This document shows, piece after piece, positions 1 to 64,000 of a stretch of 64,000 nucleotides of DNA. A program made the position numbers and the translations under genes. The stretch's first letter is position 1. The number at the start of each line of letters is the position of its first letter. Origin of the DNA: Roseicella frigidaeris (GTDB lineage: Bacteria; Pseudomonadota; Alphaproteobacteria; Acetobacterales; Acetobacteraceae); assembly GCF_003258945.1 (NCBI RefSeq), contig NZ_QLIX01000002.1, positions 434,843 to 498,842 of the forward strand. The letters run 5' to 3'. The notes below the pieces were generated by a model. That model ran no database searches, had not been told where the DNA came from, and saw only the letters and a program-made list of their open reading frames with translations.

Positions 1-225
1 CTGCGGCAGGGTGCGGAGCGTGGCGCCGGGCTGCAGGAAGCGGCTGCCCGCCTCCGGCTGCACCGCGCCCGCCGCGATCCGCAGCAGGGTGGACTTGCCC
101 GAGCCGTTGCGGCCGACCAGGGCGAGGCGATCCCCGGCGCCGATCGCCAGGTCGGCCCCGGTGAGCAGCGGCGTGGTGCCGAGATGGAGGTGGATGTCCT
201 GAAGGATGAGAAGGGGCGGCGCCAT
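1..225 (-). CDS. ABC-F family ATP-binding protein, N-terminal part (cut by window edge)
   Basis: Reading leftwards from an ATG at 225, 75 codons are visible and the frame runs off the window. The translation starts MAPPLLILQDIHLHLG and carries a clear Walker A motif, GRNGSGKST, at about residues 38-46. The stretch after it (AGAVQPEAGS and then a TLPQ-like end) resembles the first nucleotide-binding domain of soluble ABC-F/Uup proteins, which act on ribosomes or DNA rather than in membrane transport. No membrane segment is seen. An ordinary transporter ATPase cannot be excluded, because the second ATPase domain that defines ABC-F proteins lies outside the window. Confidence 0.75.
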   Translation of the reverse strand, partial: MAPPLLILQDIHLHLGTTPLLTGADLAIGAGDRLALVGRNGSGKSTLLRIAAGAVQPEAGSRFLQPGATLRTLPQ

Positions 226-258
226 GCCGCGGCAGAGGGGGGCGGCGAAGGCGCCGCG

Positions 259-558
259 TCAAGCCTCCCCGTCGGGCCTCGCGCCCGGCGGCGCCATGTC
301 GATCACCGGATCGATCACTGGCGGGCGCGGGACCGCGGCCCAGACCTGCCGCCAGATATCGAGCGGCAGCAGCACGAAGGCCTCCGTCCCATGCCGGGTC
401 AGCACCACCGGCCCGCCCGCCGCATGGTCGAGCAGCCTCGGCACCGCCGCCTCGATCACGCCCATGTCGAGGCGCGGCTGGCCTTCCAGGCCGGGGGCGG
501 GGTTCTCCACGGCGCCGGCGCGGATCGCCGCATCCTCCTCTGCCCGCCATCCGGCCAT
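259..558 (-). CDS. Phd/YefM-type antitoxin-like small protein, no partner toxin seen
   Basis: A 99-residue protein starting at the ATG at 558, preceded by a purine-rich stretch (GGGGGCAGGCGGG on the coding strand). The middle reads GGPVVLTRHGTEAFVLLPLD, which follows the Phd/YefM antitoxin pattern in which a GEPVVITRHG-like strand is followed by a hydrophobic strand and a PLE/PLD turn. Antitoxins of this family bind DNA through the N-terminus and neutralise a small toxin encoded next to them. Here the flanking genes are an ABC-F ATPase and a porin, so no toxin partner is visible. The longer frame up to 639 has a low-complexity Arg/Ala start and was not used. Confidence 0.5.
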   Translation of the reverse strand: MAGWRAEEDAAIRAGAVENPAPGLEGQPRLDMGVIEAAVPRLLDHAAGGPVVLTRHGTEAFVLLPLDIWRQVWAAVPRPPVIDPVIDMAPPGARPDGEA

Positions 559-657
559 CCCGCCTGCCCCCTGCCTGGCCGTCCGGCGGACGGCCCTTCC
601 GTCTGGGAGATTGCGATGCGGCGCCCGGCGCTCAACCACCCGGCGGGAGATCCCGGC

Positions 658-2058
658 TCAGAAGGCGGCGTGCAGCCGCAGCCCGAGCACCGGAACCGGG
701 CCGCGATCGGCGTTGTAGGCCGGGTTGACGACTAGCTGGGCATTGGCCGCGAGGTTGAGGCCCGGCGCCAGGCGCAGGTCGTAATAGGTCTCCACCACCG
801 TCTCCGGCGCGTAATTCAGGCGGCCGTCGCCGGTGATGAAGCCGATCCCGCCCGCCGCGAGGAAGCGGCGATGGCCCGGGGAGAGGCCGCCCAGGTTGAA
901 GGCGAGGCCAACCGTGTCGCCAGGCCGCTCCCAGCCGAGCCCGGTCAGGGACAGGCCGGCGGAGACGGACCAGTCCATCTCGGTGAACATCCAGTTCTGC
1001 TCGCGCCCGTTGTTCCAGCCGAGCCGGGCGAAGGCGCCGAGGCTATCGGTCAGTTCCTGCTCCAGGTTGAGCGCCGCCATCTGCTTGGTGCGGAAGGCCC
1101 GGAGCGCGCCGGTCTCGGTCTCGCCCGCGAGCTGCGCCGCGGTGAGCTGGTCCCAGCGCGCCGAGCGGGGCCGCGACAGGCCGCCGAGCAGGCGGACCAT
1201 GCCCGGGCGGCCGTTCGCCGACCAGCCGCGTTCGAGCTGGAGCAGCGCCTGCCAGCCGGTGAACCAGCGCGGCTCCAGCGCCAGGGAGTTGGCATCGCGG
1301 GCGACGCGGAAGGCGCCTGCCCGCACCGCCGAGCGGCCATCCTCCCATTCCGCGACCAGGCCGTCGGTGAAGCCGCGCGCATCGGCGGCGAAGTCGAAGG
1401 CGCCGGTGCCGACCAGCCCCCAGGACATGAACTGCGTCCGGGCGTCATGGGCGTAGCGGTTGTCGTCGAAGAAGTCCCAGACCGAGACCCGGCCGATGGT
1501 GAGGGTGATCCGCTCGCGCGCCAGCGGCCCGGTAAAGCGCATCGGGTCGGGATCGGTGCCGAGGACCGTGTCCCCGGAGAGGTCGAGCGTCTGGCGGAGG
1601 AAGAGCCGCGAGAGCCAGAGCGTCGGGTCGCGCGAGCCGAGCCGGAAGGCCTCGCCATTTGGGAAGCTGGCGACGCCCACCGAGTTGCTGAGGCCGTAGC
1701 CCCGGGTCAGGGTGGGCACCGCGACGATCTCGGCATTGTCCCAGAGCCGGCGGCCGAGCACGAGGTCGATCGACTGGGTGTTCCGCGTCTCGTCCTTCGG
1801 GCTGAGGCTCGCCTCGCCACGATAGGGCGAGCGGAAGCCGGGATGCGCCTGGACGATGCCGGTGAACTGGCCGCGCAGGAACCAGCCCTGCGCCTCCAGC
1901 CGCTCCAGCCACGCCTCGCCGCCCTCGACCAGCGCGTCGATATTGGGCTGATAGATCGGCCCCGCGATGCCGCGCTGGGCCTGCGCCGCGGTCGGCGGCA
2001 GCGCCGTTGCGACCAGCCCGGCCGCCATCAGGCAGCCCTTCCACCACCCCGCCCGCAT
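658..2058 (-). CDS. OprB-type carbohydrate-selective porin
   Basis: A 466-residue outer-membrane protein. The first ~28 residues form a signal peptide (KGCLMAAGLVATALPP, then AQAQ). The mature part has alternating beta-strand character, a conserved region with TLTIGRVSVWDFFDDNRYAHD, and ends in a phenylalanine (LGLRLHAAF), the C-terminal outer-membrane insertion signal. These match the OprB carbohydrate-selective porin family, whose members are about this size and pass sugars or other small solutes. The gene stands alone, with the small antitoxin-like gene downstream and a divergent RraA-like gene upstream. Substrate cannot be told from sequence. Confidence 0.8.
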   Translation of the reverse strand: MRAGWWKGCLMAAGLVATALPPTAAQAQRGIAGPIYQPNIDALVEGGEAWLERLEAQGWFLRGQFTGIVQAHPGFRSPYRGEASLSPKDETRNTQSIDLVLGRRLWDNAEIVAVPTLTRGYGLSNSVGVASFPNGEAFRLGSRDPTLWLSRLFLRQTLDLSGDTVLGTDPDPMRFTGPLARERITLTIGRVSVWDFFDDNRYAHDARTQFMSWGLVGTGAFDFAADARGFTDGLVAEWEDGRSAVRAGAFRVARDANSLALEPRWFTGWQALLQLERGWSANGRPGMVRLLGGLSRPRSARWDQLTAAQLAGETETGALRAFRTKQMAALNLEQELTDSLGAFARLGWNNGREQNWMFTEMDWSVSAGLSLTGLGWERPGDTVGLAFNLGGLSPGHRRFLAAGGIGFITGDGRLNYAPETVVETYYDLRLAPGLNLAANAQLVVNPAYNADRGPVPVLGLRLHAAF

Positions 2059-2241
2059 GCCATCCCCGCATCCTTGCCGTGGCTGTTAAGGGAGGGGCGC
2101 GGCCGGCGGCAAGCCGGGCGCCGCAGGTGTCGCGGAACCGTCATGCGCGGGCGGCGCTGCCATCGGCCGGAGGCTGGCGGGAGTATTTGACCGGCAGCCC
2201 CACGTCACCGATGCTTCGGCCCTTCCGGGAGGATGCAAACC

Positions 2242-2949
2242 ATGGTCGACCGCCCCTTCATCCGCGCGGACCTGGAGCTGCTGCGGCGTTGGGACACGCC
2301 CACCATCTGCAACGCGATGGAACTCGTCATCCCGGCCCGGCGGGGGCGCGGCTTCACCCTGCAGCCCTTCGTCTGCGCCGATCCCTCCCTGCCGCCGATC
2401 TGCGGCCTGGCCCGGACCGGCCAGATCCGCGCCGCCGCCCCCTCCGGCCGCAGCAAGGAGCAGGACCGCGCCGCCCGCATCGGCTGGTACGAATACGTCG
2501 CCGATGCCGACCTGCCGACCATCGTCGTGATCGAGGATCTCGACGAGACGCCCGGCTTCGGCGCCTTCTGGGGCGAGGTCAACACGGCGGTGCACAAGGG
2601 CCTCAACTGCCTCGGCTGCGTGACCAGCGGCTCCTTCCGGGACCTCGACATGCTGGCGCCGGGCTTCCAGATCATCGGCGGCATGGTGAATCCGAGCCAC
2701 GCGCATGTGCACATGGTGGATTTCGGCCGCGACGTGATCGTCCACGGCATGCCGGTGATGCATGACGACGTGGTGCATGCCGACCGCCACGGCGCCGTCG
2801 TCATCCCCGCCGATGCGGTGCGCCAGCTGCCGGCCGCCATCGACCTGATCGCGCGGCGCGAGGCGGTGATCCTCGAGATGGCCAAGCGGGACGATTTCAA
2901 CATCCAGACCCTGAAGGAAGCCCTGGCACGGGCGGACGAGATCCACTGA
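2242..2949 (+). CDS. RraA-like / HMG-aldolase family protein
   Basis: 235 residues. The ATG at 2242 has GGGAGG nine bases upstream; the in-frame ATG at 2233 would sit directly on that ribosome-binding site and was rejected. The protein has the RraA fold pattern: TPTICNAME near the N-terminus, GEVNTAVHKGLNCLGCVTSG in the middle (the conserved GE...A...G..G.VT.G segment, with a following RD that places arginine and aspartate for metal and substrate binding), then a glycine-rich strand and HADRHGAVVIP. Relatives are either RNase E inhibitors or 4-hydroxy-4-methyl-2-oxoglutarate/oxaloacetate aldolases. The family assignment is firm; the substrate is not. Confidence 0.8.
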   Translation: MVDRPFIRADLELLRRWDTPTICNAMELVIPARRGRGFTLQPFVCADPSLPPICGLARTGQIRAAAPSGRSKEQDRAARIGWYEYVADADLPTIVVIEDLDETPGFGAFWGEVNTAVHKGLNCLGCVTSGSFRDLDMLAPGFQIIGGMVNPSHAHVHMVDFGRDVIVHGMPVMHDDVVHADRHGAVVIPADAVRQLPAAIDLIARREAVILEMAKRDDFNIQTLKEALARADEIH

Positions 2950-2975
2950 CGCCGGGGCCGGGCAGGGCGGCAGCC

Positions 2976-3326
2976 ATGGCCGTGCTTCTCGGCCTGTCCC
3001 CGCCAGCCGCCGCCGACACCTGGACGACGCGGCTGCCCGCGCTGCTGCCGGCCCTGCAGGCCTGCCTGGCCGGGCTGCCCGACGCCTTCGCCGCCGAGAG
3101 CGAGGCGGAGGGCCGCGTCCGGGTCCGGCTGCGCCAGGACGGCGGGACCGAGGACTGCGTCGCCATCGCCGGCCGGGTCGCCTCCCGCGCGCCCCTGGCC
3201 GATGCGCCGCCCCCCGATGCCGCCGCGCCCGCCTTCTTCCTGGAGCGCCGCTGCGCCGATGCCCGGCGCGTCGAGGCGCCCGACGGGCGCATCCTGGGCT
3301 GGCTGGCCTATCCGGCCTGCCGATGA
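2976..3326 (+). CDS. Small exported protein of unknown function
   Basis: 116 residues beginning MAVLLGLSPPAAADTW, which looks like a short signal peptide with a cleavage site near AAA-D. The mature part contains three or four cysteines (LQACLAGL, EDCVAIAG, RRCADARR, YPACR), so two disulfides are possible in the periplasm. It lies 26 bp after the RraA-like gene and its stop precedes the next start by 10 bp, so the three genes probably share a transcript. I do not recognise the family. Confidence 0.5.
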   Translation: MAVLLGLSPPAAADTWTTRLPALLPALQACLAGLPDAFAAESEAEGRVRVRLRQDGGTEDCVAIAGRVASRAPLADAPPPDAAAPAFFLERRCADARRVEAPDGRILGWLAYPACR

Positions 3327-3336
3327 CGAGGAGCCG

Positions 3337-3795
3337 ATGACCGAACCGACCACCCTGCCGCCGCCGCTCGCCGAGGTCCGCCCCGATTGGGTGGACAACA
3401 ACGGCCATATGAACATGGGCTTCTACATGGTCGTGTTCGACATCGCGACCGATCAGCTCTGGCCCGAGCTCGGCCTCGGCGCGCCCTTCCGCGCCCGGGG
3501 CCTCGGCACCTTCGCGGCCGAGGCCTGGGTGAATTACGTGCGGGAGGTGCATGTGGGCATGCCGCTCGCCTGCACCAGCGAGGTGCTGGGCTATGACGGC
3601 AAGCGCCTTCTGGCGGTGCACCGGATGTACCATGCCGGTGAGGGCTGGCTCGCCGCCGAGAACGAGGTGCTCTATCTCTGCATCGATCTCGGGCGGCGGC
3701 GGGTCACGACCTGGCCAGAGGATGTCCTGGCCCGTTTCGCGGTGTGCAGCACCGGCCGGCCCGCCCGCCGCCTCGCTCTCGCCCGCCGGGGCTGA
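3337..3795 (+). CDS. Acyl-CoA thioesterase, hot-dog (4HBT-like) fold
   Basis: 152 residues from the ATG at 3337, preceded by GAGGAG. The N-terminus reads RPDWVDNNGHMNMGFYMVVFD, the typical start of 4-hydroxybenzoyl-CoA-thioesterase-like proteins in which the D-N-GH-N segment begins the catalytic region. Then come FAAEAWVNYVREVHVGMPL and ENEVLYLCIDLGRRR, matching the later strands. Such enzymes hydrolyse small acyl-CoA or betainyl-CoA thioesters in the cytoplasm. Upstream genes are the RraA-like and small exported proteins in the same direction. Confidence 0.75.
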   Translation: MTEPTTLPPPLAEVRPDWVDNNGHMNMGFYMVVFDIATDQLWPELGLGAPFRARGLGTFAAEAWVNYVREVHVGMPLACTSEVLGYDGKRLLAVHRMYHAGEGWLAAENEVLYLCIDLGRRRVTTWPEDVLARFAVCSTGRPARRLALARRG

Positions 3796-3851
3796 GAGGC
3801 CCGGCGAGGCCGGGGGGCCGCGCAGTCAAGCTTGCGATATCCTGGCGTCCT

Positions 3852-3863
3852 TGAAATATTTCA
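3852..3863. promoter_or_regulatory. 12-bp perfect palindrome TGAAATATTTCA upstream of the zinc-ribbon gene
   Basis: TGAAATATTTCA is a perfect dyad in an unusually AT-rich pocket between the thioesterase gene and the small cysteine-rich gene. Palindromes of this size are often operators of small dimeric regulators, but nothing identifies the protein. Confidence 0.3.
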
Positions 3864-3941
3864 GCAATCTTCCCGGCGTCAGATCGGCGCCGCGGGGGCT
3901 CGATGCGCGGGCCTCCCCTGGGCGGGACGCACACGGGCAGC

Positions 3942-4175
3942 ATGGTGAGCGACCTCGACATCTGCGCCAGGATCACCTGCCCGGAATGCCGCGGCAGCGG
4001 CACGGGCTTCTGGCGCAAGGACGCGGTGCGCGGGCAGGGCCGCGAATTGCTGGGCGTGACGCGGGGCTTCCTGCGCCGCCGGGGCGATCACCGGCTCGAT
4101 CCCTGCGTGTTGTGCGCGCATTGCCTGGTGCCGGCCCAGGAGGGCCCCTTCGTGCGGGAACGCAGCGAGGCCTGA
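3942..4175 (+). CDS. Small zinc-ribbon-like protein with a CxxCxGxG motif
   Basis: 77 residues from the ATG at 3942; an in-frame start at 3903 is also open. Two cysteine clusters are visible: CPECRGSGTGFW near residue 14 and CVLCAHC near residue 57. The first is like a single DnaJ-type CxxCxGxG knuckle, so the two clusters could together hold one zinc ion. Between them is a basic stretch (RGFLRRRGDHR). I do not recognise the family and no partner gene is obvious. A 12-bp perfect palindrome lies about 80 bp upstream. Confidence 0.45.
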   Translation: MVSDLDICARITCPECRGSGTGFWRKDAVRGQGRELLGVTRGFLRRRGDHRLDPCVLCAHCLVPAQEGPFVRERSEA

Positions 4176-4203
4176 CGCGCAGGCCCGGGCTGCGGGCGGG
4201 TGC

Positions 4204-5133
4204 TCAGAGCGCCCCGATCTGCCGCCGCAACGCCTCCACATCGGCGCGCCGCGGTTGCGCCGTGCCGGGCCGCATCACCGCCGCGGCGCCGGCCGCCATG
4301 CCCCAGGCGAAGGCCTCGCGCGGGCTCTCCCCCTCCGACAGCTTCAGCACCATGGCGGCGAGGAAGCTGTCGCCGGCGCCGACCGCGCCGAGCGCCGGCA
4401 CGTCGAGCGCCCGCAGGCGCAGCACGCCCTCCCGCTCGGCCAGCAGCGCGCCCTCCTGCCCGAGCGAGACGGCGATGAGCTCCGCCGCGCCCTGGCGCAC
4501 CAGGTCGAGCGCCGCCTCGTTCAGCGCCCGGGGCGTGTTCAGCGGCCGGCCGACCAGCGTCTCGAACTCGCCGCGGCTCGGCTTGATGAGCGCCAAGCCG
4601 TGGCCGAGCGCCGCGCGCAAGGGCGCGCCGCTGGTGTCGAGCACGATGCGGCGTCCCTGCCGCCGGGCGATCCCGGCGAGCTCGACATAGAAATCGTCCG
4701 GGATGCCACGCGGCAGGCTGCCGCTGCCGACGATCCAGTCGCCCGGCTCCTCCTCGACCGCCTGGAGCGCGGCGCGCCATTCCGGCTCGGTCACTTCCGG
4801 CCCCTCGGGGACGAAGCGGTATTCGTGCCGCGTCGAGAGATCGTTGACCGTGAGGCTCATGCGGGTGCGGCCGGCGATCGGGATGGTCCGGCGCGGCAGG
4901 CCCTGCTCTTCGAGCAATTGCTCGAGCAGCGCGCCCGCCAGGCCGCCGGCGAGGATGATCGCCAGCGTGTCGCCGCCGAGCTCGCTCACCACGCGCGAGA
5001 CGTTGACGCCGCCGCCGCCCGGGTCGAAGCGCTCGTTCCGCGTGCGGGTCTTGCGCACCGCCCGCACCATCTCCGCATCGGAGGCGACGTCGACGGTCGG
5101 GTTCGGCGTGAGCGTGACGATGCGGCGGGACAT
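4204..5133 (-). CDS. PfkB-family sugar kinase (1-phosphofructokinase / 6-phosphofructokinase 2 type)
   Basis: 309 residues from the ATG at 5133 (MSRRIVTLTPNPTVDV). In-frame starts at 5154 and 5175 (TTG) exist; none has a well-spaced ribosome-binding site, and 5133 was chosen because relatives begin just before the TLTPNP strand. GGGGVNVSRVVSELGG is the sugar-binding signature, and GAVGAGDSFLAAM near the C-terminus is the second PfkB signature with the catalytic base Asp in GAGDS. This TLTPNP subgroup phosphorylates fructose-1-phosphate, fructose-6-phosphate or tagatose-6-phosphate with ATP. No phosphotransferase-system genes are nearby, so a 6-phosphofructokinase role is plausible. Confidence 0.8.
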   Translation of the reverse strand: MSRRIVTLTPNPTVDVASDAEMVRAVRKTRTRNERFDPGGGGVNVSRVVSELGGDTLAIILAGGLAGALLEQLLEEQGLPRRTIPIAGRTRMSLTVNDLSTRHEYRFVPEGPEVTEPEWRAALQAVEEEPGDWIVGSGSLPRGIPDDFYVELAGIARRQGRRIVLDTSGAPLRAALGHGLALIKPSRGEFETLVGRPLNTPRALNEAALDLVRQGAAELIAVSLGQEGALLAEREGVLRLRALDVPALGAVGAGDSFLAAMVLKLSEGESPREAFAWGMAAGAAAVMRPGTAQPRRADVEALRRQIGAL

Positions 5134-5159
5134 ATCGGGCAAGGCTAGCGACATCCTGC

Positions 5160-5168
5160 TGCAATGCA
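5160..5168. promoter_or_regulatory. TGC-N3-GCA site upstream of pfkB-like gene (possible PhaR/AniA-type half)
   Basis: TGCAATGCA lies about 30 bp upstream of the kinase start inside CTGCTGCAATGCAAAAGC. The same TGC-N3-GCA core occurs in a longer, perfect dyad upstream of hfq at 54405-54427. Regulators of the PhaR/AniA family, which control storage-polymer and carbon-flow genes in alphaproteobacteria, bind such cores. A nine-base match can arise by chance. Confidence 0.25.
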
Positions 5169-5183
5169 AAAGCAAAAACCCTT

Positions 5184-5231
5184 CGGCCCGGCCGGCGAGC
5201 GGCCCGGCCGGCGAGCGGCCCGGCCGGAGGG
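5184..5231. repeat. Three tandem copies of a 16-bp GC-rich repeat
   Basis: CGGCCCGGCCGGCGAG occurs at 5184-5199 and 5200-5215, and a third copy at 5216-5231 differs only in its last four bases. Each unit contains a self-complementary CGGCCCGGCCG core. The array sits between the start of the kinase gene and the end of the alcohol dehydrogenase gene, so it could form hairpins at the end of the dehydrogenase transcript. Confidence 0.85.
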
Positions 5232-5249
5232 CGCCGAGGCGCGCCGGAC

Positions 5250-6404
5250 TCAGGCCTCCAGCAATTCGGGGAAGGGCACGATGGTGCTCTTCACCGTGCG
5301 CATCGCCATCGCATCCGCCACGGCGCGCGAGACACCATCCGCATCGAAGGGATAGAGCGTCTGCATCTCATACCAGGGATAGCGGTCGCGCGCATGGCTC
5401 AGCATCTGCACGCCAAGCGCCAGGTCGTTCGCGGTGAAGGCCCAGGAGCCGTGGATGGTGATGTCCTTGGCCACGAAGCGGTGCCAGTTGGTCATGATGG
5501 CGCCGGCATCGGTGAACTGCCCCATCTCAATGTAGACGCCGCTGTCGCGCAGCATCTCGATGCCCTCCGGCCCCGCCGTGGGGTGGCCGGTGCAGTCCAT
5601 GATGAGGTCGGCGCCATAGCCGCCGACGATCTCCCGCACCCGGGCGATGCGGGCCTCGGCGGAGGGGTAGTCCTCGATGTTCACCGTCGCCTCGGCACCG
5701 AAGCGGCGCGCGAGCGCCAGGCGCGGCGTCTCCGGCGCCCCGACCGCGATCACCCGGCCCGCCCCCATCTCGCGCGCCGCGGCGATGGCGAGGATGCCGA
5801 TCGGACCGGTGCCCTGGATGACGACCGTGTCGCCCCATTTGAAGCCGCCCGTCCGCTGGGCGCGGGCGAAGCCGCGGATGCAGGAGGTCAGCGGCTCCGA
5901 GAGGGCGCCGAGGCGGAGCGGCATGTCGTCCGGCAGGCGATAGATCTTGGTGCCCGGCAGGTCCTCGAGATCGACATAGACGTATTCCGCCCAGCCGCCC
6001 CAGAGATGCGGCGGCTTGTCGAAGCCGAGATAGCGCCCGTAATAGACCGGCGTCTGGCAGCGGTTGGCGTGCTCCGGGTAGTGCTTGCAGTAGTAGCAGG
6101 ACCCGCAGGGCATGAAGGGCGGGATCATGATCTTCGATCCCACCGTGATCGGCAGGTCCATCCAGTCCGTCTTCAGCTCCGGCCCGATCTCCCGGACGAT
6201 GCCGGTCATCTCGTGCCCCAGGGTGAAGGGCCAGGGCAGGGGCTTCGGCCAATGCCCCTTCAGGATGTGCAGGTCGGTGCCGCAGACGCCGCAGGCGCCG
6301 ATCTGGATCAGCGCCGCCTTGCGGCCCACCTTCGGCCAGGGCACCTCGCGGATCTCCGGGCTGGCGCCGGGGCCGGCGAAGGTGGCGACACGGATATTGC
6401 CCAT
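5250..6404 (-). CDS. Zinc-dependent medium-chain alcohol dehydrogenase
   Basis: 384 residues from the ATG at 6404, which has GGGAGGAACCAG immediately upstream. GACGVCGTDLH holds the first catalytic zinc cysteine and GHEMTGIV the GHE motif. The structural zinc lobe is CGSCYYCKHYPEHANRC, and the NAD-binding Rossmann segment is VVIQGTGPIGILAIAAA. These show a cytoplasmic MDR dehydrogenase with both zinc sites. The long insertion around YYGRYLGFDKPPHLWGGWAEYV resembles threonine/erythritol-type dehydrogenases of unknown substrate. The phosphotransacetylase-like gene lies 172 bp upstream on the same strand. Confidence 0.85.
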   Translation of the reverse strand: MGNIRVATFAGPGASPEIREVPWPKVGRKAALIQIGACGVCGTDLHILKGHWPKPLPWPFTLGHEMTGIVREIGPELKTDWMDLPITVGSKIMIPPFMPCGSCYYCKHYPEHANRCQTPVYYGRYLGFDKPPHLWGGWAEYVYVDLEDLPGTKIYRLPDDMPLRLGALSEPLTSCIRGFARAQRTGGFKWGDTVVIQGTGPIGILAIAAAREMGAGRVIAVGAPETPRLALARRFGAEATVNIEDYPSAEARIARVREIVGGYGADLIMDCTGHPTAGPEGIEMLRDSGVYIEMGQFTDAGAIMTNWHRFVAKDITIHGSWAFTANDLALGVQMLSHARDRYPWYEMQTLYPFDADGVSRAVADAMAMRTVKSTIVPFPELLEA

Positions 6405-6575
6405 CTGGTTCCTCCCGCTCCGGCCGCCGGGGCGCGGCCGGTGGCGCGCCCGATGCCGGTTGCCAGGCGAGGCTAGAGCAGAACGCCGCGGGGCGGAAAC
6501 GCCGTCATCCGCCCTTGCGACCCCCCCGTGATCGCCCATGCGGCCACATGACGGACGCCTCGCGCGGCCGCGGCC

Positions 6576-7553
6576 TCAATCGTTGCCGTGCCGCGTCACC
6601 CGCATCCCGACCGCGAGCCGCATGACGGCGCAGGAGGCGAGGCGCGCGCGCGACCCCTCGGCGCGGCTGGTCAGCGCGATCGGCACCCGCGCCCCGACCA
6701 CGACGCCGGCGCTCTCCGCCCCGGCCAGGTATTGCAGCTGCTTGGCCAGCATGTTGCCCGAGGTCAGGTCCGGCACCAGCAGGATGTCCGGATCGCCCGC
6801 AACCGGGCTCTCCAGGTGCTTGGCATGCGCCGCCTCGAGGCTGATGGCGTTGTCGAAGGCGAGCGGCCCGTCGACGATCCCGCCCTCGATCTGGCCGCGA
6901 TCCGCCATCTTGGAGAGCGCCGCCGCATCGAGCGTCGCCGGCTGCTTCGGGGTCACCACCTCGACCGCGGCCAGCACGGCGAGCTTCGGCCGGGCGATGC
7001 CGAGGGCGCGGCAGAGATCGATGGCGTTGCGGGCGATGTCGGCCTTGGTCTCGAGATCCGGCTCGATGTTGATGGCCGCGTCGGTGACGACCAGCGGCTT
7101 GTGGTAGCGCGGCACGTCGAGGATGAAGCAATGGCTGATGCGCCGCTCGGTGCGCAGCCCGGCATCGCGCGCCACCACCGCCGCCATCAGCTCGTCGGTG
7201 TGCAGGCTGCCCTTCAGCAGCGCGGCGGCGCGGCCGTCATGCACCAGGGCGACGGCGCGCTCGGCCGCGGCATGGCTGTGCGGGACGTCCTCGATCGCCA
7301 TGGCGGACAGGTCGAGCCCGGCCTCGGCCGCGGCGGCGCGGATGCGGGCCGCCGGCCCGACCAGGATCGGCTGGATCAACGCCGCCGCCGCCGCCTCGAG
7401 CGCGCCGGAGAGGCTCGCGGCATCGACCGGATGGACCACGGCGCAGGGCATGGCGGGGCCCGCCTGGGCGGCGCGACGGACAAGCTGCACCAGCTTGTCC
7501 TCTGCCGCGTCCCGTGCCTTGTCCCGTGCGGAAGCCTGTGCTGCATCGGCCAT
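6576..7553 (-). CDS. Phosphate acetyl/butyryltransferase family protein
   Basis: 325 residues. Seen motifs are QPILVGPAARIRAAA (the first nucleotide-binding half), ALLKGSLHTDELMAAVV, RRISHCFILDVP, TDAAINIEPDLETKADIA and, near the end, DLTSGNMLAKQL. This is the PTA/PTB family, which exchanges the phosphate of an acyl phosphate for CoA. The size matches the short enzymes without the N-terminal regulatory domain. An acetate kinase, the usual partner, is not visible, and the next gene downstream is an alcohol dehydrogenase. The N-terminal Ala/Asp/Lys-rich 20 residues look like an unstructured extension, so the real start may be internal. Confidence 0.8.
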   Translation of the reverse strand: MADAAQASARDKARDAAEDKLVQLVRRAAQAGPAMPCAVVHPVDAASLSGALEAAAAALIQPILVGPAARIRAAAAEAGLDLSAMAIEDVPHSHAAAERAVALVHDGRAAALLKGSLHTDELMAAVVARDAGLRTERRISHCFILDVPRYHKPLVVTDAAINIEPDLETKADIARNAIDLCRALGIARPKLAVLAAVEVVTPKQPATLDAAALSKMADRGQIEGGIVDGPLAFDNAISLEAAHAKHLESPVAGDPDILLVPDLTSGNMLAKQLQYLAGAESAGVVVGARVPIALTSRAEGSRARLASCAVMRLAVGMRVTRHGND

Positions 7554-7620
7554 GCCGCATGCCTAGAACGGATCCGGTGCGCTTGGGAACACCCCGACCG
7601 ATGACGATTCGCCGGCGCCG

Positions 7621-9207
7621 TCAGGCGCGGTGGATGCCGTAGAAAAGGGCGACGCCCTTCAGCGTGCCCTGCAGATCGGCGCGGAGGGCGGTCGGCGAGA
7701 AGAACTGGCCGAGCGGCACATAGGGCACCTCCTCGAAGGCCACCTGTTGCATCTCCCGCCCGATCCGCGCGCGCGCCGGGTCGTCGGGCGCATCGAACCA
7801 GGCGTCGCGCAGCGTCTCCAGCCGCGGAATGGTCGGCCAGCCGAACACGGCCGCACGGCCATGGCCGCGGATCAGGTTGTTCGCCGCCGGGTTCACCTGG
7901 GCGCTGCCGGCGCTGTAGCTGACCATCATGTTCCAGCCGCCCTGCGCCACCGGATCCTGCTTCAGGATGCGCTGCGTGACCGTGCCCCAGTCGGTGGCGA
8001 CATAGTCGAGGTTGACGCCGCCGCGCCGGAGATAGTCGCCGCAGACCTCGCTCATGGCGTTGATGACCGGGAAGTCCGTCGCCGCCAGCAGGTTCACCCG
8101 CTCATCCTTGTAGCCCGCCTCGGCCAGGGCGCGCTTCATGCCGCCGGCATCGAGCGGCTGGCGGAGGGCCTCGAGGCCGACATCGCTCGCCATGACCGAG
8201 CCCGGCGCGAAGAAGCCGTAGGGCACGTGCCAATAGGTCCGGTCGTCGCCGGCCGCGGCCGTCATCGCATCCACCTGGTTGGTGCCGCGCAGGATGGCGC
8301 GGCGGATCGCCGGGTTGTCGAAGGGCGGGTTCAGGCAGTTGAAGCGGAGGAAGCCAACCGAGCCGTTGGGGTCAAGGACGTCGATCTTCAGGCCGCGGCT
8401 GCGCTTCAGCGCGCCGACCAGGTCGATCGCCGGCTGTTCCCACCAATCCACCTCGCCGCGCTGCAGGGCGGCGCTGGCGGTCGCGCCGTCCGGGATGGTC
8501 AGCCATTCCACGCGGTCGAAGAAGACGCGCTTGCCGCCACTCAGATAGCTGGCCGGCTCGGGGCGCGGCCGGTAGTCCGGGTTGCGCTCATAGACGTTGC
8601 GGCTGCCCGGGACCCGCTCGGCCGCGACGTAGCGGAAGGGACCGCTGCCGATGATCTCCGGCACCGCCTGCGAGGAGGGAAGCAGCGCGTGCCGCTCCGG
8701 CATCATGACGCAGAGATGCGTGCCGACCTTGGCGAGGGCGGCGTCGAGGAGCGGGAAGGGCTTCTTCAGGCGGAAGACGATGCGGCGGTCATCGGCGGCG
8801 GCGAGCTCGTCGGTCGCGGCCCAGAGCGCCTGGCCGAAAGCGTCGCGCGTCGCCCAGCGGCGGATCGAGGCGACGCAATCCCGCGCCCGCACCGGCTCTC
8901 CGTCGTGGAAGCGGAGGCCTTCGCGCAGGGTGATGGTGGCGCGTCGGCCCTCCTCCTCGAAGGCCGGCGGGCCATCGGCCATCTGTGGCTGCGCCCGCAG
9001 CCCGGCATCCCAGCCATAGAGCGTGTCGTAGACCAGCAGCGCGTGGTTGCGGGTGACGAAGGCGACCGAGTGGATCGGGTCGAGCAGCGCCAGGTCGGCC
9101 TGGGGCACGAAGCGCAGCACGCCGCGGCCGGGGGTGGTCTGGGCGGCGGCGAGGCGCGGCGCGGCGAGCGCCAACCCCATGGAGCCCAGGAGATGACGTC
9201 GGCGCAT
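7621..9207 (-). CDS. Periplasmic peptide/nickel-type ABC substrate-binding protein (SBP family 5)
   Basis: 528 residues. MRRRHLLGSMGLALAAPRLA followed by AAAQ is a twin-arginine type signal peptide. The mature part has the family-5 pattern: RFVPQADLALLDPIHS, then ITLREGLRFHDGEPVRARDCVASIRRW, GSGPFRYVAAERVPGS, and CLNPPFDNPAIRRAIL. It would bind an oligopeptide or similar solute in the periplasm and pass it to an inner-membrane permease. No permease or ATPase genes adjoin it here, so it is an orphan binding protein in this window or uses a transporter encoded elsewhere. It is divergent from the fusion enzyme at 9492. Confidence 0.85.
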   Translation of the reverse strand: MRRRHLLGSMGLALAAPRLAAAQTTPGRGVLRFVPQADLALLDPIHSVAFVTRNHALLVYDTLYGWDAGLRAQPQMADGPPAFEEEGRRATITLREGLRFHDGEPVRARDCVASIRRWATRDAFGQALWAATDELAAADDRRIVFRLKKPFPLLDAALAKVGTHLCVMMPERHALLPSSQAVPEIIGSGPFRYVAAERVPGSRNVYERNPDYRPRPEPASYLSGGKRVFFDRVEWLTIPDGATASAALQRGEVDWWEQPAIDLVGALKRSRGLKIDVLDPNGSVGFLRFNCLNPPFDNPAIRRAILRGTNQVDAMTAAAGDDRTYWHVPYGFFAPGSVMASDVGLEALRQPLDAGGMKRALAEAGYKDERVNLLAATDFPVINAMSEVCGDYLRRGGVNLDYVATDWGTVTQRILKQDPVAQGGWNMMVSYSAGSAQVNPAANNLIRGHGRAAVFGWPTIPRLETLRDAWFDAPDDPARARIGREMQQVAFEEVPYVPLGQFFSPTALRADLQGTLKGVALFYGIHRA

Positions 9208-9309
9208 GGCGATCCCTTCCGGCGGCGTGGCGCAGGGAATGCTGCAGTGCGGCAGTCGGTCGGGTCAACCGGGACGAGGGCGGGCGCCGTCTTGCGAGGC
9301 GCCGGCATC

Positions 9310-9491
9310 AACGCGGCGATCGTCGCCAGCCCGGCCAATTCTTTCTCGCAACAACTGGCTCGCCCCCCTCACAACCTAATGATTATCGATGCCTCGCAGG
9401 ATTAATGAACGATTGGTAATGTGAAAACATGATATTGGAGTGAGACGCTGCTGTGTCTTTTGTTGCCATAAACGAGCAGAAAGAGCATTCC
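9310..9491. promoter_or_regulatory. AT-rich divergent intergenic region upstream of the fusion enzyme
   Basis: This stretch is clearly richer in A and T than its surroundings, with runs such as TAATGATTATCGATG and GGATTAATGAACGATTGG and a small hairpin ATGT-GAAA-ACAT at 9419-9430. It separates the divergent binding-protein gene and the ANL-ACP-GNAT gene and must hold the promoter of at least the latter. No convincing -35/-10 pair could be assigned by eye. Confidence 0.4.
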
Positions 9492-12400
9492 ATGGCATTA
9501 GATGGAATGATGCCATCCCAACTCCGTGATTTCTCTGACGTCCTTGGCCGCAATGTTGCACGACAGTTCTCGAACTACTGGGAACTCGATCGCTTTTCTG
9601 CTGAAGAATTCCGGCAATTCTGGTCCTGTTTTCTTTCCTGGTCGAATCTTCCCCGCAGCGGCGACGAAGCGACCGTCTGCGTCGGCGATGCCGCCGAGAC
9701 CGCGGTCTTCTTCCCGGACCTGCGGCTGAATTACGCGGAATGCCTGCTGCAGGGTCCGGCCGGGGCGCCGGTGCTGACCGCCTGCCACGGCATAGGCCTG
9801 GCCGCAACCGAGCGGCTGACGCGAGGCGAGCTGCGGTCCCGCGTCGCGCGCCTGGCCGCGGCGCTGCGCCGTCTCGGCGTCGCGCCCGGCGACCGGGTGG
9901 CGGCCGTCGCCCGCAACAATGCCGAGATGATCGTCGTGGCCCTGGCCGCCGCGGCGGTGGGCGCGGTGCTGGCGAATTGCACCCCCGACATGGGCAGCGT
10001 GGCGCTGCGGGCCCGGCTGGCGCCGCTCGCGCCGCGGGTCGTTTTCGCCAATCTCGAACCCATGCCCTGGGATCGTGGCCAGCCGCTGGCGGAGCGGGTC
10101 GTCGAGCTGCTCGCCGCGCTGCCGAGCGTCGCCGCCGTGATCGCGCTCGACGCGGGGGACCTCGCCGCGCCTCGCGCTGTGCCGCTGCACCACCTGCGGC
10201 GGCTCGTGCGGGCTGGGGCGGAGGAGTGGCATGCCTGGCCGCACCTGCCCTTCAACCACCCGCTCGTCGTCCTGTTCTCCTCCGGCACCACCGGGCAGCC
10301 GAAATGTATCCTGCACGGCGCCGGAGGCACGCTCATCGAGCATCTGAAGGAGCATCGGCTGCATTGCGACCTGCGGCCGGGCGACCGGATGTTCTTCCAG
10401 ACGAGCTGCGGCTGGATGATGTGGAACTGGCAGCTCAGCGCGCTGGCCTCCGGCGCCGAGATCCTGGTCTATGACGGGCCGCTCGAATCGCCGGCGCTGT
10501 TCTGGCAACTCGTCGCGGCGCATGGCGTCACGGTCTTCGGCACCAACCCGGCCTATCTCCAGCACTGCGAGGCGGCTGGCCTGACGCCCGGCCGGGACCA
10601 TGACCTCCATCAGCTGCGCCTCGTGCTCTCGACCGGGTCGCCACTCCGGCCACGGCAGTTCGCCTGGGTGGCCGAGGCGGTGAAGCCCCTGCCGCTGCAC
10701 TCCATCTCCGGCGGCACGGATGTCATCGGCTGTTTCGTCCTCGGCCATCCCTCGCTTCCCGTGCATGCCGGGGAATCACCCTGCCGGAGCCTCGGGCTCG
10801 ACATCCGCGCGCTGCCGCGGCCCGAGGCGGCGACAGACCGACAGGGGACTGCCCAACAGGAGACCGCCCAACAGGAGACTGCCCGGCAGGGCGAGCTCAT
10901 CTGCGCCAACCCCTTTCCCTCCCGGCCCCTCGGCTTCTTCGGCGAGACGGATGGCCGTCGCTTCCACGAGAGCTACTTCGCGGCCAATCCCGGCGTCTGG
11001 ACCCATGGCGACCTGGTCGAGCACACGCCGCGGGGCGGCTGGACGGTGCTCGGGCGCAGCGACAGCGTGCTCAAGATCCGCGGTATCCGGGTCGGGCCGG
11101 CCGAAATCTACGCGATCCTCGAATCCTTCGAGGACATCGCCGAGGCGATGGCCGTCGCGCAGGAGGCCGAGGAGGAGCCGGGCGGCCAGCGGCTGGTGCT
11201 GCTGGTCGTCCTTCGCCCGGGCCGACGGCTCGATCCGGATCTGGCCCGGCGTATTCGCAGGGCCCTCGGCCAGCGGGGCGCCTCGCATCTGGTTCCGGGA
11301 CGCATCCTGGCCGTCGACGCCCTGCCGTTGACCCAGAGCGGCAAGCGCTCGGAGGCGGCGGCGCGCGACGCCGTCAATGGCCGGGCGGCGCGCAACCGCG
11401 ATGCCTTGCGGAATCCGGAATGCCTGGCATCGATCACCGCCTCGATCGGTGCCGGCCCGCGATGCCGGGACACCTCGCAGGGGACCGGACCGCACGGCGC
11501 CGAGGCCGACCCGATGGCGGCGCGGCTGACCGCGCTGTGCGAGTCGATCCTCGACCTGCCGGAGCTCGGTCCGGCCGACGACCTGCTCGAGCTCGGGGCG
11601 GATTCGCTCCGGATGCTGTCGCTGCTGCTCGCGGTGGAGCGGGAGTTCGGCCAGCGGCTATCGGTCACGGCGCTGTTCTCCGCTCCGACCATCGATGGCC
11701 TGCTCGCGCAGTTGCGGGGCCGTTCGCCGGCCGCCCCGGGGGTGGTGGCCAAGGCCGCGGGCGCACCGCGGATCCGGCCGGTCACGCCCGCTGATCTCGA
11801 GCCTCTCGCGCGCCTCCTGGCTGCCGGCTTCGGTGAGTCCGGCATCGGGCCGGCGCAGTGGCGCCACCTGTTCGGGCCGCCCTGGCCGGACGATGGCGGC
11901 AGCTGGGGCTGGCTGCTGACCGTGGATGAGGCGATCGTCGGCGTCCTCGGCACGGTGCGCGCGCGCCATCCGCTGCGGGGCGACGCGCCGCTGTGCAACC
12001 TCTCCTCCTGGTACGTGCATCCCGACTACCGTGGCTGGGGCAGCGCCCTGCTCGTCGCCGCGCTGGGCGAGGCGGACGCCACCTGGACCAGCTTCACGCC
12101 GTCGTCCCTGTCGCTACAGGCCCTCGCAGCGCTCGATTTCCGCCGCCTCGATACCGCCCGGATCTTCCTGCCGCCGCTGGCGCATGCCGAGACGCTCGCC
12201 GCCCCGGGGCTGCGGATCGATTGCGCGCCGGCGACCGTGCGCGGGCTGCTCGATCCGGCCGAGCGGCAGGTCTTCGACGACCATGCGCCCTTCGACTGCC
12301 TGCAGATGGTGGCGCGCGACGCGACGGAGCGGGCCTATCTCGTCCTCAAGCGGCGGCGGGACCCGCTGCCAGGCGGGCTGCGCCGCTTGCCGCTGCGGGT

Positions 12401-12638
12401 CGCCTATTCCGAGTTGCTCTACTGCAGCGCGCCCGCCCTGCTGGCGCGGCATCTCGAGCGCATCAAGCTCGCCGTGCTGGCGCGGCAGCGGACGCTCGGC
12501 CTGGTGGTGGATGCCCGGCTCTGGGCGACGCCGCCGCGCGGACGGCGGCTGTCGAGCCATGCCATGTTCCGCTCCGCGAGGCTTGGGGCCGAAGCGGTGG
12601 ACAAGCTCTATTCCGAGCTGGTGCTGCTGCCGGTCTGA
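9492..12638 (+). CDS. Three-domain fusion: acetoacetyl-CoA-synthetase-like ligase, acyl carrier domain, GNAT acyltransferase
   Basis: 1048 residues from the ATG at 9492, six bases after AAAGAG; a GTG at 9453 is an alternative in-frame start. Residues ~1-625 are an adenylating (ANL) enzyme of acetoacetyl-CoA synthetase type: FFPDLRLNYAECLL, the P-loop SSGTTGQPK (263-271), FQTSCGWMMWNW, SGGTDVIGCFVLGHP, and the C-terminal lysine in QSGKRSE (K618). Residues ~660-740 form a carrier domain with LELGADSLRML, in which S705 would carry phosphopantetheine. Residues ~761-1048 begin with a GNAT fold: IRPVTPADLEPLARLL, then HPDYRGWGSALL with the RxxGxG/A acetyl-CoA loop at R847. All key residues seem intact. 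A 15-bp repeat makes an AQQET-rich linker. Inferred action: activate an acid, load it on its own carrier, and acylate an amine. The gene has no operon partners. Confidence 0.85.
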   Translation: MALDGMMPSQLRDFSDVLGRNVARQFSNYWELDRFSAEEFRQFWSCFLSWSNLPRSGDEATVCVGDAAETAVFFPDLRLNYAECLLQGPAGAPVLTACHGIGLAATERLTRGELRSRVARLAAALRRLGVAPGDRVAAVARNNAEMIVVALAAAAVGAVLANCTPDMGSVALRARLAPLAPRVVFANLEPMPWDRGQPLAERVVELLAALPSVAAVIALDAGDLAAPRAVPLHHLRRLVRAGAEEWHAWPHLPFNHPLVVLFSSGTTGQPKCILHGAGGTLIEHLKEHRLHCDLRPGDRMFFQTSCGWMMWNWQLSALASGAEILVYDGPLESPALFWQLVAAHGVTVFGTNPAYLQHCEAAGLTPGRDHDLHQLRLVLSTGSPLRPRQFAWVAEAVKPLPLHSISGGTDVIGCFVLGHPSLPVHAGESPCRSLGLDIRALPRPEAATDRQGTAQQETAQQETARQGELICANPFPSRPLGFFGETDGRRFHESYFAANPGVWTHGDLVEHTPRGGWTVLGRSDSVLKIRGIRVGPAEIYAILESFEDIAEAMAVAQEAEEEPGGQRLVLLVVLRPGRRLDPDLARRIRRALGQRGASHLVPGRILAVDALPLTQSGKRSEAAARDAVNGRAARNRDALRNPECLASITASIGAGPRCRDTSQGTGPHGAEADPMAARLTALCESILDLPELGPADDLLELGADSLRMLSLLLAVEREFGQRLSVTALFSAPTIDGLLAQLRGRSPAAPGVVAKAAGAPRIRPVTPADLEPLARLLAAGFGESGIGPAQWRHLFGPPWPDDGGSWGWLLTVDEAIVGVLGTVRARHPLRGDAPLCNLSSWYVHPDYRGWGSALLVAALGEADATWTSFTPSSLSLQALAALDFRRLDTARIFLPPLAHAETLAAPGLRIDCAPATVRGLLDPAERQVFDDHAPFDCLQMVARDATERAYLVLKRRRDPLPGGLRRLPLRVAYSELLYCSAPALLARHLERIKLAVLARQRTLGLVVDARLWATPPRGRRLSSHAMFRSARLGAEAVDKLYSELVLLPV
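10847..10891 (+). repeat. Three tandem 15-bp units inside the fusion gene
   Basis: GACTGCCCAACAGGA, GACCGCCCAACAGGA and GACTGCCCGGCAGGG follow each other at 10847, 10862 and 10877. They encode a repeated TAQQE-type pentapeptide within the ligase C-terminal region. The unit is a multiple of three, so copy number could change without breaking the frame. Confidence 0.85.
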
Positions 12639-12643
12639 GAACG

Positions 12644-12674
12644 CCCCGCAAAACCGCTTCGCGGCTTTGCGGGG
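12644..12674. terminator. GC-rich hairpin just after the fusion gene
   Basis: CCCCGCAAA pairs with TTTGCGGGG around a central CCGCTTCGCGG stem-loop, six bases after the stop codon. It is a strong hairpin on both strands but lacks a T run, so it may stop transcription weakly or protect the 3' end. Confidence 0.55.
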
Positions 12675-12712
12675 ACCCCGGGGAGTCCCCTCCTGCCCCA
12701 GGAACGTCACGG

Positions 12713-12737
12713 CCTGCCGCGGCCAAGCCGCGGCAGG
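12713..12737. terminator. Second hairpin, perfect 10-bp stem
   Basis: CCTGCCGCGG, spacer CCAAG, CCGCGGCAGG. It lies between the convergent fusion gene and the next minus-strand gene and has no T tract. Together with the hairpin at 12644 it fills the 208-bp convergent gap. Confidence 0.5.
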
Positions 12738-12846
12738 ACAACAGCTGATCGCCGGGGGCGGACCCACCGAAGGCGTGACTCACGCGACCGACCAACGCGC
12801 TGGATCATGGTCCAGGATGGATCTCGTTCACCCCGCGAGCGGCGGA

Positions 12847-13152
12847 TCAGCCCTCCTGCGACGGCGCGGCGGCGTCCAACGCCTCGTCCGGGCTCACCTG
12901 CAGGCTCGCCGTCAGGCGGAGGCCGGGCCCGGCGCGGCGTCGGCCGGTCACCGCGAAGCGGCGACCGAAGCGCGCCTTCAAGGCGGCCGCGGCGGCCTCG
13001 ACGGCGGCAGCCTCGCCGGCCTCGAGCACCAGGCGCACGCCATGCAGGCCCCCGAGCGGCAGGCCGGGCGGGCGCGCCGCAGGGGCCAGGGCGGGCGCAG
13101 CAGCGGCCGGCGGCTGCAGGATGAGCGGAGGTGGGAGCTTGCGGCGGGACAT
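12847..13152 (-). CDS. Hypothetical protein, Ala/Pro-rich
   Basis: 101 residues from the ATG at 13152 (MSRRKLPPPLILQPP). An Ala/Pro-rich N-terminal third is followed by a folded-looking part with GVRLVLEAGEAAAVEAAAAALKARFG and a beta-rich end (RLTASLQVSP). I do not recognise the family. It is convergent to the fusion gene and is the first gene left of the DnaA-box-like intergenic region. The frame is open further upstream to 13278, but that part is low-complexity. Confidence 0.4.
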   Translation of the reverse strand: MSRRKLPPPLILQPPAAAAPALAPAARPPGLPLGGLHGVRLVLEAGEAAAVEAAAAALKARFGRRFAVTGRRRAGPGLRLTASLQVSPDEALDAAAPSQEG

Positions 13153-13676
13153 GGGACGCCACGATCTGGACGCAGCCCGCGGTGACAGGCAAGCCCCGAC
13201 GCCGTGGCGAGGCGGCGCCACAGTTGTCCCCAGCGATCGGGACAAGCCTGAGGACAAGTTGTGAGGAATGGGCCGCAACGCCTTGGTTTGTCATGCGGGT
13301 TCTTCAGGCGTTCGCGGCCCGTCCGGGCCGCTGGCGGTTTCCTGCTGGACCGCGGCCTGCAAGCCACAACAGGGGGCCATCGGCTCGCGGCGCGGGCGGC
13401 ATCGGATGCGATGGTTCAGGGGCTTGCCGGGAGAGGCATGGCGCGGCGCGTCCTGGCGCGGAAAAATTCACCGTCGCGGGCGCCGGGCCGGCGCCGGCCC
13501 GGCCCGCGGCTTATGCACAGCCATCGGGGCAACCCTCTGGAAAGCTTCGGGATGGCGTGTTCAAGCCTTTGAACAGGAACGGCAATTTTTGCCCGTTTCG
13601 GAGCCGTTCGGAGCGGGTGGAGGCCCGGCCGCGAAGGCCGGGTGGTCCCGCCCGGCCCGCCATCGCGCCCCGGCGC
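13153..13676. other. 524-bp intergenic region with DnaA-box-like 9-mers
   Basis: No convincing gene is seen. The region holds TTGTCCCCA at 13224-13232, its inverted relatives TCGGGACAA at 13237-13245 and TGAGGACAA at 13249-13257, and TTATGCACA at 13511-13519, which differs from the DnaA-box consensus TTATCCACA at one base. The others differ at two or three positions. A hairpin CCCGGCC-GCGAA-GGCCGGG at 13624-13642 lies downstream of the aldolase gene. Confidence 0.45.
13624..13642 (-). terminator. Hairpin downstream of the class II aldolase gene
   Basis: CCCGGCC, loop GCGAA, GGCCGGG, 34 bp beyond the aldolase stop. There is no T run, so intrinsic termination would be weak. Confidence 0.35.
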
Positions 13677-14459
13677 TCAGTCGCGGTAATCCGCTTCCTT
13701 GCGGTCGAGGATCCGCTTCAGCGCGTCGAAATGCCATTCGGCATTCGAGCGGTCGCCATAGCGCGGCGCGGTCTTGCGATAGGTGCTGATCGTGTGGTCC
13801 ACGACCTCCTTCGGCAGCATCTTCAGCGGCCGGTTGGTCCACATCGCATAGAGCTGCACCTGCGCCACGCGCTCGGCGTAGTAGAGCCGGTCATAGGCCT
13901 CGGCGACGTTGCGGCCGACCGTGGCGATGCCGTGGTTGGCCATCATCAGCACCGTCTTGTTGCCGATCACCCCGGCCAGGCGCTCGCCCTCCGCCGGGTC
14001 GAAGGCCGGGCCGGTGTAGAGGTCGTCATAGGCGGTGTTCATGCTGGTCCCGAGCTCGGTCTGACCGATCGGCAGGATCTGCGGATCCTCGAGCCGGGCG
14101 AGGGCGCTCGCATAGGGCATGTGGGTGTGGAACACCGCGGCGGCCGTCGGCAGCAGCCGGTGCATCGGCGCGTGGATGCAATAGGCGCTGCGCTCGACAT
14201 GCCCCTCGCCGGCGAGCAGGCTGCCATCATAGCCGACCTCTATGAAGCAGGAGGCGGTGACCTCCGACCAGTGCAGGCCGAAGGGGATCTGGTAGTAGCG
14301 GTCCTCGGTGCCCGGCACGCGCAGGGTGAAGTGGTTGAAGATGCCCTCGTTGAAGCCGTGCATCACCGCCAGGCGGTGCGCGGCGGCGAGGTCGATGCGC
14401 GCCTGGCGCCGCTGGTCGGCGATGGCGAGGTCGGGGGCGGCATGGGTTTCGAGCGGCAT
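13677..14459 (-). CDS. Class II aldolase/adducin family protein
   Basis: 260 residues. FNEGIFNHFTLRVPG is the family's N-terminal G-x-G-N-x-S/T-like segment. VFHTHMPYASALARL supplies the HxH metal ligands and MANHGIATVG the third histidine. Members cleave sugar-phosphate C-C bonds (L-fuculose-1-phosphate or ribulose-5-phosphate epimerase type) or are degradative decarboxylase-like enzymes using zinc. The substrate cannot be named. The gene has no obvious sugar operon around it. Confidence 0.8.
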   Translation of the reverse strand: MPLETHAAPDLAIADQRRQARIDLAAAHRLAVMHGFNEGIFNHFTLRVPGTEDRYYQIPFGLHWSEVTASCFIEVGYDGSLLAGEGHVERSAYCIHAPMHRLLPTAAAVFHTHMPYASALARLEDPQILPIGQTELGTSMNTAYDDLYTGPAFDPAEGERLAGVIGNKTVLMMANHGIATVGRNVAEAYDRLYYAERVAQVQLYAMWTNRPLKMLPKEVVDHTISTYRKTAPRYGDRSNAEWHFDALKRILDRKEADYRD

Positions 14460-14571
14460 GGGGGAGGGACCTTCCTGGTGACCCGCCCGATGCTAGTCCT
14501 GTCGGTCGTCTGACCAGAAGCCCCCAAAGCGCATCCCGATCGCCCGCATGGCGATGCCCGCTGCCGCGTCC

Positions 14572-15018
14572 TCAGCCCGGGAAGAGCCGCTCCCGCGCCT
14601 CCGAGATCACCCGCAGCGCGTCCGGGGTCAGGTCGTAGAGCGGCAGGTCCTCCGGCGCCGCCCAGGCCACGGCGGCGACGTCGTCCCCGGGCCGCGCCTC
14701 GCCGGCCGACCAGCGGCCGCAATAGTCGATGATGGTGTAGTGCCAGCGCACCGCGCCGGCCTCGTCGCGGCTGATGGAATCGAAGACGGCGGCGAGTTCG
14801 AGCGGCCCCACCTCGATGCCGGTCTCCTCCATCAGCTCCCGCCGCGCCGCCGCCTCGGCGCGCTCGCCGACATGCTGGGCGCCGCCGGGCAGCGACCAGC
14901 TCCCCTCGCGCGGCGGCTTGCCGCGGCGGACGAGCAGCACCTGCTCGGCGCCGCGCTCGCCGGTGAAGGCGACGACGCCGATGCCGACCCAGGGCCGGTC
15001 GGGATATTCCCGGCTCAT
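14572..15018 (-). CDS. NUDIX hydrolase
   Basis: 148 residues from the ATG at 15018, whose first bases overlap the stop of the DUF4340 gene (ATGA arrangement), showing translational coupling. The Nudix box GGAQHVGERAEAAARRELMEETGIEVG is only described here by position, about residues 43-69; the REL and EET catalytic elements are intact. It would hydrolyse a nucleoside diphosphate linked to another group. It is the last gene of the ABC/GldG-like operon. Relatives often act on oxidised nucleotides or NADH, but the substrate is open. Confidence 0.85.
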   Translation of the reverse strand: MSREYPDRPWVGIGVVAFTGERGAEQVLLVRRGKPPREGSWSLPGGAQHVGERAEAAARRELMEETGIEVGPLELAAVFDSISRDEAGAVRWHYTIIDYCGRWSAGEARPGDDVAAVAWAAPEDLPLYDLTPDALRVISEARERLFPG

Positions 15019-16049
15019 CGCGCCGGCGCCCCGGCCGGCGGCGCCTCCGGCGCGGCCTCCCGCGGCTTGAGGTCGTCGAGGCGCGGGGCGAAGGCCTTCA
15101 GCTTCCAGACCCCGACCTGATAGACCCAGGGAGCCCATCGGGCCGCGAGCCGGGCGCCCTCCTCGCTACCCTCGGCCCGCAGCCGGATCCAGACATTCCC
15201 CTCCTCGAGATGCGGCAGCACCGTCACGCCGAGCCCGTCCGACAGCGTGAACCGGCTTTCGGCGACCGGCTCGCCCGGCGCCTCCGCGGCCGGCTTCACG
15301 TCGAGGAAGGTCAGCATCTCGAAGGCGCGGGCGATCTCGTCCAGCGCGGCTTCGTCCGCCGGCATCCCGGCGGGCTGCTCGACCTGCAGCTTCGCCTCGG
15401 GCCCCTCGCCGCGGGCGAGGACCAGCGCCGGCTCCCCGTCCCGCCGGATGGCGACGCGGCGCACCCGCTCCTCCGGCAGGTTGGCGATGTCGCGGTCGAG
15501 CCAGAGCTGCGGATCGGCATCGGCGGCGAGCCGTCCCTCCGCCAGCCAGGCCTGGTCCTCGCCCGGGCGGCGAACATAGATGCTCTCCGGCACATTGCCC
15601 TGGGTGCGGACGCGGCGACGGCCGAGGAGCAGCTCGGCGAGCGGGCTGCCGGCGTCGTCGAGGATGCGGAGCAGCAGGGCGGTGCTGCCGGGCCGGCCCG
15701 GATCGTCGACGCCGAGCCGGCCATACTGCTCCGGATCGCTGGTCCGCGGCTCGGCCAGGCGCAGCTCGGTCAGCCCGACCAGCATCTCCCGCAGCTTCTC
15801 CGGCCGCACCGGGTAGCCGCCCTTCTCGGGCAGCACCCAGACCTCGCCCTGCCGCGCGAGCAGGAGGGTCGCGTCGCTCTTGCGGATCTCGATGCGGGTT
15901 GCCCGCTGCAGCCGCTCGGCGAGGCCGGGGAAGGCGAGGCCGCCGGCCGCCATGTCGCGCCGCTCGGCCGGGCGCGGCGTCAGCAGGAGGGCGCCGCCGA
16001 GCGCGGCGGCCGCCGCGCCGCCGAGCAGGAGGAGGGTTCGACGCTGCAT
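15015..16049 (-). CDS. DUF4340 domain protein
   Basis: 344 residues. An N-terminal membrane anchor (RTLLLLGGAAAAALGGALLL) is followed by a periplasmic beta-rich region typical of DUF4340 proteins: RIEIRKSDATLLLAR, WVLPEKGGYPV, ELRLAEPRTSDPEQYGRLGV. DUF4340 proteins are regularly encoded beside GldG-like ABC components, as here, and their biochemical role is unknown. The end is a Pro/Ala-rich tail. The gene lies 10 bp after the GldG-like gene. Confidence 0.8.
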   Translation of the reverse strand: MQRRTLLLLGGAAAAALGGALLLTPRPAERRDMAAGGLAFPGLAERLQRATRIEIRKSDATLLLARQGEVWVLPEKGGYPVRPEKLREMLVGLTELRLAEPRTSDPEQYGRLGVDDPGRPGSTALLLRILDDAGSPLAELLLGRRRVRTQGNVPESIYVRRPGEDQAWLAEGRLAADADPQLWLDRDIANLPEERVRRVAIRRDGEPALVLARGEGPEAKLQVEQPAGMPADEAALDEIARAFEMLTFLDVKPAAEAPGEPVAESRFTLSDGLGVTVLPHLEEGNVWIRLRAEGSEEGARLAARWAPWVYQVGVWKLKAFAPRLDDLKPREAAPEAPPAGAPAR

Positions 16050-16059
16050 CCCGGCCTCC

Positions 16060-18030
16060 TCAGCCCCGCGCCGCCGCCCGGCGCCGCGCCCGCACCACGG
16101 CGAGGCCGATGGCGAAGAGCGTCAGCAGCGCCGGAACGAGGGCGATGTTGACCACGCGCAGCCAAGTCTCGAGCCCCTCGATATCGCGCCGCAGCTCGAG
16201 CTGCACGGCGCGGAGCTGCCGGCGGGTGGCGATGATCTCCTCCCGCGCCTGGTCGATTTCAGCCCGCTGCTCGGGCGTGATCACGCTCTGGCCGCGCTCG
16301 CCGCCCGCACCAGTGGGGGTTCCCTGGCGCAGCTCGCGCAGCCGCCGCTCGGTCTCCTCGAGCTTCTTCGTCAGCTGCTGCTCGGTCTGCCGGTACTCGG
16401 CATCGGCGGTGCGGCGGATGTCCTCGACCAGGGTGAAGGGCCGCAGGCTCTCGCCGCGGGAGCGGAGCGAGATCAGCGCGTCCGAGCCGGCGAGCGTATC
16501 GACCAGGTTGCCGACCAGCGGCCCGTTGCCGCTGAAGGGCGTCGCCACCGGCTGGCCGAAGAAATCCTGCACCCGCACCCAGAAGCGGTCCTCCAGGATG
16601 TCGGTGTCGTTGACGACGACGATATTGGCCGGGCCGGCGGTGCGGGGGAGGAAGGCGGGGAGGTCCTTCGGCCGCTCCTGGCCCTGCGGCGGGGCGGGCG
16701 GCCCATCCGGGAAGGCCGAGGCGAGCTCGCCGCGCAGCCGGGCGGCGATGACATGCCGCGCGCCGCCGCTGCGGAAATCGGCCAGCAGCCGCACCGGGTT
16801 CGGCTGCTGCCGCACCTTCTCGGCCTCCACCAGCTCGCTCTCGGCCGAGGAGGTCAGCAGCGGCGTGAACTCGACGCTCGCGCCCTGGCGCTTGCGCAGC
16901 TCGCCGGCCGAGGCGACGGTCACCTGGTCGAGCTGGGCGAGGGCGACGTCGTCGCGGTTCAGGCTGTCGCCCTGCAGGTTGTACCAGGCGAGGTAGTCCA
17001 CCGCCTGCACCCGGTCGCCCGGCCCGGCGCGCACCCGCCAGGCGCCGCGCAGGTCGAGCACCACCTTGTCCGAGGGCGCCTCGACGCCCCAGGCGTTCAG
17101 CAGCCGGTCGAGGGAGGAGGCGGTGTCGGCGGGCGGCTGGCCGGTCGGGCCGGGGCGGCTCGCCTGGCTCTCGCTATGCGGATCGACCAGCAGGAGGAGC
17201 TTGCCGCCGCGCATGACGAACTGGTCGATGGCGTATTGCGTGGCGTCGGACAGGTGCTGCGGATGCGCCACCACCAGCACCTGGATGTCCGGCTCGATCA
17301 CCTGCGCATCCAGCGGCACGTCCTTCACCGCGAAGAATTGCCGGAGCTGCGTCATCACCACCTGCGGCCGGCCGAGCTGCGGGTCGCGCAGCATCATCGC
17401 CCGCGGGTCGCCGTTCAGCGGCAGCGGCGTCATCACGCCCACCACCGGCCGCGCCGGGTTGGACAGGTCGTAGACGAGGCGCGTCAGGTCGTATTCCAGG
17501 AAGCGCTCGCGGTCCGGCTGCAGGAAGGGGATGGCCCGCTCGTCATCGACGAGGTTGCTGCCGGAGAGGCCGAAATAGACCTGCTCGCCGGACTGGTCGA
17601 CCGGCACGCCCTGCAGGCCGAGCGCCATGGCGCGGTCCTCGAGCTCGGAGAAGGGCTCGGGGTCGTAGAGCTCGAGCCGCAGCTTGCCGTCCGAGAGGGC
17701 GACGTATTCCTGCAGCATTTCCCGCACCCGGTCGGCATAGGCGCCATAGAGCGGGATCGCCGCGCCGAGGCGCCGCGAATAGAAGAGCCGCAGGGTCACC
17801 GGGTCCTTCAGCCCGGCGAGCACCTGCCGCGTGCCCTCGGACAGCGTGTAGAGACGCTGCTCCGTCAGGTCGAGCCGGGCCCGCGCCAGCAGCCGGTCGG
17901 CCAGCAGGTTGATGCCGACCGCGAGGCCGGCGGCGGCCAGCAGGCCAAGGGCCGAGGACCAGAGGCGGCGCGAGCCGGAGCCCGCCGGGGCGGGGGCTGG
18001 CCGGCCGGCCGGCGAGGGGGAGGCGCGCAT
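16060..18030 (-). CDS. GldG-like ABC-transporter auxiliary protein
   Basis: 656 residues. There is one N-terminal membrane segment (LWSSALGLLAAAGLAVGINLLADRL), a large extracytoplasmic region beginning LDLTEQRLYTLSEGTRQVLAGLKDPVTLRLFYS, and a C-terminal membrane segment (VNIALVPALLTLFAIGLAVV). LDLTEQRLYTLS is the hallmark start of GldG/ABC_transp_aux proteins. A coiled-coil-like stretch (QQLTKKLEETERRLRELRQ) precedes the last segment. Flavobacterial relatives work with GldA and GldF; here the neighbours are an ABC ATPase and a permease. Gliding itself is unlikely in this lineage, so a transport or envelope role is more probable. Confidence 0.85.
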   Translation of the reverse strand: MRASPSPAGRPAPAPAGSGSRRLWSSALGLLAAAGLAVGINLLADRLLARARLDLTEQRLYTLSEGTRQVLAGLKDPVTLRLFYSRRLGAAIPLYGAYADRVREMLQEYVALSDGKLRLELYDPEPFSELEDRAMALGLQGVPVDQSGEQVYFGLSGSNLVDDERAIPFLQPDRERFLEYDLTRLVYDLSNPARPVVGVMTPLPLNGDPRAMMLRDPQLGRPQVVMTQLRQFFAVKDVPLDAQVIEPDIQVLVVAHPQHLSDATQYAIDQFVMRGGKLLLLVDPHSESQASRPGPTGQPPADTASSLDRLLNAWGVEAPSDKVVLDLRGAWRVRAGPGDRVQAVDYLAWYNLQGDSLNRDDVALAQLDQVTVASAGELRKRQGASVEFTPLLTSSAESELVEAEKVRQQPNPVRLLADFRSGGARHVIAARLRGELASAFPDGPPAPPQGQERPKDLPAFLPRTAGPANIVVVNDTDILEDRFWVRVQDFFGQPVATPFSGNGPLVGNLVDTLAGSDALISLRSRGESLRPFTLVEDIRRTADAEYRQTEQQLTKKLEETERRLRELRQGTPTGAGGERGQSVITPEQRAEIDQAREEIIATRRQLRAVQLELRRDIEGLETWLRVVNIALVPALLTLFAIGLAVVRARRRAAARG

Positions 18031-18033
18031 GCG

Positions 18034-18765
18034 TCAATCCGCCTTCCGGTGGTCGAGCACCACCGCGTTGACGAAGAGGAAGAAGCCGATGAAGGAGGCG
18101 AAATAGACCAGATCCCGGGCGCCGACGACGCCGCGGGTGAAGCCGGTGAAGCGGTCGGAGATGGAGAGGCCGCGCGCGATGTCGGCCAGCACCGGCAGGC
18201 GCTGCGTCAGGAACTCGGTCACCACCGGGCTGCCGGCGGCGGCGAAGACGAAGCAGAGGGCGACCGCGAGGACGAAGGCGACGACCTGGTTCTTGGTCAG
18301 CGCCGAGACCGCCGCGCCGAGGGCGAGATAGGCCCCGGCGACCAGCAGGCAGCCGAGATAGCCGGCGAGGATGACGCCGTTGTCCGGGTCGCCGAGCACG
18401 TTGACGGTGATCCAGATCGGCACGGTGAGGGCGAGGGCGATGCCGCAGAACAGCCAGGCGGCGAGGAACTTGCCGAGCACCGCCTGCCACTGCGCCAGCG
18501 GCAGGGTGAGCAGCAGCTCGATGGTGCCGAGCCGACGCTCCTCCGCCCAGAGCCGCATGGTCAACGCCGGCACCAGGAACAGGAACAGCCAGGGGACGAA
18601 GGTGAAGAAGGGCTGCAGGTCCGCCTGGCCGCGGCCGAAGAAATTGCCCATCGTGAAGGTGAGGGCGCCGGCCATCACCAGGAAGATGACGATGAAGACA
18701 TAGGCGACCGGCGTGGCGAAATAGGCCGCCAGCTCGCGCCGCGCCACGGTGAGCGTCGCGCCCAT
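18034..18765 (-). CDS. ABC-2 type permease (GldF-like)
   Basis: 243 residues with about six hydrophobic segments: AYFATPVAYVFIVIFLVMAGA, the VPWLFLFLVPALTMRLWAEER region, WLFCGIALALTVPIWI, LGCLLVAGAYLALGAAVSAL, VVAFVLAVALCFVFAAAG and LVYFASFIGFFLFVNAVVL. The MRLWAEERRLGTIELLLTLP segment is the conserved coupling region of this permease family. Start is one base into the stop of the ATPase gene, so the two are translationally coupled. Confidence 0.85.
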   Translation of the reverse strand: MGATLTVARRELAAYFATPVAYVFIVIFLVMAGALTFTMGNFFGRGQADLQPFFTFVPWLFLFLVPALTMRLWAEERRLGTIELLLTLPLAQWQAVLGKFLAAWLFCGIALALTVPIWITVNVLGDPDNGVILAGYLGCLLVAGAYLALGAAVSALTKNQVVAFVLAVALCFVFAAAGSPVVTEFLTQRLPVLADIARGLSISDRFTGFTRGVVGARDLVYFASFIGFFLFVNAVVLDHRKAD

Positions 18766-19508
18766 CAGGCCGCCTCCCGCCGCGGCGCGGCCTCGCCCAG
18801 CGTCAGGCTGCGGAAGACCTCCTCCAGGCTCTGCCCCTCGCGCTCGAGCACCGAGGGCGGCGCATCCACCACCACCCGGCCGCGGGCGATGATGATGGCG
18901 CGGCTGCAGACGGCGGCGACCTCCTCGAGGATATGCGTCGAGATGACGATCGCCTTCTCGGGGGCCATGCGGCGGATCAGCTCGCGCACCTCGTGCTTCT
19001 GGTTGGGGTCGAGCCCGTCCGTCGGCTCGTCCAGCACCAGCACCGGCGGGTCGTGCAGCAGCGCCTGGGCCAGGCCGACGCGGCGCTTGAAGCCCTTGGA
19101 CAGGGTCTCGATCGGCTGCAGCCGCACCCCTTCGAGCTGGGTGAGCCGCATCGCCTGGGCGACCCGGTCGCGCAGCGCGCCGCCGCGGAAGCCGCGGATG
19201 CGGCCGGTGAAGCCGAGGAAGCCCTCGACCGTCATCTCCGGATAGGTCGGCGCCCCCTCGGGCAGGAAGCCGAGATGCCGCTTGGCCGCGACCGGCTGCG
19301 CCACGACATCGGCGCCGCAGATCCGCGCCGTGCCGGCGCTCGGCGGCATGAAGCCGGCCAGCATGCGCATCGTCGTCGACTTGCCGGCGCCGTTCGGCCC
19401 GAGGAAGCCCAGCACCTCGCCACGATCCACCGTGAAGGAGACGTCGTCGACGGCGGTGAAGCCCCCGAAGCGCTTGGTCAGGCGCTCGATTTCGATCAGC
19501 GCGGCCAA
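18765..19508 (-). CDS. ABC transporter ATP-binding protein (GldA/CcmA-like)
   Basis: 247 residues from a TTG at 19508 (LAALIEIERLTKRFGG), chosen because GGGGGGA lies upstream and the extension to 19607 is disordered. Walker A is GPNGAGKST, the signature is LSKGFKRRVGLAQALL, Walker B is PVLVLDEPTDGLDPNQ, and the H-loop is STHILEE. It is the ATPase of the five-gene operon with the permease, GldG-like, DUF4340 and NUDIX genes. Confidence 0.9.
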   Translation of the reverse strand: MAALIEIERLTKRFGGFTAVDDVSFTVDRGEVLGFLGPNGAGKSTTMRMLAGFMPPSAGTARICGADVVAQPVAAKRHLGFLPEGAPTYPEMTVEGFLGFTGRIRGFRGGALRDRVAQAMRLTQLEGVRLQPIETLSKGFKRRVGLAQALLHDPPVLVLDEPTDGLDPNQKHEVRELIRRMAPEKAIVISTHILEEVAAVCSRAIIIARGRVVVDAPPSVLEREGQSLEEVFRSLTLGEAAPRREAA

Positions 19509-19638
19509 ATCCGGTCCCCCCGTTCCGCCTGGATCAATGGCGCGCCGGTCCCGGCCGCCGGTCGGCCGATGTACCCTGCTGGCAGGGCTTGGCAAGGGGA
19601 GCGGCACCCTTGGGTTGCAACCGAGTGTGACGATCGCC

Positions 19639-21753
19639 TCATCCGGCGCCGAGCGTCGCCATCGCCTCCTCCCGGCCGAAGAGGCGCAGCAGCAGCCGCG
19701 CCGCCTGGCCGCGCGGGCCCTGCAGCAGCGGGTCCTTCTCCAGCAGCAGGGCGGCGTCGCGGTTGGCCATGATGATCAGCCCCTCCTGCGCCTCGCCCTC
19801 GGCCAGGCCGAGGCGGAAGACCGGGGCGCCCGATTGCCGGGTGCCCAGCGCCTCGCCGCTGCCGCGCAGGCGGAAATCCGCATCGGCGATGGCGAAGCCG
19901 TCCTCGGTGTCGCGCAGGATCAGCAGCCGCTCGCGCGAGGCGAGGCCGAGAGCCTCGTCATAGAGCAGCATGCAGTAGCTGGCGGCGGCGCCGCGGCCGA
20001 CCCGGCCGCGCAGCTGGTGCAGCTGGGCGAGGCCGAAGCGGTCGGCATGCTCGACCACCATCACCGTCGCCTCCGGCACGTCCACCCCGACCTCGATGAC
20101 GGTGGTCGCCACCAGCAGCCGCGTCTCGCCGGCGGCGAAGGCGCGGAGCGCCTGCTCGCGCATCGCCGGGTCCAGCCGGCCATGCGCCAGCCCGACCTGG
20201 CCGGGGAAGCGGGCGGAGAGCTCGGCGAAGCGGGTCTCGGCGGCGGCGATGTCGATGGCGTCGCTCTCGGCGACATGCGGGCAGACCCAGTAGACCCGGG
20301 CGCCGCGCTCGATGGCGCGGGCGATGCCGGCCACCACCTGGTCGAGCTGGCGGAGCCCGTGCAGCGTGGTGGTGACGGGCTGCCGCCCGGCCGGCTTGCC
20401 GGAGAGCCGGCTCACCGCCATCTCGCCCCATTGCGTCAGCAGCAGGGTGCGGGGGATCGGCGTCGCGGTCATCACCAGCATGTCCGCCGCCTCGCCCTTC
20501 TCGGCCAGCAGCAGCCGCTGCGCCACGCCGAAGCGGTGCTGCTCGTCCACCACGGCAAGGCCGAGATCGTGGAACTGCACCCCCTCCTGGAACAGCGCAT
20601 GGGTGCCGACCACGACCTGCACCGCGCCGCTGGCCAGGCCGCCCAGCACCCGGCGCCGCTGCGCCCCCTTCACGCTGCCGGCCAGCAGCTCCACCCGCAC
20701 CTCGGCCGCGGTGCAGAGCCGGTCGAGGGTGCGGACATGCTGGCGCGCCAGCAGCTCGGTCGGCGCCATGAGCGCGGCCTGGGCGCCCGACTCGACGGCC
20801 CGCAGCATGGCGAGCGCCGCGACCAGCGTCTTGCCGGCGCCGACATCGCCCTGCAGCAGCCGCAGCATGCGGTGCGGCGCGGCGAGGTCGGCATCGATCT
20901 CGGCCAGGGCATGCGCCTGGGAGGGGGTGAGGGGATGGCCGAAGGCGGCCAGCGCCCGGGCCCGCAGCCTGCCGTCGCCCGCGAGCGCCCGCCCGGCGCG
21001 GTGCCGCACCCGGCGGCGGACCAGGGCGAGGGCGATCTGCCCGGCCAGCGCCTCGTCATAGGCGAGCCGGGTGCGCACCGGCGGCGGGGGCACCCGCTCC
21101 GGCTGCTGCACCTGCCGCAGCGCGGCGGCGAAGCCCGGCCAGCCCTCGCGCCGCAGCAGGGCGGCGTCCTGCCATTCCGGCAGCTCCGGCAGCCGCTCCA
21201 GCGCCGCCGCCATCGCCTTCGCCACCTGCGACAGGCGGAGGTCCTTCACCAGCGGCCAGACCGGCTCCAGTTCCGGCAGCCCCTCCGGGCCGGTGGCCGA
21301 GAGCGGGTTGATCATCGACCAGATCCCGCCCTCGGTCTTCACCTTGCCGGCGAAGAGCCGCACCGTGCCGGGCGGCAGCAGTCGCGTCAGCCAGTCGAGG
21401 CGGCCATGGATGTACCGGATCAGCAGCCGCTTGCCCGCCGCCTCGGTCTGCACCTCGACATAGGGCCGGCCGAGACGCGAGCGGGCGGCGCGGAGCGAGA
21501 CGACGAGGGCCGGCAGGATCACCTCGACCTCGATCGGCGCCTCGACCGGGCTGTCGATGCGCAGCCGCTCGGCATAGCGCTCGGGCAGGTGGAAGAGCAG
21601 ATCGAGGACGCGCTCGCCGCCCACCGCCTCCCGCAGCCGGCGGGCGATCGCCGGCCCGATCCCGGGCAGCGTCGCCAGCGGCGCCAGGAGCGGCCCCAGC
21701 AGCGGATCCAGGAGCGGCGCCGGCGGATCGGCCGGATCGGAGGCCGCGGTCAC
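19639..21753 (-). CDS. recG: ATP-dependent DNA helicase RecG
   Basis: 704 residues from a GTG at 21753; the frame is open beyond, but that part overlaps sdhE on the other strand. The wedge/OB region comes first (LATLPGIGPAIARRLREA). The helicase motifs follow: LLQGDVGAGKTLVAALAM (motif I), MAPTELLARQH (Ia), VVDEQHRFGVAQR (II), VMTATPIPRT (III), VGLAHGRLDPAMRE (IV), LLVATTVIEVGVDVPEA (V) and QLRGRVGRG (VI). RecG reverses stalled replication forks and processes branched DNA. Length is typical. It is divergent from sdhE-mfd. Confidence 0.95.
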   Translation of the reverse strand: MTAASDPADPPAPLLDPLLGPLLAPLATLPGIGPAIARRLREAVGGERVLDLLFHLPERYAERLRIDSPVEAPIEVEVILPALVVSLRAARSRLGRPYVEVQTEAAGKRLLIRYIHGRLDWLTRLLPPGTVRLFAGKVKTEGGIWSMINPLSATGPEGLPELEPVWPLVKDLRLSQVAKAMAAALERLPELPEWQDAALLRREGWPGFAAALRQVQQPERVPPPPVRTRLAYDEALAGQIALALVRRRVRHRAGRALAGDGRLRARALAAFGHPLTPSQAHALAEIDADLAAPHRMLRLLQGDVGAGKTLVAALAMLRAVESGAQAALMAPTELLARQHVRTLDRLCTAAEVRVELLAGSVKGAQRRRVLGGLASGAVQVVVGTHALFQEGVQFHDLGLAVVDEQHRFGVAQRLLLAEKGEAADMLVMTATPIPRTLLLTQWGEMAVSRLSGKPAGRQPVTTTLHGLRQLDQVVAGIARAIERGARVYWVCPHVAESDAIDIAAAETRFAELSARFPGQVGLAHGRLDPAMREQALRAFAAGETRLLVATTVIEVGVDVPEATVMVVEHADRFGLAQLHQLRGRVGRGAAASYCMLLYDEALGLASRERLLILRDTEDGFAIADADFRLRGSGEALGTRQSGAPVFRLGLAEGEAQEGLIIMANRDAALLLEKDPLLQGPRGQAARLLLRLFGREEAMATLGAG

Positions 21754-21849
21754 GGGCCACGCCCCCGGCAACTTCCCCTGGCCTTGGCGCGTCGGGCTGA
21801 CAGGATTCCCATCGCCCCCTATATGCCAGCCGCGCAGCCCCGTGACGAC

Positions 21850-22155
21850 ATGCCGACCGACACCGAATCCCTCGACCCCCGCCGCCGCCGCCTCCTGTTC
21901 CGCGCGCATCATCGCGGCACGAAGGAAGCCGACCTGATGATCGGCCGCTTCGTTGCGACTCATATCGCCGGCTTCTCCGAGGCGGAGCTGGACGAGCTGG
22001 AAGCGGTGCTGGAATACCCCGATGTCGACCTGGCCGACTGGCTCTCCGGCCGGCGACCGATCCCCGAGGCGTGCCGCAGCCCGATGCTGGACCGCATGGC
22101 GGTGGAATGCGCCGGCAGCGGCGCCGGCCTGCCGGCGGATCTCCGCCCGCAATGA
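21850..22155 (+). CDS. sdhE: Succinate dehydrogenase FAD assembly factor SdhE (DUF339)
   Basis: 101 residues. LDPRRRRLLFRAHHRGTKEADLMIGRF includes the RGxxE motif (HHRGTKEAD) needed for promoting covalent flavinylation of succinate dehydrogenase. The C-terminal half is the expected helical bundle (EAELDELEAVLEYPDVDLADWLSG). Its stop overlaps the mfd start (ATGA), so the two are coupled; the same pairing occurs in other alphaproteobacteria. An upstream in-frame ATG at 21823 is possible. Confidence 0.9.
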   Translation: MPTDTESLDPRRRRLLFRAHHRGTKEADLMIGRFVATHIAGFSEAELDELEAVLEYPDVDLADWLSGRRPIPEACRSPMLDRMAVECAGSGAGLPADLRPQ

Positions 22156-25100
22156 GCGGGGCGGGGGAGGGGTCGGGACAGGGTCTCACCGTCCATGGCG
22201 CGCCGGAGGGGTTCGATGCGCTGCTGCTGGCCCGGCGGCGGGCCGAGACGGCGGGCGCGGTGCTGCATGTCTGCCGCGACGACGCCCGCACCGCCCGGCT
22301 GGTCGAGGCGCTCGGCTTCTTCGCCCCCGAGGTGGAGGTGCTGCGCTTCCCGGCCTGGGACTGCCTGCCCTATGACCGGGTCTCGCCCAATCCCGAGATC
22401 GTCGCCGAGCGCGTCGCCACCCTGACCCGGCTGCTGGAGCCGGCGGAGCGGCCGCGCATCCTGGTCACCACGGTGAACGCGCTGGTGCAGAAGGTGCCGC
22501 CGCGCGAGGTCTTCCGCGACGCGACCTTGCAGCTGCGGAAGGGGGGCCGGGTCGCGCCGGAGAGGCTGACCGCCTTCCTCGAGGCGAATGGCTATGGCCG
22601 CACCGGCACGGTGATGGAGCCCGGCGAGTATGCGGTCCGCGGCGGCATCATCGACCTCTTCCCGGCCGGCGAGACGGACCCGGTGCGCCTCGACCTGTTC
22701 GGGGACGAGATCGAGAGCCTGCGGCATTTCGACACCGGCACGCAGAGGAGCGGCGCGGCGCTGTCCTCGCTCTGGTTGCGGCCGGTGGGCGAGGTCTTCC
22801 TCGACGAGGCCTCGATCGGGCGCTTCCGCACCGCCTGGCGCGAGCTCTTCGGCAATGCCGCCGCCGAGGACCCGCTCTATGTCTCGGTCAGCGCCGGGCG
22901 GCGGCATCCCGGCCTGGAGCATTGGGCCGGGCTGTTCCATGCCCGCATGGAGACGCTGCTCGACTACCTGCACGCGGAGGGCGCCGCCGCCTCGGTCAGC
23001 CTCGACCACCAGGCGGAGGAGGTGCTGGCCGCCCGCCTCGAGATGATCGAGGACCACTACCAGGCGCGGCGGCAGCCGGTGCGGAGCAGCGAGGGCGAGG
23101 TGCCCTATCGCCCGGCCCCGCCCGGCAGCCTCTATCTCACCCGCAGCGCCTGGGACCGCATGCTCGCCGGCGGACCGTTGCTCCGCTTCTCGCCCTTCGC
23201 CCGGCCCGACGGGGCGGCGGGGGTGGAGGCGGGCGGCCGCCCCGGCCGGCTCTTCACCGAGGTGCGGGCCGCCGGGCAGAACGTCTTCGCCGCCTATGCC
23301 GAGCATGCGAGGGTGATGCTGGAGCAGGGCCGCCGGCCGATCGTCGCCGCCTGGACCCGCGGCTCGCGCGACCGGCTCGGCAACCTGCTGCGGGAGAACC
23401 GGGTGGCGGCGCAGGCGGTCGAGGATTTCGCCGCGCTGGGCCGGCTGCCGCCGGGCGTGGTGGGGCTCGCGGTGCTCGGGCTGGAACGCGGCTTCCTCGC
23501 CCCTGCCGCGGCCACCGGGACCGGCTTCGGCCTCTCGGTCGTCGGCGAGCAGGACCTGCTCGGCGAGCGCATCGCCCGGCCGCCGCGGCGGCGCCGGCGG
23601 GCCGACCAGTTCATCGCCGATGCGACCGGGATCGAGCAGGGCGACCTCGTGGTGCATCAGGACCACGGCATCGGCCGCTACGACGGGCTGGAGACGCTGC
23701 AGGTCAGCGGCGCGCCGCATGACTGCCTGCGGCTGCTCTATGACGGCGGCGACAAGCTCTTCCTGCCGGTCGAGAACATCGAGGTGCTGTCGCGCTTCGG
23801 CTCGGAGACGCAGGGGGTCGCGCTCGACAAGCTCGGCGGCTCGAGCTGGCAGTCGCGCAAGGCGCGGGCCAAGCAGCGCATCCAGGACATGGCCGGGCAG
23901 CTCATCCGCATCGCCGCCGAGCGGGCGACGCGGGAGGGCACGCTGGCGACCCCGCCCGAGGGGGTGTGGGACGAGTTCTGCAGCCGCTTCCCCTTCGCCG
24001 AGACCGAGGACCAGCAGCGCGCCATCGCCGACGTGCTGGAGGACCTCGCCTCCGGCCGGCCGATGGACCGGCTGGTCTGTGGCGATGTCGGCTTCGGCAA
24101 GACCGAGGTGGCGCTGCGCGCCGCCTTCGTCGTCGCCATGTCCGGCGCCCAGGTGGCGGTGGTGGTGCCGACCACCCTGCTGGCGCGCCAGCACGCCCGC
24201 ACCTTCGCCGCCCGCTTCGCCGGCTTCCCCATCGCCGTCGCCCAGCTCTCGCGCATGGTGACGGCGAAGGAGGCGGCCAAGGTGCGGGAGGGGCTGAAGG
24301 ACGGCACGGTCAACATCGTCATCGGCACCCATGCGCTGCTGGCCAAGAGCGTCGAATTCGCCGATCTCGGCATGGTTATCGTCGATGAGGAGCAGCATTT
24401 CGGCGTCGCCCACAAGGAGCGGCTGAAGGCGCTGAAGACCGATGTCCATGTGCTGACGCTGACCGCGACGCCGATCCCCCGCACCCTGCAGCTCGCGCTC
24501 ACCGGCGTGCGGGAGATGAGCCTCATCGCGACCCCGCCGGTGGACCGGCTGGCGGTGCGCACCTTCATCATGCCCTGGGACGGGGTGGTGCTGCGTGAGG
24601 CGATCCAGCGCGAACGCTTCCGCGGCGGGCAGATCTTCTGCGTCGTGCCCCGGCTCGAGGACATGGAGAAGGTCTCGGCCCGGCTGCGCGAGATCGTGCC
24701 GGATGCCAGGGTGGCGGAGGCGCATGGGCAGATGCCGCCGACCCATCTCGAGAAGGTCATGACCGAGTTCGGCGACGGCAAGCACGACATCCTGCTCGCC
24801 ACCAACATCGTCGAGAGCGGGCTCGACATGCCGGCGGTCAACACGCTGATCATCCACCGCGCCGACATGTTCGGCCTGGCGCAGCTCTACCAGCTCCGCG
24901 GCCGGGTCGGGCGGGGCAAGCAGCGCGGCTATGCCTATCTCACTTGGCCGGCGACGCACCGCCTCTCGGCGGCGGCGCAGAAGCGGCTGGAGGTGATGCA
25001 GACGCTGGACAATCTCGGCGCCGGCTTCACCCTGGCCTCGCACGACCTCGATATCCGCGGCGCCGGCAACTTGCTGGGCGACGAGCAGTCCGGCCATATC

Positions 25101-25664
25101 CGGGAGGTGGGCATCGAGCTCTACCAGCAGATGCTGGAGGAGGCCGTCGCCGACCTGAAGGCCGGGCAGGGACGGAAGCGCTCCGAGCTCGACCATGCCG
25201 GCGCCTGGACGCCCAACATCAATCTCGGCTTGCCGGTGCTGATCCCCGAGGAGTATGTGCGCGACCTGCCGGTGCGCCTCGGCCTCTATCGACGCATCGG
25301 CTCGCTGGCGACCGAGGCGGAGATCGAGGCCATGGCGGCCGAGCTCGCCGACCGCTTCGGGCCGCTGCCGCCGGAGGTGGAGAACCTGCTGCAGGTGGTG
25401 GCGATCAAGGCGCTGTGCCGCGAGGCGGGGGTGGAGAAGGTGGATGCCGGGCCGAAGGGCGTGGTGCTCGGCTTCTTCCGCAACCAGTTCCGCAACCCCG
25501 GCGGGCTGGTGAGCTGGGTCTCGGCGCAGAAAGGGCTGGTGAAGCTGCGGCCGGACCACAAGCTGGCCCTGCTGCGGGAGATGGAGCTGCCGCAGCGGGT
25601 GCGGGTGGCCAAGGACCTGCTGGTGGCGCTGGCGAAGGTGGCAGGCCAGGCGAAGGCGGCGTGA
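22152..25664 (+). CDS. mfd: Transcription-repair coupling factor Mfd
   Basis: 1170 residues, the usual length. The UvrB-like N-terminal part begins VHGAPEGFDALLLARRR. The RNA-polymerase-interacting region includes GDLVVHQDHGIGRYDGLETL and LFLPVENIEVLSRFG. Translocase motifs are CGDVGFGKTEVALRAAF, VVPTTLLARQHA, VIVDEEQHFGVAHKE, TLTATPIPRTLQLA and QLRGRVGRGKQRGYAY, with ELYQQMLEEAV and the C-terminal inhibitory domain after them. Mfd removes RNA polymerase stalled at lesions and recruits UvrA. Confidence 0.96.
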   Translation: MSGAGEGSGQGLTVHGAPEGFDALLLARRRAETAGAVLHVCRDDARTARLVEALGFFAPEVEVLRFPAWDCLPYDRVSPNPEIVAERVATLTRLLEPAERPRILVTTVNALVQKVPPREVFRDATLQLRKGGRVAPERLTAFLEANGYGRTGTVMEPGEYAVRGGIIDLFPAGETDPVRLDLFGDEIESLRHFDTGTQRSGAALSSLWLRPVGEVFLDEASIGRFRTAWRELFGNAAAEDPLYVSVSAGRRHPGLEHWAGLFHARMETLLDYLHAEGAAASVSLDHQAEEVLAARLEMIEDHYQARRQPVRSSEGEVPYRPAPPGSLYLTRSAWDRMLAGGPLLRFSPFARPDGAAGVEAGGRPGRLFTEVRAAGQNVFAAYAEHARVMLEQGRRPIVAAWTRGSRDRLGNLLRENRVAAQAVEDFAALGRLPPGVVGLAVLGLERGFLAPAAATGTGFGLSVVGEQDLLGERIARPPRRRRRADQFIADATGIEQGDLVVHQDHGIGRYDGLETLQVSGAPHDCLRLLYDGGDKLFLPVENIEVLSRFGSETQGVALDKLGGSSWQSRKARAKQRIQDMAGQLIRIAAERATREGTLATPPEGVWDEFCSRFPFAETEDQQRAIADVLEDLASGRPMDRLVCGDVGFGKTEVALRAAFVVAMSGAQVAVVVPTTLLARQHARTFAARFAGFPIAVAQLSRMVTAKEAAKVREGLKDGTVNIVIGTHALLAKSVEFADLGMVIVDEEQHFGVAHKERLKALKTDVHVLTLTATPIPRTLQLALTGVREMSLIATPPVDRLAVRTFIMPWDGVVLREAIQRERFRGGQIFCVVPRLEDMEKVSARLREIVPDARVAEAHGQMPPTHLEKVMTEFGDGKHDILLATNIVESGLDMPAVNTLIIHRADMFGLAQLYQLRGRVGRGKQRGYAYLTWPATHRLSAAAQKRLEVMQTLDNLGAGFTLASHDLDIRGAGNLLGDEQSGHIREVGIELYQQMLEEAVADLKAGQGRKRSELDHAGAWTPNINLGLPVLIPEEYVRDLPVRLGLYRRIGSLATEAEIEAMAAELADRFGPLPPEVENLLQVVAIKALCREAGVEKVDAGPKGVVLGFFRNQFRNPGGLVSWVSAQKGLVKLRPDHKLALLREMELPQRVRVAKDLLVALAKVAGQAKAA

Positions 25665-25682
25665 CCGCGGCCGCCCGGGCCG

Positions 25683-26342
25683 TCAGCCCTCGACGAGCGC
25701 GACGTCGAGGAGCCGTTCCAGCACCTCCGGCTCCTGCGCCCCCGCGATGGCGTGGCGCCCGGCCACCACGAAGCAGGGCACGCCGTTGATGCCGAGCCGA
25801 TGCGCCCGCAGATTGTCCGCGTGCACCGCCTCGACCTCCGCGACGGTCGCCAGGAAGCGGCGCGCCGCCGGGGTGTCCAGGCCGAGGCGGCCGGCGATGC
25901 CGGCCAGCACGGACGCATCGCCGATATCGGCGCCCTCGGTGAAATAGGCCTCGAACAGGGTATCGACCATCGCATCGGCCATGCCGAACCGTCCGGCCCA
26001 GCGGACCAGCCGGTGCGCGTCCAGCGAATGCGGCACGCGGCGGATGCGGTCGAAGCGGAACTCCAGCCCCTCGGCGCGGCCGAGCTCGGCGATGGTGCCG
26101 TGCAGGCGGCGCGCCCGCTCCTCGCCGCCGAACTTGCGCACCAGGTATTCCTGCCGCGGCACGCCCTGCGGCGCGAGGTCGGGGTTGAGCAGGAAGGGGC
26201 GCCAGACGAGCTCGGCCACCACGTCCGGGCGGCTCCGCAGCATGCGGCGCAGCCGCCGGATGCCGAGGCAGCACCAGGGGCAGACCAGATCGAAGACCAC
26301 CTCGATCGGCAGGCGGGTACGGGGCGGGGCCAGGATGTTCAC
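25683..26342 (-). CDS. DsbA-family oxidoreductase, FrnE-like
   Basis: 219 residues with a CPWC active site near residue 21 (VVFDLVCPWCCLGIRRL). The helical insertion and a cis-Pro segment GVPCFVVAGRHAIAGAQ near the C-terminus are typical of the FrnE/2-hydroxychromene-2-carboxylate isomerase branch. There is no signal peptide, so it is cytoplasmic. FrnE relatives are thiol-disulfide oxidoreductases linked to oxidative stress. It is convergent to mfd, 18 bp from its stop. Confidence 0.85.
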   Translation of the reverse strand: MNILAPPRTRLPIEVVFDLVCPWCCLGIRRLRRMLRSRPDVVAELVWRPFLLNPDLAPQGVPRQEYLVRKFGGEERARRLHGTIAELGRAEGLEFRFDRIRRVPHSLDAHRLVRWAGRFGMADAMVDTLFEAYFTEGADIGDASVLAGIAGRLGLDTPAARRFLATVAEVEAVHADNLRAHRLGINGVPCFVVAGRHAIAGAQEPEVLERLLDVALVEG

Positions 26343-26466
26343 GCCGGCATCCTAGAGCAGATCGCGGCGGGCCGGGAACGTCTCTGCCAGGGCAGCGGGC
26401 GAGGGCGGCGCCGCCGCCGGGCGGCCGCGCGGGCCTGCGCGGAGCCGATGGCCGACAGGCACGGTC

Positions 26467-27012
26467 TCAGGGCGAGGTGACGACCTGGTTGCCGCCAGCC
26501 TCCTGCGCCGCCGCCAGGGCCGCCCGGGCGCGCCCGATCAGCTCCTCCGCCGAGCTGCCCGGCCCCCGGCCCAGCGCCAGGCCGAGGCTGCAGCGCAGGG
26601 TGAGCGGCCCCCGCGGGGATTCGAGCGGCGTCGCCTCGAGCAGCTGCCGAAGCCGCTCCGCCGTGCCCTGGGCATGCGCGCTCAGGGCCTCGGCGATGCA
26701 GACGCAGAATCCCTCCGGCAGCCGGCCGACGAGGTCATGGGTCCGCAGGCCGCCGCGCAGCCGGTCCGCGACCCCGAGAAGGGCAGCATCGGCAAGCTGC
26801 GGACCGTATTGCGCCAGCAGGCCATCGAGGCCGTCGATCCCGATGGCGAGCAGGGCGACACCCGGCCCCATCGGCTCGGACAGGTCCAAGGCAGCTTCCA
26901 CGAAGCGGCGCATCGCCGGCATCGTCACCGTACCGGTCAACGCATCCTGCTGATCGCGCCGGTCCCGATCGATCATCATGTCCTTGGCCCATCTATCCAT
27001 GCGCAGCATCAT
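26467..27012 (-). CDS. GGDEF-like domain protein with degenerate active site
   Basis: 181 residues from an ATG at 27012; a TTG at 27057 next to AGGAAG is an alternative. DALTGTVTMPAMRRFVEAAL matches the D-x-LTGL-x-NR start of the GGDEF fold and VALLAIGIDGLDGLLAQYGPQLADAALLGVADRL the IDxFKxIND-type helix. The signature loop, expected as GGDEF, reads GRLPEGFCVCI, and no second sensor domain is seen. The fold is therefore probably inactive as a diguanylate cyclase and may bind nucleotide as a regulator. Confidence 0.7.
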   Translation of the reverse strand: MMLRMDRWAKDMMIDRDRRDQQDALTGTVTMPAMRRFVEAALDLSEPMGPGVALLAIGIDGLDGLLAQYGPQLADAALLGVADRLRGGLRTHDLVGRLPEGFCVCIAEALSAHAQGTAERLRQLLEATPLESPRGPLTLRCSLGLALGRGPGSSAEELIGRARAALAAAQEAGGNQVVTSP

Positions 27013-27057
27013 GCCGAGCGCGATTGCCGGATGATTAAGATCGTGACCGTTGCGCAA

Positions 27058-27403
27058 CTTCCTGCCGCCGCCCGGGCGACTCCGTCGCCGCGGCCAGGCA
27101 CCGGTGCCGCGGGCCAGCGGGAAGCGTCCTCCGCCGGTTTGGTTTCATAGTGCAATGGAATGGCCGCCCGTGCCGCCACGAGGCGCCGGCGGGCAACGGC
27201 ATGCAGGTGAAATTCTCCCCTGACTCAACAGCTTACAGGCGAGCGCGCGGCAGCGGCGGCGCCTGCGTGAGCCGCGCCCGGCCGGGCCGGGCCGTTGCAG
27301 CCAGGGGACCGGGCGCCCGCCGGGCGCCGCCCGATGGGCTTATTGCCTTGCAACAGCCGAACACCCGTGATTCCTAGGAGCCCGCCACGCGACAGGGGGA
27401 CCC
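27058..27403. other. Intergenic region between GGDEF-like gene and hup
   Basis: About 346 bp with no supported gene. It must hold the hup promoter, which I could not place. The only clear signal is CAGGGGGACCC, a ribosome-binding site directly before the hup start. Confidence 0.3.
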
Positions 27404-27721
27404 ATGTCAGCCACCACCACCGCCAAGTCGACCGCCAAGGCGACCACTACGACCACGCTGAAGCAGATGGCCGCCGGCCTCGCCGAGAGCAACGACCTGC
27501 CGAAGAAGACGGTGGAGACCGTCCTCAACGGGCTCGTCGCCGAGGTGATGAAGCACCTGCAGGCGGGCGAGAAGGTCCGTCTCACCGGCCTCGGCATCCT
27601 GCAGGTCAAGAAGCGCGCGGCGCGGACCGGCCGCAACCCGGCGACGGGGGCCGAGATCCAGATCGCCGAGAGCAAGAAGCTCGCCTTCACGGCGGCCAAG
27701 GAAGCCAAGGAAGCGATCTGA
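27404..27721 (+). CDS. hup: HU-family histone-like DNA-binding protein
   Basis: 105 residues. The first ~18 residues are a Ser/Thr/Lys/Ala-rich tail (TTTAKSTAKATTTTT), followed by the HU fold: LKQMAAGLAESNDLPKKTVETVLNGL, then VRLTGLGILQVKKRAARTGRNPATG with the beta-arm RTGRNPATG that clamps the minor groove, and IAESKKLAFTAAKE. HU bends and compacts DNA. GGGGGA lies upstream of the ATG. The N-terminal tail is longer than in E. coli HU, as in some alphaproteobacterial homologs. Confidence 0.93.
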   Translation: MSATTTAKSTAKATTTTTLKQMAAGLAESNDLPKKTVETVLNGLVAEVMKHLQAGEKVRLTGLGILQVKKRAARTGRNPATGAEIQIAESKKLAFTAAKEAKEAI

Positions 27722-27728
27722 CGCGACG

Positions 27729-27764
27729 CGATGCGGGAGGGCAGGACCGGCCGTTCCCGCATCG
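27729..27764. terminator. Hairpin directly after hup
   Basis: CGATGCGGGA at 27729-27738 pairs perfectly with TCCCGCATCG at 27755-27764, eight bases after the hup stop. There is no T run. Confidence 0.4.
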
Positions 27765-28023
27765 TCCTGGCAGGGCCCGATAGGCCTTCCACCCACGCCC
27801 CATGCCAGGCCCGCAGCCCGGCAGCCTTGCCCGACGCGTTGGATGCGGCGCGCAATCGGCTCGCCGCCGGCGCCCCGACGCTCCACTCCGGGCCGCCCCG
27901 ACCCACGAAATCGTGCGCTGCACAGCGCCGCAACCGGGGAACGGCCCGGAGCCGGACCCGTTGTGCATCGCAGCAGCCGCGCCCGTTCGGCGCCCTGCTT
28001 TGGACGTTTCCTCCCTGAACTCT

Positions 28024-28051
28024 GCGGCGCCCTCGTGGCGCCGCTTTTTTT
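28024..28051 (+). terminator. Strong Rho-independent terminator
   Basis: GCGGCGCC (28024-28031), loop CTCGT, GGCGCCGC (28037-28044), then seven T (28045-28051). This is a textbook intrinsic terminator for a plus-strand transcript. Confidence 0.9.
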
Positions 28052-28117
28052 GTGTCCGCCAGGCCGCAGGCGCATGCCCGCGAGCGTGGAACCGGCCGCC
28101 GCAGGCGCAAGCTAATT

Positions 28118-28136
28118 GCAAACAATTCTCATTCGC
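28118..28136. promoter_or_regulatory. Fur-like operator upstream of the TonB receptor
   Basis: GCAAACAATTCTCATTCGC matches the 19-bp Fur consensus GATAATGATAATCATTATC at 11 positions, including the ATTCTCATT centre. It lies about 43 bp upstream of the siderophore receptor start, where a repressor would block transcription under iron-replete conditions. In this lineage the actual regulator could be Fur, Mur or another iron regulator. Confidence 0.6.
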
Positions 28137-28178
28137 GATAACGCCACGCCCTAATCCGAGACGGGTCTGGAGTTTGCG

Positions 28179-30362
28179 ATGCTGTGCAGGGGTGGTGGAA
28201 GGTTTCAACCGATCAACGTGTTGCCTGGCCTGCTCCTCCTCTCGGGGGTCACGCTGTCCGGACAGGCCCTCGCCCAGGCCGAGCCTGACGCGGCGGGATC
28301 GTCGCGGCCGGTCGATGTCCGGCTGCCCGAGGTCGATGTCACGGGCCAGGCCGAGACGGGGCGGGGCCCCGTCGCCGGCTATGTGGCGCGCACCAGCACC
28401 GCCGGCACCAAGACCGACACGCCGGTGCTGGAGACGCCGCAATCCCTCTCGATCATCACCCGTGACCAGATGGACCAGCAGAACGTCCAGACGCTGAACG
28501 GGGCGGTGCGCTACACGCCGGGCGTGACGCCGGAGACCCGCGGCGGCATCGCCACCCGCTACGACATGCTGAAGGTGCGTGGCTTCGACGCCGACACCTA
28601 CTGGAACGGCATGAAGCTCATCGGCAACGGCTGGTACGGCGTGCCGCAGCTCGATCCCTTCCTGATGGAACGGATCGAGGTCCTGCGCGGGCCCGTCTCG
28701 GTGCTCTACGGCCAGGCGGCGGCGGGCGGGCTGCTCAACCAGGAAAGCAAGCGGCCGACGCTGGAGCCGCTGCGCCAGATCGGCCTGCAATTCGGCAATT
28801 TCGAGCATGCCCGGGGCACCATCGACCTCTCCGGCCCGCTCGACGCCGATCGACGCTTCCTCTACCGGATCACCGCCATCGGGCGCACCGAACAGGGGCA
28901 GATCGAGACCACCCGCAACCAGCGCCTCGCCATCGCGCCCTCCTTCACCTGGCGGCCGGATGACGACACCACGCTGACCCTGCTCGGCCTCTACCAGCAC
29001 GATCCGCGCAACACCTCCTACGGCGCGGTGCCGCCGGTGGGGACGGTGCTGTCCAACCCCTATGGCCGGCTCAACTACCGCTTCTACGATGGCGACCCGA
29101 ATTTCGAGAAGTTCGACCGCACCCAGGCCTCGCTCGGCTATGAGTTCGACCGGCGCCTCGGGGCCGACTGGTCGGTGCGGGCGACCGGCCGCTGGTTCCA
29201 CATCGACCAGGACTACAAGAGCGTCTATTCCAGCTTCCTGCAGCCAGACGACCGCACGCTGAGCCGCGGCACCGCCTATTCCACGGACCAGCTCAACACC
29301 TACACGCTCGACAACCAGCTCCAGGGCCGCTTCGTCACCGGCCCGCTCAGCCACACCGTGCTGGCCGGCTTCGACTACCAGCACCTCAACAGCGCCTACC
29401 GCACGGGCTTCGGCGCCGCCCCGACGCTCGATCTCTTCGCGCCGACCTACTACCAGCCGATCGTGGCGCCCGACCGCTACCGGGTGCGCATCGACGGCAA
29501 CCAGTATGGCCTCTACGCCCAGGACCAGATCCGGCTCGGCAAATTCGTCCTGACGCTCGGCGGCCGGCAGGACTGGTTCGACACGCTGACCCGCAACCTG
29601 ACCTTCGAGACCCGGGCGAAGCAGTCCGACAGCGCCTTCACCGGCCGCGTCGGGCTGACCTATGTTTTCGACAGCGGCATCGCGCCCTATGTCAGCTACT
29701 CGGAATCCTTCACGCCGCAGAACGGCACCGACATCAACGGCAAGCCCTTCGATCCCGAGCGCGGCCACCAGTACGAGATCGGCATCAAGTACCAGCCGCG
29801 GAGCTTCGACGCGCTCTTCACCCTGGCCCTGTTCGAGCTGACGCGCCAGAACCTGCTGACCACGGACCTGACCAACCCGAATTTTCAGAGCCAGTCCGGC
29901 GAGGCCCGCTCGCGCGGCGTCGAGCTCGAGTCCAGGGTCAGCCTGACCGAGCGGCTGAACGTGGTGGCGAGCTACACCTATCTCGACACCACCTACACCA
30001 AGGACAGCAGCGGACTGCAGGGCAAGTACCTGGCGGCGGTGCCGCAGCACCAGGCCTCGGGCTGGGCCTATTACACCTTCGGCGAGGGCCCGCTCTCCGG
30101 TCTCTCGGCCGGCGGCGGCGGCCGCTACACCGGCTCCACCTACAGCGCCGACAACAGCTTCAAGGTGCGCAACTTCTTCCTGGTCGACGCCACGATCCGC
30201 TACGACCTCGGCCGGCAGATCCCCAAGCTCCAGGGCGCCCAGCTCTACGTCAACGCGCAGAACCTGCTCGACAAGCACTACGTCGCCTCCTGCTACTACG
30301 GGACGTGGTGCGCCTATGGCTATGGCCGGCAGGTCTTCGCCGGGCTGACCTATCGCTGGTAG
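28179..30362 (+). CDS. TonB-dependent siderophore receptor
   Basis: 727 residues with CTGGAG upstream of the ATG. The first ~35 residues are a signal peptide ending QALAQA. The TonB box/plug region has LPEVDVTGQAETG, TPVLETPQSLSIITRDQMDQ, ALNGAVRYTPGV-type and IEVLRGPVSVLYGQAAAGGLLNQ. A C-terminal 22-strand barrel follows with NVVASYTYLDTTYTKD, and the chain ends in YRW, the aromatic outer-membrane terminus. Length and plug motifs fit ferrichrome/pyoverdine-type receptors that take up ferric siderophores with TonB energy. A Fur-like site upstream supports iron control. No siderophore synthesis or ABC genes are adjacent. Confidence 0.92.
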   Translation: MLCRGGGRFQPINVLPGLLLLSGVTLSGQALAQAEPDAAGSSRPVDVRLPEVDVTGQAETGRGPVAGYVARTSTAGTKTDTPVLETPQSLSIITRDQMDQQNVQTLNGAVRYTPGVTPETRGGIATRYDMLKVRGFDADTYWNGMKLIGNGWYGVPQLDPFLMERIEVLRGPVSVLYGQAAAGGLLNQESKRPTLEPLRQIGLQFGNFEHARGTIDLSGPLDADRRFLYRITAIGRTEQGQIETTRNQRLAIAPSFTWRPDDDTTLTLLGLYQHDPRNTSYGAVPPVGTVLSNPYGRLNYRFYDGDPNFEKFDRTQASLGYEFDRRLGADWSVRATGRWFHIDQDYKSVYSSFLQPDDRTLSRGTAYSTDQLNTYTLDNQLQGRFVTGPLSHTVLAGFDYQHLNSAYRTGFGAAPTLDLFAPTYYQPIVAPDRYRVRIDGNQYGLYAQDQIRLGKFVLTLGGRQDWFDTLTRNLTFETRAKQSDSAFTGRVGLTYVFDSGIAPYVSYSESFTPQNGTDINGKPFDPERGHQYEIGIKYQPRSFDALFTLALFELTRQNLLTTDLTNPNFQSQSGEARSRGVELESRVSLTERLNVVASYTYLDTTYTKDSSGLQGKYLAAVPQHQASGWAYYTFGEGPLSGLSAGGGGRYTGSTYSADNSFKVRNFFLVDATIRYDLGRQIPKLQGAQLYVNAQNLLDKHYVASCYYGTWCAYGYGRQVFAGLTYRW

Positions 30363-30394
30363 GGCCATCACTGGCCGGGGCTCCTGGCGGGCCC

Positions 30395-30484
30395 TGGCGG
30401 ATGGGGTGGGATTCGAACCCACGGCAGGCTTGCACCTGCGGCGGTTTTCAAGACCGCTGCCTTAAACCACTCGGCCACCCATCC
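30395..30484 (-). tRNA. tRNA-Ser (anticodon TGA), CCA encoded
   Basis: Acceptor arms GGATGGG and CCCATCC pair, the anticodon loop CTTGAAA (TGA) sits between GCGGT and ACCGC, and a long variable arm (GCAGGTGCAAGCCTGC) is present, as in class II serine tRNAs. The T loop is GGGTTCGAATCCC. The 3' CCA is encoded in the genome. It reads UCA and, by wobble, other UCN codons. Confidence 0.97.
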
Positions 30485-30525
30485 GGCACCGGCGCAGATG
30501 CCGCCGGCCGCCGGCCCGGGTCAAG

Positions 30526-30549
30526 CCCGCCGGCCCCAGGGCCGGCGGG
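30526..30549. terminator. Hairpin between tRNA-Ser and the MmgE/PrpD gene
   Basis: CCCGCCGGCC, loop CCAG, GGCCGGCGGG: a perfect 10-bp stem 24 bp beyond the MmgE/PrpD stop. No T run is present. Confidence 0.45.
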
Positions 30550-30572
30550 GGGCGATGGAGGGAGGCCGCCGG

Positions 30573-31973
30573 CTACTCGCCGGCCAGCCGCGCCGCCATC
30601 ATCGGCGCGCCGAGCCGCATCAGCCCGTTCACGTCGGCCGCCTTGTCGAGGCCGATTACCGCATCGGCGAGCTGCGCCGCCCGCTCCGCGCCCAGCACCG
30701 CATCGGCGAGGCCGTGGAATTTCGCCCGCAGCTCGGCCTCGGTGAGGAAGTTGTCCGGCTCGCCCTTGGCCACCTTCACCAGCCGCACATGCTCCTCGCC
30801 GCGCGCCCGGATGGTCAGCTTGCCCGCCATGTAGTCGGGGAACAGCGCCTGCACCTCCGGATCCTCGACGCAGTCGATCTTCGGCAGCAGGCTGCGGACG
30901 GTCGGGTCCTGCAGCAGGGCGTAGCTGTCCCAGCCCATATGGCCGGTCGCCAGGCCGCAGCTCACCACGAAGGGGCCGCTGAACTGGCCGTCCACCACGT
31001 TCTGCGGGTTCTGCTTGTAGGCCAGCGGCGCGCCGACCAGCAGCATGCCCTTGTTGGGCAGGCCCATGGTCACGCTCTCGATCGCCTCGGGCGTCAGGCC
31101 GAGCTCGCCGCGCAGCGCGATCGCGGCATCGACGCAGGCATGGCCGTAGCGGCAGGACGGGTAGGGCTTCACCGCCGTCTGCATCAGCTCGAACTCCTGC
31201 CCGAGGCCGCGCACGGCCCGCTCCGGCCGCGGGTTCGGCGCATAGGCGCGGAGGAAGCCGGCCTTGCCCTCGAAGGCTTCGGACGCGCCGCGGAAGCCCT
31301 CGCGCGCGAGGGTCGCGGCGGCGAGGCCGTTCATCGCCGACCAGCCGACCTGGAAGCGCTTCGTCCAGGCGCCGTTGGCGAGGAATTGCAGGCTGCCCGC
31401 CGCCTGGGAGAGAGCGATGCCGAAGGCATCCTGCATCGCCGCGGCATCGAGGCCGAAGACCCGGCCCGCCGCCGCCGCCGCGCCGAAGGCGCCGCAGGTC
31501 GCGGTGGGGTGGTAGCCGCGGTCGTAATGGTCGCCGCCCGGCAGGGCGACGGCGAGGCGGCAGGTTACCTCATAGCCGGCGACGATGGCCGAGAGCACGG
31601 TCCGCCCATCGGCGCCGACCATCTCGGCCGCGGCCAGCGCCGCCGGGATCACCGGCGCGCCCGGGTGCAGCGTGCCCGCCGCATGGGTGTCGTCGAAATC
31701 GAGCGAATGGGCGAGGGCGCCGTTCAGGAAGGCGGCCCCGGCCGGGGTGTAGCGGGCGCTGTCGCCGAGCACCGCCGAGCCGCCCGCCGCCAGGCCGAGG
31801 GCGCGGGAGGCGGCGATCAGCGCCGGCGTGCTCTCCGCGTCGTGCCGGCCGCGGACGATGTTGCCGACCAGGTCGAGCACCAGGAAGCGGGTGCGCTCCT
31901 GCACCGCGGCGGGCAGGCTGGCGAAGTCGAGCCCGGCGCAATAGGCGGCGAGTTCGGCGGTGATGGCGGACAT
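30573..31973 (-). CDS. MmgE/PrpD family protein
   Basis: 466 residues. Motifs of the family seen include LAHSLDFDDTHAAGTLHPGAPVIPAALAAAE near residue 90-120, YHPTATCGAFGAAAAAGRVFGLD, SQAAGSLQFL and KPYPSCRYGHACVDAA. MmgE/PrpD enzymes are dehydratases of 2-methylcitrate (propionate catabolism) or related iminodisuccinate/aconitate-like substrates. No prpB, prpC or acnB neighbour is present, so the substrate here is unsure. It is divergent from the MltB-like gene. Confidence 0.85.
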   Translation of the reverse strand: MSAITAELAAYCAGLDFASLPAAVQERTRFLVLDLVGNIVRGRHDAESTPALIAASRALGLAAGGSAVLGDSARYTPAGAAFLNGALAHSLDFDDTHAAGTLHPGAPVIPAALAAAEMVGADGRTVLSAIVAGYEVTCRLAVALPGGDHYDRGYHPTATCGAFGAAAAAGRVFGLDAAAMQDAFGIALSQAAGSLQFLANGAWTKRFQVGWSAMNGLAAATLAREGFRGASEAFEGKAGFLRAYAPNPRPERAVRGLGQEFELMQTAVKPYPSCRYGHACVDAAIALRGELGLTPEAIESVTMGLPNKGMLLVGAPLAYKQNPQNVVDGQFSGPFVVSCGLATGHMGWDSYALLQDPTVRSLLPKIDCVEDPEVQALFPDYMAGKLTIRARGEEHVRLVKVAKGEPDNFLTEAELRAKFHGLADAVLGAERAAQLADAVIGLDKAADVNGLMRLGAPMMAARLAGE

Positions 31974-32078
31974 GCGATCCTCCCAGGGATTGCCGCGATC
32001 CTAGGCCTTGCCTGAAATCCGGCCAAGCGAGACCGCAACCGGACGAAACACATATCGCGTTGCGGTTGCCGTGGGCGC

Positions 32079-33071
32079 ATGCCAATCCTCCGCCCCATGC
32101 TCGACCGGCGTCATGTCCTCGGCGGAGTCGCCCTCCTCGCCGCCCCCGAAGCCCTGGCCCGCCGGGCCAGGTCGGATGATTTCGACAGCTTCCTCGGCGG
32201 CGTCCGCGCCGAGGCCCGCGGCAAGGGGATCTCGCAGGCCACCCTGGCGCGCGCCTTCGCCGGGCTGCGGCCGAACCAGCGCGTCATCGAGCTGGATCGC
32301 CGCCAGCCGGAAGGCGCCATGAGCTGGGAGGAGTACCGGGATCGCATCATGGTCTCGCCGACCCGCATCGCCAACGGCCAGCGCAACTACGCCGAGAACC
32401 TCACCCTGCTCCGCAGCATCGAAACGCGCTTCCGGGTCTCGCCGCGGGTGATCGTCGCGATCTGGGGCGTCGAGACGAATTTCGGCGGTAATACCGGCGG
32501 CTTCGGGGTGATCGAGGCGCTGGCGACCCTGGCCTGGGAAGGGCGGCGGGCGAGCTTCTTTCGCCAGGAATTGCTCGCCGCGCTGCGGGTGCTCGACGGG
32601 GGCCATGTCGCGCCCGGCCGCATGACCGGCTCCTGGGCCGGCGCGATGGGGCAGCCGCAATTCATGCCGACGAATTTCGAGCGCATGGCGGTCGATTTCG
32701 ATGGTGATGGGCGCCGCGACATCTGGGACAGCCGGGCGGATGCGCTCGCCTCCATCGCCCACTACTTCCAACGCTCGGGCTGGCGCGAGGGGGAGCCCTG
32801 GGGCCGGGCTGTGCTGCCGCCGCCCGGCTTCGCGCCGGAGGCGGCCGACACCGACAGCCGGCGGAGCCTCAGGGACTGGGCGCGGATGGGCTTCCGCGCC
32901 GAGGATGGCAGCCCCCTGCCGGCCTCGGATCTCGAGGCGGCGCTGGTCCTGCCGAGCCGCGGCAGCGGCCAGCTCTTCCTCGGCCACCACAATCTCCGCG
33001 TCATCCGCCGCTACAACAGCCCGGTCAATTACGGGCTCGCGGTCGGGCTGCTGTCCGACCGCTTCGGATGA
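32079..33071 (+). CDS. MltB-type lytic murein transglycosylase
   Basis: 330 residues. MLDRRHVLGGVALLAAPEALA (start may be the ATG at 32097) is a signal peptide with twin arginine. Catalytic region: VIVAIWGVETNFGGNTGGF carries the catalytic Glu in GVETNFG, followed by SWAGAMGQPQFMPTNF and DFDGDGRRDIWDSRADALASIAHYF. It cleaves the MurNAc-GlcNAc bond of peptidoglycan with 1,6-anhydro formation. It overlaps the rlpA start (ATGA), so the two wall enzymes are coupled. Confidence 0.92.
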   Translation: MPILRPMLDRRHVLGGVALLAAPEALARRARSDDFDSFLGGVRAEARGKGISQATLARAFAGLRPNQRVIELDRRQPEGAMSWEEYRDRIMVSPTRIANGQRNYAENLTLLRSIETRFRVSPRVIVAIWGVETNFGGNTGGFGVIEALATLAWEGRRASFFRQELLAALRVLDGGHVAPGRMTGSWAGAMGQPQFMPTNFERMAVDFDGDGRRDIWDSRADALASIAHYFQRSGWREGEPWGRAVLPPPGFAPEAADTDSRRSLRDWARMGFRAEDGSPLPASDLEAALVLPSRGSGQLFLGHHNLRVIRRYNSPVNYGLAVGLLSDRFG

Positions 33072-33970
33072 TCCGGGCCAAGGTCCGGGCCTGGGGTCCG
33101 GCGCTCGGCGCCGGGCTGGCGCTCGCCGGCTGCACCGCGCCGCCGCTGCCGCGGCCCGACCCGCATTACGTGGTCGGCGAGCCCTATAGCCTGGGCGGCC
33201 TCTGGTCCTATCCGAAGGAGGAGTTCGGCCGCAGCGAGACCGGCCTCGCCGCCGTGCTGCCGGACCGCCGGCCGGGGCGGCGCACCGCCAATGGCGAGAT
33301 CTTCGATCCGCGCCAGCTCATGGGCGCGCATCGCACCCTGCAGCTTCCGGCCATCCTCGCGGTGCGCAACCTCGAGACCGGGCTGGAGCTGCGGCTGCGG
33401 GTCAATGATCGCGGTCCGGCGCAGCCCGGCCGGGTCATCGGCCTCTCCGCCCGGGCGGCGGCGCTGCTCGGCATCGTGCCGGACGGCACCGCCCAGGTCG
33501 AGCTCCGGGTCGAGGACGCGCCGAGTCGGGCGCTCGCCCGGGCCCTGCCCGGCCAGGAGCGCCCCGCCGTCGAGGTGGCGGCGGCGCCGGCCGCCGCGGT
33601 CACCGCGGAGAGCCTCGCGCCGCTGCCGGGCAGCCGCGAGGCCGGCCCGCCGCGGGTCGCGCCCCGCGCCTCGCCGACCGCCCCGGTGCCGGATGCCGCG
33701 GCGCTGCCGCCCGACCCGCTGCCCGAGACGGTGACGCGCGGCCTGCCCCGGCCGGGCCGCCTCTTCATCGAGACCGGGACCTTCTTCCGGCGCGACCTGG
33801 CGCAGCGTCAGGCCGTGCGCATCGCAGGCCAGGTCGAGGCTTTCGGCGGCGGGCGCCAGCCGCAATACCGGGTCCGGCTCGGCCCCTTCGCCGACGCCGC
33901 CGCCGCCGATCGCGCCGTGGCGGCGGTGCTGGCGGCCGGCCTGCCGGAGGTTAAGCTGCTGGTCGAATGA
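33068..33970 (+). CDS. rlpA: RlpA-family septal lytic transglycosylase with SPOR domain
   Basis: 300 residues. The signal ends in a lipobox LAGC with Cys22, so it is an outer-membrane lipoprotein. The double-psi barrel includes YSLGGLWSYPKEEFGRSETGLAA, TANGEIFDPRQLMGAHRTLQLP and LRVNDRGPAQPGRVIGLSARAAALLGI; the DRGP segment holds the catalytic Asp. A Pro/Ala-rich linker precedes a C-terminal SPOR domain (FIETGTFFRRDLAQRQAVRIAGQV) that binds denuded septal glycan. It follows mltB directly. Confidence 0.9.
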   Translation: MIRAKVRAWGPALGAGLALAGCTAPPLPRPDPHYVVGEPYSLGGLWSYPKEEFGRSETGLAAVLPDRRPGRRTANGEIFDPRQLMGAHRTLQLPAILAVRNLETGLELRLRVNDRGPAQPGRVIGLSARAAALLGIVPDGTAQVELRVEDAPSRALARALPGQERPAVEVAAAPAAAVTAESLAPLPGSREAGPPRVAPRASPTAPVPDAAALPPDPLPETVTRGLPRPGRLFIETGTFFRRDLAQRQAVRIAGQVEAFGGGRQPQYRVRLGPFADAAAADRAVAAVLAAGLPEVKLLVE

Positions 33971-33984
33971 GTCGTTACAAACTC

Positions 33985-34014
33985 TTGAAAACCAGACAGG
34001 ATCATGCGTATGCC
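33985..34014 (+). promoter_or_regulatory. Possible sigma-70 promoter for the dacC-tmk-holB run
   Basis: TTGAAA at 33985-33990, an 18-bp spacer, and TATGCC at 34009-34014, 123 bp upstream of the carboxypeptidase start. The fit to consensus is moderate. Confidence 0.35.
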
Positions 34015-34136
34015 GTGCCTTAAATCCGCCCCGCCTGACGCGGCCGGGCTGGTTTCCCGATGCCGTCGCGCCCACCCGCATCCCAGGGCAGGGCGGCCCG
34101 GCATCCGGACACCAGCCTTCCGGAGCCAGACCCGCC

Positions 34137-35375
34137 ATGAGTAGCTGCGCCGAGTCCAAGGGCGCCTCCCGCCGCGCCCTGCTGCTGCCGGCCGCGGCCT
34201 CGCTCGCCGCCGGTGCGCTGCCGCTGCCCGCCCTGGCGCAGCAGCGCCCGCGGGCCAACGGCGGCCGCCCGGCCGCGCCGCCGCCGGGCGCCCCGGCGAC
34301 GACGCCGCTCGGCCCGCTCGACACCATCGCCCGCCAGGCGCTGATCGTCGATTTCGACACGGATGCGGTGCTGCTCGAGAAGAATCCGGACGAGCGGATG
34401 CCGCCCTCCTCCATGTCGAAGCTGATGACGATGTACGTCGTCTTCGACATGCTGAAGCAGGGGCGGCTGAAGCTCGACCAGGAGCTGCCGGTCAGCGAGC
34501 GCGCCTGGCGCATGGGCGGCAGCAAGATGTTCGTCCAGATCGGCACCCAGGTGCCGGTCGAGGCGCTGATGCGCGGCGTCATCGTGCAATCGGGCAACGA
34601 CGCCTGCGTGGTCTTCGCCGAGGCGATCAGCGGCTCGGAGCAGCAATTCGCCGAGCTGCTGAACCAGAAGGCGCGGCAGATCGGCCTGACCGACAGCAGC
34701 TTCCGCAACGCGACGGGCTGGCCGGACCCGGAGCACCGCATGACCTGCCGCGACCTGGCTCGACTGGCCAAGCGGCTGATCAGCGACTTCCCCGAATACT
34801 ACAAGATCTACAACGAGCGCAGCTTCACCTGGAACAACATCAGCCAGGACAACCGCAACCCGGCGCTGGCCCGCGTCTCCGGCGCCGACGGGCTGAAGAC
34901 CGGCCATACCGAGGAGGCCGGCTACGGCCTCACCGCCAGCGCCAAGCGCGGTGACCGCCGGCTGATCCTGGTCTTCAACGGCCTGCCGAGCATGAAGGCG
35001 CGGGCCGAGGAGAGCGAGCGGCTGCTGGAATGGGGCTTCCGCGAGTTCGAGAACGTGGTGCTGTTCAAGGCGGGCGACCCGGTCGAGGAGATCCCGGTGC
35101 ATCTCGGCAACCGGCGAACCGTGCCGCTGGTCGGCGGCAAGGACGTGGTCGTCACCCTGCCGCGGAACTGGCGCAACAAGCTGCAGGCCCGGCTGCAATA
35201 CGAGGCGCCGCTGGAGGCGCCGGTGGCCAAGGGCCAGGAGCTGGGCAAGCTGCTGGTCTCCGGCCAGGGCGTGCCGAACCTGCAGTTGCCGCTGCTGGCC
35301 GGCGCCGATGTCGACCGGCTCGGCCTCATCCCGCGCATCCCGGCCGTCATCGGCTCCTGGTTCACCGGCACCTGA
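34137..35375 (+). CDS. dacC: D-alanyl-D-alanine carboxypeptidase (PBP5/6 family)
   Basis: 412 residues. The N-terminal signal (RRALLLPAAASLAAGALPLPALA) is followed by a Pro/Ala-rich stretch and then the penicillin-binding domain: SMSK with the catalytic serine at S92, QSGNDACVVFAEAISG (SGN), and LKTGHTEEAGYGL (KTG). The C-terminal part is the beta-sandwich of class A DD-carboxypeptidases. It trims the terminal D-Ala of muropeptides. Its stop overlaps the tmk start. Confidence 0.9.
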   Translation: MSSCAESKGASRRALLLPAAASLAAGALPLPALAQQRPRANGGRPAAPPPGAPATTPLGPLDTIARQALIVDFDTDAVLLEKNPDERMPPSSMSKLMTMYVVFDMLKQGRLKLDQELPVSERAWRMGGSKMFVQIGTQVPVEALMRGVIVQSGNDACVVFAEAISGSEQQFAELLNQKARQIGLTDSSFRNATGWPDPEHRMTCRDLARLAKRLISDFPEYYKIYNERSFTWNNISQDNRNPALARVSGADGLKTGHTEEAGYGLTASAKRGDRRLILVFNGLPSMKARAEESERLLEWGFREFENVVLFKAGDPVEEIPVHLGNRRTVPLVGGKDVVVTLPRNWRNKLQARLQYEAPLEAPVAKGQELGKLLVSGQGVPNLQLPLLAGADVDRLGLIPRIPAVIGSWFTGT

Positions 35376-36007
35376 TGCCGCGCGGCCGCTTCATCACGCT
35401 CGAGGGCGGGGAGGGGGCGGGGAAGTCCACCCAGGCGCGGCTGCTGGAGGCCGCGCTACGGGCGGCGGGGCATCCGGTGCTGCGCACGCGCGAGCCGGGC
35501 GGCACCCCGGGGGCCGAGGCGATCCGCGGCCTGCTGCTCGGCCAGGGGCCGTATCAGGGCCCCTGGGACGGCGTCACCGAGGGGCTGCTGCATTTCGCGG
35601 CGCGGCGCGAGCATGTGGTGCGCTGCATCCGGCCGGCGCTGGATGCCGGCACCTGGGTGGTCTGCGACCGCTTCCTCGACTCGACGCTCGCCTATCAGGT
35701 CTTCGGCCAGGGCTTGTCGCGCAGCGCCTTCGACAGCCTGGCCGGCATCACGCTCGAGGGGTTGCGGCCGGACCTGACCCTGGTGCTCGATATCGGCCCG
35801 GCGGAAGGCCTCGCCCGCGCCGCCGCCCGTGGCGAGACCAACCGCTACGAGGCACTCGACCCGGATTTCCACGCCCGGGTCCGCGCCGGCTTCCGGGCCA
35901 TCGCCGCCGCCGAGCCGGAGCGCTGCGCCCTGGTGGACGCCACCGCCGCGCCGGAGGGCGTCGCGGCCGAGATCCTGCGCCTGGTCCGTGGCCGGCTTGC
36001 GCCATGA
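35375..36007 (+). CDS. tmk: Thymidylate kinase
   Basis: 210 residues. RFITLEGGEGAGKSTQARLL is the P-loop, TREPGGTPGAEAIRGLLL the substrate loop with the DRX-like RFLDSTLAYQ (DRF) after VVCDRFLDSTLAYQVFGQG. Phosphorylates dTMP with ATP. It overlaps dacC upstream and holB downstream (ATGA), forming a dacC-tmk-holB unit, an order seen in other alphaproteobacteria. Confidence 0.95.
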   Translation: MPRGRFITLEGGEGAGKSTQARLLEAALRAAGHPVLRTREPGGTPGAEAIRGLLLGQGPYQGPWDGVTEGLLHFAARREHVVRCIRPALDAGTWVVCDRFLDSTLAYQVFGQGLSRSAFDSLAGITLEGLRPDLTLVLDIGPAEGLARAAARGETNRYEALDPDFHARVRAGFRAIAAAEPERCALVDATAAPEGVAAEILRLVRGRLAP

Positions 36008-37026
36008 GCCCGCCGCCGGAGCCGCGCGCCAATCCCGATCTGGTCGGGCATGACGATGCCGCGCGCACGCTGGAGGAGGCGGCGCGTTCCGGCCGGCTGC
36101 ACCATGCCTGGCTGATCGCCGGCCCGCCCGGCCTCGGCAAGGCGACGCTCGCCTATCGCTTCGCCCGCTGGCTGCTGGCCGGCCTGCCGCCGCCCATCCC
36201 CGGGGAGCCGCCACTCGCCGTCCCGGAGGCCGCGCCGGCCTTCCGCCGGGTCGCCGCCGGCGCCCATGCCGATCTCTTCACCCTCGCCCCGAGCCTCGGC
36301 GACAAGGGCGGCAAGAAGGAGGTGCTGCGGGCCGACGAGGCGCGCGAGGCGCTGCGCTTCATGGCGATGACCGCGGCCGAGGGCGGCTGGCGGGTGCTGG
36401 TGGTGGAGGGGCTGGAGCAGGTCGACCGCGAGGTGGTGCCGAACATCCTGCTGAAGACCCTGGAGGAGCCGCCGCCGCGCACGGTGCAGCTGCTGGTGAC
36501 GGCGGCGCCCGACCGGCTGCTGCCGACCATCCGCAGCCGCTGCCGTCGGCTCGACCTCGCGCCGCTCGCCGATCCGCTGCTCGATGGCCTGATGGCGCGC
36601 TGGCTGCCGGAGCTTTCCGGTCCCGACCGGGCCGGGCTGCTGCGCATCGCGGATGGTTGCCCGGGCCGCGCCCTGCTGCTGGCGGAAGGCGAGGGGCTGG
36701 CCTTGCAGGGCCTGGTCGAGGAGGTGCTCGCCGGCCTGGCGCAACCCGATCCCCGCCGCTGGCACGGGCTCGCGGAGAGCATCGCCGGGCGGCGCGACGC
36801 GGCGGCGGTGACGCTGTTCCTGACTTTGCTGCGCCGAGCGCTGGCGGCGGCGCTGCGGCAGGCCGGGCGAGGGGGGGCGGCCGCGCCCTGGATCGCCGGG
36901 CGTTCGCTTGCCGATTGGTCGGTGCTGTGGGACAAGCTCGGCCGCCTGGCGGACGAGACCGAGCGACTGAACCTTGACCGGAAGCAGGCGGTGCTGACCG
37001 GGCTGGGGTGGCTCGCCGCGCGCTGA
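36004..37026 (+). CDS. holB: DNA polymerase III delta' subunit
   Basis: 340 residues. HHAWLIAGPPGLGKATLAYRFARWLL is the P-loop-like segment, and the SRC motif is IRSRCRRLDLAPL near residue 179. VLVVEGLEQVDREVVPNILLKTLEEPP is the conserved LKTLEEPP region of clamp-loader delta'. It helps load the sliding clamp. metG follows at 37124. Confidence 0.93.
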   Translation: MSPPPEPRANPDLVGHDDAARTLEEAARSGRLHHAWLIAGPPGLGKATLAYRFARWLLAGLPPPIPGEPPLAVPEAAPAFRRVAAGAHADLFTLAPSLGDKGGKKEVLRADEAREALRFMAMTAAEGGWRVLVVEGLEQVDREVVPNILLKTLEEPPPRTVQLLVTAAPDRLLPTIRSRCRRLDLAPLADPLLDGLMARWLPELSGPDRAGLLRIADGCPGRALLLAEGEGLALQGLVEEVLAGLAQPDPRRWHGLAESIAGRRDAAAVTLFLTLLRRALAAALRQAGRGGAAAPWIAGRSLADWSVLWDKLGRLADETERLNLDRKQAVLTGLGWLAAR

Positions 37027-37045
37027 GGCATCGACAAGTCCGGCC

Positions 37046-37092
37046 GGGCGTGGAGACGCCCCCGGGGCACCCCTGCCGGAGGCTCGGCAGGG
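37046..37092 (+). promoter_or_regulatory. Two hairpins in the leader of metG
   Basis: GGGCGT-GGAG-ACGCCC (37046-37061) and CCCTGCCG-GAGGCT-CGGCAGGG (37071-37092) lie between the holB stop and the metG start. They could end part of the holB transcript or affect metG expression. There is no T run, and no T-box or SAM-riboswitch motif was recognised. Confidence 0.35.
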
Positions 37093-37123
37093 TCGCAGTC
37101 CCGGCCGGCGGAAGGGCAGCCCG

Positions 37124-38668
37124 ATGGCACGCGTCTACTACACCACCCCGATCTATTACGTGAACGACAAGCCGCATATCGGCCACGCCTACACCTCGCT
37201 GGCGACCGACGTGCTGGCGCGCTGGAAGCGGCTGGAGGGGCACGAGGTCTTCTTCCTGACCGGCACCGACGAGCACGGCCAGAAGGTGGAGCGGGCGGCG
37301 CAGGAAGCCGGGATGGCGCCGCAGGCCTTCACCGACCAGGTGAGCCAGAGCTTCCGGCTGCTCGCCGAGCGCATGGGCTATTCCAACGACGACTTCATCC
37401 GCACCACCGAGCCGCGGCACCGGCAGGCCTGCCAGGCGCTCTGGGAGGAGCTGGTGCGGCGCGACGAGATCTATCTCGGCCATTACGAGGGCTGGTACGC
37501 CGTCCGCGACGAGGCCTTCTACGGCCCGGACGAGCTGACCGAGCGGGACGGCGTGAAATACGCGCCCTCCGGCGCGCCGGTCGCCTGGGTGAAGGAGCCT
37601 TCCTACTTCTTCCGCCTGTCGAAGTGGCAGGACTGGCTGCTCCGCTTCTACGAGGAGAATCCTGGCTTCATCGCCCCGGCCTCGCGCCGGAACGAGGTGA
37701 TCAGCTTCGTGAAATCGGGGCTGCAGGACCTCTCGATCAGCCGCACCAGCTTCACCTGGGGCATCCCGGTGCCGGGCGACCCGGCGCATGTGATGTATGT
37801 CTGGCTGGATGCGCTGACCAACTACATCACCGCCGCCGGCTATCCCGACCCGCAGGCGCCGCGCTGGGGCTTCTGGCCGGCCGATGTGCATTTCGTCGGC
37901 AAGGACATCGTCCGCTTCCACGCCATCTACTGGCCGGCCTTCCTCGCGGCGGCCGGGCTGGCGCCGCCACGGCGCGTCTTCGCCCATGGCTGGTGGACGA
38001 TCGAGGGGCAGAAGATGTCGAAATCCCTCGGCAACGCCATCGACCCGCTGAAGCTGATCGAGGAATACGGGCTCGACCCGCTGCGCTATTTCCTGCTGCG
38101 CGAGGTGCCCTTCGGCAATGACGGCGACTTCTCCCGCGCCGCGCTGATCGGCCGGGTGAATGGCGAGCTGGCGGACACGCTGGGCAACCTGGCCAACCGG
38201 ACCCTGTCGCTGATCCAGCGGAACTGCGAGGGCCGCCTGCCGGCCCCGGCCGAGGGGGCGCCGGGCGACGCGGAGCTGCTGGCCGGCATCGCGGCGCTGC
38301 CGGGCGCGGTGGCGGCGCATCTCGAGGCGCAGGAATTCCACCTCGCGCTCGAGGCCATCATGGCCCAGGCGCGGGGGGCCAATGGCTACATCACGGTGCA
38401 GCAGCCCTGGGCGCTGCGGAAGACCGACCCGGCCCGGATGGCGGTGGTGCTGCGGCACCTGCATTCGGCGCTGCGCGTCTTCGCCACCGTGCTGCAGCCC
38501 TTCATGCCCGGCACCATGGCGGGCATGCTGGAGCAGCTCGGCGTGCCGGAGCAGGCGAGGGGGCTCGCCGCCCTCGCCGCGCCGCTGCCCGAGGGCACGC
38601 CGCTGCCGCCGCCGGCGCCGCTCTTCCGCAAGATCGAGGAAGCACCGGCCCCGAAGGGTGCGGCATGA
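37124..38668 (+). CDS. metG: Methionyl-tRNA synthetase
   Basis: 514 residues. TTPIYYVNDKPHIGHAYTSL carries the HIGH signature and GQKMSKSLGNAID the KMSKS loop. VMYVWLDALTNYITAAGYP and FVGKDIVRFHAIYWPAFL are typical of MetRS. The length fits the shorter form without the C-terminal dimerisation domain. It charges tRNA-Met. The MetRS-TatD-MBL order is common in alphaproteobacteria. Confidence 0.96.
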   Translation: MARVYYTTPIYYVNDKPHIGHAYTSLATDVLARWKRLEGHEVFFLTGTDEHGQKVERAAQEAGMAPQAFTDQVSQSFRLLAERMGYSNDDFIRTTEPRHRQACQALWEELVRRDEIYLGHYEGWYAVRDEAFYGPDELTERDGVKYAPSGAPVAWVKEPSYFFRLSKWQDWLLRFYEENPGFIAPASRRNEVISFVKSGLQDLSISRTSFTWGIPVPGDPAHVMYVWLDALTNYITAAGYPDPQAPRWGFWPADVHFVGKDIVRFHAIYWPAFLAAAGLAPPRRVFAHGWWTIEGQKMSKSLGNAIDPLKLIEEYGLDPLRYFLLREVPFGNDGDFSRAALIGRVNGELADTLGNLANRTLSLIQRNCEGRLPAPAEGAPGDAELLAGIAALPGAVAAHLEAQEFHLALEAIMAQARGANGYITVQQPWALRKTDPARMAVVLRHLHSALRVFATVLQPFMPGTMAGMLEQLGVPEQARGLAALAAPLPEGTPLPPPAPLFRKIEEAPAPKGAA

Positions 38669-38696
38669 CCGGAATTCGCAACGAAATGCCTGGGCC

Positions 38697-39473
38697 ATGC
38701 TGATCGATAGCCACTGCCATCTCGACTACTTCTCCGAGGAGGAGGTCGAGGCGGTCGTCGCCCGCGCCCGGGAGGCCGGCATCGCGCGCATGGTGACCAT
38801 CGGCACCCGGGCGGCGCAGGCGGCGCAGGTGAAGGCGCTCACCGAACGCTTCCCGGAGGTCTGGGGCACGGTCGGGGTGCATCCGCACAATGCCGGCGAG
38901 GCCGAGGGCATGCCGACGGTCGAGGCGCTCGTCGCCCTGGCCGACCATCCGCGCATCATCGGCATCGGCGAGGCGGGGCTCGACTACTTCTATGACTCGG
39001 CGCCGCGCCCGGCCCAGCAGGAGGGGTTCCGCCGGCACATCCGGGTGGCGCGGATCACCGGCCTGCCGCTCTGCATCCATGCCCGCCAGGCGGATGCCGA
39101 CATCCTCGCGATCCTGCGCGAGGAAGCGGAGTCGGGCGGCGGCTTTCCCTTCCTGCTGCACTGCTTCTCCTCCGGCGCCGAGCTTGCCCGGGGGGCGCTG
39201 GCGCTCGGCGGCTACCTGTCCTTCTCCGGCATCCTGACCTTCCCGAAATCACCCGAGATCCGCGCCGTCGCGGCGGAAGCGCCGGCTGACCGCATCCTGG
39301 TCGAGACCGACAGCCCCTATCTGGCGCCGGTGCCGTTGCGCGGGAAGCGCTGCGAGCCGGCCTATGTCACCCATACCGCGCGCGTCCTGGCCGCGACGCG
39401 GGGCATCAGCGAGGCGGAGGTCGAGGCGCTGACGAGCGACAATTTCTTCCGCCTGTTCCGGAAGGCGGCGTGA
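38697..39473 (+). CDS. tatD: TatD-family metal-dependent DNase
   Basis: 258 residues. MLIDSHCHLD supplies the HxH ligands, GEAGLDYF the Glu, PLCIHARQAD and FPFLLHCFSSG later His ligands, and ILVETDSPYLAP the Asp. The family members are 3'-5' exonucleases linked to DNA repair. The stop overlaps the next gene by GTGA, giving translational coupling. Confidence 0.93.
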   Translation: MLIDSHCHLDYFSEEEVEAVVARAREAGIARMVTIGTRAAQAAQVKALTERFPEVWGTVGVHPHNAGEAEGMPTVEALVALADHPRIIGIGEAGLDYFYDSAPRPAQQEGFRRHIRVARITGLPLCIHARQADADILAILREEAESGGGFPFLLHCFSSGAELARGALALGGYLSFSGILTFPKSPEIRAVAAEAPADRILVETDSPYLAPVPLRGKRCEPAYVTHTARVLAATRGISEAEVEALTSDNFFRLFRKAA

Positions 39474-40270
39474 GCGCGCTGCGGGTCACCATCCTCGGCT
39501 GCGGCGGCTCGGGCGGCGTGCCGCTGCTCGGCGGGGCCGATGGTGGCGGCGAGTGGGGGGACTGCGACCCCGCCGAGCCGCGCAACCGCCGCACCCGGAC
39601 CTCGGCGGTGGTCGAGGGGCCGGACGGGCAGCGGCTGCTGATCGATGCCGGGCCGGATCTCCGCCAGCAGCTCCTGGCCTGCCGGATCGGCCGCTTCGAT
39701 GCCGTGGTCTTCACTCATGCGCATGCCGACCACATCCTCGGCATCGACGATATCCGGCAGGTGAACCGCACCATCGGCCGGGCGGTGGATGCCTGGGGCA
39801 CCCGCAAGACGCTGCAGAAGCTGGATGAGCGCTTCGACTACGCCTTCATCGGCCCGACGGAGTTCTTCTTTCGTCCCGCGCTGGAGCCGCGGCAGGTCGC
39901 GTTCGGGGAACAGTTCGAGACCGCCGGCCTGAGGGTGGACGCCTTCCGGCAGGATCACGGCGTGATGGACACGCTCGGCCTCCGGATCGGCCGCTTCGCC
40001 TATTCGACCGATGTGGTGCTGCTGCCGGAGGAGAGCCTGGCGGCGCTGGAGGGGCTCGACACCTGGGTGGTCGGCTGCTTCCAGCACCGGCCGCACCATG
40101 TGCACGCCAATCTGGAACGGGTGCTGGACTGGGTGGCCCGGCTGCGGCCCCGGCGGACGGTGCTGACGCATATGGGCACGGCGATGGACTACCAGGATCT
40201 GTGCCGCACGCTGCCGCCCGGCATCGAGCCGGCGCATGATGGGCTTGTGCTGGATGTGCCACTCTCGTGA
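39470..40270 (+). CDS. MBL-fold metallo-hydrolase (PhnP-like)
   Basis: 266 residues from a GTG overlapping the tatD stop. VTILGCGGSGGVPLLGG and the metal motif FTHAHADHILGIDD are present, with later ligands in GVMDTLGL and LTHMGTAMDY. This subgroup, often encoded after metG-tatD, resembles PhnP and hydrolyses cyclic phosphodiesters, but the natural substrate of the metG-linked copies is unknown. Confidence 0.85.
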   Translation: MSALRVTILGCGGSGGVPLLGGADGGGEWGDCDPAEPRNRRTRTSAVVEGPDGQRLLIDAGPDLRQQLLACRIGRFDAVVFTHAHADHILGIDDIRQVNRTIGRAVDAWGTRKTLQKLDERFDYAFIGPTEFFFRPALEPRQVAFGEQFETAGLRVDAFRQDHGVMDTLGLRIGRFAYSTDVVLLPEESLAALEGLDTWVVGCFQHRPHHVHANLERVLDWVARLRPRRTVLTHMGTAMDYQDLCRTLPPGIEPAHDGLVLDVPLS

Positions 40271-40676
40271 GGATTGAAACACCGAGAAGCAAGTCATGAG
40301 TTACGCCGCGATCAGCACCCGCTAGGCTGCCGAAGCGCAGCAGCGCCGGGCCGGGGGGCCCGATCAGGGGACCGCTTCTCATCACCGCCATCCGGACCGT
40401 CGCGGCAGGGCCGCAGGCGCCGATCCGGCTTGTCCAGGGCTTTTCCCCGACTTGTCCCCAGCTTCTTATTTTCCATAATATATCTTATGCGGTAAGTAGA
40501 TCAGGTGGATAATCTGTGCCTGCACTGATGGCGGCAGGCCCGCCTATCCGCACAGATCCTCTCCCTTCGCTATGCAGTCCGGTGGCGCGGCCGCCGCCCG
40601 CCTCCGGCTTGCTGCCCGCCCACCCTTTGCGATCGCCGGCGGTCCTGCCAGAAGGCGCCGACACCGGAGATCAGCG
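40271..40676. other. 406-bp intergenic region with AT-rich core and DnaA-box-like sites
   Basis: No supported gene. After a GC-rich first half comes TTTTCCCCG and TTGTCCCCA spaced by two bases (about 40441-40460), then an AT-rich core (40461-40500, with CTTCTTATTTTCCATAATATA-type sequence) and GGTGGATAA at 40504-40512, one base from the reverse DnaA box TGTGGATAA. GGAGATCAGCG precedes the mazG start. Confidence 0.45.
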
Positions 40677-41504
40677 ATGCCCGACGCCCCGACCAAGCCC
40701 AGCCCGGAACGCGCCCTGACGCGACTCCTCGACATCATGGCCCGGCTGCGGGACCCGGCCGGCGGCTGCCCCTGGGACCAGGTCCAGGATTTCGCCTCGA
40801 TCGCTCCGTATACGGTGGAAGAGGCTTATGAGGTGGCGGATGCGATCCGCCGCGGGCCAGATTTCCCGGCTCTGCTGGACGAGCTCGGCGATCTTCTGTT
40901 CCAGGTTGTCTATCATTCCAGGATGGCCGAGGAGGCCGGTCGGTTCGATTTCGCGCATGTTGCAGAAGCGATCAGCGAGAAGATGCTGCGCCGGCACCCG
41001 CATGTCTTCGGCGAGGCCGCTGCCCGCGACGCCGCGGTGCAGACAGCCGCCTGGGAGACGGGAAAGGCAGCCGAGCGCGCGGCCCGTGCCGAGACCGGCA
41101 CCCTGGCCGGCATTCCGGAAGGCCTCCCTGCCCTGACCCGGGCCGCGAAGCTCACCCGCCGCGCCGCCCGCGTCGGCTTCGACTGGCCGGACGCCGCCGC
41201 CGTCCTCGGCAAATTGGAAGAGGAAGCCGGAGAACTCCGGGCCGAGCTTCCGGGCGCCGATCCGGTCCGCTTGGCAGACGAGGTCGGGGATCTGCTGTTT
41301 GTCCTCGCCAACCTGGCGCGGAAGCTCGACCTCGACCCCGAGGCCTGCCTGCGCGGGGCCAATGCGAAATTCGAGAGGCGGTTCGGCGGCGTCGAGCGGG
41401 CCCTTGCCGCACAGGGCGTCTCTCCGGGGGATGCCGGGCTCGAGGCGATGGAGGCGGCCTGGCAGGCGGTGAAGGCCGAGGAGAAGCTCAGCCAGGGAGG
41501 GTAA
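40677..41504 (+). CDS. mazG: Nucleoside triphosphate pyrophosphohydrolase MazG
   Basis: 275 residues from the ATG at 40677 (GGAGA, seven bases upstream). Two MazG repeats are visible: TRLLDIMARLRDPAGGCPWDQ, YTVEEAYEVADAIRR with the EExxE-type metal cluster and DELGDLLFQVVYHSRMAEE, and again GKLEEEAGELRAEL and DEVGDLLFVLANLARKLDLDPE. It cleaves NTPs to NMPs and pyrophosphate, removing abnormal nucleotides. In many relatives it neighbours hflX; here hflX is 12 kb away. Confidence 0.95.
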   Translation: MPDAPTKPSPERALTRLLDIMARLRDPAGGCPWDQVQDFASIAPYTVEEAYEVADAIRRGPDFPALLDELGDLLFQVVYHSRMAEEAGRFDFAHVAEAISEKMLRRHPHVFGEAAARDAAVQTAAWETGKAAERAARAETGTLAGIPEGLPALTRAAKLTRRAARVGFDWPDAAAVLGKLEEEAGELRAELPGADPVRLADEVGDLLFVLANLARKLDLDPEACLRGANAKFERRFGGVERALAAQGVSPGDAGLEAMEAAWQAVKAEEKLSQGG

Positions 41505-41570
41505 CCCAGGTTATGTAAATGGCTTCACATGTCCCGATGCAGCCACCCCGACCCCTTGTCAGCAATTCAC

Positions 41571-41591
41571 GCTCTTTGTGGCTCTTTGACA
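41571..41591 (+). promoter_or_regulatory. Tandem boxA-like elements
   Basis: GCTCTTTGTG is followed directly by GCTCTTTGACA, which resembles the boxA antitermination element (TGCTCTTTAACA) of rRNA leaders. No rRNA gene follows; the element lies in the gap after mazG. Confidence 0.3.
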
Positions 41592-41680
41592 GACTGAGGC
41601 GGACCATCACGGGGCGGCGTGTCGGATTGGAACAAATAGGGGCTAAAACGCGAATAGTCTCGCTCCTGCGCGCCGATTTT

Positions 41681-41710
41681 TCGGTAATTCTTCCTAGGAA
41701 AAACTACCGA
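41681..41710. repeat. 30-bp near-perfect palindrome between convergent genes
   Basis: The left half TCGGTAATTCTTCCT and the reverse complement of the right half, TCGGTAGTTTTTCCT, agree at 13 of 15 positions, and the centre TTCCTAGGAA is perfect. It lies 177 bp after the mazG stop and 48 bp beyond the pirin stop. As RNA it would fold to a hairpin with a CTAG loop; T runs nearby are short, so it may be a bidirectional terminator or a protein-binding site. Confidence 0.8.
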
Positions 41711-41757
41711 GAAGATTTTGACGCCTGAACTGGCCCTCCTCCAGGGCGCCGATCCGA

Positions 41758-42729
41758 TCAGGCCGACGCGCCTGCCGGCCGACCGCCTGCCCTCACCCGC
41801 AGCGTCTCCGGCAGTGGGATGAACTCCTGGCTATCGGTCGGGATCGGTGGAAAGCGCCGCGCCCGCCAGTCGGCCTTCGCCTGCTCGATCCGCTCCCGCG
41901 AGGAGCTGACGAAGTTCCAGTAGAGGAAGCGCGGCCCGTCCATCGTGGCGCCGCCCAGCAGCAACAGCCGCGCCCCCGCCGGGCCCGCCGTCAGGGCCAG
42001 CCCGTCGCCCGCCCGGAAGACCAGCATCCGCCCCGCCTCGAAGCGATCGCCGGCCAGGCTGACCTCGCCCGACACCACATAGGCGGCGCGCTCCTCATGC
42101 CCATCCGGCAGCGGCACCCGCGCCCCCGGCTCGAGCACCGCATCGGCATAGAAGAGCGGCGAGGCGGTTGCAACTGGCGCGCGCAGCCCCCAGCCCTCCC
42201 CGGCGATGAGCCGCAGCCGCAGCCCGGCCTCCTCGACGAGCGGCAGCGTCTCCGCCGGGTGATGCGCGAAACCGGGCGCTCGCTCCTCCGCCTCCCGGGG
42301 CAGGGCCACCCAGGACTGGATGCCGGAGAGGGTGCGGACATGGTCGCGCTCGGCCGCGCTGCTCCGCTCGGAATGGGTGATCCCCTGCCCGGCCGTCATC
42401 CAGTTCACGTCGCCCGGCCGGATCGACAGGTCGGAGCCCAGGCTGTCGCGGTGCTGGATGGCCCCCTCGAACAGATAGGTCACGGTCGCCAAGCCGATAT
42501 GCGGGTGCGGCCGGACATCGAGCCCGGTGCCTGCCAGGAACTCGCCCGGCCCCATCTGGTCGAAAAAGATGAAGGGCCCGACCAGCATCCGTTGGCGGGC
42601 CGGCAGGGCCCGCCGGACCGCGAAGCCGCCGACGTCATGCGCGCGCGGGATGATGACGAGGCTGACCTCGGGCCCGATCCCGGGCGGCCCGTCCGTCTGG
42701 GCCGGATCCTCGGCCGGTTGCCAGCTCAT
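41758..42729 (-). CDS. Pirin-family protein
   Basis: 323 residues with two cupin halves. DVRPHPHIGLATVTYLFEGAIQHRDSLGS holds the metal ligands HxH and the E/H, followed by NWMTAGQGITHSER. Pirins bind a metal and act as quercetinase-like dioxygenases or as redox-sensitive regulators. It is the last gene of the amide-utilisation run, 131 bp after the amidase. Confidence 0.88.
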   Translation of the reverse strand: MSWQPAEDPAQTDGPPGIGPEVSLVIIPRAHDVGGFAVRRALPARQRMLVGPFIFFDQMGPGEFLAGTGLDVRPHPHIGLATVTYLFEGAIQHRDSLGSDLSIRPGDVNWMTAGQGITHSERSSAAERDHVRTLSGIQSWVALPREAEERAPGFAHHPAETLPLVEEAGLRLRLIAGEGWGLRAPVATASPLFYADAVLEPGARVPLPDGHEERAAYVVSGEVSLAGDRFEAGRMLVFRAGDGLALTAGPAGARLLLLGGATMDGPRFLYWNFVSSSRERIEQAKADWRARRFPPIPTDSQEFIPLPETLRVRAGGRPAGASA

Positions 42730-42860
42730 GCTCTCTCTCCCGTATGGCCCGAACCGCCATATTGGGCGCGCACCAGGGCCCGGCCGCCGGGGCCGGGCCG
42801 GCTCGCGAGAGCGTGCCTGCCTGCCTGGGGCAGGGCAGCAGGCCGCCCTGCCCCGCCCGC

Positions 42861-44396
42861 TCAGCCTGCCGTCAGGCTTTTCCAGTCCACGCCGCTCTCG
42901 AAGGCGGCGGCGGCGCGGTAGATCGTCGCCTCGTCATACATCTTGCCGACCAGCATGAGCCCGACCGGCAGCCCACCCGCCAGACCGCAGGGCAGGCTCA
43001 TCGCCGGATGATGGGTGCAGTCGAAGGGCGCGGTGTTCGGCAGCACCTCGAAGGCCCGCTGGATGATCTCGGTGGTCGAGGCATCGGGGCTGGGCAGCGG
43101 CGTCGCCGCCATGGGCAGGGTCGGCATGGCCAGCAGGTCGTAGCGCGCCAGCACCTCGTCATAGGCACGCCGCAGACGGCGGACGAGATTCTGCGCCTTG
43201 GCGTAGTAATGGCCACGATGCCGGGTCACCATGTAGTGGCCGAGCAGCATGGTGTTCTTCAGGGATTCGGACAGCTCGTCCGCCCGGTCGCGCCAATTGC
43301 TGTGGAAGTCGAGCAGGGAGTTGACGTAGAGCCCCTGCCAGTTGAAGCCGAAACCGTTGCCATGCATCATCTGCACCGTCGCGCCCTCGGCCGCGACCGG
43401 CAGCCAGATCGCAGCGCCGAGCCGGTGCATCGGAAGCGAGACCGTCTCGACCGTGGCGCCGAGCCCCTTCAGCCGCTCGGCCGCCTCCCGCACCAGGGCG
43501 TCGTTCGCCTCCTGCGACTGGGGGTGGCCGAAGCCTTCCTCGATCAGCGCGATCTTCATGCCGGCGATGCCGCCGCGCATCAGGTCGCGATAGGCCGGCA
43601 CCGGCGCCGTGCTGTATTGCCGCGGATCGAGCCCGTCCGGCCCGGCCAGCACCTCGAGCAGCAAGGCGTTGTCCTCGACCGTCGCCGTCATCGGACCGGT
43701 ATGGTCGAGGGTCAGCTCGATCGGCATGATGCCGGTATAGGGCACCAGCCCATGCGTCGGCTTCATGCCGTAGACGCCGCAGAAGGCGGCCGGCATACGG
43801 ATCGAGCCGCCCTGGTCGCCGCCGAGCGCCATCGGCACCTCGCCCGCCGCCACCACCGCGCCGCTGCCCGAGGAGGAGCCGCCGGCGGAGTAGCCGTGCC
43901 GGTGCGGGTTGTGCACCGGCAGCGGCGCGCTGGTATGGCTGCCGCCGGAGAAGCAGAAATACTCGCAGACCGTCTTGCCGGCGATGCTGCCGCCGGCCTC
44001 CAGGATGCGGGTGATCACCGTCGCATCCACATCCGGCACATAGCCTTCGAGGGTCGAGGCGCCGTTCATCATCGGCACCCCGGCGACGCAGATATTGTCC
44101 TTGATCGCGACCGTCTTGCCCTTGAGCTTGCCCGAGGCGGCGCCGGGGATGTCGGTCTTCACGTACCAGGCGTTGTAGGGGTTCTCCTGGCCGACCGGGC
44201 GGTAGCCCGGCCTGCGCGGCCAGGTGACGGCGGGCACCTCGTCCGGCATCTGGTCGACCAGGTTGTAGGCGGCGATGCCGCCCTCCAGGCAGGCGCGGTG
44301 CTGCGCCAGCTCGTCATCCGCCATGGACAGGCCGAGCTCGCCCGCCACCTTGCGCAACTCGTCGATGCTCGGCAGCCTCAATGTACCCAGCGGCAT
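42861..44396 (-). CDS. Amidase (amidase signature family)
   Basis: 511 residues. The Ser-cisSer-Lys triad is visible: K99 in GKTVAIKDN, the GGSSSGSGA loop (~172-180) and the nucleophile S198 in GGDQGGSIRMPA. Such enzymes hydrolyse amides to acid and ammonia in the cytoplasm. It is encoded right after a complete amide/urea-type ABC importer, so its substrate is probably the imported solute. Confidence 0.9.
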   Translation of the reverse strand: MPLGTLRLPSIDELRKVAGELGLSMADDELAQHRACLEGGIAAYNLVDQMPDEVPAVTWPRRPGYRPVGQENPYNAWYVKTDIPGAASGKLKGKTVAIKDNICVAGVPMMNGASTLEGYVPDVDATVITRILEAGGSIAGKTVCEYFCFSGGSHTSAPLPVHNPHRHGYSAGGSSSGSGAVVAAGEVPMALGGDQGGSIRMPAAFCGVYGMKPTHGLVPYTGIMPIELTLDHTGPMTATVEDNALLLEVLAGPDGLDPRQYSTAPVPAYRDLMRGGIAGMKIALIEEGFGHPQSQEANDALVREAAERLKGLGATVETVSLPMHRLGAAIWLPVAAEGATVQMMHGNGFGFNWQGLYVNSLLDFHSNWRDRADELSESLKNTMLLGHYMVTRHRGHYYAKAQNLVRRLRRAYDEVLARYDLLAMPTLPMAATPLPSPDASTTEIIQRAFEVLPNTAPFDCTHHPAMSLPCGLAGGLPVGLMLVGKMYDEATIYRAAAAFESGVDWKSLTAG

Positions 44397-44450
44397 GGTG
44401 GTGCTCCTCCTTGCTCCTCCACGGGGCGCGCCGGATGGCCGCCCCGGCGG

Positions 44451-45197
44451 TCAGGCGCTCGTGCCCACGAATTCCTGCACCAGGGCAGGATCGCCGAGCG
44501 CGGTGGGCGGGATCTCCCGCGTGATGCGGCCGCGATGGATCATCAGGATGCGGTCCGCGAGGGCCTGGATGAAATCGAGGTTCTGCTCGACCAGCAGCAC
44601 CGCCAGGCCGCGGCGGCGGAGCGCGTGGATGCGCTCGACCATGGCCTCGACGATGGAGGGCTGGATGCCCTCGGTCGGCTCGTCGAGCAGCAGCAGGCGC
44701 GGCCGGCCGCAAAGCGCCCGGGCCAGGGCCAGGAGTTGCTGCTCGCCGCCGGACAGGGCGCCGCCCGGCCGTTCCAGCAGCCGGCGCAATTCGGGGAATT
44801 CCTCCAGCACCTCCTCCACCACCCGCCCCGGCGTCTCGCCCTTGGCGAGCACGGCGAAGCGGAGGTTGTCGGCGACCGAGAGGCCGGGGAAGATCAGCCG
44901 CCCCTGCGGCACGTAGCCGAGGCCGCTGCGGGCCCGCAGATGCGGCGGCAGGCGCTGGATCTCCGCCCCCTGGAACCGGATGCGCCCCTGCCGCGCCGGC
45001 AGCAGCCCCATGAGGGCCCGCAGCAGCGTGGTCTTGCCCATGCCGTTGTGGCCGAGGATGCCGACGCAGCTCCCCTGCCCCACGCCGAGGCTCGCGCCAT
45101 GCAGCACGCCGATGCGGCCATAGCCGGCGACCAGCCCCTCGACCTCCAGCAGCAAGCCCCCGGCGGTGCAGGCGCCGGCAGCGCCGATGGCGATCAT
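44451..45197 (-). CDS. ABC importer ATPase, LivF/UrtE type
   Basis: 248 residues. Walker A GHNGMGKTT, Q-loop QGRLIFPGLSV, signature LSGGEQQLLALARAL, Walker B RLLLLDEPTEGIQPS and the H-loop region VLLVEQNLDF are present. VEGLVAGYGRIGVLHG is the LivF start. The ATG overlaps the LivG stop (ATGA). Confidence 0.9.
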   Translation of the reverse strand: MIAIGAAGACTAGGLLLEVEGLVAGYGRIGVLHGASLGVGQGSCVGILGHNGMGKTTLLRALMGLLPARQGRIRFQGAEIQRLPPHLRARSGLGYVPQGRLIFPGLSVADNLRFAVLAKGETPGRVVEEVLEEFPELRRLLERPGGALSGGEQQLLALARALCGRPRLLLLDEPTEGIQPSIVEAMVERIHALRRRGLAVLLVEQNLDFIQALADRILMIHRGRITREIPPTALGDPALVQEFVGTSA

Positions 45198-45931
45198 GCC
45201 GGCACCGCCTGCCGGGCCTCGGGCGGCCGGCCGAGATAGACGTCATGCACCCGCGGATCGGCCAGCACCGCCTCGGCGCTGTCCTCGACCAGCACCCGCC
45301 CCTGGTGGAAGACCGTCACCTTGCGGGCGATGGCGCGGATGAACTGCATGTCGTGCTCCACCACCACGATGGCGTGGTCCCGGTTCATGTCGCGGATCAG
45401 GGCGGCGGTGCCGGCGGTCTCCTCGGCGCTCATGCCGGCGGTCGGTTCGTCCAGGATGATGAGGTCGGGCGCGGGCGCCACCACGGTCGCCAGCTCGACG
45501 AGCTGGCGCTGGCCATGCGCCAGCAGCCCGACCGGGCGATGCGCCAGCTCAGCGATGCCGAGCCGCTCCAGCACCGCCAGCGCCCGCCGCCGCGCCTCCC
45601 GCTCGCGGTGCTGCCGGCGGAGCGCCAGGACCACGCCCTCGAGCGCCGTCAGCCCGTCGAAGAGCGAGGGCACCTGGGTCTTGATGCCGATGCCGCGGCG
45701 GGCGATCTGGTGCGGCTCGAGCCCGGTGATGTCCTCGCCGCGCCAGAGGATGCGCCCGGCGCTCGGCCGGTACTGGCCGGTCAGGCAGCGGAAGAAGGTG
45801 CTCTTGCCGGCGCCGTTCGGGCCGATCAGGCAGCGCAGTTCCCGCTCCTCGATCGAGAGGGAGACGTCGTCCACCGCGACGACGCCGCCGAAGCGCATGG
45901 TGAGGTGCTCGGTCGCCAGCAGCACGCTCAC
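45194..45931 (-). CDS. ABC importer ATPase, LivG/UrtD type
   Basis: 245 residues from a GTG at 45931 overlapping the permease stop. Walker A GPNGAGKSTFFRCLTG, signature LAHGQRQLVELATV (the LivG-type LAHGxQ variant), Walker B LIILDEPTAGMSAEET and VVVEHDMQFIR (H-loop) are seen. It pairs with the LivF-type ATPase. Confidence 0.9.
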   Translation of the reverse strand: MSVLLATEHLTMRFGGVVAVDDVSLSIEERELRCLIGPNGAGKSTFFRCLTGQYRPSAGRILWRGEDITGLEPHQIARRGIGIKTQVPSLFDGLTALEGVVLALRRQHREREARRRALAVLERLGIAELAHRPVGLLAHGQRQLVELATVVAPAPDLIILDEPTAGMSAEETAGTAALIRDMNRDHAIVVVEHDMQFIRAIARKVTVFHQGRVLVEDSAEAVLADPRVHDVYLGRPPEARQAVPA

Positions 45932-46950
45932 GCCGCATCCTCCGGCAGCCGCCGGCGGAGCCATCCGGCGACGGTCGGCTGCAACCCGCGCGGGATCGCC
46001 AGTACGGCGACGAGGAGGACCAGACCGAGGATCAGGTTGGGGTTGATCTCCGGCAGGGTGCCGACCCAGGCGGTGAGCGCCTGCAGCAGCATGGCGCCGA
46101 TCACCGGCCCGAGCAGCGTGCCGATGCCGCCCACCATCACCCAGATGATGATCTGCCCGGAATAGGCGAGCGAGAACATGGTCGGGCTGACGAAGACGCA
46201 ATTGGCGAAGAGCAGGCCGGCCAACCCGGCCATGGCGCCGCCGATGGTGAAGATGCCCAGCTTGTAGAGCCGAACGTCGTAGCCGAGCAGCGCCGCCCGC
46301 AGCTCGTTCTCGCGGATCGCCACCACCACCCGGCCGAAGCGGCTGCGCAGGACGAGCTTGCAGAGCGCGTAGCAGAGGCCGAGGCAGAGCACGGCGAGGA
46401 CGAAGATCTGCTCCGGCGCCAGCGGCGTGCCGGGATCGCCCGGCAGGTTCAGCGGCGGCGTCGTCGGGATGCCGTTGAAGCCCCCGAGCGGCGCGGCGCC
46501 GATGCGCCATTCCTCGCCGGCCGTCGAGTTGACGAAGTTGAACAGGATCAGCGTCACCGTCAGGGTGATGACGCCCATATAGACATCGCTGATCCGGCCG
46601 AAGAACATGACATAGCCGAGCGCCGCGGCGGCCAGGCTCGGCACCAGGATGGCGATCGGCACCGCATAGGTGGTGTCCGGCAGGTTCAGGGCCGCCACCG
46701 CATAGGCATAGCCGCCAAGCCCGAAGAAGGCGGCCTGGCCGAAGCAGAGGATGCCGCCGAAGCCCCAGACCAGGGCGAGGCTCAACGCCAGCACCGCCAT
46801 GGCGGTGTAGACGGTGGCGTTGATGATCGAGAACAGCTCCAGCATCTGCGGCAGCCACCAGGCGGCGATGCCGGCGGCGAGCAGGCCGAGCGCCGCCTCG
46901 AAGGCGGCCCGGCCATTCGCCGATGCCCTCCCTGGGCCCTCCCCCGGCAT
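45928..46950 (-). CDS. ABC importer permease, LivM/UrtC type
   Basis: 340 residues. Many hydrophobic segments are present, with LALVWGFGGILCFGQAAFFGLGGYAYA, the conserved LivM start of the transmembrane core, and ELRAALLGYDVRLYKLGIFTIGGAMAGLAGLLFA. It overlaps the LivH stop upstream and LivG start downstream. Confidence 0.88.
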   Translation of the reverse strand: MPGEGPGRASANGRAAFEAALGLLAAGIAAWWLPQMLELFSIINATVYTAMAVLALSLALVWGFGGILCFGQAAFFGLGGYAYAVAALNLPDTTYAVPIAILVPSLAAAALGYVMFFGRISDVYMGVITLTVTLILFNFVNSTAGEEWRIGAAPLGGFNGIPTTPPLNLPGDPGTPLAPEQIFVLAVLCLGLCYALCKLVLRSRFGRVVVAIRENELRAALLGYDVRLYKLGIFTIGGAMAGLAGLLFANCVFVSPTMFSLAYSGQIIIWVMVGGIGTLLGPVIGAMLLQALTAWVGTLPEINPNLILGLVLLVAVLAIPRGLQPTVAGWLRRRLPEDAA

Positions 46951-47816
46951 CACAGGGCCCGCCGGAAGAAGCGGCCGGTGATGCCCTGCGGCAGCAGCCG
47001 CAGCAGCAGGATGGCGACGGCCAGCATCAGCACCTCGCCCAGCACCGGCGTGGTGGCGAAGGTGCCGAGGGTGTTGACGCCGCCGAGCAGCACCGAGGCC
47101 GAGGCGGTGCCGGCCAGCATCGCCGCGCCGCCGGTGATGACGGTGATGAAGCTCTTGGCGATATAGGCGGTGCCCATGGTCGGCAGGACGCCGGAGAAGG
47201 GCGCCATCAGCGCCCCGGCAAGGCCCGAGACGGCGGCGCCGGCGGCGAAGGAGAGCGCGTAGACCCGCTCGGTCGGCACGCCGAGCGCCGCCGCCATGCC
47301 GGCATTCTGCATCGTTCCGCGGGCGATCAGCCCGGCCGGGGTGAAGCGCAGCACCGCCCAGACGGCGAGCAGCAGCAGCACGGTCGCGCCGATCAGGAAC
47401 AGCCCGTAGCCCGAGGTGCTGTAGGCGCCGATCCGCACGCTGCCGAGCGGGGCCGAGAAGCCGCTGACGGTGTTGCCGAAGATCATGGTGACCGCCCCGA
47501 TCAGCGCCAGGGACAGGCCCCAGGTGGCCAGCATGGTGTCGACCATCCGGCCATAGAGGCGGCGGATCACCAGCCTCTCCACCACCACGCCGAGCAGCCC
47601 GACGCAAAGCGGCGCCACCACCAGCATGGCGATCCAGAGATTGACCCCGGCCTGCACCGCCAGGATGGCGCTGTAGGCACCGAGCATCAGGAACTCGCCA
47701 TGCGCGAGGTTGATCACCCGCATCATGCCGAAGACGATGGCCAGCCCGAGGCTGATCAGCAGCAGCGTGGCGATGCCGGTCAGCGCCTGGATGCCGGTGG
47801 CGATGGCGAGGTCCAT
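46950..47816 (-). CDS. ABC importer permease, LivH/UrtB type
   Basis: 288 residues. GLAIVFGMMRVINLAHGEFLMLGAYSA is the LivH/UrtB signature, and GLIARGTMQNAGMAAALGVPTERVYALSFAAGAAVSGLAGALMAP the coupling loop. About eight membrane segments are expected. Confidence 0.88.
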   Translation of the reverse strand: MDLAIATGIQALTGIATLLLISLGLAIVFGMMRVINLAHGEFLMLGAYSAILAVQAGVNLWIAMLVVAPLCVGLLGVVVERLVIRRLYGRMVDTMLATWGLSLALIGAVTMIFGNTVSGFSAPLGSVRIGAYSTSGYGLFLIGATVLLLLAVWAVLRFTPAGLIARGTMQNAGMAAALGVPTERVYALSFAAGAAVSGLAGALMAPFSGVLPTMGTAYIAKSFITVITGGAAMLAGTASASVLLGGVNTLGTFATTPVLGEVLMLAVAILLLRLLPQGITGRFFRRAL

Positions 47817-47826
47817 GGCCCGCCGC

Positions 47827-49056
47827 CTAGATCCGCACGTCCACCACCACCTGCTTGTTGGCGTTCGGCTCCTTCTGCAGGTCGCAGACCGATTGCGTGT
47901 CGGAGGGCGGCGAGCCGGGGAAATGCTGCAGCACCTTGAAGCCCTTGTTCTGCACCTCGGCGACATAGACATCGAGGGTGACGTGGTTGGTCTTCGGGTC
48001 GAGCACCGTCCGGCCGGGCGGGCCGTCGACGCCGATGCCCGACTCGAGCGCCTCGATCACCTTCATCCGGTCGATCGACTTCGCCTTGCGCACGCCCTCG
48101 GCCCAGAGCTGCGCGCCGACATAGGTGCGCATCGCCAGCTCGCCGCCGAGATAGGGCGTGCCGGCGCCGAACTTCGCCTTGAATTTCTGCAGGAAGGCGG
48201 CATTCGCGGGGTTGTCGACCTCCTGGAAGTAGCTGAAGGCGCAGGTGATGCCGTCGCCCTCCTCGGGCGAGAGCAGCAGGCTCTCATTGCCGCCGCCGAA
48301 GGTGGTCGAGGCCATCGGGATGCGTTGCTTCATCCCCGCCGCGGCCCATTGCCGGTAGAAGGAGACATGCGCGCCGCCGACCAGCGCCGAGAGCACGATA
48401 TCCGGCTTCGCCGCCTGGATCTTCTGGATGGCCGGGCCGAAATTGGTGACGTCGAGCGGGAAGAAATCCACCGCCACGGCGTCGCCGCCCCCCTCGCGGA
48501 AATACTTCACCACCCATTTGCTGGTGATCTGGCCGTAATTGTAGTCGGCGGCGAGGATGTAGACCTTCTTGCCCCATTTCTGCATGATGTAGGGCACCAG
48601 CCGATTGACATTCTGCGCCGGGGTGGAGCCGGTGCAGAAGCAGTTCCGGTCGCAGACCCCGCCTTCGTACTGCGTGTTGTAGAAGTAGAGCGTGTTGTAG
48701 CGCTTCAGCAGCGGCCGGATCGCCTCGCGCGAGGCCGAGGTGATGCCACCATGCACCACCGCCGCCTTGTCGCGCGTCGCCGCCTGGGTGGCGAATTGCG
48801 TGTAGAGCTGGATGTTGGATTGCGGGTCGTAGTTGATGAGCTGCACCGGGCGGCCGAGCAGCCCGCCGCCGGCATTGATCTCGTCCATGGCGAATTCGAG
48901 CGTCGCCACCATGGGCTTGCCATAGATGTCGAGCCCGCCCGAGGCATCATGGATGCCGACCACCTTGATCGGGTCGGCGCCGAGCGCGGCATGGCGGAAG
49001 ACGAGCGGGGCGGCGAGGCCACCGGCTGCGGCGGTCAGCACTGTCCTGCGATGCAT
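47827..49056 (-). CDS. Urea/short-chain-amide-type ABC substrate-binding protein
   Basis: 409 residues. The signal is MHRRTVLTAAAGGLAAPLVF. IKVVGIHDASGGLDIYGKPMVATLEFAMDEINAGGGLLGRPV and AVVHGGITSASREAI are type-I periplasmic-binding domains. EGGVCDRNCFCTGSTPAQN is like the UrtA/FmdD branch rather than leucine-binding proteins. It would bind urea, formamide, acetamide or a similar solute, and its permeases and ATPases follow. The ABC set therefore appears complete. Confidence 0.85.
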   Translation of the reverse strand: MHRRTVLTAAAGGLAAPLVFRHAALGADPIKVVGIHDASGGLDIYGKPMVATLEFAMDEINAGGGLLGRPVQLINYDPQSNIQLYTQFATQAATRDKAAVVHGGITSASREAIRPLLKRYNTLYFYNTQYEGGVCDRNCFCTGSTPAQNVNRLVPYIMQKWGKKVYILAADYNYGQITSKWVVKYFREGGGDAVAVDFFPLDVTNFGPAIQKIQAAKPDIVLSALVGGAHVSFYRQWAAAGMKQRIPMASTTFGGGNESLLLSPEEGDGITCAFSYFQEVDNPANAAFLQKFKAKFGAGTPYLGGELAMRTYVGAQLWAEGVRKAKSIDRMKVIEALESGIGVDGPPGRTVLDPKTNHVTLDVYVAEVQNKGFKVLQHFPGSPPSDTQSVCDLQKEPNANKQVVVDVRI

Positions 49057-49073
49057 GGCTTCGTCTCCGTGTG

Positions 49074-49835
49074 TCAGAGCTGGACGCCGCGGGTCAGCGC
49101 GCCGTCGACGACGAGGTTGGTGCCGCTGATGAAGCTCGCCGCCGGGCTGGCGAGGAAGGCGACGGCGCGCGCCACCTCCTCGGGCCGGCCCATGCGGCCG
49201 GTCGGGTTGAGCTTCAGCGCCTCGGCGAAGAGCTCGGGCATCTCGCGCTCGATGCGCGGCCAGACCCCGCCCTCGAAATAGGTGTTGCCCGGCGAGACGG
49301 TGTTGGCGCGGATGCCCTTCGGCGCCAGGCGATGGGCCAGCCCCTGGGCGTAATGCACCAGCGCCGCCTTGAAGGCGCCGTAGGGGCCGGCGGCGAAGTC
49401 GATCTCGCGACCGGAGACCGAGGAGATCAGCACGATCGCCCCGGCATCGGAGGCTTCGAGCCAGGGCATCGCCGCCTCCACCAGCACGACGCTGCCCATG
49501 AGGTCGGTGGCGAAGCCGGCGCGCCAGGCCGCCTCGTCGCCGCCCACGGCGAGCGCGCTGACATTGCCGACGACGATGTCGAGCCCACCGAGCGCGGCGG
49601 CCGAGTCGGCCACCCATCGCCGGAGCGCCGGCCCGTCGGCGACGTCGAGCGGCGCGCCGGTCGCAATGGCACCGGCGGCGCGCATCGCCGCGACGGTGGC
49701 CTCGACCTCGGCGGCGTTGCGGGCGCAAAGCCCGACCGCGCACCCCTCGGCCGCCAGCAACTCCACGACGGCCCGTCCGATGCCCTTGGTCCCGCCTGTG
49801 ACCAGGGCTTTCCTTCCCTTCAAGCCGAGATCCAT
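49074..49835 (-). CDS. SDR-family oxidoreductase
   Basis: 253 residues. The glycine-rich NAD(P)-binding motif is TGGTKGIG, NVSAL comes after the NNAG position, VLISSVSG supplies the catalytic Ser and YGAFKAALVHYA the Tyr-x-x-x-Lys. C-terminal GTNLVVDGA is typical of classical SDRs. It sits in the importer run between FmdA and the binding protein; no specific link to amides is evident. Confidence 0.88.
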   Translation of the reverse strand: MDLGLKGRKALVTGGTKGIGRAVVELLAAEGCAVGLCARNAAEVEATVAAMRAAGAIATGAPLDVADGPALRRWVADSAAALGGLDIVVGNVSALAVGGDEAAWRAGFATDLMGSVVLVEAAMPWLEASDAGAIVLISSVSGREIDFAAGPYGAFKAALVHYAQGLAHRLAPKGIRANTVSPGNTYFEGGVWPRIEREMPELFAEALKLNPTGRMGRPEEVARAVAFLASPAASFISGTNLVVDGALTRGVQL

Positions 49836-49857
49836 CGTCCTTCCCCCGTCCGTCCCG

Positions 49858-50796
49858 TCAGAGGTGGGACTTGGCGAGCATCATGTGCACGCCCTTGTTG
49901 CCGTCCACCGTCTGCGTCACCCGCAGATCGCCGATCAACGAGCAGAGCATGTAGGCCTGATTGCGGGAGAGGTTGGTGCGCCGGCAGACCTCGCGCACCA
50001 TCTCCCGCACCGCCTGCTTCGCCGCGTCGTCCAGATCCTCGTCGATCCCGATCGAGATCAGATGCGTCGCGTTCTCGGCGAAGGGCATCGCCAGCTGCAG
50101 GTCCTTGCGCACCGTCAGGCGGAAGCGGCCCGTCAGCCCGGTCTCCAGCGCCGTGATGCAGACCTCGCCATCGCCCTGCACGCCATGCCCGTCGCCGGCA
50201 TAGAACAGCGCGCCGTCGTTGAAGACCGGCAGGTAGAGCGTGGTGCCCGGCTTCAGCTCCTTGTTGTCCATGTTGCCGCCGAAGGCCCGCGGCACGTTGG
50301 TGGTGCAGGCGCCCCAGGCGGCAGGCGGCGCGGTGCCGATGACGCCGAAGAAGGGATCGAGCGGCAACTCCGTCCCCCAGGGCAGCACGCAGACCCGGCG
50401 GGCGCGGTCGATGCGCGGATGGATGGTCTCGTACTCGGTGAACTCCTCGGGCAGCGTGCCGAGCAGCGGCATGATCGAGACGAAGCCCCAATCCATCCAG
50501 GGCTCGGCCGAGAGGATCTCCACCTGCAGCACATCGCCCGGCACCGCGCCGCGGACGAAGACCGGGCGGTTGACGAAATGCGCGCCCGGGCCCTGCGGCA
50601 CGGTCTCGACGGCGCGCCGGTAGTCCGGCGGCACCAGCCCAGCCTCGGGCGGGAAGGCGGGCAGGCCGCCGGCCGGCACCGCATGGATGGTGACGGTATC
50701 GCCGGAGTCGACCGTCAGGGCCGGTGGCGTCGCGGCCGAGAGCGTGCCCCAGACCAGCATCTCGGGCGTGGCGGCGATCTCGTGGTGGTTCGGCAT
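49858..50796 (-). CDS. fmdA: Acetamidase/formamidase family protein
   Basis: 312 residues from the ATG at 50796. Motifs are DSGDTVTIHAVPAGG near the N-terminus, GDVLQVEILS, PRAFGGNMDNKELKPGTTLYLPVF and HGVQGDGEVCITALETG. This is the FmdA/AmdA family, zinc-type enzymes that hydrolyse formamide, acetamide or related small amides to ammonia. It is the first gene of the cluster that continues with the amide-type ABC importer, so import and hydrolysis would be coupled. Confidence 0.88.
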   Translation of the reverse strand: MPNHHEIAATPEMLVWGTLSAATPPALTVDSGDTVTIHAVPAGGLPAFPPEAGLVPPDYRRAVETVPQGPGAHFVNRPVFVRGAVPGDVLQVEILSAEPWMDWGFVSIMPLLGTLPEEFTEYETIHPRIDRARRVCVLPWGTELPLDPFFGVIGTAPPAAWGACTTNVPRAFGGNMDNKELKPGTTLYLPVFNDGALFYAGDGHGVQGDGEVCITALETGLTGRFRLTVRKDLQLAMPFAENATHLISIGIDEDLDDAAKQAVREMVREVCRRTNLSRNQAYMLCSLIGDLRVTQTVDGNKGVHMMLAKSHL

Positions 50797-51044
50797 GCTG
50801 CGGTTCCCGGTCGCTGCTTGGCGGCGCTCAGCCGGCACGGTGCCGGCCGCCTCGTCCCAGCCGGGACCGGATGGCGCGGTGCGTGCGGCAGGCCGCATCG
50901 GCATGGTCCTGTCGCAAGCGCGCCTCCTCTCGGGCTGGGCCTGCCGGTACCGGGTCTCTCCCGCGGCGATGATGGTTCGGGTGCCTGAGCGACGCAAGGG
51001 CGCCCGGGCCGCTTGACCGGCGGCCCGGGCGGGTCCTTCAATCG

Positions 51045-51659
51045 ATGCGGGATCGTCCAGCCGGGGCTGCCGCCAAGGCCATTCCGACCGACAAGAAGAA
51101 GGATCGGGCGCGCGCCGAGCGCGAGAGCCGCACGCCGGACGAGGTCGCCTATGACTACATGGTGGCCGATCCGGCGAACCTGATCTTCTTCCCCGTCACC
51201 GGCTACAACATCGACAATCACGACGTCATCCACAGCATGCTGACGGATGAGGCCACGGTGCTCGGCCTCGGCGATGGCGGGGCGCATTGCTCCTCCATCC
51301 TCGATGCCGGGGTGCCGACCTGGATGCTGACGCACTGGGCGCGCGACCGGCACCGCGGCCCGCGCCTGCCGCTGGAATTCGTGGTGAAGCGCCAGACCAG
51401 CGAGACGGCCGCCTTCTTCGGCTTCGACGACCGCGGCGTGCTGGCGCCGGGGAAGAAGGCGGATGTCAACCTGATCGACTACGAGGCGCTGCGGCTGCAT
51501 CGGCCGGAGGTGTGGTACGACCTGCCGGCCGGTGGCCGCCGCCTGATGCAGCGGGTCGAGGGCTACAAGGCCACCCTGGTCTCCGGCGTGCCGGTCTTCG
51601 AGGGCGGCGAGCATACCGGGGCGCTACCGGGCCGGCTGGTCCGCGCCGGCCGCGGCTGA
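51045..51659 (+). pseudogene. 5'-truncated D-aminoacylase / N-acyl-D-amino-acid deacylase remnant
   Basis: 204 codons encoding only the C-terminal third of the D-aminoacylase family (usually about 480-570 residues). GLGDGGAHCSSILDAGVPTWMLTHWARD is the conserved region around the metal-site Asp, followed by FFGFDDRGVLAPGKKADVNLIDYEAL, the classic amidohydrolase end. The N-terminal metal-binding HxH and most of the barrel are missing, and upstream sequence up to the FmdA start has no matching frame. It is therefore a decayed or truncated gene. It is convergent to the IMPase gene and divergent from the amide operon. Confidence 0.75.
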
Positions 51660-51724
51660 TACCGACGGCATGAATATTCCATTCATGGGGCCGTCGATGG
51701 GTCACCAGCAACGGCCCTTGGTAT
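51659..51724. repeat. Imperfect inverted-repeat element between convergent genes
   Basis: Nested arms are ATACC...GGTAT at 51659-51663/51720-51724, then CGACGGC-ATGAAT (51663-51675) against ATTCAT-GGG-GCCGTCG (51681-51696). It lies between the end of the pseudogene and the IMPase stop and may end transcription from both sides. Confidence 0.55.
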
Positions 51725-51750
51725 GAGCCCCGCCTCGGTCGGGCGCCCCG

Positions 51751-52584
51751 TCAGGGCGCCAGCAGGGCGGCGTGCAGCGCGTCCCAGCTCGCCCGGTCGG
51801 GCGCCGCGATCAGGCCGCCGCCGGTGACCAGCGGGCCATAGGCGCTGCCGTCGAAGCGCGCCGCATAGCCACCGGCCTCGCGGTGCAGCAGCCAGCCCGG
51901 CGCATGGTCCCAGGGCATCAGGCGGTTGTAGAGCAGCGCATGGGCGTGGCCGCCGGCGGCCATCCGGTACTCATGCGCCGCGCAGCGCAGGCCGAGCACC
52001 GCGCGCAGCCGCGGCAGGCGCGCGGCGACGCGGCTGCGCAGCGGCTCGGCCAGATAGGTCCAGCTCACGCTGGCCACCATCTCGTCGACCGGCGCCGGCG
52101 CGGCGACGCGCAGGTCCAGCCGGTTGCCATCAGGGGATTCGATCCAGGCCCCCTCCCCGCGCAACGCAATGGCGGTGTCGTCGCCGAGCGGGTCATGCAC
52201 CCAGGCCGCGACGATCTCGCCACGGATGACGGCCGCCGCCATGCAGCCGAAGAGCGGCAGGCCGGCGGCGAAATTCGCCGTGCCGTCCACCGGATCGACG
52301 AGGAAGGCGAGATCGGCGCCGGCGAGCCGGCCGAGCAGGGCCGGATCGGCCGCACAGGCCTCCTCGCCCACCACCACGCAGCCCGGGAAGCGCGCCGCGA
52401 GACCGGCGGCGATGACGCGCTCCGCCGCCTCGTCGGCATCGGTCACCAGATCAAGCGGCCCCGACTTCACCCGCACCGCCCCGACGCCCAGGCGGCGGAA
52501 GCGCGGCAGGATCTCGGCCCGCGCCGCCGCGCGCAGCAGCCCGGCGATGGAGGCGGCCGCGGCGGCACCGATCGATCGCGTCAC
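51751..52584 (-). CDS. Inositol-monophosphatase-family phosphatase
   Basis: 277 residues from a GTG at 52584. DLVTDADEAAERVI, VVVGEEACA, FLVDPVDGTANF (metal motif A), and PWDHAPGWLLHREAGG (motif B) are all present. Members dephosphorylate inositol phosphates, histidinol phosphate or 3'-phosphoadenosine-5'-phosphate. It is the last gene of the dusB-hflX run, 11 bp after hflX. Confidence 0.88.
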   Translation of the reverse strand: MTRSIGAAAAASIAGLLRAAARAEILPRFRRLGVGAVRVKSGPLDLVTDADEAAERVIAAGLAARFPGCVVVGEEACAADPALLGRLAGADLAFLVDPVDGTANFAAGLPLFGCMAAAVIRGEIVAAWVHDPLGDDTAIALRGEGAWIESPDGNRLDLRVAAPAPVDEMVASVSWTYLAEPLRSRVAARLPRLRAVLGLRCAAHEYRMAAGGHAHALLYNRLMPWDHAPGWLLHREAGGYAARFDGSAYGPLVTGGGLIAAPDRASWDALHAALLAP

Positions 52585-52595
52585 CGGGGCGCTCC

Positions 52596-53963
52596 TCAGG
52601 CGGAGGTCTGCTCGAAGCGGGCGCGGTCGGCCGGGCTGAGCCGCACGGTCACCCGCACATCGACATCGCCGTCGTTGCGCTCCAGCACCTCGCCATGCCG
52701 GTACAGCCAGGCCAGACGCGCGCCGTCGCTGGCCGGGATGGCGTAGTCGACCGTCTCCATGCCGGCCGAGAGGCGGGCATCGAGCGCGTCCCGCAAGGCG
52801 TCCAGCCCCTCGCCGGTGAGGGCCGAGACGGCGATGACGCCGGCATCCCCCGCGAGGTCCGGCACCGCGCCGACGCCGCCCAGCAGGTCGGCCTTGTTCA
52901 GCACCTCGACCACCCGCTCCTCCCAGCCCTCGTCGAGCGTGGCATGCGGGCCGCCGGCCATCTCGTGCAGCACGCCGAGCACATCGGCCCGCTGTGCCGC
53001 GGTGTCGGGATGCGCGGCGTCGCGGACGTGCAGGATGATGTCGGCGGCCGCGACCTCCTCGAGCGTCGCGCGGAAGGCCTCGACGAGCTGGGTCGGCAGG
53101 TCGGAGATGAAGCCGACCGTGTCGGAGAGGATCGCCCGCCGCCCGGAGGGCAGGCGGATGCCACGCATGGTCGGGTCGAGCGTGGCGAAGAGCTGGTCCT
53201 GCGCATAGACGCCAGCGCCGGTCAGGGCGTTGAACAAGGTGCTCTTGCCGGCATTGGTGTAGCCGACCAGGGCGATCACCGGATAGGGCACGCGCTCGCG
53301 CGCCCGGCGGTGCAGGCCGCGGGTGCGGCGCACCTGCTCCAGCTCCTTCTTCAGCTTGACCATGCGCTCGCCGATCAGCCGGCGGTCGATCTCGATCTGG
53401 CTCTCGCCCGGGCCGCCGAGGAAGCCGAAGCCGCCCCGCTGCCGCTCGAGATGGGTCCAGGACCGCACCAGCCGCGTCCGCTGGTAGTCGAGATGCGCCA
53501 GCTCGACCTGCAGCGCGCCCTCGCGCGTACGGGCGCGCTCGCCGAAGATCTCGAGGATGAGACCGGTGCGGTCGATGACCTTGCAGCGCCATTCGCGCTC
53601 GAGGTTGCGCTGCTGCACCGGCGTCAGGGCGGCATCGACCACGGCGAGGCCGACGCGCTGGTCGGCGATCGCCTGGCCGGCCGCCTGCACCTGGCCATCG
53701 CCCAGCAGCGTGCTCGGCCGCCGCTCGCGCAGCGGGAAGATCGCCTGGTGCACGATGGTCACGCCGATGCTGGCGGCGAGCCCGACCGCCTCGGCGAGCC
53801 GCGCCTCGGCCGCGCGCTGCCCGCCATCGATGGCCGGCATGCCGCCCGGACCCACCGGCCGCATGCCCCGCTCGAAGGGCAGGATCACGGCTGCCCGGAT
53901 CGGTCCCGTATCGGAGCCATCGCCGCGGTCGTTCGCCGGCGACGGCCAGTCGGACTCAGTCAC
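52596..53963 (-). CDS. hflX: GTPase HflX
   Basis: 455 residues. The HflX N-terminal domain ([41 protein letters not shown]) is followed by the helical [15 protein letters not shown] linker and the G domain: [15 protein letters not shown] (G1), DPTMRG (G2), [12 protein letters not shown] (G3) and LNKADLL (G4). HflX splits and rescues stalled or heat-damaged ribosomes. Its start overlaps the hfq end by 8 bp, keeping the classical hfq-hflX pair. Confidence 0.95.
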
Positions 53964-54300
53964 TGCCGGCAGGGTGGACCTCGCGGCTCATGGTCAAGGT
54001 TGTGCCCTCGCGCTGCACCGTGGCTCCCTCGCGGGCCGCGGAGGCGTCGAAGAGTTGGATCGGGGCGCCCGGCATGACAGTGCTGATCGCATGCTTGTAC
54101 ACAAGCTGCGTGTGCCCATCCCGGCGGAGCAGAACGGAGAAGTTGTCAAACCAGGTGATGATGCCTTGCAGCTTGACCCCGTTGACGAGGAAGATTGTCA
54201 CGGGCGTCTTGCTCTTGCGAACGTGGTTCAGGAATACATCCTGAACGTTCTGGGACTTCTCGGCGGCCACGGCGCGGTCCTTCTTGTTCTTGGCAGCCAC
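53956..54300 (-). CDS. hfq: RNA chaperone Hfq
   Basis: 114 residues. [30 protein letters not shown] contains Sm1, and [27 protein letters not shown] contains Sm2 with the YKHAIST signature. A C-terminal tail of ~35 residues is longer than in some rhizobia. Hfq binds small RNAs and mRNAs. A perfect dyad with a CTGC-N3-GCAG core lies about 105 bp upstream and may control the promoter. Confidence 0.97.
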
Positions 54301-54404
54301 TCAATGCAGCGTGCCTTGGCGAGTTTCGCCTTTCCACAACAGGTGAGCAGAACATCAGCCACCGGCGCCGCAGTTGCAAGGGATGGTTATGGCCACCACG
54401 CAGA

Positions 54405-54427
54405 AATTTGCTGCATTGCAGCAAATT
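54405..54427. promoter_or_regulatory. Perfect 10-bp dyad upstream of hfq (PhaR-like CTGC-N3-GCAG site)
   Basis: AATTTGCTGC, ATT, GCAGCAAATT is a perfect inverted repeat 105 bp upstream of hfq, in the gap after the HAD gene. PhaR, the polyhydroxyalkanoate regulator of alphaproteobacteria, binds CTGC-N3-GCAG type sites. The dyad could also be a terminator of the HAD gene, but there is no T run on its strand. Confidence 0.5.
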
Positions 54428-54453
54428 CCCTGCAGGCGGCCGAAGGGCGCGTC

Positions 54454-55098
54454 CTACAGCCTGCGGAAGAAGGCCGCCAGCGCCTCGCCATCCGGAAAGA
54501 CACGATCCGGGTTGACCTGCGCCACCCCGCCATCATGCGCGGCGTCACCGAGCAGCACGGCGGTGCAGCCCGCCCGCCGGGCCGCCTGCATGTCGAGCCC
54601 GGTATCGCCGACATACCAGATCGCCGGACCGGCCGGCAGTCCGATCGCCTGCAGCGCCAGCCGGAACGGCGCCGGATCAGGCTTGTCCGCCTCGGCATCG
54701 CCCGCCCCGAGCAGGCTGCGGAAATGCCGCTCCCAGCCGAGATGCGCCGCCTCGGCGCGCAGCAGGGGCCCCTGCTTGTTGCTGATCACGCCCTGCGGCA
54801 GGCCGGCTTGGCCCGCCGCCTCGATCGCGGCGGCAGCGCCCGGCATGGCGGTGAGCACGGCGAGGTGCCGCGCCCGGACCTCCCGATAGAAGATGTCCCG
54901 CGCCCCCTCCCACGCCTCGCCGAAGATCTCGGGAAAGGATTCCCGGAGGGAGCGGCGGACCCGGGCCCGGACCTCGTCCAGGGTCCAGAGCGGCAGCCCA
55001 TGGGCGGCGAAGGCGGCGTTCAGCCCGGCGGCGATCGCCGCCCAGCCATCGACCAGGGTGTTGTCCCAGTCCCACAGGATGGCGCGCGGCGCGGTCAT
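54454..55098 (-). CDS. HAD-superfamily hydrolase (phosphoglycolate-phosphatase-like)
   Basis: 214 residues. ILWDWDNTLVDGWAAI is HAD motif I (DxDNT variant), VISNKQGPLLR motif II/III, and WYVGDTGLDMQAARRAG motif IV. A cap domain follows motif I. Its start overlaps the aminotransferase stop (ATGA). Small-metabolite phosphatase; substrate unknown. Confidence 0.85.
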   Translation of the reverse strand: MTAPRAILWDWDNTLVDGWAAIAAGLNAAFAAHGLPLWTLDEVRARVRRSLRESFPEIFGEAWEGARDIFYREVRARHLAVLTAMPGAAAAIEAAGQAGLPQGVISNKQGPLLRAEAAHLGWERHFRSLLGAGDAEADKPDPAPFRLALQAIGLPAGPAIWYVGDTGLDMQAARRAGCTAVLLGDAAHDGGVAQVNPDRVFPDGEALAAFFRRL

Positions 55099-55967
55099 GC
55101 GGCGTTCCTGCGGTCGCCCTGCACATGCCGGGCGAAGATCTCGAAGAGCCGCCGCACCACCGGCCCGACCTCGCCATCGCCGACCGGCTCGCCATCGATG
55201 CGGGTGATCGGCTTCACGAAGGAGGTCGCGGAGGTGAGGAAGGCCTCGCGCGCCCGGCGCATCTCGTCGAGCGAGAAGGCCCGCTCCTCGCAGGGGATGC
55301 CGGCCTGGCGCAGCTCGTCCAGCAGCGCGGCCCGGGTGCAGCCGGGCAGGATCACCTGGTCCAGATGCCGGGTGCGGATGGCGCCGGCCTCGTCGACGAT
55401 CCAGAAGGTCGTCGCCGCGCCCTCGGTGATCATCCCGTCCGCCGCGTCGTAGAGGATGGCCTCCAGCGCCCCCTGCTCGCGCGCCGCCTGCCGGGCCAGG
55501 CAGTTGGGCAGCAGGTTGATGCTCTTGATGTCGCGCCGTGCCCAGCGGAGATCCGGCAGCGTGATGCAGGCGGCGGCCCAGCGCTCGACATCCTGCGGGA
55601 AGGGCGCGATGCGCTTGACCGTCACTACCAGGGCCGGCGGCACCGGCGTGCGGGGGAAGGCATGGTCGCGCCGCGCCACGCCGCGCGTGACCTGCATGTA
55701 GAGCAGCCCCTCGCCCACCCGGTTGCGCCGCGCCACCTCGGTCAGCACATGGCGTAGGGCGGCGCGGGTCATCGGCATCGGCAGCCGGATCTCGCGGAGC
55801 GAGCGCTCCAGCCGATCGAGATGGCGGTCCTCGTCGATGAAGCGGCCGCCATGGAGATGGACGACCTCGTAGATGCCGTCGCCGAACTGGTAGCCGCGAT
55901 CCTCGATGTTCACCTCGGCCCGGCGCTGGTCGAGATAGCGGCCATTCACATAGGCGATGCGCGACAT
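55095..55967 (-). CDS. dat: D-amino acid aminotransferase (class IV PLP enzyme)
   Basis: 290 residues. The fold-type-IV motifs are VNIEDRGYQFGDGIYEVVHLHGG, RRDIKSINLLPNCLARQAA with the PLP lysine, EAILYDAADGMITEGAATTFWIV and QVILPGCTRAALLDEL. D-alanine aminotransferases supply D-Glu or D-Ala; branched-chain types are close. In Rhodospirillales this gene commonly sits between ntrX and hfq, as here. Confidence 0.88.
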   Translation of the reverse strand: MSRIAYVNGRYLDQRRAEVNIEDRGYQFGDGIYEVVHLHGGRFIDEDRHLDRLERSLREIRLPMPMTRAALRHVLTEVARRNRVGEGLLYMQVTRGVARRDHAFPRTPVPPALVVTVKRIAPFPQDVERWAAACITLPDLRWARRDIKSINLLPNCLARQAAREQGALEAILYDAADGMITEGAATTFWIVDEAGAIRTRHLDQVILPGCTRAALLDELRQAGIPCEERAFSLDEMRRAREAFLTSATSFVKPITRIDGEPVGDGEVGPVVRRLFEIFARHVQGDRRNAA

Positions 55968-56052
55968 GGAATCCCCGGCTGGCGTCGACGCCCCCGGTTT
56001 AGGCCCGCGGCACCGCCGAAGGAAGCGCCGCCGCCCACTCCGCTCCCACGCT

Positions 56053-57498
56053 CTAGATCGTTGGCCCGGCGGCCGCCGGGGCCGCCGTCGTGGCCGCCTG
56101 CTGCGCCGGCGCCCGGTCCTCGGCCTGAACGCCCAGGAATTTCAGCTTCCGATGCAGCGCGCTCCGCTCCATGCCGACGAAATTCGCGGTCCGGCTGATA
56201 TTGCCGCCGAAGCGCAGGAGCTGCGCCTCGAGATACTGCTTCTCGAACAGCTCCCGCGCCTCGCGCAACGGCAGCGTCATGATCTCCGAGGACCGATCGA
56301 GTTTCAGCATGGCCGGCGCCGCCGAGCCTACCTCAGGCGGCAGCATCTCGGCCCGGATCGGGTCGCGCGCCTCGCCTGGCGCCATGATCAGCAGCCAGTC
56401 GATGAGGTTGCGGAGCTGGCGGACATTGCCCGGCCAGTCATAGGCCTGCAGCGCCGCCAGCGTGTCCTCGGCCAGCTCGCGCGCCGGGATGCCGGAGAGC
56501 TCGGCCGAGCGGATCATGAAATGCCGCGCCAAGGCCGGCACATCCTCGCGCCGCTCGCGCAGGGAGGCGATCTTCAGCGGCACCACCGCCAGGCGGTAAT
56601 AGAGATCCTCGCGGAAGCGGCCGGCGCCGATCTCGGCCTGCAGGTCGCGGTTGGTGGTGGCGAGCACCCGCACATCCACCTTCACCCGCGTCGCCCCGCC
56701 CACCCGCTCGAAGCCCTGCTCCTGCAAGGCGCGGACGATCTTGCCCTGGGTCTCGAGGGGCATGTCCGCCACCTCGTCGAGCAGCAGGGTGCCGCCATGG
56801 GCGCGCTCCAGCACGCCGGCGCGGCGCGGCGCCGCCTGCGGGTCGGTCCCCGCCTCGAGGCCGAACAGCTCCTCCTCGAAACGGCCGGGATTGAGGGTGG
56901 CGCAGTTGAGCGCGACGAAGGGCCCGTCCGCGCGGCGCGAGCGGGCATGGATCATCCGCGCCGCGACCTCCTTGCCCGAGCCGGCCGGGCCGGTGATCAG
57001 CACGCGGGAGCCGGTCGGCGCCACCCGCTCGATGGCGGTGCGGAGCTGGTTGATGGCCTGGGAGACCCCGACCAGCTCGGTCTCCGGCCCGGCCCGCAGC
57101 CGCAACTCGGAATTCTCCCGCCGCAGCCGCGCCGCCTCCAGCGCGCGCGCGACGACGAGGAGCAACCGGTCCGAGTTGAAGGGCTTCTCGATGAAGTCGT
57201 AGGCCCCCTGCTGGATGGCCCGCACCGCGGTCTCGATCGTGCCGTGGCCGGAGATCATCACCACCGGGATCTGCGGTTCCTCGCGGTGCAGGGCGCCCAG
57301 GATGCCGAGGCCGTCGAGCTTCGAGTTCTGCAGCCAGATATCCAGGACCACCAGGGACGGGCGCCGCTGCTTGAAAGCCGCCAGCGCGGTGTCGCTGTTG
57401 TGGGCCTGTCGCGTCTCGTAGCCCTCATCCGTCAGGATGCCCTCGATGAGGGCACGGATGTCCGGCTCGTCGTCGACGATCAGGATCTCATGCGCCAT
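56053..57498 (-). CDS. ntrX: Nitrogen response regulator NtrX
   Basis: 481 residues. The receiver domain has [15 protein letters not shown] and phosphorylation site D53 (VVLDIW). The AAA+ domain has [14 protein letters not shown] (Walker A) and [17 protein letters not shown] (Walker B). The GAFTGA loop that contacts sigma-54 is not seen; its place reads [15 protein letters not shown]. The C-terminal helix-turn-helix is [24 protein letters not shown]. The ntrX start overlaps ntrY by 11 bp. NtrX regulates nitrogen and redox/respiratory genes. Confidence 0.93.
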
Positions 57499-59875
57499 GC
57501 GCGCGCCTCATGCTCCCATCCGGACGGTCACTCTCCGCTGCCAGGGACCGATCCTGCGCCGGCCGCCAGGGCAGGGTCAGCACGGCCCGGGCGCCACCGG
57601 GCGCTGTGCCCTGGCCCGGGTCGGGGGGCCTGTCCTCGAGCCCCAGCCTACCGCCATGGTCCTCCATGATCTTCTTCACGATGGCAAGGCCGAGGCCGGT
57701 TCCTTTCGCCTTGTGCGTGACATAGGGTTCGGCCAGCCTTTCCCGCTCCTCGCCCTGGGGAAGGCCGATCCCGTCATCCTCCACGGCGATCGCCACCATA
57801 TCCTCGCCCGGCTCGACGCGCACGGTGATGTGTCCGGCGGCCTCCCCCGGCGCCCGGGCGGGCGCCGACTCGCCCTCGGCCTGCTGCCGCATGGCGATGC
57901 CGTCGGCGGCATTCTGCAGCAGGTTGGTCAGGGCCTGGCCGAGAAGGCGGCGGTCACAGGGCACGACCGGGGCCGCCTCCGGCAGCACGACCCGATACTC
58001 GATCTCGGGATGCGCGTCCCGCTGCAGCACCAAGGCCTCGCGCAGCACCTGGCCGAGATCCTCCGGCTTAATCACCGGCTGCGGCATCCGGGCGAAGGCG
58101 CTGAACTCATCGACCATGCGGCCGATATCGCCGACCTGCCGGACGATGGTGTCGGTGCAGGCGCGGAAGGTGTCGGGATCCGACTGGATCTCCTTTAGGT
58201 AGCGCCGCTTCAGCCGTTCGGCGGAGAGCTGGATCGGCGTCAGCGGGTTCTTGATCTCATGCGCGATCCGCCGCGCCACATCCGCCCAGGCCGCCTTCCG
58301 CTGCGCCGAGAGCAGCTCGGTGATGTCGTCGAAGGTCAGCACGTAGCCGGCGATGCGCGGCGCCGCGCCGGTCTCGGGCGGCGCCTGCAGCTCCGCACCG
58401 ATCTGTGCCAGCAAGGTCCGCCGGTTCGAGGGCGGACCGATGCGGATCTCGGCGGTGATGGCCCGCTCCGGCGCCCCGGCCGTCTCCTCGACCACGCGGG
58501 CGAGCAGCGGCGCGAATTCCGGCACCACCGCGCCGAGCGGCAAGCCGATCGCGGCGTCGAGGTCGAGCCCGAGCAGCTCGCTCGCCCGGCGGTTCGGCAG
58601 GTTGATCCGGCCATCCGCCTCCAGGCCGAGAACGCCGGCCGAGACGCCGGCCAGCACCGCCTCGGTGAAGCGCCGGCGGTCATCGATCTGCCGATAGGCC
58701 TGCATCAGCTCGGCCCGCTGCGCCGCGAGCTGGTTGGTCATCCGATTGAAGGCGCGCGTCAGGCTGGAGAGTTCCTCATCCGTCGCCGCCTCCTCGACGC
58801 GCGTGGTGAGGTCGCCGGCCCGGACCCGCTCGGCCGCCACGATCAGCCGCCCGATCGGCCGGGCGAGCTGGTTGGCCAGCACCAGGCCGATCAACACCGC
58901 CGCCAGCAGCACCAGCAGCGCGGCGACGGCGAAGATCATGATGAAGGTGAGCTGCAAGCCGTAGCGGTTGCGGTCGAGCTGCTCGTATTGGGCCACCTCG
59001 CGCTCGGCCCGCTGCTGGTTGTTCACCACCTCGGGGTCGACCGGCCGGCCGATCAGCAGCATCAGCATCGGCCGGCTGTCGAGGGCGACCACGGCCCGCA
59101 CCCGGCCCGCCTGCTCATCCGGCAGCACCGCGACATCGCCCTGCTTGGCCATGTCGATCGCCCAGTCGGGCGGCGGGTCGAGGGCGAAATTGGCGGTCGG
59201 GCCGTATTGCGCCATGGGCCGCCGCAGGGTCGGGTCGAAGACCACCGACTCGGTGAGGCCGCGCAGCAGCGTGTGGGTGGCGAGCACCTGGGCGAAGCTG
59301 CGCCCCTGATCGGCGAGAAGCTGGCCGCCGGCGCGGTTGAGGTCGTTGGCCATGGCCAGCGCATCGCCACGGATATTGTTGCGGTGCTCCTCCAGATAGG
59401 CCTGCGCCACCTGCCGGCTGGCCTCCAGCGCCGTGCGGACGCGGTCGCTGAACCAGGCCTGGATGCCGAGGTTGAAGAAGGCGGCGGCGAACCCGGCGAC
59501 CAGGATGGAGGGCACCACCGCCACCACGCCGAAGAGCAGCACCAGCCGCACATGCAGCCGTGCCCCGGCCGAGCCGCGCCGCCGCTCCGCCCAGACCCGT
59601 ACCAGCCGCCCGGCCAAGGAGGCGCCGAGCAGGCAGAGCACGAGCAGGCTGACCAGCATCAGCCCCATCTCGACCCCCGGCCGGGTCGGGCCGAAGGGGC
59701 TGCCGTTGGAGAGCACGGTGAAGGTGGCGATGCCGAGCAGCAGCGCCCCGACCGCGAGGCCGAGCGTCATGCCGCGGCCGAGCAGCAGGTCGGCGACCCG
59801 CCGCAGCACGCCGCGGCGTCCGGCCGGTGCCTCCCCCTCCCCCAGCCGCCGCCCCGCGGGGCGCGGGACACGCAT
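57488..59875 (-). CDS. ntrY: Nitrogen-sensing histidine kinase NtrY
   Basis: 795 residues. Three or four N-terminal membrane segments (GLAVGALLLGIATFTVL, GLMLVSLLVLCLLGASLAG, VRLVLLFGVVAVVPSILVAGFAAAFF) and a periplasmic region to ~LTFIMIFAVAALLVLLAAVLIGLVLANQ lead into a HAMP domain (ERVRAGDLTTRV), a PAS domain, and the kinase core: H539 in RRIAHEIKNPLTPIQ, ALTNLLQNAADGI, and GTGLGLAIVKKIMEDHGG. It phosphorylates NtrX. It overlaps ntrC by one base. Confidence 0.94.
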   Translation of the reverse strand: MRVPRPAGRRLGEGEAPAGRRGVLRRVADLLLGRGMTLGLAVGALLLGIATFTVLSNGSPFGPTRPGVEMGLMLVSLLVLCLLGASLAGRLVRVWAERRRGSAGARLHVRLVLLFGVVAVVPSILVAGFAAAFFNLGIQAWFSDRVRTALEASRQVAQAYLEEHRNNIRGDALAMANDLNRAGGQLLADQGRSFAQVLATHTLLRGLTESVVFDPTLRRPMAQYGPTANFALDPPPDWAIDMAKQGDVAVLPDEQAGRVRAVVALDSRPMLMLLIGRPVDPEVVNNQQRAEREVAQYEQLDRNRYGLQLTFIMIFAVAALLVLLAAVLIGLVLANQLARPIGRLIVAAERVRAGDLTTRVEEAATDEELSSLTRAFNRMTNQLAAQRAELMQAYRQIDDRRRFTEAVLAGVSAGVLGLEADGRINLPNRRASELLGLDLDAAIGLPLGAVVPEFAPLLARVVEETAGAPERAITAEIRIGPPSNRRTLLAQIGAELQAPPETGAAPRIAGYVLTFDDITELLSAQRKAAWADVARRIAHEIKNPLTPIQLSAERLKRRYLKEIQSDPDTFRACTDTIVRQVGDIGRMVDEFSAFARMPQPVIKPEDLGQVLREALVLQRDAHPEIEYRVVLPEAAPVVPCDRRLLGQALTNLLQNAADGIAMRQQAEGESAPARAPGEAAGHITVRVEPGEDMVAIAVEDDGIGLPQGEERERLAEPYVTHKAKGTGLGLAIVKKIMEDHGGRLGLEDRPPDPGQGTAPGGARAVLTLPWRPAQDRSLAAESDRPDGSMRRAHGA

Positions 59876-61320
59876 CAGCCGAGCCCGCGCACCACGGGCA
59901 GGTCGAGCTCGCGGATCTTCTTGCGCAGCGTGTTGCGGTTCAGCCCGAGCATGGCAGCGGCCTTGATCTGGTTGCCCCGGGTCGCGCCGAGCACCAGGCG
60001 GAGCAACGGCCGCTCGACCTCGGCGAGCACCCGATCATAGAGGTCCCGCACCGGCATGCCATCCTTATGCGCGGCGACGAAGCCCTTGAGATGCCGCTCG
60101 ACCGCCTGCTCCAGCGTCTCCGGCCCGCGCGCCCCGCCCGGCTCGGCGGGCGGCTCGGCCTCGGAGAGCTCGGTGCCGACCGCCTCGGCATCGATCGTCT
60201 CCTGCGGGTAGAGGGCGGCCAACCGTCGCATCAGGTTCTCCAGCTCGCGGGCATTGCCGGGCCAGGAATGCTGCTTCAGCCGCTCCACCGCCTCGGCGCT
60301 GAGCTGCTTCTGCGGCAGGCCGGCGGCGCGGGCACGGTCGAGGAAGTGGCGCGCCAGCAGGGGGATGTCCTCCAGCCGCTCGCGCAGCGGCGGCAGGCGG
60401 ATCGGCACCACGTTCAGGCGGTAGAACAGGTCCTCGCGGAACACGCCCTGGCGGATGGATTGCCGCAGGTCGCGATGGGTCGCCGCCACGATCCGCACAT
60501 TGGCCTTGATCGGGTTGCGGCCGCCGACGGTGGTGAACTCGCCCTCCTGCAGCACCCGCAGCAGCCGGGTCTGCGCCTCGGGCGGCATGTCGCCGATCTC
60601 GTCGAGGAAGAGGGTGCCGCCGGCCGCCTGCTCGAAGCGGCCGATGCCGCGGTTCAGCGCCCCGGTGAAGGCGCCCCGCTCATGGCCGAACAACTCGCTT
60701 TCGATCAGCTCGCGCGGGATCGCCGCCATGTTGATGGCGACGAAGGGCCCGCCGCGGCGGCGCCCGTAATCGTGCAGGGCGCGCGCCACCAGCTCCTTGC
60801 CGGTGCCCGACTCGCCGGTGATCATCACCGTCAGGTCGGTGGTCGTGAGGCGCGCGACGGTGCGGTAGATCTCCTGCATCGCCGGGCTGCGGCCGACCAG
60901 GGGCAGGCGCTCGCCGGCCTCGTCCTCGCTCTCCCCGGCCACCGGCGGCTGCGGCGCCGCCAGCGCCCGCTCCACCACCGCCATCAGCTCCTTCAGGTCG
61001 AAGGGCTTGGGCAGGTATTCGAAGGCGCCGCGCTGGGCGGCCTTCAGCGCCGTCATGAAGGTGCTCTGCGCGCTCATCACCACGACGCGGAGCTCGGGCC
61101 GGATCCGCTTGATGCGGGGGACCAGGTCGAGGCCGTTCTCGTCCGGCATGACCACATCGGTGATGACGAGGTCGCCCTCGCCATCCTCGACCCAGCGCCA
61201 GAGCGTCGAGGCGGAGGAGGTGGCACGCACCTGGTAGCCCGAGCGCCCCAGCGCCTGGCTGAGCACGGTGCGGATCGCCCGGTCGTCATCGGCGACCAGG
61301 ATGGTACGGCTGTCGTTCAT
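59875..61320 (-). CDS. ntrC: Nitrogen regulation response regulator NtrC
   Basis: 481 residues. Receiver aspartate D55 lies in [13 protein letters not shown]. The sigma-54 interaction domain is complete: [14 protein letters not shown] (Walker A), [13 protein letters not shown] (GAFTGA), [16 protein letters not shown] (Walker B). The C-terminal DNA-binding helix-turn-helix is [23 protein letters not shown]. NtrC activates sigma-54 promoters of ammonium-scavenging genes. ATG at 61323 is equally possible. Confidence 0.95.
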
Positions 61321-62528
61321 CATCGGCTCTTGGCGCGGGGGCCGGTGCCGCGCTCGGCGGCCCGGGGGGCCGCCTCCGGCCGGCGAACGGCAGCGGGCGG
61401 CATGGCAAGGGAAAGGCGGAAGGCGGTGCGGCCGGGGCGGCTGTCGCATTCGATCAGGCCGCCCTGATCGGCGACGAGCTTGGCGACCAGCGCCAGGCCC
61501 AGCCCCTGCCCGCCCCGTTTGGTGGTCACGAAGGGCTCGAACAGCGTGGCGCGGACCGGCTCGGGGATGCCGGGCCCGTTGTCCCGCACGCTGACCTGCA
61601 GGGGCAGGTGCACGCGGTCCCGGCTGCCCGGCACGGCGATCCGCACGCCATGATGGTAGGCGGTGGAAAGGACGATCTCGCCTGCCACAGGATCAACGGC
61701 TTCCGCGGCATTCTTCACCAGGTTCAGCAGGATCTGCACGAGCTGGTCGCGGTTGCCCCAGACCTGCGGCAGGGAGGGATCGTAATCCACCAGGATCCGC
61801 AGATGCGCCGCGAAGCCGGTCTGGGCGACGCGCCGGACATGGTCCAGCACCTGATGGATGTTCACCGGCCCGAGCTCGACCGGCCGGTCCGAGAACATGT
61901 CCATCCGGTCGACCAGGCCGCGGATGCGGTCGGCCTCGTCCTGGATGAGTTGGCAGAGCTCCCGGTCGCCCTCATCGAGGCTGGATTGCTCGAGCAATTG
62001 CGCCGCGCCGCGGATGCCGGAGAGCGGGTTCTTCACCTCATGCGCGAGCATCTCGGCCATGGCCGAGGCGCCGCGCGCCGCGCCGAGGAAGTTGAGCTGG
62101 CGGTTCATCATCTGCGCCGTCGAGCCGTCCTGCAGGGTGAGCACCACCCCGCCCGGCATCTCGGGCAGCGGCGCCCCATGCGCCGTCACCCCGCGCCGGT
62201 GCAGCCGCGGGCTCTCGAGCGCCAGGTCGTGGTCGGAGACCGGCGCCTCGTGCTGCCGCACCTGGCGAAGCAGCGCCAGGAGCCGGCTGTCCTCGGGCAG
62301 CAGGTCGGCGAGCCGGATGGTGGCGAGGGTCGGGAAGGAGAGCTGGAAGAACAGCTCCGCCGCCGGGTTGGCGTAGCGGAAGCGGTCCTCGCCATCGAGG
62401 ACCACCGCCGGCATGGGCAGGGCGGAGAGGATCGCCGCGGCCTCGGGCAGCGGCGTGACATGCGCCGGCTTGGGGGCGGGCTTGGCCGGCAAGGTGGCCC
62501 GGGGCCGGGCCGCGAGGGCGCCGCTCAT
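61320..62528 (-). CDS. ntrB: Nitrogen regulation histidine kinase NtrB
   Basis: 402 residues. PAS segment [30 protein letters not shown] is followed by H163 in [54 protein letters not shown] and [19 protein letters not shown]. No membrane segment is present, so it is the cytoplasmic kinase/phosphatase that is controlled by PII and acts on NtrC. It overlaps dusB by ATGA and ntrC by a few bases. Confidence 0.94.
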
Positions 62529-63628
62529 GCCGCGAGGCGCTCGCCGTCCAGCGACAGGCCGCGGGCGTGGAAGGCCGCTCGCGCCGCCTCCAGCCCCTGA
62601 TCGAGCAATGGCTGGTAGAAGGCCTGGATCAGGGACTCCACTGCCGCCGGCGTGTCGACCTGGTTGATCCGGGCGCGGAACTCCGCCGAGCCGGGCAGGC
62701 CCTTGGAGTACCAGGCGATGTGCTTGCGGGCCAGGCGCACCCCGGTCTGGTTCCCATGGTGCTCGAGCATGTCGCGGTAATGCCCGAGCAGGACATCCAA
62801 TTGCTCGCCGAGGCTCGGCTCGGCCGGCGGCAGGCCGGTGGCGAGATAGGCGGCGACCTGCCGGGGGAACCAGGGGCGGCCATAGCAGCCGCGGCCGATC
62901 ATCACCCCGTCGGCGCCGGATTGCCGCAGCGCCTCGGCGGCCTGCTCCACGGTCAGGATGTCGCCATTCACCAGGACGGGGATCCGCACCGCCTCCTTCA
63001 CCTGCCGCACGAAGGCCCAGTCGGCGGTGCCGGTGTAGAGCTGCTGCCGGGTGCGGCCATGGATGGTGACGAGCCGGATGCCGCAGGACTCGGCGATGTG
63101 GGCCAGGCGCGGCGCATTGAGCGAGGCATGGTCCCAGCCCATGCGCATCTTCAGGGTGACGGGCACGGAGACGGCCCGCGCCGTCGCCTCGAGGATGGCG
63201 GCGGCCCGCGTCTCGTCGCGCATCAGGGCGCTGCCGGCCTGCTGCCCAACCGCCACCTTCTTCACCGGGCAGCCGAAATTGATGTCGATGATGGCCGCGC
63301 CGCGATCGGCGGCGAGCCGCGCCGCCTCCGCCATCACGGCGGGCTCGCAGCCGGCGAGCTGCACGGCCGAGGGGGCGCCGAAGCCATCCACCTCGGCCAT
63401 CTTCAGGGTCTGGCGATTCTCCCGGACCATGGCCTGGGAGGCGATCATCTCGCTCACCACCATGCCGGTGCCCTGGGCCCGGGCGAGGCGGCGGAAGGGC
63501 AGGTCGGTGACGCCGGACATGGGCGCCAGATAGACCGGCGTCTCGATCTGCACGGGACCGACCGCGAGCGACCGCAATCCGGGCACGGGAGACGGCCGGC
63601 CGTCGCCGAGGGGCGTTTCGATGCTCAT
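62525..63628 (-). CDS. dusB: tRNA-dihydrouridine synthase DusB (NifR3)
   Basis: 367 residues. [19 protein letters not shown] is the N-terminal barrel start, [25 protein letters not shown] includes the catalytic cysteine region (GCP), and [16 protein letters not shown] and [14 protein letters not shown] bind FMN. It reduces uridines in tRNA D-loops. It is the first gene of the ntr run, as in Azospirillum and Rhodospirillum (nifR3-ntrBC). Confidence 0.95.
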
Positions 63629-63866
63629 GATTTGGGCAAGCTAGGCCAAGACCGGGCATTCGGCAACGCGTCCCTGGACGCAAAGTGACAGTTTTCATCA
63701 TCTCGACCCGACGGCTGGGACGCGGCCGGGCGAAAGTGGCAGGCCGGGCCAATTCACGCCTCCGGGCGATACCGCCCTGCGGCGATCGGCGCCTGGGGCG
63801 GGTGGCGAGCCGATTCACGCCTCCGGGCGATACCGCCCTGCGGCGATCGGCTCTAGGGTGCCGCCG
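63629..63866. promoter_or_regulatory. Divergent dusB/ispD promoter region
   Basis: This 238-bp gap separates dusB (minus) and ispD (plus) and must hold both promoters. The 39-bp direct repeat lies in its ispD-proximal half. No clear -10/-35 was assigned. Confidence 0.4.
63752..63851 (+). repeat. 39-bp direct repeat, two identical copies 61 bp apart
   Basis: Copies at 63752-63790 and 63813-63851 are identical over 39 bases, beginning ATTCACGCCTCCGGGCGATA and ending GCGGCGATCGGC. The second copy ends 15 bp before the ispD start. The 61-bp period suggests duplication of a promoter-proximal element. Confidence 0.95.
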
Positions 63867-64000
63867 ATGACGATTGCCGCCCTTCTGATGACCGCCGGCC
63901 GGGGCACCCGCTTCGGGGCCGACCAGCCGAAGCAGTACCTGCCCCTGCTGGGCCGGCCGGTGCTGCGGCACGCCGCCGAGGCGCTCCTGGCCGAGGCCAC
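63867..64000 (+). CDS. ispD: 2-C-methyl-D-erythritol 4-phosphate cytidylyltransferase IspD (or IspDF), N-terminal part
   Basis: The frame starts MTIAALLMTAGRGTRFGA and continues DQPKQYLPLLGRPVLRHAAEALL before the window ends. The GRGTRFG nucleotide-binding loop and the PKQY-L motif are those of IspD, which makes CDP-methylerythritol in the MEP isoprenoid pathway. In alphaproteobacteria ispD is often fused to ispF and lies next to dusB-ntrBC; the fusion cannot be checked here. Confidence 0.9.
   Translation, partial: MTIAALLMTAGRGTRFGADQPKQYLPLLGRPVLRHAAEALLAEA

Follow-up and report, generated by a model that had tools for sequence, protein, structure and literature searches.

In butirosin biosynthesis, a ligase, a carrier, and a decarboxylase among the proteins BtrJ/BtrI/BtrK/BtrH build an acyl chain that is placed on the amine of an amino sugar. 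Among these proteins, BtrH is papain-like (PMC2922099). The biosynthesis of SB-203208 uses the ligase SbzL, the carriers SbzG and SbzK, and the GNAT N-acyltransferase SbzI, which are separate proteins whose roles have been biochemically proven (PMC6331615), and the same paper cites the N-acyl amino acid synthase FeeM as a GNAT-like N-acyltransferase that uses an acyl carrier. Fungal A-T-TE NRPS-like enzymes combine an adenylation domain, a carrier, and one off-loading domain and act alone on a keto acid (PMC9047271). The present study concerns a single gene of Roseicella frigidaeris, located in a 64,000-nucleotide stretch of contig NZ_QLIX01000002.1 (hereafter the window), whose product joins an acetoacetyl-CoA-synthetase (AACS)-like adenylating ligase, a phosphopantetheine carrier domain, and a GNAT-family region. 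We regard it as an unusual assembly of known parts and a putative variant of carrier-based N-acylation; no description of AACS-carrier-GNAT or AACS-carrier-thioesterase proteins was found in the open-licence literature.

Architecture and locus of the fusion gene

The fusion gene occupies 9492..12638 on the + strand as an ORF of 1048 aa, with an alternative GTG start upstream at 9453. Pfam matches to its product included AMP-binding (8e-44), AMP-binding_C (2.5e-9), and PP-binding (PF00550, 3.6e-12). The ligase (residues 9-645; 9516..11426, +) was recognized by conserved columns and by the NCBIfam acetoacetate--CoA ligase equivalog TIGR01217, which it passed with 566.3 bits against a cut-off of 520.9, and it contains the motifs SSGTTGQPK (263-271), GWMMWNW (307-313), and SISGGTD (404-410) and the catalytic Lys618 within PLTQSGK. 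The carrier domain (residues 678-739; 11523..11708, +) bears Ser705 in LGADSL, giving the protein the order of a one-module NRPS-like enzyme, in which a carrier with its phosphopantetheine serine comes after the adenylation domain. The C-terminal region (residues 757-1048, ~290 aa; 11760..12635, +) includes Arg847 in the loop YRGWGSA, the family-invariant His931, and a conserved YSE (1040-1042) close to the C-terminus.

The original prediction, made from the sequence alone, had proposed this ligase-carrier-GNAT order with an intact P-loop, Lys618, Ser705, and Arg847, and the profile searches bear out the order; every one of these residues lies where it was predicted. The domain search that it called for was clear for AMP-binding and PP-binding, but Acetyltransf_1 fell under its cut-off of 20.7 in the window protein (15.2 bits, E=0.027); because this match was weak, assigning the GNAT region required evidence at the level of the family. 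Two homologues with the same fusion passed Pfam GNAT cut-offs (L136, Acetyltransf_1, 27.0 against 20.7; L056, from Bradyrhizobium, Acetyltransf_9, 25.8 against 25), a 16-sequence family profile matched the solved GNAT 2q0y (E=4e-5), and Arg847 was invariant in 32/32 aligned GNAT-family members. By sequence profile, the C-terminal region thus belongs to the GNAT superfamily, within which no Pfam, NCBIfam, or PDB entry matched its own family specifically. An AlphaFold model of residues 754-1048, built from a two-sequence input (the window protein and L056), had a pLDDT of 48.5, too low to serve as a structure model.

Comparison with the fusion of the congener G003 gave dN/dS values of about 0.28-0.38 in the ligase, the carrier, and both halves of the GNAT region, with the inter-domain linkers as the sole relaxed parts. 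All three parts of the fusion are under purifying selection against the congener, and since dN/dS is about 0.3 in every domain, the fusion is a three-domain protein maintained by selection. The possibility that a frameshift or an assembly error had merged the domains by chance was considered and ruled out, as the architecture recurs at 74% identity in G003 and at 55% identity (best segment, with the match spanning residues 9-1048) in Bradyrhizobium sp. AUGA SZCCT0158; the dN/dS values contradict such an artefact as well.

The gene was predicted to stand alone, and this held: its neighbors encode an SBP_bac_5 protein, a PTA_PTB protein, an alcohol dehydrogenase, and a class II aldolase, all of unrelated metabolism or transport, and no ketosynthase or polyketide genes were found near it. 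The intergenic stretch between the divergent substrate-binding-protein gene and the fusion gene (9208..9491) is A+T-richer than its surroundings (58.5% G+C versus 71.9% in the window) and is part of an insertion missing in the congeners G001 and G004. The fusion gene separates the substrate-binding-protein gene from a small gene in the window and G003, whereas in G001 and G004 these two flanking genes adjoin directly; the contiguity of the flanks there indicates either that a single accessory gene was inserted or that G001 and G004 have lost it, which fits a function requiring no nearby partner gene. The divergent neighbor (7624-9207) is itself a member of a large SBP_bac_5 paralogue family, for which each congener genome has 15 to 21 strong matches.

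Carrier-bearing relatives of acetoacetyl-CoA synthetase

At least six AACS-carrier-GNAT fusions were found in Acetobacteraceae, Bradyrhizobium, and one other alphaproteobacterial family (the window, G003, G406, G188, G640, and Bradyrhizobium sp. AUGA SZCCT0158), a lower bound given that the whole-protein contig search listed almost exclusively stand-alone AACS. Across 397 Acetobacteraceae genomes, 14 carrier-bearing AACS proteins were present in 13 genomes. On a ligase-carrier model these proteins scored 840-1276 bits and were separated by a clean gap from stand-alone AACS, which end near position 640 and scored about 590-650 bits in Acetobacteraceae and 570-695 in the phylum; of 87 stand-alone AACS whose ORF ends were read by eye, none had a C-terminal extension. 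Every carrier-bearing relative without a GNAT domain has a thioesterase whose GxSxGG motif is intact, and such AACS-carrier-thioesterase proteins also occur in Cupriavidus, Caballeronia, and Paraburkholderia. The carrier serine, whose absence from homologues would have spoken against a relay, was present in all carrier-bearing relatives read at the sequence level. The Cupriavidus (WP_078201666.1; L175:9905-12994) and Caballeronia (WP_244817717.1; L176:9914-12982) proteins are annotated as plain acetoacetate--CoA ligase, a name explained by the equivalog model covering the ligase part alone.

In the ligase tree, the carrier-bearing ligases (six fusions and 14 thioesterase proteins) formed one clade with a support of 100 on a branch of 1.12, and the window's fusion did not group with any of the 87 stand-alone AACS. 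In a more careful tree with AACS as outgroup, the deepest carrier-bearing branches had thioesterases and the GNAT group (99/98) was nested inside them (94/94), a placement that suggests the thioesterase was exchanged for a GNAT once, in a single lineage. The GNAT-domain tree united the domains of the six fusions in one clade (97/94), as expected from a single fusion event. Sfp-like PPTase genes adjoin several of the thioesterase sisters, found by tblastn in G020, G165, and G1073 and by sequence reading in G091 and G090 (L040:7252-7968, L232:7779-8411, L230:8126-8986, and the flanks of L210 and L196), and none adjoined the GNAT fusions examined. About 2 kb upstream of the G188 fusion lie genes for a second ligase and a discrete carrier, together with one for a 363-aa protein that matches no Pfam model (L137:2523-5518), in a region that also contains asparagine-synthase-like genes.

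Stand-alone relatives of the GNAT region

The neighborhoods of stand-alone GNAT relatives were surveyed at 15 loci in 14 genomes, with Poisson expectations that take loci as independent though some genomes are related. On this basis, a Pfam carrier gene lay within 3.5 kb of the GNAT relative at 8/15 loci (0.14 expected) and a Pfam NodB gene at 6/15 (0.13 expected). On pSymB of Sinorhizobium meliloti (L172:11953-17639), the genes after the GNAT relative encode an exosortase-A-associated AMP ligase, a PLP decarboxylase, a phosphopantetheine-binding protein, and a polysaccharide deacetylase, all amid glycosyltransferases, and Aureimonas pAU20a (L174:10759-16625) has a similar set. NodB and/or polysaccharide genes also lie near GNAT relatives in Paludibaculum and on Sulfitobacter and Shinella plasmids, and at L143 and L167 a NodB gene, a carrier, a ligase, a FabG-like SDR, and the GNAT occur together. 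At L138 and L139 a NodB-like deacetylase domain (by sequence reading, with no Pfam call) precedes the GNAT in one fused protein, encoded beside a carrier gene. These associations suggest a carrier-bound acyl donor and, possibly, a deacetylated amino sugar as the acceptor, and the family, which is without a dedicated model in Pfam or NCBIfam, likely N-acylates glycans.

Two further arrangements were observed. The loci of the NodB-GNAT fusions in G320 and G138 (L138:4522-9899 and L139:8234-13515) are operon-like and also encode a 2-oxo-acid-dehydrogenase-like E1, a lipoyl E2, and the small carrier, possibly providing an alternative route to the acyl donor. On a plasmid of Rhizobium sp. T1470 (L181:9854-15122), a GNAT relative is accompanied by an SDR, an adenylate-forming enzyme, and a CmlS-like halogenase.

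Proposed mechanism and comparison with known systems

We propose, with a probability of roughly 55%, that the fusion is a one-module carrier-relay N-acyl synthase that places a small beta-keto or beta-hydroxy acyl group onto an amine. The ligase would adenylate the acid, most likely acetoacetate or 3-hydroxybutyrate judging by its family and conserved motifs; an acetoacetate-like acid is probable, since each of the ten carrier-bearing proteins compared retains 99 of 167 AACS-invariant columns, including GWMMWNW, SISGGTD, and Lys618. The acyl group would then be loaded onto the phosphopantetheine at Ser705, as the thioesterase-bearing sisters strongly suggest. Because all GNAT-less sisters have a thioesterase, the common core appears to be a ligase-carrier pair requiring an off-loading domain, and the GNAT-family domain is predicted to occupy the thioesterase's off-loading place and to pass the carrier-bound acyl group to an amine, yielding an amide. 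The acceptor would most likely be an amino sugar belonging to a glycan, either secreted or on the surface, given the gene neighborhoods of the stand-alone relatives. An SDR able to convert a beta-keto into a beta-hydroxy acyl group recurs in the discrete clusters. Bacterial amino sugars are known to bear 3-hydroxybutyryl as an N-acyl group (PMC3210612), a modification to which the fusion protein may be linked. The thioesterase sisters, the association of GNAT and carrier genes, and the proven discrete systems make the relay to an amine the best-supported mechanism. The self-contained N-acylation of the original prediction survives in this form, although an amino sugar, instead of a free small molecule, may be what accepts the acyl group.

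Several observations count against this proposal. The search of the window's genome yielded a single ACPS-fold PPTase, and no PPTase gene adjoins the fusion gene, unlike in several thioesterase sisters; among the fusions only those of G188 and G406 lie close to polysaccharide genes (the copies in the window, G003, and Bradyrhizobium do not); and the GNAT region gave no usable structure model. We also considered whether the loss of CoA-binding residues could prove that the carrier is loaded, and rejected this argument: Arg195 of the window ligase aligns with Arg194, the CoA-site arginine of Acs, and position 195, altered in most members, is still Arg in the window and G003. With this basic residue kept, the ligase may use CoA directly or make a CoA thioester.

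The retained arginine is one reason to consider a catabolic acetoacetate-CoA ligase that makes acetoacetyl-CoA, with the carrier and GNAT as accessories and the GNAT using the CoA thioester or acetyl-CoA; passage of the AACS equivalog model and the lack of a further clear AACS in the window's genome point the same way. We nevertheless find this reading distinctly unlikely, as it must accommodate a conserved carrier serine, conserved GNAT motifs, selection of similar strength in all domains, and 14 AACS-invariant columns altered throughout the carrier-bearing clade, and the AACS pathway appears dispensable in Acetobacteraceae, since most of the 397 sampled genomes have no strong AACS. If the carrier is loaded as proposed, the GNAT could instead transfer the acyl group to a hydroxyl, to a protein, or to another carrier acting as its partner (e.g., CurA-type starter loading): SbzC is a GNAT that performs O-acyl transfer from a carrier (PMC6331615). 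This we hold to be unlikely, because no polyketide machinery lies nearby and the relatives adjoin polysaccharide deacetylases, which generate free amines. A self-regulated AACS, in which the GNAT is a built-in regulator acetylating Lys618, has a precedent in Streptomyces lividans, where the GNAT SlPatA acetylates and inactivates SlAacS (PMC4053389), and Lys618 within PLTQSGK is a plausible target; it leaves the conserved carrier and the thioesterase sisters unexplained, however, and the stand-alone GNAT kin adjoin carriers and NodB deacetylases in place of lone ligases, making it very improbable.

Returning to the amine relay, an evolutionary version of it is offered more tentatively, at somewhat short of even odds: the thioesterase of an AACS-carrier enzyme would have been swapped for a polysaccharide-associated GNAT, giving a single-gene amide synthase that attaches an acetoacetyl-like group to an amine, such as that of an amino sugar, and that is gained or lost as one gene. 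The analysis reveals a group of one-module synthetases derived from AACS, ending in either of two alternative and putatively off-loading domains, that automated annotation calls acetoacetate-CoA ligase. Because a single polypeptide combines activation, carrier, and the predicted transfer, one purified protein is enough for testing the relay, and the question of the acceptor can be approached in S. meliloti through the stand-alone pSymB relative.

Stand-alone AACS (TIGR01217; SlAacS structure 4wd1) share with the fusion the ligase fold at about 40% identity, the catalytic Lys, GWMMWNW, and SISGGTD but stop after the ligase, where the fusion continues with a carrier and a GNAT. The AACS-carrier-thioesterase proteins of Acetobacteraceae and Burkholderiaceae share the ligase-carrier core and its clade but off-load by a thioesterase and often have an adjacent Sfp-like PPTase gene. 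The fungal A-T-TE enzymes, which use aromatic alpha-keto acids and a thioesterase, are closer to these sisters than to the GNAT form. Butirosin side-chain assembly resembles the GNAT clusters of S. meliloti pSymB and Aureimonas pAU20a, whereas it differs from the fusion in that BtrH is not a GNAT and the proteins are discrete. FeeM, a separate protein that handles long-chain acyl groups, is likened to the fusion by function. The Sbz systems likewise consist of separate proteins, use other acids, and belong to an antibiotic cluster, and they are likened to the fusion by function: in both SbzL/SbzG,K/SbzI and SbzB/SbzG,K/SbzC, an adenylating ligase loads a carrier from which a GNAT takes the acyl group, as in the relay proposed here.
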